DNA from: a virus
Length of the DNA stretch: 23,931 nt
Strand: one strand, 5' to 3'
Virus record (IMG/VR): IMGVR_UViG_3300005537_000290
Location: 1-23,931 of that record
Shown one piece after another: positions 1 to 23,931 of this stretch. The notes under the pieces were generated by a model. The model saw only the letters and a list, made by a program, of their open reading frames with translations. It had not been told where the DNA came from and made no database searches. A program made the translations under genes and the position numbers. Every line of letters starts with the position of its first letter. Positions within the stretch are counted from its first letter, which is position 1.

Positions 1-2
1 GT

Positions 3-464
3 GTGGCGCGAATGACGGCCGAAGAAGCGATCCGGGAAGGGCGCCTTTCGCGCGCAGAACTGTACAAAGTGCTTCGGAGACTATCTCACCTCCGCGAGCT
101 CGAGCGGATTTCGCAAGTTGGTGATAAATCGAGGGTTAGGACGTTCCATCTTCTCGGAGTGTGCAAGTCTCCTCTGTTGGGCCATTTTTCGCCGCTATGT
201 CCTTTGTTTTCTAGGAGAGTCTCCGACTTAAAGCATAGGAAACAGGAAGCGGAGAACTGCTGTTTGTGTCATGGCACGGACTGGAAGGTGATCCCTCGGC
301 CGGAAGGTGTGGGAGAGATGGCAGTGAAGTGTGAGCGGCATGTGGTGCAGATTCCGCTGTTGGCGATCCCGGAGAAAAGTTGGGTGCCGGGGATAACCCG
401 TCAAATGTTGGAGTGGCGGTCGCGGCAGTGGCTGCGCGAGACACCGCTATTCGGTGGTCGATGA
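3..464 (+). CDS. Winged-helix-like / zinc-knuckle protein, possibly 5' truncated
   Basis: The frame is open to the left edge of the window, so the true start may lie outside; GTG at 3 and ATG at 12 are the visible choices. The first ~50 residues are helical and basic and end in a pattern like a winged-helix wing (leucine-rich helix, then GDKSRVRTFHLL), as in DNA-binding or replication-initiation proteins. Residues 86-113 hold Cys86/Cys89 and later Cys110/His113 around GTDWKV, which resembles the zinc knuckle seen in phage replication or helicase-loader proteins (family resemblance from memory). No ATPase motif is present. Its stop overlaps the next start as ATGA at 461-464, indicating translational coupling. 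A role in DNA replication or regulation is inferred, not shown. Confidence 0.6.
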   Translation: MARMTAEEAIREGRLSRAELYKVLRRLSHLRELERISQVGDKSRVRTFHLLGVCKSPLLGHFSPLCPLFSRRVSDLKHRKQEAENCCLCHGTDWKVIPRPEGVGEMAVKCERHVVQIPLLAIPEKSWVPGITRQMLEWRSRQWLRETPLFGGR

Positions 465-661
465 TCCGGTTTGTGGCTGAAGCGAAGCGGGAGTTGCCGA
501 AGCTGCCTGGACGGTATAAAGGGCGGCGCGGCAAGAGGCGGGAGCCGCCGATTGTGGTGAAGTGTTGGCTGTGTCCGTGGAAGAGTAAGGCGCTGCAGCC
601 GGCGAAGGCGGAAGTGGCGTTGAATGATCATGTGCGGCGCGAGCACGGTACTATTGATTAA
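461..661 (+). CDS. Small C2H2 zinc-finger protein
   Basis: A 66-residue basic protein starting at the ATG that overlaps the upstream stop by four bases (ATGA). This start is preferred over an in-frame candidate at 380, which would lie deep inside the preceding gene. Residues 35-62 form a classical Cys-x2-Cys ... His-x4-His arrangement (C35, C38, H57, H62), preceded by an Arg/Lys/Gly-rich segment (residues 18-29). This is what a small nucleic-acid-binding zinc finger looks like; the target is unknown. A similar finger occurs twice in the protein at 5479-5805, so the phage appears to use this fold repeatedly. It could equally be a protein-protein adaptor. Confidence 0.7.
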   Translation: MIRFVAEAKRELPKLPGRYKGRRGKRREPPIVVKCWLCPWKSKALQPAKAEVALNDHVRREHGTID

Positions 662-718
662 AAGCGGAAAAAGTTTCAGTATCGGTAAAGCGGCGGAGGA
701 AAAGGGCGACCCAGCCCG

Positions 719-1102
719 TTGCCACAAGTAGACCTACAAGCGCGCCGGAAGTGGCAGAAGGCGTATGATTCGCGCAGACCGAAGCGCGATCGGCGGGCGT
801 CATTCGCGGCCTGGAAAAAGCGCCGCGATCCCAATATCCGAAGAGAGCGCGAGCAGGAGCGGCGATTCCGCTTTGTGGATTCCGAGCGCCGACGCCGGCC
901 GGATGATGCCGACTTCGATGATGTTTTCCTGTCCCTAAATACCATTTACACCCGAAAAACGCTGGTAACGCCGGAATTTGTGTTTGTGAAGCCGAGCGGA
1001 AAGCGGCTGCGCGAGCGGATCGGTTCGCTGGAAAAGTTTGCCGAGAGGATTGCGACGCAGTTAAAGCTGGCCGAAAAGCTGGTGCCAGTGAGGGGATTCT
1101 AA
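719..1102 (+). CDS. Highly basic hypothetical protein
   Basis: A 127-residue protein with a strongly basic first half (many Arg/Lys, few hydrophobics) and a helical, possibly coiled-coil C-terminus (residues ~95-125). Only the TTG at 719 is available as a start between the upstream in-frame stop (686-688) and the conserved-looking body. The nearest purine-rich Shine-Dalgarno-like stretch (GGAGGA at 695-700) is farther away than usual, so the start is uncertain. The stop at 1100-1102 abuts the ATG of the next gene. The composition suggests nucleic-acid binding. I do not recognise the family. Confidence 0.55.
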   Translation: MPQVDLQARRKWQKAYDSRRPKRDRRASFAAWKKRRDPNIRREREQERRFRFVDSERRRRPDDADFDDVFLSLNTIYTRKTLVTPEFVFVKPSGKRLRERIGSLEKFAERIATQLKLAEKLVPVRGF

Positions 1103-1543
1103 ATGACTTATGAGCAGACGACGGAAGAGCAGAGCGCGTTTGATGTGTGTTTATCGGTGTATCGAGCGTGCTCGGAGCAAATAGGAACGGGCAGGCTGGG
1201 CGCGATCGATGCCAGCGCGTTCAAGAGTAACCAGTGGAAGCCGGATCGGAAGCCGCGGGCGGAGGATTATTTGGCCGACTTTGCGCAAGCCGGGGTCGCT
1301 GCATTGAAACGTGACGGGCAACACTCGCGCCTGGTGCTTTTCCGGATGCATTATCTGGCTGGAGCGCCGTACTGGTCGGTGCGGCAGTTGCTTAAATTGA
1401 GCGAGATGGGCTGGGTGCGGTGGACCGAAGAGATTCGCAAAACAGTGGGACAGGAACTGGTGCGGCGCGAATTGTACCCGCCGGACAGGTACTTCGAGGA
1501 ATTCAGGTCTGAAGCGCGAGGTGAGGAATGCTCGAAAACTTAA
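1103..1543 (+). CDS. Sigma-like helix-turn-helix protein, candidate late-gene regulator
   Basis: A 146-residue protein starting with ATG directly after the previous stop. The C-terminal half has the rhythm of a sigma-70 region 4 or ArpU/RinA-type helix-turn-helix: an LFRMHYLAGAPYWSVRQLL segment, a turn, then a second helix with conserved Trp/Glu/Arg (MGWVRWTEEIRKTVG), ending in a PPDRYF tail. Proteins of this kind often sit immediately upstream of phage packaging genes and switch on late transcription (established for RinA/ArpU-like proteins). Its location here, just before the terminase/head cluster, fits that role. The assignment rests on pattern and position, not on a database match. Confidence 0.5.
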   Translation: MTYEQTTEEQSAFDVCLSVYRACSEQIGTGRLGAIDASAFKSNQWKPDRKPRAEDYLADFAQAGVAALKRDGQHSRLVLFRMHYLAGAPYWSVRQLLKLSEMGWVRWTEEIRKTVGQELVRRELYPPDRYFEEFRSEARGEECSKT

Positions 1544-1731
1544 GGCTTTTAGCGGCAGTGGTTTTCTGGGTGAATGTAGCGACAGCCATTGCTGGGTTGG
1601 CTATGCTCACATGGCAAGAATTCCCGATTACAGTAGAACGGAAGCGTTTCGATGTGACGGTCGCTATCTGCCTGTCCTGTTTTTGGGCTATCTGGGCAGG
1701 ATTGTTGTTTTTTGGCCATGCGGCCAATTAA
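1528..1731 (+). CDS. Small two-helix membrane protein
   Basis: A 67-residue hydrophobic protein beginning at ATG 1528, inside the last codons of the preceding gene (16-nt overlap), with a GAGGTGAGG ribosome-binding sequence just upstream. Two transmembrane segments are apparent, residues ~7-27 (LLAAVVFWVNVATAIAGLAM) and ~43-63 (VAICLSCFWAIWAGLLFFG), joined by a short charged loop containing ERKR. Size and topology are compatible with a holin or another small membrane effector, but position before the packaging genes is not diagnostic and no lysin lies beside it. Function unknown. Confidence 0.6.
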   Translation: MLENLRLLAAVVFWVNVATAIAGLAMLTWQEFPITVERKRFDVTVAICLSCFWAIWAGLLFFGHAAN

Positions 1732-1854
1732 GTTGCGGCCTTTGGAACAGGGCAGCGATTTTGGACCAAGGAACAGGTAGACAGCGCGGCCAAAAGAGTG
1801 GAGAGTTGGCGATGCAAGCCGAAGTGTAGCCGTATACAAATTATTCGCCGCCAG

Positions 1855-1880
1855 GGCCGGAGAACGTTTCCGGCCTTTTT
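1855..1880 (+). terminator. Intrinsic terminator after the first gene cluster
   Basis: GGCCGGAGA at 1855-1863 pairs with TTTCCGGCC at 1867-1875 (one G-T wobble) around a three-base loop, followed by TTTTT at 1876-1880. This is a textbook Rho-independent terminator on the + strand, 20 bases before the next start codon. It separates the small-gene cluster from the structural block. The 1732-1854 stretch before it holds no recognisable gene or tRNA. Confidence 0.85.
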
Positions 1881-1900
1881 CCTTTCCCAGCGAGGACTGA

Positions 1901-2344
1901 ATGCCTTCCTATATTTTGACAGGACCGGTACCCGGCTCGGCAGCCGCGGCCACCGGCCTGCAACCTTCCACGATAGAATCAGGCGGCACCAATCAGGTCG
2001 CCACCAACCTTCAAGCGGTAGCTGCATCGCAGGTCACTCCCCAATCATCGGTTTTTACCGTTCAGCCGCGAGGCGATGGCGGAGACCGCACACTCACGAT
2101 CGAAGGCGTTGGAATTGGCGCGGTGCCGACGGCGGCCAGCGTGAATTTGCTGGTGTCGTATGACGGAGGGCTGACCTGGGGTCTTTACGCGGGCGCCACG
2201 GCGCAAGCGTTGTTCGCGGCGGGAGTTGCGACGCCAGCGATTTATAAAAACGTGGTGGCCGGACCGCTGTATGCGTTGTCGACCTCGGGCACGTTCACGC
2301 TGGGCGGCGCGACAGGCATCAATCTCGTCGTATCGCTGAGCTAA
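1901..2344 (+). CDS. Beta-rich hypothetical protein, possible virion decoration protein
   Basis: A 147-residue protein rich in Gly, Ala, Ser, Thr and Val with few charges, the composition of phage head-decoration or tail-surface proteins. No signal peptide, membrane segment or cysteine motif is visible. The middle holds short alternating-hydrophobic stretches (ASVNLLVSYDGGLTWGLY) typical of a beta-sandwich. It starts at ATG 1901 with a purine-rich AGCGAGGA upstream and lies just after a terminator, so it probably opens a new transcript. The assignment as structural is inference from composition and neighbourhood. Confidence 0.6.
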   Translation: MPSYILTGPVPGSAAAATGLQPSTIESGGTNQVATNLQAVAASQVTPQSSVFTVQPRGDGGDRTLTIEGVGIGAVPTAASVNLLVSYDGGLTWGLYAGATAQALFAAGVATPAIYKNVVAGPLYALSTSGTFTLGGATGINLVVSLS

Positions 2345-2352
2345 AACAACTG

Positions 2353-2649
2353 ATGCAATGCGCGGCATTTCGTCCGGTGGACGTTGCTGGGTGGAAGCGG
2401 TGCGCGCGCGAAGCGACGATGAGCCGGTTTTGCCGGGAGCATGCGGAAGTGCTGCAAGGCGTGCTGCTAGGCATGGCTGCGATCGGGATGCCGGATGAAC
2501 CAGAGCTGACAGCGGCGGAGCGGATGTTTGGCAAAGAGCGGCTGCGGCGGGAGCGCGGCAACCGCAGGAGATGTCATGCGAAAGACGGAGTTAGCGCGAA
2601 AAATCGTCAAGCACCTGAAAGCGCGGGAGAACGGAAAGAAAAGCTATAA
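2353..2649 (+). CDS. Small Cys/His-containing hypothetical protein
   Basis: The ATG at 2353 gives a 98-residue product; an internal ATG at 2419 is an alternative. Residues 1-35 hold Cys3, Cys17, Cys27 and His30 in a pattern (C-x13-C-x9-C-x2-H) that could bind a metal. The last ~30 residues are low-complexity and charged, and overlap the next gene by 74 nt in another frame. Such a long overlap is unusual here, so the C-terminal part may be out of frame or non-functional. The family is not recognised. Confidence 0.5.
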   Translation: MQCAAFRPVDVAGWKRCAREATMSRFCREHAEVLQGVLLGMAAIGMPDEPELTAAERMFGKERLRRERGNRRRCHAKDGVSAKNRQAPESAGERKEKL

Positions 2650-2818
2650 AGAAGCCGAGCAGTTGCTGGATGAGATTGCGCAACATGCGCGGAGTGGGCA
2701 GGAAATTGCGCTGCCCGGCGGGCGCAAAGCGGTGCTGAAGGATTTGTATCTGACGACCAACAAGGTGTTTCGTGCGCATGGGATTGGGCGGTACGAGATC
2801 GAAGTGGTTGAAGCCTAG
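2576..2818 (+). CDS. Small hypothetical protein, weakly HU-like start
   Basis: An 80-residue protein. The ATG at 2576 is preferred because GCAGGAG (2564-2570) sits five bases upstream; an in-frame start at 2528 would give a Gly/Ala/Ser-rich extension with no ribosome-binding site. The protein is a Lys/Arg-rich helical N-terminus (KTELARKIVKHL), a long amphipathic helix, then a Gly-rich turn (LPGGRKAVLKDLY) and a short beta-like tail. This gives a passing resemblance to HU/IHF-type proteins, but the diagnostic arm sequence is missing. It lies just upstream of the recombinase, so an accessory DNA-binding role is conceivable but unproven. Confidence 0.6.
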   Translation: MRKTELARKIVKHLKARENGKKSYKEAEQLLDEIAQHARSGQEIALPGGRKAVLKDLYLTTNKVFRAHGIGRYEIEVVEA

Positions 2819-2840
2819 CCCAAGCAACAATTTCACGTAC

Positions 2841-2866
2841 TGTTTAGTTTTTTGATTGTTTTCGAG
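2841..2866 (+). repeat. Left copy of imperfect AT-rich direct repeat flanking the recombinase
   Basis: TGTTTAGTTTTTTGATT followed by GTTTTCGAG. Its first 17 bases match the right copy at 3392-3408 with only AG/GA swapped, and both copies end in CGAG. It lies immediately before the recombinase start codon. A recombination-site or insertion-footprint role is inferred. Confidence 0.6.
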
Positions 2867-2867
2867 C

Positions 2868-3398
2868 ATGCACGCACTCACCAAAGACGAGTTGAGGCGG
2901 CTACTGAGCACGGCGAAGGTGAATCGCGAGCGCGATTGGCTGATGATTTTGGTGGCGTTCCACCACGGTCTGAGGGCCAGCGAAGTTGTTGGAATTACGG
3001 CAGATGCGGTTGTGGATGGGTTCCTGACGGTGCAGCGTTTGAAGGGCTCGAACAAGACCACGCAAGCGCTGGTGGCGAGCGTGGATCCGCTGCTCGATGA
3101 AAGAGAGGCGTTGATTGAATTCGTACGGAAATCAAAGCCAGGGAGTCCGGTTTTCGGAATTGGGCGAGTACAGTTCTGGCGCCTCGTTAAGAGATACGCA
3201 AGAGCAGCCAGGATCCCGCAGCACAAGGCCCATCCGCATGTCCTCAAGCATTCAATTGCTATGCAAACTATTGACAGAGCAGGAGTTGAGAACGTTCGCC
3301 AGCATCTTGGGCATAAGAGTTTGAGCAGCACCGGAGAATATTTGAAGGTTTCGGATGAAGAAGCGGGGAAGCGAATTTCTGAAGCGCTGAATGTTTGA
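2868..3398 (+). CDS. Tyrosine recombinase (integrase family), catalytic domain only
   Basis: A 176-residue protein from ATG 2868 (TTG at 2856 is an alternative; neither has a good ribosome-binding site). It matches the tyrosine recombinase catalytic core: Arg36 in GLRASEV, Lys59 in RLKGS, the HxxR-box region H124-V-L-K127-H, His149 in LGHKS, and Tyr158 in GEYLKV as the nucleophile. The box arginine is Lys here, a variant I recall from some integrases but one that could affect activity. The usual N-terminal arm-binding and SAM-like core-binding domains are absent, so it is much shorter than a typical phage integrase (~300-400 residues). It sits alone inside the packaging module, is less G+C-rich than its neighbours, and is bracketed by direct repeats, suggesting insertion. 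It may integrate the phage, resolve multimers, or move only itself. Confidence 0.88.
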   Translation: MHALTKDELRRLLSTAKVNRERDWLMILVAFHHGLRASEVVGITADAVVDGFLTVQRLKGSNKTTQALVASVDPLLDEREALIEFVRKSKPGSPVFGIGRVQFWRLVKRYARAARIPQHKAHPHVLKHSIAMQTIDRAGVENVRQHLGHKSLSSTGEYLKVSDEEAGKRISEALNV

Positions 3399-3416
3399 TT
3401 TTTTGATTTCCGCGAG
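3392..3416 (+). repeat. Right copy of imperfect AT-rich direct repeat flanking the recombinase
   Basis: TGTTTGATTTTTTGATT then TCCGCGAG, overlapping the recombinase stop codon (3396-3398). It matches 2841-2857 at 15 of 17 positions and keeps the terminal CGAG. With the left copy it brackets the recombinase gene exactly. Confidence 0.6.
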
Positions 3417-3428
3417 GGTTTTCCTTTA

Positions 3429-3743
3429 ATGGCACGGGGAGGCAAGAGAGAGGGCGCAGGGCGGAAGCCAGGCGTGGAGCTGCCGGAGCTCGCCGATCGC
3501 GAGGCGGCTGGGCGAATCCTTGAGAACCTGAACCGGGCAGCGGATGCGAAGGATTCGTACGAAGTGCAGCAATGGCGGCTACTGGCCGAAGCGCAGGATC
3601 TGCGGATTCGGCTGGATGCGCGGAAGTGGCTGTATGACAAGCGGGACGGTAAGGCAACGCAGCCGGTGGAAGTGGCTGGGCGCAAAGGCGGGCCAGCGAT
3701 CATTTTCGATGTGCCAAGCGCGGTAGCGCGGAGAGGAAAGTGA
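3429..3743 (+). CDS. terS: Terminase small subunit (putative)
   Basis: A 104-residue protein beginning MARGGKREGAGRKPG. This GGKREGAGRK opening is common at the N-terminus of phage small terminases and related DNA-binding proteins. The rest is mostly helical (residues 20-75) with a DARKWLYDKRDGKATQPVEV segment typical of the same group. Small terminases recognise the packaging site and recruit the large subunit to concatemeric DNA. Location supports the call: the large terminase begins 210 bases downstream, separated only by a small membrane-protein gene. The motif is suggestive rather than unique. Confidence 0.75.
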   Translation: MARGGKREGAGRKPGVELPELADREAAGRILENLNRAADAKDSYEVQQWRLLAEAQDLRIRLDARKWLYDKRDGKATQPVEVAGRKGGPAIIFDVPSAVARRGK

Positions 3744-3745
3744 AA

Positions 3746-3949
3746 ATGCCAATCGTCGTGCAAGCAGGAGCGCCGGGAACAGGCGGATCGGGTAACAATG
3801 TGCAGTTCATTGGCGAGTTAGTCCAGATTGCGGGAGTTGCCAGCGCTGTGGCGGGCGTGGTGTTGAGTCTGCATCACTGGCCGGCTGCGGTTTGTCTGGT
3901 CGGTGGAGGCGTCGCGTTTTACATCGGCAAGAAGCTGCGCGGCCAGTAA
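3746..3949 (+). CDS. Small two-TM membrane protein between the terminase genes
   Basis: A 67-residue protein. The ATG at 3746 follows GAGAGG (3731-3736) at a suitable distance; the GTG at 3740 overlaps the preceding stop and is a weaker choice. After a Gly-rich, probably disordered start there are two hydrophobic segments, residues ~21-40 (ELVQIAGVASAVAGVVLSL) and ~45-60 (AAVCLVGGGVAFYIG), then a basic tail (KKLRGQ). Size, two helices and positive C-terminus resemble small holins, but no lysin is adjacent. A membrane protein between the two terminase subunits is an uncommon arrangement. Function not established. Confidence 0.65.
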   Translation: MPIVVQAGAPGTGGSGNNVQFIGELVQIAGVASAVAGVVLSLHHWPAAVCLVGGGVAFYIGKKLRGQ

Positions 3950-3952
3950 TCG

Positions 3953-5479
3953 ATGCGGGTTTCGGTCTCAGCGAATTCTGGCGCGCCGAGGACCAGCAAG
4001 TTTTATACGCCATTTGCTCGGCAGCAAGAGTTTCACGATTCGCCAGCAAAGTACCGGCTGTTTGGCGGAGCGGCGGGCCCGGGCAAGACCAAAGCGCTGC
4101 TGTGGGAAGCAATCTTTCAGGCGAATAGGGTGCCGCAGTCAGATTCGCTGCTGCTGAGGCGAACGTTTTCAGAGCTCGAGATGTCGCTGTTGGCAGAATT
4201 CCGGAAGAACGTGCCGCGCGATTTGTATGAAAAGTACAACGATGCGAAGCGGGTAATCACCTGGTGGAATGGCAGCACAACGAGGTTTGGCTATTGCCGC
4301 AACGAGAAGGATGTTTACCAGTACCAGGGCGCGGAATTTTTGTTCATCGGGCTGGACGAGCTGACGCACTTTACGCTGAAGCAGTGGCAGTTCCTGACCA
4401 GCCGCAACCGGTGCTCGGTGCCAGGGAGTTTTCCATGTATGGCTGGTGCGAGCAACCCGGGCAACATCGGGCACGCATGGGTGAAGGCGCTATGGGTGGA
4501 CAAGAAAGCGCCGGCGGGATTCGAGCGGCCGGAGCTGTACGACCCGGCGGAATACGAGTTCACGCGAGCGCGGCTGGATGACAACCCGATTTATGCGAAC
4601 GATGCGTCTTATCGCCGAACACTTGAGATCTTACCGTCGCACCTTCGGCGGGCGTTTCTCGATGGCGATTGGGGCATCTTTGCGGGGCAATATTTCGACA
4701 TCTTCGATCTCGGCAAGCATACTCAGGACGGCCGCGAAGTCTACGAAGGAATTCAGCCGTGGTGGCCGCACTGGATATCGATTGACTGGGGATTCCACCA
4801 TCCCAGCGCGGTGTACTGGCATGCCAAAGCGCCAGACGGACCACCGTTTCACGGAAGAGTGTTCACGTACCGCGAGTTTTGCACCGAGCCGGAACGCGGG
4901 CTAAGTCCGAGGGCGCTGGGCCAGCGGATTGCCGAGCAGACCAAAGAGCGCATCACTGAGATTTTCCTGTCGCCGGATGCATTTGCGCATCGCACGGCGG
5001 AAGCGAGCATTGCCGAGCAGCTGGCGGAAGTTTTTGAGTCGCACGATTTGCCGAGGCCAGAGCCCGCGGATGATGACCGCATTGGCGGCTGGCAGTGGAT
5101 GTATCAGTTGATGGAAGGCGAAGCGTGGGTAATCAGCGAGCTTTGTCCAAAGCTGATCGCGTGTTTGCCGACGCTGGTGCGGGACGAGCCGCCGCACGCT
5201 GAGGACGTCATGAAGGTGGACGGCGACGACCCGGCAGATGCTGCGCGGTATGGCTTGGTGCACCTGAAGCGGCAGTTGGTGAACACGCCGAAAGAAGAGC
5301 GGTTCAGGCAGCGGCAGCAGGCGAGCTCATCGATGGAGAAAGTGGTGGATGAGGAGACCGGCAAAGAAAAGTTCGTGATTCGCGACATGACGAGCTTTGC
5401 GATCAATCAGCAGAAGTTAGAGGCCGAGGACCGAAAGAAGTTTGTGCCGAAGCGGAGACCGCGGCCTTGGGGGCGGTAG
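3953..5479 (+). CDS. terL: Terminase large subunit (ATPase-nuclease packaging motor)
   Basis: A 508-residue packaging motor that pumps DNA into the prohead through the portal and cuts the concatemer. N-terminal ATPase domain: Walker A GGAAGPGKT at 38-46; Walker B FIGLDE ending at D135/E136; coupling motif GASNPGN at 165-171. C-terminal RNase H-like nuclease domain: first acidic residue D278 in ISIDWGF, a second candidate D342 in FLSPDAF, a third in DPADAARYGL (D429), which is the usual last-strand motif. Length is normal for large terminases. ATG 3953 lies three bases after the preceding stop with no strong ribosome-binding site, suggesting coupling. The last codons overlap the next gene's GTG by one base. 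Confidence 0.97.
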   Translation: MRVSVSANSGAPRTSKFYTPFARQQEFHDSPAKYRLFGGAAGPGKTKALLWEAIFQANRVPQSDSLLLRRTFSELEMSLLAEFRKNVPRDLYEKYNDAKRVITWWNGSTTRFGYCRNEKDVYQYQGAEFLFIGLDELTHFTLKQWQFLTSRNRCSVPGSFPCMAGASNPGNIGHAWVKALWVDKKAPAGFERPELYDPAEYEFTRARLDDNPIYANDASYRRTLEILPSHLRRAFLDGDWGIFAGQYFDIFDLGKHTQDGREVYEGIQPWWPHWISIDWGFHHPSAVYWHAKAPDGPPFHGRVFTYREFCTEPERGLSPRALGQRIAEQTKERITEIFLSPDAFAHRTAEASIAEQLAEVFESHDLPRPEPADDDRIGGWQWMYQLMEGEAWVISELCPKLIACLPTLVRDEPPHAEDVMKVDGDDPADAARYGLVHLKRQLVNTPKEERFRQRQQASSSMEKVVDEETGKEKFVIRDMTSFAINQQKLEAEDRKKFVPKRRPRPWGR

Positions 5480-5805
5480 TGGCAGGCAAAGGAGTTTGCG
5501 GGCGCTGCGGATTCCGGTTCGTGTACATGACCGATGAGGATTGGATTCGCCGGATGGACGAGCATTACGCGGATGAGCATCCAGGGACGCCACGCGAGGA
5601 AAAGAGTGAGCCGCAATCGTCGTTCGTGAATGTGAAGTGCGGCTATTGTTTCAACCGGTCGTTTAGCCGGGAGACGCTGGAAGCGGCAAATGCAGCGCTC
5701 GATGAACACATCGCGGCGGTACATGGCGGCAAGAATTTCGATCGGATGGATTGGACGGACAAGGATTTAGAGTTTTTGCATGGCGTAAGAATTTCCCCAC
5801 TTTAG
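5479..5805 (+). CDS. Double C2H2 zinc-finger protein
   Basis: A 108-residue protein. The GTG at 5479 overlaps the terminase stop (TAG 5477-5479) by one base and has a G-rich stretch upstream; TTG at 5467 would add four residues. Two similar units follow: C7-x2-C10 ... H29-x4-H34 and C54-x2-C57 ... H77-x4-H82, joined by an acidic, Ser/Pro-containing linker. Each is a Cys2-His2 zinc finger with a helix carrying the histidines. The spacing and the DEH-xx(x)-H ends suggest an internal duplication. Related to the single-finger protein at 461-661. It is probably a DNA/RNA- or protein-binding adaptor; the position just after the large terminase might indicate a packaging accessory, but that is inference. 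Confidence 0.8.
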   Translation: MAGKGVCGRCGFRFVYMTDEDWIRRMDEHYADEHPGTPREEKSEPQSSFVNVKCGYCFNRSFSRETLEAANAALDEHIAAVHGGKNFDRMDWTDKDLEFLHGVRISPL

Positions 5806-5821
5806 AAAAAAGGACAAAACG

Positions 5822-6703
5822 ATGAAGAAGAAGATTTCAGTGGTAGCCGCGACTGCGGTTGCCTTGCTGTTGGTATTTGCGGGAAGCGCATGGCTGCATC
5901 CAGTAAAGGCCGTGATTCCCTCCGGTAACCTGTCATTTGCTGGCGGAGTTTACAACTCGGCTTCGTATTCGCAGTGGGGCATGTCGGTGGCTGCGGGCAA
6001 CTCGGCAACCGGGAGCCAAGCGATTACGGTGTGCCCGGAATATGTGCAGCTACCGGATGGGCGAGCGTTTAGGCCGCTGGCGCCAGCGAACGGCGTTTTC
6101 ACCCCGTTCACGATTGACCCAGCAGGCAGCGCCTCGGAGACGGTGACGCCGACAGCATATTCGTCGGTGACCGCACCGGCAGGCTATCCCGGAGGCCAGA
6201 ACGGGACATGCGCAAGCGTGACTGCGACCTTCGCGAATACGCATGGCACGAGTTTGGCTCCGAATCAGGTGATTCCCAGCGATCAAGGAATCCAAGAAGC
6301 GATCAACGATGCGGCTCTGAATAATGGCGGAATTGTATGGTGGAAGATCGATCCGGGCATCGTGACGCTGAGTACCGGAGCACCGACCACCAGCCTCGGG
6401 TCAGTGAATATTCCGGCGCGCTCGATCGTGATGAGTGCGACGGCGCGCGTGACGACAACTATTGCCACCTGCGCTGGCGGATGGTCGCTAGGTCTGACTG
6501 GCGGAACGGGCACGGATTTGACTGCAGCCAATACGACGCTGACCGCTGGAACCACAACTGAGTCATCCACGATTAAGACACCAGTGAATACGGCGGCTAT
6601 CGCAGCCGGCGTTCCCACCGCGTTTTGCACCACGTCGAATGCTTCGGCTGGCGCGCTACATGCGCACATCGAAGGCTATAAGCTGGTAGCGCCAGCGCAG
6701 TAA
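5822..6703 (+). CDS. Exported Ser/Thr/Gly/Ala-rich protein with Sec signal peptide
   Basis: A 293-residue protein with an AAAAAAGGA ribosome-binding region upstream of ATG 5822. The N-terminus is a clear Sec signal peptide: basic MKKK, a hydrophobic core (AATAVALLLVFAGSAW) and a likely signal-peptidase-I site after PVKA (~residue 30). The mature part is dominated by Ala, Gly, Ser and Thr with few charges, resembling phage surface or fibre proteins, and has a few cysteines (in TVCPEY, GTCASV, ATCAGG, AFCTTS) that could form disulphides outside the cytoplasm. It lies between terminase and portal in a head-assembly cluster, where a secreted product is unexpected. It could be a surface-modifying moron or an exported virion component. 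Family not recognised. Confidence 0.75.
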   Translation: MKKKISVVAATAVALLLVFAGSAWLHPVKAVIPSGNLSFAGGVYNSASYSQWGMSVAAGNSATGSQAITVCPEYVQLPDGRAFRPLAPANGVFTPFTIDPAGSASETVTPTAYSSVTAPAGYPGGQNGTCASVTATFANTHGTSLAPNQVIPSDQGIQEAINDAALNNGGIVWWKIDPGIVTLSTGAPTTSLGSVNIPARSIVMSATARVTTTIATCAGGWSLGLTGGTGTDLTAANTTLTAGTTTESSTIKTPVNTAAIAAGVPTAFCTTSNASAGALHAHIEGYKLVAPAQ

Positions 6704-6718
6704 TTTCCCTCAACCCCC

Positions 6719-7054
6719 ATGACCTGGCTGCGCGATCTTCTGAAATCTTCGTACACACGGCTCTTGGAGAAACTGTGTGACGCGAAGGATGAGGAGATTG
6801 CGCGGCTGCGGTCAGAGAACCGGGCGATGTTGAATTCGCTGCTGGCGACGGCGGGATGTCCGCCGGTGATAGAGCTGGAAAAAGCTGCGCCGCCGGCCAA
6901 AGTGCCGATGCGCGGAATGAGTTGGCATCAACGGCAAACGTTGACTGAACGCCAGAGCGAGCAGCGGATGCTGAACCGCCAAGCGGCGCTGCGTCCGCCT
7001 GGTGGCGCGATTGCTTCAAGCGTGAAACAGCCGGAGGCGGCCGATGCAAAGTGA
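6719..7054 (+). CDS. Coiled-coil hypothetical protein
   Basis: A 111-residue protein from ATG 6719. Residues ~5-45 form a charged amphipathic helix with leucines at heptad-like spacing (DLLKSSYTRLLEKL, EEIARLRSENRAML), a likely short coiled coil. A Pro/Ala-rich linker and a Gln/Arg-rich tail follow. No ribosome-binding site is evident and no enzymatic motif is seen. It opens a run of small overlapping genes leading to the portal. An assembly or scaffold-like role is possible but unsupported. Confidence 0.6.
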   Translation: MTWLRDLLKSSYTRLLEKLCDAKDEEIARLRSENRAMLNSLLATAGCPPVIELEKAAPPAKVPMRGMSWHQRQTLTERQSEQRMLNRQAALRPPGGAIASSVKQPEAADAK

Positions 7055-7136
7055 ACGGCGGAGATTACGGGGTTGGCGCTGGCTGAAGCACCTCTTGGGT
7101 TTGGATGGGTGGATTGAGCGGCGAAGGACTGCGTGA
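7044..7136 (+). CDS. Very small basic ORF (30 residues)
   Basis: Starts at ATG 7044, six bases after a good ribosome-binding site (GGAGG at 7033-7037), overlapping the end of the preceding gene by 11 nt. It reads MQSERRRLRGWRWLKHLLGL and ends at TGA 7134-7136, whose A is the first base of the next gene's ATG. The peptide is rich in Arg and Trp with an amphipathic centre. The paired overlaps and ribosome-binding site argue that it is translated; it may simply couple translation across the junction. Confidence 0.5.
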   Translation: MQSERRRLRGWRWLKHLLGLDGWIERRRTA

Positions 7137-7360
7137 TGTTTGGCGGGCGGACTAAGAAGGATGGCCGCAAAGACGCCGAGTCAGCCGGGTATATGGAGCT
7201 CGAGGGCGCGCGGAAAGATGCGGATTGCCAGAAGATTCGCGTTGCCGGTGGCGTGAGCAGCGACCTGGGCTGCTGCAATTTGTTCGAGCCGAAGTTCAAT
7301 GGCGTGAAAAAGTTTAGCTGTGGAACCTGTGAATACGTGAAGCAAAAAGGAGAAAAGTGA
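7136..7360 (+). CDS. Small cysteine-rich protein
   Basis: A 74-residue protein from ATG 7136, which overlaps the preceding TGA by one base. Five cysteines lie in a distinctive order: C31, C46-C47 (SSDLGCCNLFEP) and C62-x2-C65 (FSCGTCEYV). The paired cysteines in the C-terminal half suggest zinc or iron-sulphur coordination, in a fold I do not recognise. It ends at TGA 7358-7360, overlapping the next ATG by one base. The dense cysteine pattern makes chance very unlikely; role unknown. Confidence 0.7.
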   Translation: MFGGRTKKDGRKDAESAGYMELEGARKDADCQKIRVAGGVSSDLGCCNLFEPKFNGVKKFSCGTCEYVKQKGEK

Positions 7361-7533
7361 TGGATCCGAATAGCAGAGTGGGCGGCGATCTCGAAGTGCT
7401 GGGCGAGCTGTTGAAAGAGAAAGCGCATTTGGAAGTGAAGCTGTTCAAGGTGAACAAAGCGATTGATTTGACGCGGGCGCGCGAAGCCGCGGACGAAGAG
7501 TTGCGCGCGTTCCGGCACGCTGAAGGCGTCTAG
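7360..7533 (+). CDS. Short helical protein (57 residues)
   Basis: ATG 7360 follows AAAGGAGAAAAG (7345-7356) and overlaps the preceding stop by one base; it ends at TAG 7531-7533, whose G begins the next gene's GTG. The product is almost entirely charged and helical (DLEVLGELLKEKAHLEVKLF, REAADEELRAFR), consistent with a short coiled coil. It is too small for many gene finders. Strong ribosome-binding site plus exact overlaps on both sides support translation. Confidence 0.7.
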   Translation: MDPNSRVGGDLEVLGELLKEKAHLEVKLFKVNKAIDLTRAREAADEELRAFRHAEGV

Positions 7534-8180
7534 TGCTGGATGAGGTCTTAGCGAGCCGCGAGCAGTTGACGGAGCTGTTGGCCGCGAAGACTCAGAACTA
7601 CTGTTTGACCGGTGAAGTTGGACAGATTGCGCGGTGGCGAGCGGCGCATCCGTGGCGTTGGCGAAGGGTTTTGGCGAAATGGTTTGTGGAGATGAAGCGC
7701 GAGGAGCTGCTGAAGCAGATTCACGCGAAGGAGAAAACAATGTTGATGGTGAGCGGAAGTGCGGAGTTCAAGAACGAAGGGAAAGTGCTGGAGACGGTGT
7801 TGCGGATCCAGCCACAATTCGAGAAGCAGCACGAGTTACTGGCGAAAGTAGCAGCGACGTACGGCGAAATCGGCGGGATGAAGATGGAGAAGGGGATTCT
7901 GGTGATCGAGAGGAATTACCTGGTGGAGATAGCGCCATCGGTTCAGGAAGCGGCCAGTGCGCCGCAATCGGAATCATCTTCGACATCTGTAGCTGACACC
8001 GCCGATCCGTTGCCAAAGTTCATGCCAGGTGACCGCGTGCAGTGGATTTCGCAGGGTGCGTATCACTTTGCGGAACCGATGCACATCCTGAGGATGAGCG
8101 ACGACGGGAAGTTCGCGTTTTTCGAGGGTTCGGAAACCGGAGTGCCGGTCGAGCAGTTGGAAGCAGAACCGGTTCAGTAG
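7533..8180 (+). CDS. Hypothetical protein with C-terminal SH3-like domain
   Basis: A 215-residue protein using GTG 7533, which overlaps the previous stop by one base. The N-terminal ~130 residues are helical and charged. A Ser/Ala/Thr linker follows (~residues 138-155). The last ~55 residues (FMPGDRVQWISQGAYHFAEPMHI ... DDGKFAFFEGSETGVPVEQLE) look like a small beta-barrel, of the SH3-like kind that recurs in phage accessory proteins. No catalytic motif is seen. It is the last gene before a terminator-like leader and the portal. Confidence 0.65.
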   Translation: MLDEVLASREQLTELLAAKTQNYCLTGEVGQIARWRAAHPWRWRRVLAKWFVEMKREELLKQIHAKEKTMLMVSGSAEFKNEGKVLETVLRIQPQFEKQHELLAKVAATYGEIGGMKMEKGILVIERNYLVEIAPSVQEAASAPQSESSSTSVADTADPLPKFMPGDRVQWISQGAYHFAEPMHILRMSDDGKFAFFEGSETGVPVEQLEAEPVQ

Positions 8181-8187
8181 GATTGAA

Positions 8188-8239
8188 GAAAAAACGCCGG
8201 GTTGGCTGATCTTTCTGAGGGACGGCCAGCGCCCGGCGT
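8188..8239. promoter_or_regulatory. Long hairpin in the portal leader, terminator-like on the minus strand
   Basis: ACGCCGGG at 8194-8201 pairs with CCCGGCGT at 8232-8239; inside it TGGC (8203-8206) can pair with GCCA (8225-8228). An A-run (8188-8194) precedes the left arm, so read on the minus strand the stem is followed by T residues like a Rho-independent terminator. On the + strand it forms a stable leader structure before the portal. Confidence 0.6.
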
Positions 8240-8244
8240 GAAGG

Positions 8245-8272
8245 GCGTGCGTCGCGCGCACGCGGTCTTTTT
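8245..8272 (+). terminator. Intrinsic terminator / attenuator before the portal gene
   Basis: GCGTGCG (8245-8251) pairs with CGCACGC (8257-8263) over a five-base loop, followed by GGTCTTTTT (8264-8272). It ends 24 bases before the portal ATG, so it either separates two transcripts or tunes readthrough into the head genes. Confidence 0.75.
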
Positions 8273-8296
8273 GCATTTTAGGACGAAAAAGAGGAA

Positions 8297-10852
8297 ATGG
8301 CGACAGCTCCGTTAACGGTTGACCCATCGCAGGCTGACGCGAAGGGTGTGAACGCGCCACCGCCGGGAGTGATTGCGCCGAAGGATGGTAGCGCTGCGCA
8401 GGATGCGCTGGGCTACGGTCCGAACAACGAATATCTGGAGAGCGGGCGCAAGGACCCGCAAGGGCAGGTAATTCTCGAAGGCAAGCCGAAGGTTGTGGCG
8501 GCGATTCGTTCGATCGTGCAGCAGTTCCGGATGGAAGGAATTGTGGCGCGGCGGCATGAGATTCGCCGAATCAAGAAGGCGCGGCTGTTCTGGCAGGGAT
8601 TGCAGTACAGCTATGGCTGGGACGCCGACAACATGGAATGGCAGATGCCCTTTGGAACGAGTCAAGGGCTGAAGCTGAACGATGGGCAGGATGAAGAGCA
8701 GCTGGGCCCGCGCTACGAATTCGTGACCAACATCTATGGCGCGGATGGCGAAGCGTTTATCGCGGTGATGGCGGCGGAAGTGCCGACGATTCATTGGTAC
8801 CCAGTGAATCCGAACAACGAGCAAGACATCGCGGCGGCGAAAGCGGCGAGCGAAGCGGAAAAACTGATCGCCGAAAACAACAAGATTGAGGATTTGCTGC
8901 AGCGCATCGGGTTTTTCCTGTGGACTGACGGAAAAATCGGCGCGTATGTGCGCTACGTGATGGATGGGCAGCAATTCGGGTTTCACGACAACCCGATTGT
9001 GGAAGCGCAGCCGCGGAAGATGGGCGAAGACGCGTTCAACTGCCCGAATTGCGGAGCGCAGACGCCGGCGGGCGCGATGTATTCCGGCACGATTTGTCCG
9101 CAGTGCGGGACAGCGCTGGGCCAGGAACATTTTCAGGAAGCGCCAACGATCCAGGTGCCGGTGGTGACCGGCACGGAGAAAGTACCGAACGGGCAGGAAG
9201 TGATCACGATTGTCGGCGGGCTAGAACTGAACACGCCAGTGTGGGCGAATTACGACTGTGAGATGCCGTACAAGCAATGGCAGCTGGAAGTTCATCAGGC
9301 GCTGTTGAAGGCGAGTTATCCGCTGGCGGCAGACAAGATCATGCCCGGCAATTTGAACGATGCGGAAGATGTTTACGCGCGCGCGAGCCGCGTGAGCGTG
9401 GCGCAAGGGTTGCCGACAACGCATCCGGGCGATGCGTTGGTTTCGCTGATCACGTTTTTGCGGACGTGGATACGGCCGTGGGCGTTCTATGCGATCGAGG
9501 AGAAGGATGTTCGCGCAGAATGTCTGAAATTGTTTCCGGATGGGTGCTACTGCGCGTTTGCGGGAGACACGTACTGCGAATCGCGCAATGAGAATCAGGA
9601 TGAGCATTGGGCGGTGATGCACGCTCTGCCAGGCGACGGCCAGAACCGCCGCGCGTGCGGAAGTTCCGAAGTGGAAGTGCAGGAGCAGGTGAATACGCTG
9701 AGGAATCAGCGGATGGAAGCCGCGGACTATGGCATTCCACCGATTTATGCGGATCCGCAAGTGCTGGATTTCGATGCGCTCGGCAATCGCGTGGCGGAGC
9801 CGGGAACGCATTTCCCGGCGAGGGCGAGGCCTGGACAGCCGCTTGAAGCGGGATTCTTTCAGCCAGCGCCTGGGCAGATTGCTGCGGACTCGATTGCGTA
9901 TGAGCAGGAGTTGAGCGGACCGACCGCGCAGCGGTTGACGGGATTGTATCCGGCGATTTATGGCGGAGCGATGGAAGGCTCGAAGACGCTGGGCGAGTAC
10001 GCAATCGCGAGGGAGCAAGCGATGGGCCGGCTGGGGCTGGTCTGGTCGCGAATAAAAGTCTTCTGGGCACGAGTGATGCAACTCGCGGTGAATTGCTTCA
10101 AAAAAAATCGCACCGAGGATGTGCAGATTCCGATCTTGGGCGAGGACGGAGAGTTTGAAGCAAAGGTTTTAAAAATTACCGATCTGCAGGGAAATGCCCA
10201 ATCGCGTAACGAAGCCGATGAAAAATTTCCGCAAGCGAAGAGCCAGCAGCGCGGCGTGTTGCAGCAGTTTATAGGCATGGCCCCAGAAGCGCCGGAAATT
10301 GCGGCGATGCTGGCCGAGCCGGCGAACATGCGGTACATCAAAAACGTGGTGGGGCTGACGGATTTGGTGATTCCGGGCGAGGACAGTGCAAACAAACAGC
10401 TGCGCGAGATTTCTCAGTTACTGAAGTCGCCACCGATTCAGATTGGCGTGGCGCCGGGACCGAATGGGCCACAGCCGCAGTTCACATCTACTCTGCCGGT
10501 CGACCCGGACCTAGACCGTCACCAGCCAGAGATGCAAGAGATTGTGCGGTGGTGGAATTCGCCGGCGGGGATACAGGAAAAACTGAAGAATCCGATGGGC
10601 TGCGCGAACGTGCGAGCGCACTTCATGGAGCATAAGCAGGCCATGGCCGCGCAGCAGAGCGCGCAGAACAAGCCGCCGAGCGAATCGATGAACTTCAAGG
10701 ACATGCCGACCAGCGGAAAAGTACAGATGGCCGCGCAGGCAAACATTCAGCTGAATCCGATGGAGTTGGAGGCAAAAGACGCGCAAGAACGCGCGGACAA
10801 AGCCGCCGAGCTGAAAGCAAAGTTAGGAAGTAAACAGGAGAAAGCAGCATGA
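8297..10852 (+). CDS. Portal protein with internal zinc ribbon
   Basis: An 851-residue protein in the portal position, following terminase and preceding scaffold and capsid. The portal is the dodecameric ring at one head vertex through which DNA is packaged and ejected. Large length, an acidic/polar N-terminus, helical stem-like segments (VVAAIRSIVQQFRMEG ... RIKKARLFWQGL) and a Gln/Ala-rich C-terminal tail fit large podovirus-type portals. Residues 249-270 hold CPNC ... CPQC (C249, C252, C267, C270), a four-cysteine zinc ribbon inserted in the body; this is not a normal portal feature. ATG 8297 follows GAGG at 8291-8294. Its stop overlaps the scaffold start as ATGA. No sequence motif uniquely proves a portal; gene order is the main evidence. 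Confidence 0.85.
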   Translation: MATAPLTVDPSQADAKGVNAPPPGVIAPKDGSAAQDALGYGPNNEYLESGRKDPQGQVILEGKPKVVAAIRSIVQQFRMEGIVARRHEIRRIKKARLFWQGLQYSYGWDADNMEWQMPFGTSQGLKLNDGQDEEQLGPRYEFVTNIYGADGEAFIAVMAAEVPTIHWYPVNPNNEQDIAAAKAASEAEKLIAENNKIEDLLQRIGFFLWTDGKIGAYVRYVMDGQQFGFHDNPIVEAQPRKMGEDAFNCPNCGAQTPAGAMYSGTICPQCGTALGQEHFQEAPTIQVPVVTGTEKVPNGQEVITIVGGLELNTPVWANYDCEMPYKQWQLEVHQALLKASYPLAADKIMPGNLNDAEDVYARASRVSVAQGLPTTHPGDALVSLITFLRTWIRPWAFYAIEEKDVRAECLKLFPDGCYCAFAGDTYCESRNENQDEHWAVMHALPGDGQNRRACGSSEVEVQEQVNTLRNQRMEAADYGIPPIYADPQVLDFDALGNRVAEPGTHFPARARPGQPLEAGFFQPAPGQIAADSIAYEQELSGPTAQRLTGLYPAIYGGAMEGSKTLGEYAIAREQAMGRLGLVWSRIKVFWARVMQLAVNCFKKNRTEDVQIPILGEDGEFEAKVLKITDLQGNAQSRNEADEKFPQAKSQQRGVLQQFIGMAPEAPEIAAMLAEPANMRYIKNVVGLTDLVIPGEDSANKQLREISQLLKSPPIQIGVAPGPNGPQPQFTSTLPVDPDLDRHQPEMQEIVRWWNSPAGIQEKLKNPMGCANVRAHFMEHKQAMAAQQSAQNKPPSESMNFKDMPTSGKVQMAAQANIQLNPMELEAKDAQERADKAAELKAKLGSKQEKAA

Positions 10853-12255
10853 GCACACCAGCGTCAGTATTACCAGCGGCTCCGGCCGCGCCGGCAGCGG
10901 GAACGCAAGAAGCGGTGAATTCCGCGCCGTCGTTCGACACCGCCGCCGAAAGCATTCTGGAAATCGACAACGTTTCGGCGAATGAGGTGAATGGAGCGCC
11001 GCCCGAGGCGAAAGCCGCAGAGGCCGCAGCGCCTGCAGCGGATGCACAGGCAGCGCCGGACCCAGCGAAGGCGGCAAGTGACGCCGCAGCGGCTGCGCCA
11101 GCCGATCCGTGGGCGCTTGACCAAGCGCTGCTCGCGAAAGGTTTGGCGAATCCTGAAGTCGCGCCGCTGATTCAGGCGATGCAGACGCAGTTGGCGGAAG
11201 CGGCGAAGTGGCGGGAGTTCTTTCCGACGGTAGCGGATGCGCAAGCGTTCAAGGCAGCGGCTCCGGGCGGAATTGAAGAGCTGAAAGGGAAGCTGGAGAT
11301 TGCAGAGTCGGCGCAACGCGAGACAGCCGACTTTGTGAGCGGCGATCCGACGAGGCAGAAGTCCGCGATCGCGGCGCTCGAGGCGGACAATCCTCAGGCA
11401 TTCGCAAATGGCGCAAGCGCGTACCTGGACGTGCTTGCAGAAAAGAATCCGCAAGCGTTTCAGACTGCGGCGCTGGATATGGCGAAACGCGGATTGCAGG
11501 CGGAAGGTGTTCCCGAACTGTGGAATCAGTTTGTGCAGGCGGTTCAGGGCGGCGATGACGCAAAGATTGGCGAAGCGTTCAACAATTTCAGCAATTGGAT
11601 GGAAAAGGCCGGGCTGAGCAAGGCGGCAACGGGAGCGCCGCCGGATCGCAAGGCGACGAATCCTGAGCTAGCCGCGGCGCAGGCGCGAATCAAGGAACTG
11701 GAAACCGCGGAACAGTCTCGCGTGCATCAGGAGACGGCCGCAAGTTTCAAGACCTGGTGGGAGCCGACGGAAACGGCGATCAAGACCGCGGTACGCACGG
11801 ACATTCAGAAGCGCATCGATGAGGCGCTGCCGAAGAATGTGCCGACGGCATTCCGCGAAGATTTGATGGGCCGGATCATTGACCAGGTGGAAAGCGACAT
11901 CCTGACGCAGATGCGCGCGGATAGCGGGCATCAGGAAAAACTCGCAGCGGTGCTGAACGGCAACGCCTGGAAGACGAAAGGCGAGGACGCGCGGACGCAG
12001 TACGTGAACCTAACAACCGGGCGGGCGATGCAGTTGTTGCCGTTTGCGGTGGCCAAGGTGATCGAGCCTTACACCAAGCAGGTGGTGGCAGCGGCAGGCG
12101 CGAAGACCGAGCGAGAAAAGGCGCAGGCCGCGCGGGTCGACGTGAGCGGAGGCGGCGGAGCTCCGATACGGCCAGCGGCGCCGTTGACCGCGAAGGACAT
12201 GAAGGGCAAAGGCGCAGGCAAACAACTGACCGACGAACAAATTTTGGACATGTAA
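10849..12255 (+). CDS. Scaffolding protein (putative)
   Basis: A 468-residue protein placed directly between portal and major capsid protein, the classic scaffold position. The first ~95 residues are Ala/Pro-rich and disordered; the remainder is strongly helical and acidic (Ala, Glu, Lys, Gln), ending in a Gly/Pro-containing linker and a basic patch (KDMKGKGAGKQ) that could contact the capsid, as scaffold C-termini do in P22-like phages. Scaffolds organise capsid subunits during prohead assembly and then leave. No protease domain is visible. ATG 10849 overlaps the portal stop by four bases and has AGGAG at 10836-10840. Confidence 0.75.
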   Translation: MSTPASVLPAAPAAPAAGTQEAVNSAPSFDTAAESILEIDNVSANEVNGAPPEAKAAEAAAPAADAQAAPDPAKAASDAAAAAPADPWALDQALLAKGLANPEVAPLIQAMQTQLAEAAKWREFFPTVADAQAFKAAAPGGIEELKGKLEIAESAQRETADFVSGDPTRQKSAIAALEADNPQAFANGASAYLDVLAEKNPQAFQTAALDMAKRGLQAEGVPELWNQFVQAVQGGDDAKIGEAFNNFSNWMEKAGLSKAATGAPPDRKATNPELAAAQARIKELETAEQSRVHQETAASFKTWWEPTETAIKTAVRTDIQKRIDEALPKNVPTAFREDLMGRIIDQVESDILTQMRADSGHQEKLAAVLNGNAWKTKGEDARTQYVNLTTGRAMQLLPFAVAKVIEPYTKQVVAAAGAKTEREKAQAARVDVSGGGGAPIRPAAPLTAKDMKGKGAGKQLTDEQILDM

Positions 12256-12263
12256 GACCAAAA

Positions 12264-12285
12264 CTCTTCCTGGAGCAGGGAAGAG
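12264..12285 (+). promoter_or_regulatory. GGAGCAG-loop hairpin, copy 1 (capsid leader)
   Basis: CTCTTCC (12264-12270) pairs perfectly with GGAAGAG (12279-12285) around the loop TGGAGCAG. It lies nine bases after the scaffold stop and 16 bases before a terminator. Two further leaders carry hairpins with different stems but the same loop core, suggesting a shared RNA element. Confidence 0.6.
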
Positions 12286-12300
12286 CAAAAGTTTTCGAGA

Positions 12301-12335
12301 GCTCATCGATTCAGTCGATGGGCTTTTTGTTTTTA
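12301..12335 (+). terminator. Intrinsic terminator between scaffold and capsid genes
   Basis: GCTCATCGA (12301-12309) pairs with TCGATGGGC (12315-12323; one G-T wobble) over loop TTCAG, followed by TTTTTGTTTTTAG. It is strong by appearance and sits 50 bases before the capsid ATG, so the capsid gene is probably expressed by readthrough or from its own promoter. Confidence 0.85.
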
Positions 12336-12384
12336 GAAGTGAAATTTCAAAGAGCCAGCAACAGGCTGGCAGAAGGATACAGAA

Positions 12385-13641
12385 ATGCCAGCACAAGCAA
12401 ACGCAAACGTAATCGCGTTGCAACTGGAGAAGGTGCGCGACAAAGTGCCTCTCCTCTACGAACGCGATGACATCTTACTCACCATGATCCAGCAGCGTGG
12501 TGACGTGGAAAAAGTGAGCAGCCGCAACATGCGTCTGCCGCTGCAGATCAATCCCGGCGGCAAAGCGGGAAGCTACAACGCGGATGGCGGAGATTTGGGG
12601 CGCGGCAGCGGAACGCAGTATGACGTTGCGCAGGTCAGCCCGGTCTTCTTCCGGTTCGCAATCGAAATCACTAAGCTGGTGGAGTATGCGACCAACGGGC
12701 GAGAGAAGGCGATCGAGAATGCGGCCAAGCGCGAAGTGGCGCAGGGCATGAAGCAGTTTCGGGCGTTCCTGGACAAGCTGATGCAGACCGCCGGGAACGG
12801 CGTGCTGGGAGTAATCAGCAGCGTGGCTGGCAACGTGTTGACTATGGCGATCCCGAACGGCGCCGCGCTGGTCTACGTTGGCCAGACCATTCAGGTGTAC
12901 GACACCACGCTGACCACCAATCGCGGCACCGCGAACGTGGTGGAAGCGGATCCAATCAGCGCTTCGCAGACGATTACGCTGGACGCGCTGCCTGCCGGCA
13001 CCGTGGCGACCGACGTGATCGTGCATGACGGTTTGGCGGGAGCTTCGCCGGTGAGCTTGTTCGGGATCAAGTACCACCAGAACAATGCGACGACCGGAAC
13101 CTGGCTCAACCTGAACCGCGCGACCTACCCGGTACAGCTGCAGACACCGCGCGTAAACGCCGGAAACGCAGCGTTGACGCCAACCAACGTCCGCCTGGCG
13201 TACAACAAAGTGCGCAAGGCGTTGGGCGTGAACCAGCTGGGCAAGCTGATCGCCTACATGGCGCTGGAACAGGAACATGCCTGGGAAAACTTGGGCATCA
13301 CCATCAGCCAGGTGATCAAGGAAGGCGCGGGAGGCGGAGTCGAAGACCTGGATTTGCTGTTCAGCGGCAAGAAGACCATGGGCGGAGTTCCGATCAAGGC
13401 CAGCATCAACGCGGACCAGACGCGCATCGATTATTTGGACCTGAGCCACTGGGGCCGCGCGGTGATGAAGGACATCGACTTCTACGAAGTCAATGGCAAC
13501 ACGGTGTTCCCGATTTACGGCGCCAGCGGTGGCTTGGCTGCGTCGTACATCTTCTATTTCGATTTGGCGATGCAGGTGTGGGACGACAGCCCACGCAGCG
13601 GCGCTTTTATTGACACGCTCGCGAGACCCGCCGGATATTAG
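12385..13641 (+). CDS. Major capsid protein (HK97-fold, putative)
   Basis: A 418-residue protein directly downstream of the scaffold, preceded by AAGGA (12373-12377) at good distance. The N-terminus is helical (ALQLEKVRDKVPLLYERDD), followed by RLPLQINPGGKAGSYNADGG and GDLGRGSG segments of a type found in capsid proteins of tailed phages, then beta-rich parts, and a C-terminal half with the ends of an A-domain-like region (VMKDIDFYEV ... FPIYGASGG). Hundreds of copies would form the icosahedral shell. No N-terminal protease-cleaved delta domain is obvious; the separate scaffold gene fits this. Identification rests on gene order, length and pattern. Confidence 0.88.
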   Translation: MPAQANANVIALQLEKVRDKVPLLYERDDILLTMIQQRGDVEKVSSRNMRLPLQINPGGKAGSYNADGGDLGRGSGTQYDVAQVSPVFFRFAIEITKLVEYATNGREKAIENAAKREVAQGMKQFRAFLDKLMQTAGNGVLGVISSVAGNVLTMAIPNGAALVYVGQTIQVYDTTLTTNRGTANVVEADPISASQTITLDALPAGTVATDVIVHDGLAGASPVSLFGIKYHQNNATTGTWLNLNRATYPVQLQTPRVNAGNAALTPTNVRLAYNKVRKALGVNQLGKLIAYMALEQEHAWENLGITISQVIKEGAGGGVEDLDLLFSGKKTMGGVPIKASINADQTRIDYLDLSHWGRAVMKDIDFYEVNGNTVFPIYGASGGLAASYIFYFDLAMQVWDDSPRSGAFIDTLARPAGY

Positions 13642-13664
13642 TACTAACAGATAAATAGTACTAA
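13639..13664 (+). repeat. Paired TAGTACTAA palindromic repeats at the capsid stop
   Basis: TAGTACTAA occurs at 13639-13647 and again at 13656-13664, 17 bases apart start to start. The core TAGTACTA is its own reverse complement. The first copy includes the capsid stop codon. Two equal palindromes about 1.6 helical turns apart could be a protein-binding operator. Confidence 0.45.
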
Positions 13665-13690
13665 AACAATTAATAAGAGTTGCCTGCTGA

Positions 13691-13759
13691 GGCGTGCACT
13701 CCTCACGCCGCGACGACAGCGGGCCGAGAGAGGGGCGGCTGCGGAACCGCCCCTTTTTT
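13691..13759 (+). terminator. Hairpin plus intrinsic terminator after the capsid gene
   Basis: A first hairpin GGCGTG (13691-13696)/CACGCC (13704-13709) is followed by GGGGCGG (13732-13738) pairing with CCGCCCC (13747-13753) over an eight-base loop, then TTTTTT (13754-13759). This is a strong Rho-independent terminator expected after an abundant capsid transcript. Confidence 0.88.
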
Positions 13760-13783
13760 ATTTGCACATTTTTATATTTTTAA

Positions 13784-14377
13784 ATGATTAAAGTCATCCG
13801 AGAAACGCACGAGACGCCGGAAAGCGTAGCGCACAGGCTATGTGTGGCTGGAGGAGTGAACCGTTTCGGAGAGGCGAACTATCGAGCGGTATGGGGCTGG
13901 AATCGCCTGGGATGGATTGGCGGGAAGTTCGAGGACCGCGACGAGCATGGCAGTCTGATTCGCGAAGTGGTGCAGCTGCGGATGGAGCCGAAATATCCGC
14001 AGGTGAACCGTTGGCACATTGAGCGGTGGATGCCGCCGGAGAGCTATGGCTCGCCAAAGATTTGGTATGCGCAAACGATTGAGCGGGAAGGCGGGCAAAG
14101 CGTGCCGGCACTGGGCCCGTATCCGGTGCTCGGGGACTATGAGCATTGTTTCACGCTGGAAACGCCTGGCGGAGAATTTCTGCAGCTGACATCGACGGTG
14201 GCGGATTGGATTGCCCGAGCGATTGAATTCAGCCGCGGGGTGCGAAGTTCGGAACGGCGCGCGGCGATTTTCCGGCGGGAAGCGAAAGAGGATTTGCAGT
14301 ACGAAAACTGGGCGTATGACGTGATGGACGATGGAGTCCGCGCGTTTGGCGCCCGGCCATTCGTGACAGTGAGTTAA
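13784..14377 (+). CDS. Hypothetical protein downstream of capsid, possible head-tail connector
   Basis: A 197-residue soluble, Trp-rich protein starting at ATG 13784 in an AT-rich leader without an evident ribosome-binding site. It contains recognisable blocks (AHRLCVAGG, NRFGEANYRAVWGWNRLGWIGG, RWHIERWMPPESYGSPKIWYAQTIE, LGPYPVLGDYEHCFTLETP) that look conserved, but I cannot assign a fold. The sequence is neither fibrous nor membrane-associated. A position immediately after the capsid is where adaptor or head-completion proteins often lie, which is the only basis for that suggestion. Confidence 0.75.
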   Translation: MIKVIRETHETPESVAHRLCVAGGVNRFGEANYRAVWGWNRLGWIGGKFEDRDEHGSLIREVVQLRMEPKYPQVNRWHIERWMPPESYGSPKIWYAQTIEREGGQSVPALGPYPVLGDYEHCFTLETPGGEFLQLTSTVADWIARAIEFSRGVRSSERRAAIFRREAKEDLQYENWAYDVMDDGVRAFGARPFVTVS

Positions 14378-14380
14378 AGA

Positions 14381-14403
14381 GTTTCCGGGTTGGAGCAGGA
14401 AAC
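14381..14403 (+). promoter_or_regulatory. GGAGCAG-loop hairpin, copy 2
   Basis: GTTTCC (14381-14386) pairs perfectly with GGAAAC (14398-14403) around a loop ending in TTGGAGCA. It sits in the short leader between two genes, upstream of the AAGGAG ribosome-binding site (14415-14420) of the next gene. Confidence 0.55.
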
Positions 14404-14427
14404 GGAAAAAGCAAAAAGGAGAGAGCA

Positions 14428-15126
14428 ATGCCAAGACCGCAGATACAGTTCGACACGCGAGAAATCGCGGTGATTTGCAACATCAGCGAGCAGACCATGG
14501 GGCCGGTGATGCGCGATTATGGCGCATTCATCGTGCAGGGATGCAAGGAAGGGTTGCGGCTGGTCCGTCACGTAAACGGCGAAATCGAAGAGATTGAATG
14601 CGAGAAGGGGCAGGAATACGCGCTGACCGAGATAACCGGGCGCGACACGCGGGTGGACGTTGGCGAAAAGAATTCGCGGTTGGAGTACGTCTATGCCACA
14701 CAGATTGCGGAAGACTTGGTGCGAGTGATGAACGCCAACGTACCGGTGGGCGCGATCACTGATGATGGAGAGGCTGTCGCGAGCTTTTCCGGTGTGTTTC
14801 TGTGTAAGGGCAACACGCCAACAAAGACGGAGCTGGCAGAGGCGCACGCCAAGCTGAAGCTGTTCTATCAGGGCAGCGTCTCGATGGCGGACGCGTTGTG
14901 GGAGCAGCACCACAATCCGATTTTCATTGATGCGGTGATGCGCCGCGCGGCGCGGTCGCTGGGGCTGATCGATAAGCCGTGGCTGTTCGATACCAAGACG
15001 GCGGAGAAGTGCCCGGCATGCGCGGAGCAGGTGAAAGCCGGAGCGGTGGTTTGCCGGCATTGCGGCTTCGTGCTGGACCAGGCGAAGGCGAAAAAGTTGG
15101 GAATTGGCGAGAAAAGCGCGGCTTAA
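14428..15126 (+). CDS. Hypothetical protein with C-terminal zinc ribbon
   Basis: A 232-residue protein from ATG 14428 with a good AAGGAGAG ribosome-binding region (14415-14422). Residues 195-212 are CPAC ... CRHC (C195, C198, C209, C212), a compact zinc ribbon of the type found at the ends of many small proteins. The body mixes helices and beta-like segments and is not recognised. The zinc ribbon resembles, in spacing style, the one inside the portal (Cys-x2-Cys twice), though the intervening loop differs. A tail- or head-completion role is plausible from position only. Confidence 0.75.
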   Translation: MPRPQIQFDTREIAVICNISEQTMGPVMRDYGAFIVQGCKEGLRLVRHVNGEIEEIECEKGQEYALTEITGRDTRVDVGEKNSRLEYVYATQIAEDLVRVMNANVPVGAITDDGEAVASFSGVFLCKGNTPTKTELAEAHAKLKLFYQGSVSMADALWEQHHNPIFIDAVMRRAARSLGLIDKPWLFDTKTAEKCPACAEQVKAGAVVCRHCGFVLDQAKAKKLGIGEKSAA

Positions 15127-15365
15127 CCGCGTTCTTTGAGGTAGAGCTCAGCGAGCGCAGTAAAAAAGCCCGGCTGGAAGGCATAACTGAGGTGGAGCTT
15201 GGCGTTCGCCTTTAAACGGTCATGGTCGAGGACGTGTGTTCTTTTGCCATCAATAACAATCGAAACCAGACCTAGAGAGTCGTGAAAAAGCATCTGCAAG
15301 GAATGGCCGGGACAGCCTTGCGTCCTGAAGTTAAATTGGACGATCTCGGAGCATGAAGTAGCCAC
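15123..15365 (-). CDS. Possible small minus-strand protein
   Basis: An 80-residue open frame on the minus strand fills the only sizeable gap (256 bases) between + strand genes here. It would start at GTG (15365-15363) and stop at TAA (15125-15123), sharing bases with the opposing stop. The predicted protein is of natural-looking composition, alternating hydrophobic and charged segments (SLGLVSIVIDGKRTHVLDHD, AFQPGFFTALAELYLKE), unlike the Ser/Arg-rich antisense shadows of neighbouring genes. No ribosome-binding site is seen and no family is recognised. It is the only minus-strand candidate in the window, so treat it as tentative. Confidence 0.42.
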   Translation of the reverse strand: MATSCSEIVQFNFRTQGCPGHSLQMLFHDSLGLVSIVIDGKRTHVLDHDRLKANAKLHLSYAFQPGFFTALAELYLKERG

Positions 15366-15382
15366 AACACGAATAGTAATAC

Positions 15383-18370
15383 ATGAGCATCGCCGGTGCC
15401 ATCGATGTGCCCGTGGAGATCATCGGCGGGTTGGTGTGCGATACCGCGCCGGATGTATTGCCGAGCGGGGTATCGCCGGATTGCCAGGATTGCAGTTTTG
15501 CGAAGTCGGCGGTGGAGACCCGGCCAGGTCTTGCACCGCTGGCGCAGCTAAACGGCAACGTGGTGAATTACCTGAAGACGTTTGTGACCTCGAACGGGAC
15601 CAAGCGGGCGATGTCGTTGACGGACATCGCGAATCTTTATAAAGAGACCGCGCCGAACGCGATGACGCTGGTGCAGCAGCTGGCGGACGCAAATCCGCAG
15701 GTTGCGGTGCCGGTCTATGGGAAGTCGACAACGCTGTTTCAACGGGAGTGGATTGCCATCAGCGACGGCCAGAATGGGATCGGCATTCCGCGGCAGTTTG
15801 ATGATGCGCTGCTCGATCGGGTGAGCCAGGAAGGGCCAGGAGTAGCGCCGACAGCGACGGACGAAAACGTCCAGGTCAACGTTGTGGCAAGTCCTGCGGG
15901 AGCGACGCAGCCTGCAGCGGTGGCAATCGCTGTGGCGAGCGAGAGCGGGTTTCTGGTCACCATCACGACGGCCGCGGCACATGGATTGAGCGTCGGGCAG
16001 AGCACCACAATCGCCGGCGTTGGCGTGGCGCAATACAACGGGACTTTTCCGGTGCTGGCGGTGCTGAGCAACGTCAAGTTTCAGTACATTCTGGGAATTT
16101 CTGGGCTGGCCGCGTCGGGCGGCGGAACATCGGCATCGGCGACAGCAACGATTCAGACCACCGCGGCGCATGGATTTGTGGTTGGCCAGCTGGTGACCAC
16201 TGCGGGGATCGCTGTGGGCGGCTACAACGGCACGTTTGCGATTACCGGAGTGCCGGACGCGACACACTTCACGTTTACGGCGCTGACAGGGGGGTTGGCG
16301 GCTTCTGGAAACGGGACGGCATCGGCGGCAGGAAGTATTCCGGCCGGTGTGCACCAAGTCAGCGTCTGCTTCGTAACCAGGAAGGGCTACATCACGAAGC
16401 CGGCGCCACCGGTATCGTGGACCGCGAGCGGCGGAAAGCGCGTGGCGCTGACGGGCATCCCGATCGGGCCGCCGAACGTGGTGCAGCGGATTCTGATTTT
16501 TACCGGAGCGGCGGGAGCGAGCTTTTTCTATTTGCCGCCGGATGCGACGAACATTTATTCCGGGAGCACCATCGTCACGGACAACACGACGACGTCGACG
16601 GTGGTGGACTTTGCGGATGCGGTGCTGCTGGCAGGCACGAATGCGGATGCGCTGTTTGATCTGCAAGTGCTGGGGGAATGCGCGGGAGTGGAATCGTACA
16701 GCGACCGGCTCTTCTGGTGGGGCGAACGCAACAAACTGTTTAATTTGCTGAACATGGAATTTTGCGGCGGGTTCTCGAATCCGGGGCTTCTGCCGAATTT
16801 GCCGCTGGGCTGGACGCCAGATGCAGTGTTCAGTCCTGGCGGAGCATCGGCAAACAAGCTGGGTGGGCCGGTCATCTGGGGCGATGCGTACGCGATTGTG
16901 GGGGATGGCGCGACGCCGACGCGAGGGCTGCTGACGCAAGCGGTCGCGCAAGACTTTTTCAAGGTACCGATCATCCAGGCGAACACCGATTATTCGGTGC
17001 GGGTAAGGGTTTGCAAGAATTTGGCGCTGGCCGCGGGAACGCTGCATGTGAATTTGAAAAGCGTAAGCGGCGCATTCACGACGGTGGGGCTGCAACTGAC
17101 GGCCGCGCAAGTGACCACGGGATACGTGGAGTACACGGCAGACCTGACGGCGCCGCTGACCACGATTCCAGCGGACCTGGTGCTGCAGATTTATGCCGAT
17201 GGAACGCCGACCAATGGCGGGGTCTTCTACATCGGCACCATTCAGATTTATCCGACGCTGCAGCCGTTTTTGAGTTCACAGCTGCGCTCAAGCAAAGCCG
17301 AGGATCCTGAGAGCTATGACGGGACGGACGGCTTCCTAAACATTGCGGAAAACGATGGGTACGCGGTGCGGAATTGCTACGAGCAGCGTGCGCGGCTGTA
17401 TGTGGTGAAAGAGCATTCGCTGCACACCACGCAGGATGACGGAGTGAACGAGCCGGCGCAATGGACGATTGATCGGGTATCGGCGAAGGTCGGAACGCCA
17501 TCGTGCAACGGAGCCGGGCTTGGCGAGGATTGGGCAATCATCGCGGATCGGAATGGGCTGTACATCACGCGCGGCGGCGAACCGGTAAAGATTTCGCAGG
17601 AAGTGGGGCACAGCGCAAGCGGGCAGACGCTGGCCTGGGACCAGATCAACTGGCAGTACGGGTCAACGCTATGGGTGCTGGTAGACACGGAAAAGAAAAA
17701 GATTTTGGTCGGCGCGCCGTTTGGAGCGGCAACGACACCGAGCGCGGTGCTGATGATGGATTATCGCGACATCGATTCCGAACAGGGAATCGAGACCAGT
17801 CCAGCGATCCGGCTGAGTTATCGCGGGCAGAAGATTGTGAGCGACAAAAGCCGGAAGTGGAGTCCGTGGAGCATGTCGGCAAATAGCTGCGCGCTGATCG
17901 AGCGTGCGGACGGAACCGCGCACATTTGGATGGGAGCTGGCGCGGGAGTGCCGGCAGGAACGGACACTGGGTACATCTACGACTTGCTGGAAACGCAGCT
18001 GACGGACTACACGACGAAGCAGCAGATTCCGAGCTATTACACGACAGCGTTCATCCCGCAGCGGGAAGCGAACCAGGCGACACAGAGCCACGAACACCGC
18101 AAGTTTTTCCCGTACCTGGCGACGTACATCGAAGGTTCGGGATTCGTGAATTTCACCGCGCATGTGAACTCGCTGAACTTTACACAGCAGCTGCCATCGC
18201 TGATTTTGTCGAACCCGGCGTACGGAGATTTGGAAATGACGCTGAACGTGCTGGGCGAGCGAGTGGCGTGGAAGATTTCGCAGAGTGGGGCGGCGAGCTG
18301 GTTCCGGCTGCAGAAGTTTACGCCGGCGATGATGGGCGCGCCGTGGAGTCCGGTTCGTGGCGTGAATTAG
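15383..18370 (+). CDS. Large tail protein, propeller-like with internal repeats
   Basis: A 995-residue protein with no signal peptide. Residues ~192-315 hold two copies of a ~60-residue repeat (TTAAAHGLSVGQSTTIAG ... YNGTF ... GLAASGGGT, then TTAAHGFVVGQLVTTAG ... YNGTF ... GLAASGNGT), of a kind seen in phage tail proteins. The remainder has repeated short beta-blade motifs (YSDRLFWWGER, DWAIIADRNGLYITRG, TLWVLVDTEKKKILVGAP, AVLMMDYRDID) suggesting a beta-propeller, as in the tail nozzle proteins of P22-like (gp10) and T7-like (gp12) podoviruses. Such proteins extend the tail below the portal/adaptor ring and carry fibres. ATG 15383 lacks a clear ribosome-binding site. Nozzle identity is inference from repeat character, length and context. 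Confidence 0.85.
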   Translation: MSIAGAIDVPVEIIGGLVCDTAPDVLPSGVSPDCQDCSFAKSAVETRPGLAPLAQLNGNVVNYLKTFVTSNGTKRAMSLTDIANLYKETAPNAMTLVQQLADANPQVAVPVYGKSTTLFQREWIAISDGQNGIGIPRQFDDALLDRVSQEGPGVAPTATDENVQVNVVASPAGATQPAAVAIAVASESGFLVTITTAAAHGLSVGQSTTIAGVGVAQYNGTFPVLAVLSNVKFQYILGISGLAASGGGTSASATATIQTTAAHGFVVGQLVTTAGIAVGGYNGTFAITGVPDATHFTFTALTGGLAASGNGTASAAGSIPAGVHQVSVCFVTRKGYITKPAPPVSWTASGGKRVALTGIPIGPPNVVQRILIFTGAAGASFFYLPPDATNIYSGSTIVTDNTTTSTVVDFADAVLLAGTNADALFDLQVLGECAGVESYSDRLFWWGERNKLFNLLNMEFCGGFSNPGLLPNLPLGWTPDAVFSPGGASANKLGGPVIWGDAYAIVGDGATPTRGLLTQAVAQDFFKVPIIQANTDYSVRVRVCKNLALAAGTLHVNLKSVSGAFTTVGLQLTAAQVTTGYVEYTADLTAPLTTIPADLVLQIYADGTPTNGGVFYIGTIQIYPTLQPFLSSQLRSSKAEDPESYDGTDGFLNIAENDGYAVRNCYEQRARLYVVKEHSLHTTQDDGVNEPAQWTIDRVSAKVGTPSCNGAGLGEDWAIIADRNGLYITRGGEPVKISQEVGHSASGQTLAWDQINWQYGSTLWVLVDTEKKKILVGAPFGAATTPSAVLMMDYRDIDSEQGIETSPAIRLSYRGQKIVSDKSRKWSPWSMSANSCALIERADGTAHIWMGAGAGVPAGTDTGYIYDLLETQLTDYTTKQQIPSYYTTAFIPQREANQATQSHEHRKFFPYLATYIEGSGFVNFTAHVNSLNFTQQLPSLILSNPAYGDLEMTLNVLGERVAWKISQSGAASWFRLQKFTPAMMGAPWSPVRGVN

Positions 18371-18375
18371 AGCAG

Positions 18376-18399
18376 TCCTGTTTGGAGCAGAAAACGGGA
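18376..18399 (+). promoter_or_regulatory. GGAGCAG-loop hairpin, copy 3
   Basis: TCCTGTTT (18376-18383) pairs with AAACGGGA (18392-18399; one G-T wobble) around loop GGAGCAGA. The right arm lies six bases before the GTG start of the next gene and contains its only purine-rich candidate ribosome-binding stretch (GGGA), so folding could mask translation initiation. Confidence 0.6.
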
Positions 18400-18404
18400 A
18401 AACC

Positions 18405-20099
18405 GTGAGCAAAAAACTGACAAAACTTTGGCTAACTTTAGCCGCTGTGATGCTGGGGTGTGTCTTCGCGCCGGCTGCGAGCGCCCAGGGCGGGCCGATC
18501 AATAGTATAGCTCTACGGTATACGCCGAGCGGGGTGCAGTATTTCCCCGGAGCGACGATCACGATTTGCGCGTCGAATGCGACGATACCGCTGAACGGAG
18601 TGTGCACGCCGGCGGAGAATGATGCGAACTGCTGTTTTACGAATGCGGCGATGACGGTGGCCAGCCCGAATCCGACGGCCGCGGACACTTTTGCGAACTA
18701 TCCACCGCTTTTCGGGACCCCTGGAAACTACATCGTCTGCATTTCAGGGAACAATGCGACGCCGAGATGCAGCCCGTATGTGATTCCCTGCGTACCGAGC
18801 GCCGTGGTGGCGGGGTGTGCGACAAATGCAGGAATAGCGCGGCTGCAAATTTCCGGGACGCCGCTGGTGAGCGGGGATTTCAGCACGCCAAGCGCGGGAG
18901 GATGGGGAACCGGCGCAACGATTTCGAGCATTGCAGGGAGTGACAGCGGGTTTCAGTTTACGATCACGGCGGGAACCAGTCCGAGCATAGCGCCAACCAT
19001 CACGCTGACGTTCCATGATGGGCCGTGGACGGCGATCAACAGCGTAAGCGCGAACTGGATTGCTGGAACGGGGAATGTGGCCGATGTCCAGCAATCGAAC
19101 AACCTTTCTTCGATCACGCTGACGTACCTCGATCTGCCGGTAGCGACGAAGACGTACACCTTCAGCGTGCTGCTGTCTGGGCGGTCGAACGTAATTCCGG
19201 TGACGAGTGTGGTGAATCCGGTGGTGTTGAATCCGAGCGGGTTCCAGACGATCACGGGTTTTGGTTTGGGAGTGCCGTCACTCACGTCGACGGGGCTTTC
19301 GACATTCAACGCAGGGATAACCGGAACGGGAAACATCGGGAATCTGGATTTAGGCAGCGCAGCGCTGGGCGCGTCGCATACCTGGAGCGCGGCGCAGACG
19401 TTTCCGGCAAGCTCGATCGCGTGCACGGTATTGATTGGCGGATGCCCGTCGGGCGGAACGACGGTCAGCATCAATGGGGTGTCGCAAGGCAGCGCGGTAA
19501 ATCTGGGAGCTCTGCCGTCGGCGGACGCGAACAATGTGCAGGTGGTGTGGAAGCAAGGTTCGGGCAAAGGATCGGGGGAAGTGCCGGGATCGGGAAATGG
19601 AAGCCAAGTCTGCACGGTGGCCGGATCAATGAGCGGCGGGCACCTAGTGGCGATCGACGCGAACGGGAATTGCATCGACAGTGGATTTCCGATTCAGAAC
19701 CACTACACGCTGGCCAGCGACGTGTCGGTTAGCGCGGCGACGATTACCACGCTGAAAAGCGCGACGATTACGATGCCGTCGACTGGCTGTCCATGTCGGG
19801 CAGATGTGCGATGGGAATTTGGAGCGACAACCTCAAACGCAGGCGGCGTTGAGGCTTGGGTGAGCGATGGCACGAACAACTTCGCTCCTGGAGGAGCGAA
19901 CACCACCGGGTCAGTAGGGCCGCCAACGCAGTTTCATGCAAAAGGCGGCGAATATTCACTTGGAACAGCGTATGCAAACGGCGCAAACGTGACATTCACC
20001 TGGAAAGTGGAGAGTGAGCAGGCGATCACGGTGAGGCAGTCATCGCAATTTGCGCCGGTTGGGGCTTACCTGGACATCACGATTTACCCGAGCAACTAG
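18405..20099 (+). CDS. Exported beta-rich fibre-type protein with Sec signal peptide
   Basis: A 564-residue protein from GTG 18405. Residues 1-28 form a Sec signal peptide: KKLTK, a hydrophobic core (LWLTLAAVMLGCVFA) and an Ala-x-Ala site (PAASA) before QGG. The mature N-terminal ~110 residues hold a beta-sandwich-like, cysteine-containing domain (ATITICAS, GVCTPAEN, CCFTN, GNYIVCISG, CSPYVIPC), reminding me of Ig-like modules at the start of some soil-phage tail proteins. A long Ser/Thr/Gly/Val-rich fibrous middle follows, and a C-terminal jelly-roll-like segment (EAWVSDGTNNFAPGG ... DITIYPSN) typical of fibre tips. The many cysteines fit an oxidising, extracytoplasmic location. It precedes the spike gene by four bases. 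Likely a tail fibre or host-surface protein; how a secreted protein joins a virion is unresolved. Confidence 0.8.
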   Translation: MSKKLTKLWLTLAAVMLGCVFAPAASAQGGPINSIALRYTPSGVQYFPGATITICASNATIPLNGVCTPAENDANCCFTNAAMTVASPNPTAADTFANYPPLFGTPGNYIVCISGNNATPRCSPYVIPCVPSAVVAGCATNAGIARLQISGTPLVSGDFSTPSAGGWGTGATISSIAGSDSGFQFTITAGTSPSIAPTITLTFHDGPWTAINSVSANWIAGTGNVADVQQSNNLSSITLTYLDLPVATKTYTFSVLLSGRSNVIPVTSVVNPVVLNPSGFQTITGFGLGVPSLTSTGLSTFNAGITGTGNIGNLDLGSAALGASHTWSAAQTFPASSIACTVLIGGCPSGGTTVSINGVSQGSAVNLGALPSADANNVQVVWKQGSGKGSGEVPGSGNGSQVCTVAGSMSGGHLVAIDANGNCIDSGFPIQNHYTLASDVSVSAATITTLKSATITMPSTGCPCRADVRWEFGATTSNAGGVEAWVSDGTNNFAPGGANTTGSVGPPTQFHAKGGEYSLGTAYANGANVTFTWKVESEQAITVRQSSQFAPVGAYLDITIYPSN

Positions 20100-20103
20100 A
20101 ACC

Positions 20104-22779
20104 ATGAAAAAAACGAACATCTTAATCGCAGCGCTTTTGGCGCTGCTGGGAGTGGTGTATCCGGCGAATGGGCAGACCAGCCGAAGCGGACGGATCACGC
20201 AAGGACCGCTGGCAGCGCAGCCAAACTGCACGGTGCCGGCAAGCCCTGGAGATTTTTATGTGGCGACGGACCAGACACCGGTGCAAGTGTCGGTGTGCAG
20301 CTCGACCGGATGGACATCGGTAGGCGGACTCGTCGGCGGCGGGATCATTGGCAGTCTTCTGACGGCAAGCTCGCCGACCGCTTCCGTTTTTCAAGTGGGA
20401 GGGGTGCCACTCGGCAACGGGAACGCCCCGGTTACCACTTGTGCGCCATATGTGGTGAAGGCGGATGGCGGATCGCCTGTGGCGACGCTCGACCGCGGCA
20501 CGCTCATCGTAATTCAATCTGCCAGCGCGTGCACGGTGACGCTGCCTGATCCTACCACGCCAGGGATGGGCGGTTATTTCCCGTTCAAGATTATGAACGC
20601 GGGAGCCGGAACGGTGACGGTGAATCACGGAGGGACGGCGACGTTCACCGTGGTCAACGGGCTAACCACGACTACAGGGGCGACCAGTTTCAGTGTGGTA
20701 GCGTCTCAATTCGGCTGGGTGAATTCCGACAACGGAAATTGGTGGGTGCAAATCGTACCCGGCGGGTCCAGCGGAGTGACCAACCGCGATGTGACCGGCA
20801 CAACCAGCACGGACACGGTGCTCGCGGGCGATTGCAATGGCAATGCGATCACGCATAAGGAGTCGGTGGCGAATGCGACGACGCTGCCGACGGCGACGAC
20901 GCTAGGCGTAGCGGCTTGCACGTTTACGATCGCGAACAACACGACTGGAACGCCGTCTGATGTGACAGTCACGCCGACGACGTGGACGATTAATGGAAAC
21001 GCAAATTTCCCGATTCACCAGAATCAGACTTGCCGGTTGACCGTGGATGGCGCGACGAACTGGAAGACGGACTGCGCGGAAGGGCCCTTGACTGCGAGTG
21101 GCAACGCGACACTCGTTCGCACGCCGCACTCCACGGCACTGAGTATCGTTGGAGCGGACAACGGGAATCCAGGCATCAATTTCATTTACGCGACTTCTTA
21201 CGGCGTTAAGGGTGGCGGAGCGTTCACCGCTGGGGATGGACATACAACGAGTGGGAGCGCAACCGTAACCTCAGCGTCGGCAGTGTGGACTCCGGCGATG
21301 GTGGGTTGGATTCTGAAAGGCGCTACCAGCGCAGGGTCGTTATTCCCAAATGGAACCACCGTTTTGTCGGTGACCAACGCGAATACGCTGGTTGCTTCGC
21401 AGAATGCCATCGGCACCACGACTGCAGGGAATCTCGGAGTTTTTCCGCAAGATGAAACGGCAAACATCACCGCTGCGGTGAACGCGATGGCCGCGCTGCA
21501 AAACTGCGGAACTGTAGTGATGCCAAGCGGCGCATCGTTGGTTAGCGGGGCAGTCGGGAATCTCTCGGCTACTCCAACCGCATGCCAAGGGGTCAACGGG
21601 CAAGGCCCATTCCCGATTATTCAAGGGCAATCAGCTGAATCATTCGGAAAAGGCGGGACACAAATCGTTGGAAGCCCCGATTTTGATTTCAGCACCTGTA
21701 CCAATTTTGTTCCCTGTCTATTTAACAACGTTCAAATTGCAAATTTGAATATAAATGGGTTGGGTCTAAACACACTGCCAGCAGCGGCACAAAACAAAGT
21801 ACTCGTTGGATCAGAGCCGATTCATGATTTTGGTATCTATGGTTGGGGGTCGCCGTCAATCACTGGCTTCACTGCTCTTAGCATGAATAATGGCGGTGGT
21901 ACTTCCTGTTTTACCTGCTTTATTGATAATACAGGAATTGTAACGATTGGGAATTTTGGAACGTTCTCTGGGTATGTCGAAGGCACTTCGTATGTCCAAA
22001 TTAGTGCCGGAGGACAGTTAACGCTGCTTGGTGCAGGCACTGAAATTGATGGCGTGAACCTAAACGGTTCCGGGGCGCAGATTTGGTGTAGCGACGGGCA
22101 AAGAATCGTTGGCAATGTCAACGGGACAAATTTTGGCGAAGCGATACGCTTTTCGAGTTCTGGAGGCACAGCTTATTTAAACGGTTGCAATGTGATCGGA
22201 GCTTCAGGGCAAATGATCACCTTTGCTGCTAGCGGTTCAGTGTATGTCCACAACACGCAATTTACCGGGAGCAGCGGCGGATTCCTTTTCAGCAACGGCG
22301 CTGGCCAGAATTTCTACAACCTCGGTGGAAACTCGTATTCCGGTACGCTGACGTCCACCACCGTTTCAGGGCTGAGCATCATCGCCGGAAGTCCAAACGA
22401 CGTTTTCGGGTCGTGTACTGGGACAGCAACGTCCTCATCGGGATCTGCGTTTGGTCTGTACGGGACGGGACCAAATGAAACTATAACCACCTGCACTTCC
22501 GCGACGATTGGCTCAGGTAAGCCAGCGTCAGGTCCCGGAACGGTCGTTGGACTGTACGCCACAGCTTCTCATGCCGGGGTAAACGGGTCATCCGGGGTCG
22601 TGACCCTACTTAAAAATGGCGCCACGACAACCCAAACCTGCACCATTGGAACCGGCACCGCCTGCAACGATTTTGCGCATCCAATTTCCTATGTTCAAGG
22701 CGACTTACTCTCGCTTCAGTACACAACCCAGAACAGCGAAGTCTTGGCGGGCGTTCAAGCAGTGGCGATTACTCAATGA
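20104..22779 (+). CDS. Tail spike-like beta-helix protein with Sec signal peptide
   Basis: An 891-residue protein. ATG 20104, four bases after the previous stop, is preferred over an in-frame TTG at 20050 because it starts a clear signal peptide (MKKTNILIAALLALLGVVYPANG, cleavage near residue 23). Residues ~355-500 contain YGVKGGGAFTAGDGH and, further on, DETANITAAVNAMAALQNCGTVVMPSG; this is the GVKGDG...AIxxAI...GTVxxPxG signature of pectate-lyase-like right-handed beta-helices in phage spikes. Repeated turn-like rungs follow (~520-790), then a C-terminal beta-sandwich-like tip (VVGLYATASHAG ... VLAGVQAVAITQ). Such spikes bind or degrade host surface polysaccharide. Bases ~21650-22300 are markedly A+T-richer than the rest, suggesting domain replacement. 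Its stop overlaps the next start as ATGA. Confidence 0.87.
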   Translation: MKKTNILIAALLALLGVVYPANGQTSRSGRITQGPLAAQPNCTVPASPGDFYVATDQTPVQVSVCSSTGWTSVGGLVGGGIIGSLLTASSPTASVFQVGGVPLGNGNAPVTTCAPYVVKADGGSPVATLDRGTLIVIQSASACTVTLPDPTTPGMGGYFPFKIMNAGAGTVTVNHGGTATFTVVNGLTTTTGATSFSVVASQFGWVNSDNGNWWVQIVPGGSSGVTNRDVTGTTSTDTVLAGDCNGNAITHKESVANATTLPTATTLGVAACTFTIANNTTGTPSDVTVTPTTWTINGNANFPIHQNQTCRLTVDGATNWKTDCAEGPLTASGNATLVRTPHSTALSIVGADNGNPGINFIYATSYGVKGGGAFTAGDGHTTSGSATVTSASAVWTPAMVGWILKGATSAGSLFPNGTTVLSVTNANTLVASQNAIGTTTAGNLGVFPQDETANITAAVNAMAALQNCGTVVMPSGASLVSGAVGNLSATPTACQGVNGQGPFPIIQGQSAESFGKGGTQIVGSPDFDFSTCTNFVPCLFNNVQIANLNINGLGLNTLPAAAQNKVLVGSEPIHDFGIYGWGSPSITGFTALSMNNGGGTSCFTCFIDNTGIVTIGNFGTFSGYVEGTSYVQISAGGQLTLLGAGTEIDGVNLNGSGAQIWCSDGQRIVGNVNGTNFGEAIRFSSSGGTAYLNGCNVIGASGQMITFAASGSVYVHNTQFTGSSGGFLFSNGAGQNFYNLGGNSYSGTLTSTTVSGLSIIAGSPNDVFGSCTGTATSSSGSAFGLYGTGPNETITTCTSATIGSGKPASGPGTVVGLYATASHAGVNGSSGVVTLLKNGATTTQTCTIGTGTACNDFAHPISYVQGDLLSLQYTTQNSEVLAGVQAVAITQ

Positions 22780-23267
22780 AAAAACTTTTCCTAATCGCCG
22801 GAGTGCTGGCACTGCTGACGCCGATGGTGCAAGCGAAGCCGTGCGTGAAGCGGGCAAGCTTTTGGGTTGGTGAAGGCGTCATCCTGGGCAGTGTGACCGC
22901 CGATGATTTGACGAGCGCCAAATATACGGGGCCGAACGCTGAATCGAATATCGGGAGCCATCCGAGCAACCGGCAAATCGCGTTGTTTGGCCTGCTCTCA
23001 GCGGGCGTTGAGTCGGTGCTCAATCTCGCAGCTTGCCACGTGGCTCATCACGTTCCTATAGCCGCGTCCTGCACCGACCACATTGACTCCAAGGGGCACA
23101 TCCGCGAGCACTGCACGGAATACGTGGAAGACAAGCTCGGGTGGCGCATCGTTGGCGGCGCTGGAATCCCGGCAGTGACCGGAATCATTTATGGATATTT
23201 CGGAGCGTACGAAAACTCGCAGCTTAGCGCGGGGCATGCGGCCGCGAGGAACTACCAACTGAAATGA
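22776..23267 (+). CDS. Exported/membrane-associated small protein with Sec signal peptide
   Basis: A 163-residue protein starting at ATG 22776, overlapping the spike stop by four bases. Residues 1-20 are a signal peptide (MKKLFLIAGVLALLTPMVQA). The mature part has a Gly/Ala-rich hydrophobic segment (LFGLLSAGVESVLNLAA, residues ~71-87), a His-rich patch (CHVAHHVP), a Cys pair (SCTDHIDSKGHIREHC) and a C-terminal Gly/Ile-rich hydrophobic stretch (IVGGAGIPAVTGIIYGYFG, ~125-144). It may be periplasmic and membrane-attached. Location between two beta-helix genes suggests a chaperone, anchor or surface-related role, but there is no recognisable domain. Confidence 0.7.
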   Translation: MKKLFLIAGVLALLTPMVQAKPCVKRASFWVGEGVILGSVTADDLTSAKYTGPNAESNIGSHPSNRQIALFGLLSAGVESVLNLAACHVAHHVPIAASCTDHIDSKGHIREHCTEYVEDKLGWRIVGGAGIPAVTGIIYGYFGAYENSQLSAGHAAARNYQLK

Positions 23268-23931
23268 GAAAGTTTCTCCCAATCCTGCTGCTTTTGCTGC
23301 TCGCGCCATCGGCTCGCGCAACCGTGCGCACGTTCTATATCGACTACGGCTCAGGATCGAATTCCAACGCCGGGACGCAGGCGTCGCCGTGGAAGTCGCA
23401 TCCGTACATGCAAAACGCTTCTGGATGCGGCGGCGCTCTCCCGAGCTACACGCATCAAACTGGCGACCAATTCATTTTCAAGGGTGGAGTGACGTGGCCA
23501 GCGGCCTGCTTCGGGATGAACATCCCGAGCGGCGGAAGTTCCAGCACCCCTGATTATTATGGAACCTGTGGCGGGCAATCTTCCGCGCCTGCTGCTTGCA
23601 GCGGAACGACCTGGCCCGCGAGTGGCTGGACGCGGCCGGTTTTCAATCCTTCCACGGCACCGACCGGGGTGAGCACTCCGGGCGGCACATCGCAAGCCGT
23701 CATCACGATACAGGCAAATTACGTCACGATCGATAACCTTGAAAATTCAGGGCAGTACATTCCTTACGCCAACTCTCTCATTTTCGGCGGGACGGCATTT
23801 GTAAACGCCTATGGCAGTTCTTGCGGCTCCTACACCGGAATCTTGATCGAAAATATTTACTCGCACGGGTTTTTCTCGAATGACCAATTTTCCAGCACCA
23901 CTGGATACGGCAAATTTGACGCTGGAAACGC
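23264..23931 (+). CDS. Second beta-helix spike/depolymerase-like protein with signal peptide, 3' truncated by window
   Basis: ATG 23264 overlaps the preceding TGA by four bases and the frame stays open to the window end, giving 222 visible residues. Residues 1-19 are a signal peptide (MRKFLPILLLLLLAPSARA). Mature sequence begins TVRTFYIDYGSGSNSNAGT then QASPWKS; this DxxxGSDxNxGTxxxPWKT-type opening is characteristic of right-handed parallel beta-helix proteins (pectate-lyase / DUF1565-like). It is followed by GDQFIFKGG and rungs such as VITIQANYVTIDNLENSG and GILIENIYSHG. Five to six cysteines fit an extracellular fold. Probably a second spike, depolymerase or adhesin alongside the preceding one; catalytic residues cannot be judged because the C-terminus is missing. 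Confidence 0.8.
   Translation, partial: MRKFLPILLLLLLAPSARATVRTFYIDYGSGSNSNAGTQASPWKSHPYMQNASGCGGALPSYTHQTGDQFIFKGGVTWPAACFGMNIPSGGSSSTPDYYGTCGGQSSAPAACSGTTWPASGWTRPVFNPSTAPTGVSTPGGTSQAVITIQANYVTIDNLENSGQYIPYANSLIFGGTAFVNAYGSSCGSYTGILIENIYSHGFFSNDQFSSTTGYGKFDAGN

Follow-up and report, generated by a model that had tools for sequence, protein, structure and literature searches.

Tailed phages are held to assemble in the cytoplasm, from proteins of the reducing compartment. The 23,931-base stretch of viral DNA analysed here (the window) raises the question of whether this applies to all of their parts. A prior inspection of its letters (the sequence-only reading) had reported that four consecutive genes near its end, and one further upstream, encode proteins with Sec signal peptides, and the five open reading frames are present as claimed (Table 1).

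Genes for a capsid protein, a terminase, a portal-type protein, a nozzle-like protein and a small tyrosine recombinase all lie in the window, which is best explained as a piece of a temperate, podovirus-like phage with a short tail. The capsid protein has relatives at 70 loci in IMG/VR and at a further 39 in genomes of bacteria and archaea, almost all of the latter belonging to Acidobacteriota/Terriglobia. The host contigs that carry them are up to 624 kb long, and the loci are thus mostly prophages. Because the capsid relatives lie in acidobacterial prophages, and no match was found among 50,697 cultivated phage records, the window is assigned to an uncultivated temperate phage clade of Acidobacteriota. 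Relatives of gp18405 were also sought in cultivated phages, and none was found. No tRNA attachment site was found at the shared site beside the prophages, and a promoter and terminator consensus scan returned nothing beyond chance level.

Table 1. Features of the window discussed in the text.
Feature	Position	Strand	Remarks
Small tyrosine recombinase	2856..3398	+	fits a temperate phage
Terminase large subunit	3953..5479	+	without signal peptide (control)
gp5822, 293 aa	5822..6703	+	between terminase and portal; predicted signal peptide of 30 aa, cut between VKA and VIP
Portal-type structural protein	8297..10852	+	putative function, from size, position and relatives; without signal peptide (control)
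Major capsid protein	12385..13641	+	phrog_14242; without signal peptide, 0 Cys; control and phage-clade marker
Nozzle-like virion structural protein, 995 aa	15383..18370	+	adjoins gp18405 upstream; without signal peptide (control)
gp18405, exported tail fibre (predicted)	18405..20099	+	signal peptide, anchor domain, variable shaft, C1q/TNF-like tip
gp18405 signal peptide (predicted), 27 aa	18405..18485	+	cut between MSKKLTKLWLTLAAVMLGCVFAPAASA and QGG
gp18405 conserved mature N-terminal (anchor) domain	18486..18887	+	two Cys invariant (50/50)
gp18405 C-terminal tip, predicted C1q/TNF-like jelly roll	19662..20096	+	63% identical to the tip of L002
gp20104, 891 aa, exported (predicted)	20104..22779	+	predicted signal peptide, cut between MKKTNILIAALLALLGVVYPANG and QTS; 20 Cys; spike-like by composition
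gp22776, 163 aa, exported (predicted)	22776..23267	+	predicted signal peptide, cut between MKKLFLIAGVLALLTPMVQA and KPC; 4 Cys; ATGA overlap with gp20104
gp23264, cut by the contig end	23264..23929	+	predicted signal peptide, cut between MRKFLPILLLLLLAPSARA and TVR; ATGA overlap with gp22776

The five N-termini show the features of Sec/SPase I signal peptides, namely a basic n-region, an uncharged hydrophobic core and small residues at -3 and -1. On a rule-based scorer for such signals they reach 15.1 to 15.8, like known Sec examples (11.7 to 15.3 for the eight E. coli signal peptides of MBP, OmpA, PhoA, LamB, Bla, DsbA, PelB and Lpp); when read from their annotated starts, the other main genes of the window score at most 7.5. 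Whole-protein shuffles matched the real scores in 0-1 of 2000 trials, and shuffles of residues 2-35 in 0-39 of 2000. The ATGA overlaps, a sign of coupled translation, join 20104 to 22776 and 22776 to 23264 and make downstream alternative starts of the latter two genes unlikely. The start of gp18405 is a GTG located 34 nt past the preceding stop. We regard export of these proteins as almost certain. The portal, capsid, nozzle-like and other core genes lack signal peptides, so the suggestion that a whole late module leaves the cytoplasm applies to only part of that module.

Conservation among related phages had been proposed as a check. A signal peptide was found at 53 of 53 loci of the gp18405 family, in phages and prophages of Acidobacteriota, once the starts of the few low scorers had been corrected; the gene calls in these relatives are automatic and many of the loci are related. 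At one locus (L090) the exact start codon is not fixed, and a signal-like stretch precedes the conserved QGSRKDD. The signal peptide of gp5822 is likewise kept in all seven complete homologues, and none was seen among ~500 homologues of the terminase, portal, capsid, 13784, 14428, 10849 and 6719 proteins. Chance hydrophobic N-termini or wrongly placed start codons could mimic such signals, and three of the five window proteins are without phage relatives. However, the shuffle tests, the ATGA overlaps, the 53 + 7 homologues, and the Cys parity and cut-site statistics given below make an artefact of this kind barely conceivable.

Members of the gp18405 family share a layout in which the signal peptide is followed by a conserved domain and then by a variable, exchangeable C-terminal part that probably binds the receptor. 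Where the mature domains are 70-80% identical the signals are only ~27% identical, and they are still signal peptides. Their persistence despite sequence drift points to selection on signal-peptide properties. This bears on the idea that the module consists of host secreted genes acquired by chance, with no selected role in the phage. The N-terminal domain does show a marginal likeness to that of two host TonB-receptor-like proteins, where it also follows a signal peptide, and the host relative of gp23264 bears a signal peptide as well. Against this, the signal has been kept under such selection across divergent phages, and in 60 sampled acidobacterial genomes the N-terminal domain has no strong match outside prophages. 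We thus regard chance acquisition as very improbable.

The predicted cleavage site follows the canonical pattern. Among 47 distinct sequences, residue -1 is A or G in every case, -3 is small in 98% and -2 is small in 4%, and the first residue of the predicted mature protein is Q in 47 of 47. The claim that these proteins are rich in cysteine was borne out (14 Cys in mature gp18405, 20 in gp20104, and four each in gp22776 and gp5822). The two Cys of the gp18405 anchor domain are invariant even in members with ~90 residues inserted between them. Once a 42-aa fragment is set aside, 42 of 45 mature fibres contain an even number of Cys (the numbers range from 9 to 32). Because the fibres are related they do not supply independent counts, but in the largest cluster, 29 fibres with 9 to 28 Cys each, nearly every member has an even number. 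Cytoplasmic virion proteins of the same phages have even numbers in 15/37, 19/36, 23/48, 17/37 and 8/17 cases (~45%). An even Cys number is an established hallmark of bacterial proteins that are exported and disulphide-bonded (PMC7678975). A gene for a DsbA-like protein lies beside nadE, adjoining the prophage, in six genomes, which indicates that the hosts encode such an enzyme. The earlier proposal of disulphide formation after export is thus backed by the Cys parity, by the invariant pair, and by the co-occurrence of signal and Cys pair in a homologous tail-spike anchor domain, described below.

Searches of Pfam, PHROGs and NCBIfam gave no match for gp18405, gp20104 or gp5822. Confident AlphaFold2 models of gp18405 cover only its N-terminal domain and its last 145 residues. 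The tip model, of moderate confidence, resembles jelly rolls of the C1q/TNF-like type, among them those of lectins and phage fibre proteins, and with that same confidence the tip can be assigned to a known receptor-binding fold. This predicted fold is that of C1q-domain proteins in BFVD, of the central spike knob of phi812, and of Pgp3 and the BC2L-C lectin. The gp18405 tip differs from the C1q/TNF-like phage tips in belonging to a protein that is predicted to be exported, and identities are 9-18%. At the other end of the protein, the anchor domain is weakly linked to a tail-spike anchor family (hhalign E 2e-4, probability 45%) and weakly matches the tailspike head-binding domain in the PDB (7eeq; E 0.43).

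A close counterpart of the tip occurs in contig L002, which derives from an otherwise different phage and has only this C-terminal tip in common with gp18405. The exported fibre of L002 begins with a domain 43-49% identical to the N-termini of tail spikes and fibres in complete podovirus genomes, including the cultivated Xanthomonas phage PBR31; the homologous N-terminus of the PBR31 tail spike, a protein compared with P22 and Sf6 by its authors, was termed a virion-binding domain by them (PMC10975493). The gene neighbourhoods are comparable: the PBR31 spike comes after genes annotated as internal proteins, and in L002-type contigs the exported spike likewise comes after Cys-free proteins. Both types of spike end in a variable C-terminal part, presumably receptor-binding.

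A domain scan recovered 80 loci with this podovirus tail-spike anchor domain. Signal peptides are absent at 74 of them, where the readable starts fall within a few residues of the first residue of the domain. The remaining six encode a signal peptide, and its predicted cut coincides with the position at which the other 74 begin. Only these six share a pair of aligned Cys, one of which lies within an insert of six residues. Their Cys number is even in 6/6, and their Cys density is 2.25 per 100 residues, compared with 0.61 in the signal-less homologues (of at least 250 residues). In comparison with PBR31-type spikes, this sister family therefore has an additional 20-40 residue Sec signal, predicted to be cleavable, a Cys pair and an approximately fourfold Cys density. 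The six loci group in a single, long-branched clade (support 99/98), which argues for a single origin that was long kept and not for six independent origins. The sequence-only reading had named homologues lacking the N-terminal segment as evidence that would count against export. Such homologues exist, but only outside this phage group and without the Cys pair, which favours export instead of refuting it.

The anchor domain of gp18405 is at best distantly related to that of the sister family, and its Cys pair sits at different places. Signal and Cys pair may therefore have been acquired a second time in the gp18405 family. In G207, an acidobacterial genome with a distant relative of the L002 type, the 20 kb that were read contain no exported fibre, and the trait is thus not universal in Acidobacteriota.

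These comparisons also bear on whether the signal is removed at all. The hydrophobic N-terminus could stay uncleaved and anchor the protein to the virion or to a membrane, with no real export, and cleavage is indeed a prediction from sequence. However, the (-3,-1) pattern is canonical over 47 unique signals, the cut falls where the signal-less homologues start, and the Cys are paired and even in number. An uncleaved anchor is accordingly a very unlikely explanation, and export of the fibre is strongly supported.

Whether the exported fibre ends up on the virion is a separate matter. The protein could be displayed by the infected or lysogenic cell or secreted from it, as a decoy, a superinfection-exclusion factor, an adhesin or a free depolymerase, and the phage would then adsorb by other proteins. 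Export and oxidation support such a role equally well, the hosts carry these phages as prophages, and gp22776 and gp23264 resemble secreted or membrane cargo more than fibres. There is also precedent in phage tail regions, in lambda lom and similar genes; lysogenic-conversion genes of the lom/bor type encode signal-peptide-bearing proteins near phage tail or late genes. Those, however, are small outer-membrane or lipoprotein accessory genes, whereas the gene concerned here encodes the predicted main fibre. Similarly, an exported, tailspike-related bacterial enzyme exists in the Gram-negative Pantoea stewartii (WceF, PMC7949094). Unlike gp18405, WceF has a Tat signal, is encoded in a polysaccharide gene cluster outside any phage structural operon, and has no virion role.

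Several observations favour the virion over the cell surface. The gp18405-type fibre with its signal peptide recurs throughout the clade and inside the structural block, not with the patchy presence by which morons are recognised. Where the downstream flank of an integrated prophage was read, no other large fibre-like gene is present, and an endolysin gene of the transglycosylase type and host genes follow within a few kb. In the sister family, cleavage restores the normal N-terminus of a tail-spike virion-binding domain, and the tip has been swapped between unrelated phages, as would be expected of host-range proteins. We conclude that gp18405-type proteins are probably receptor-binding proteins of the virion, and that an exclusively non-virion function is considerably less probable.

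A route that accommodates these observations can be proposed. The gp18405 fibre (and, by extension, further products of its operon) would be made with a cleavable Sec signal peptide and cross into the periplasm unfolded, where signal peptidase I would remove the signal. The fibre would then fold and form its disulphides, probably with the help of host DsbA-like enzymes, and the first part of the mature protein would be the virion-binding domain. Once the inner membrane and the wall give way to holin and endolysin, heads assembled in the cytoplasm would meet the waiting fibres. Binding of fibres to heads would be the last assembly step, and particles would carry the mature form. The P22 tail spike is the last part to be added and binds completed heads in vitro, which makes late attachment mechanically plausible. 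Of the three meanings offered by the sequence-only reading, attachment of spikes to virions during lysis or afterwards fits best, given that signal removal leaves the sister-family protein with the N-terminus that the podovirus domain normally has; attachment itself is what we infer. Roles on the host surface or as a secreted protein (decoy, superinfection exclusion, display) are less probable.

As a complete account, comprising export, periplasmic oxidation and joining to virions at lysis, this route has our moderate confidence. The wider proposition, for which we see the balance as even, is that, in an entire group of tailed phages, virion assembly ends outside the cytoplasm, with fibres and possibly gp5822 exported, oxidised, stored in the periplasm and mounted during or after lysis, perhaps after a second job at the host envelope.

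Filamentous phages do route virion proteins, pVIII and pIII, across the inner membrane. They assemble in the membrane, however, whereas the window encodes a tailed-phage terminase, a portal-type protein and a capsid. The literature that we searched, which was open-licence only and hence gives weak evidence of absence, held no description of exported fibres in tailed phages. If true, a split-compartment assembly route would be new to the tailed phages in that literature. The clade-wide, selected export signal and the oxidation signature suggest that host systems for secretion and disulphide formation are recruited by some tailed phages for an infectious part of the particle, and raise a testable question about tailed-phage assembly across the inner membrane. 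In annotation, such fibres could pass for secreted proteins of the host or for metabolic cargo; conversely, the signature of an exported fibre offers a way to spot the host-range proteins of soil phages.

The remaining exported proteins are more heterogeneous. The description of four consecutive fibre or spike genes suits gp18405, predicted to be a fibre. gp22776 contains two hydrophobic stretches and does not look like a spike, gp20104 is spike-like by size and composition only, and gp23264 weakly matches the secreted pectate lyase PelN. These three genes appear to be patchy among relatives: none has a relative in IMG/VR, and among 149 acidobacterial genomes no relative of gp20104 or gp22776 was found and gp23264 has a single one, in the host and with a signal peptide. 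Their export is predicted from their own signal peptides only. Exported genes in tandem are seen in some relatives, with two in L126, L167 and L168 compared with four in the window. Weak fold matches of gp5822 are to phage tail and decoration proteins.

The receptor-binding tip of the exported tail fibre gp18405 is 63% identical to positions 10001-10390 of L002, and the two phages otherwise have little in common. The tip that they share is a host-range module exchanged between phages. On an L002-type contig (L128) that otherwise differs from the window, the reading frame at 12895-13449 looks similar to the small recombinase of the window.

Features of the window
Feature	Position	Description
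Tyrosine recombinase	2856-3398	180 aa, very small; XerA/integron-integrase type
Portal-type protein	8297-10852	
gp14428	14428-15126	
Receptor-binding tip of gp18405	19662-20096	
gp22776	22776-23267	predicted signal peptide and two hydrophobic stretches; four cysteines

No relatives of gp22776 were identified in IMG/VR or in 149 acidobacterial genomes, and the protein may sit in a membrane or take part in lysis. Among the unexported virion genes, the homologues of gp14428 have the highest cysteine content (median 2.46 per 100 aa). An even-number bias in the cysteine counts of these homologues was looked for and is absent, and the cysteines are possibly a metal site. The portal-type protein has, at approximately residues 245-282, a feature unusual for a portal, a zinc-ribbon-like CxxC...CxxC stretch whose match falls below the curated cut-off.

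Three loci, L108, L109 and L110, encode proteins distantly related to the capsid protein (38-40% identity). They come from metagenome-assembled genomes named Chloroflexota, Pacearchaeota and Bacteroidetes, assignments that may stem from binning errors. The stretches read of L108 and L110 encode no large exported protein.

Six prophages of the clade (L115, L116, L117, L118, L120 and L125) were examined for a tRNA at their insertion sites, and none was found. All six lie near one common host gene pair, composed of nadE and a gene encoding a DsbA-like thiol oxidoreductase that bears a signal peptide.
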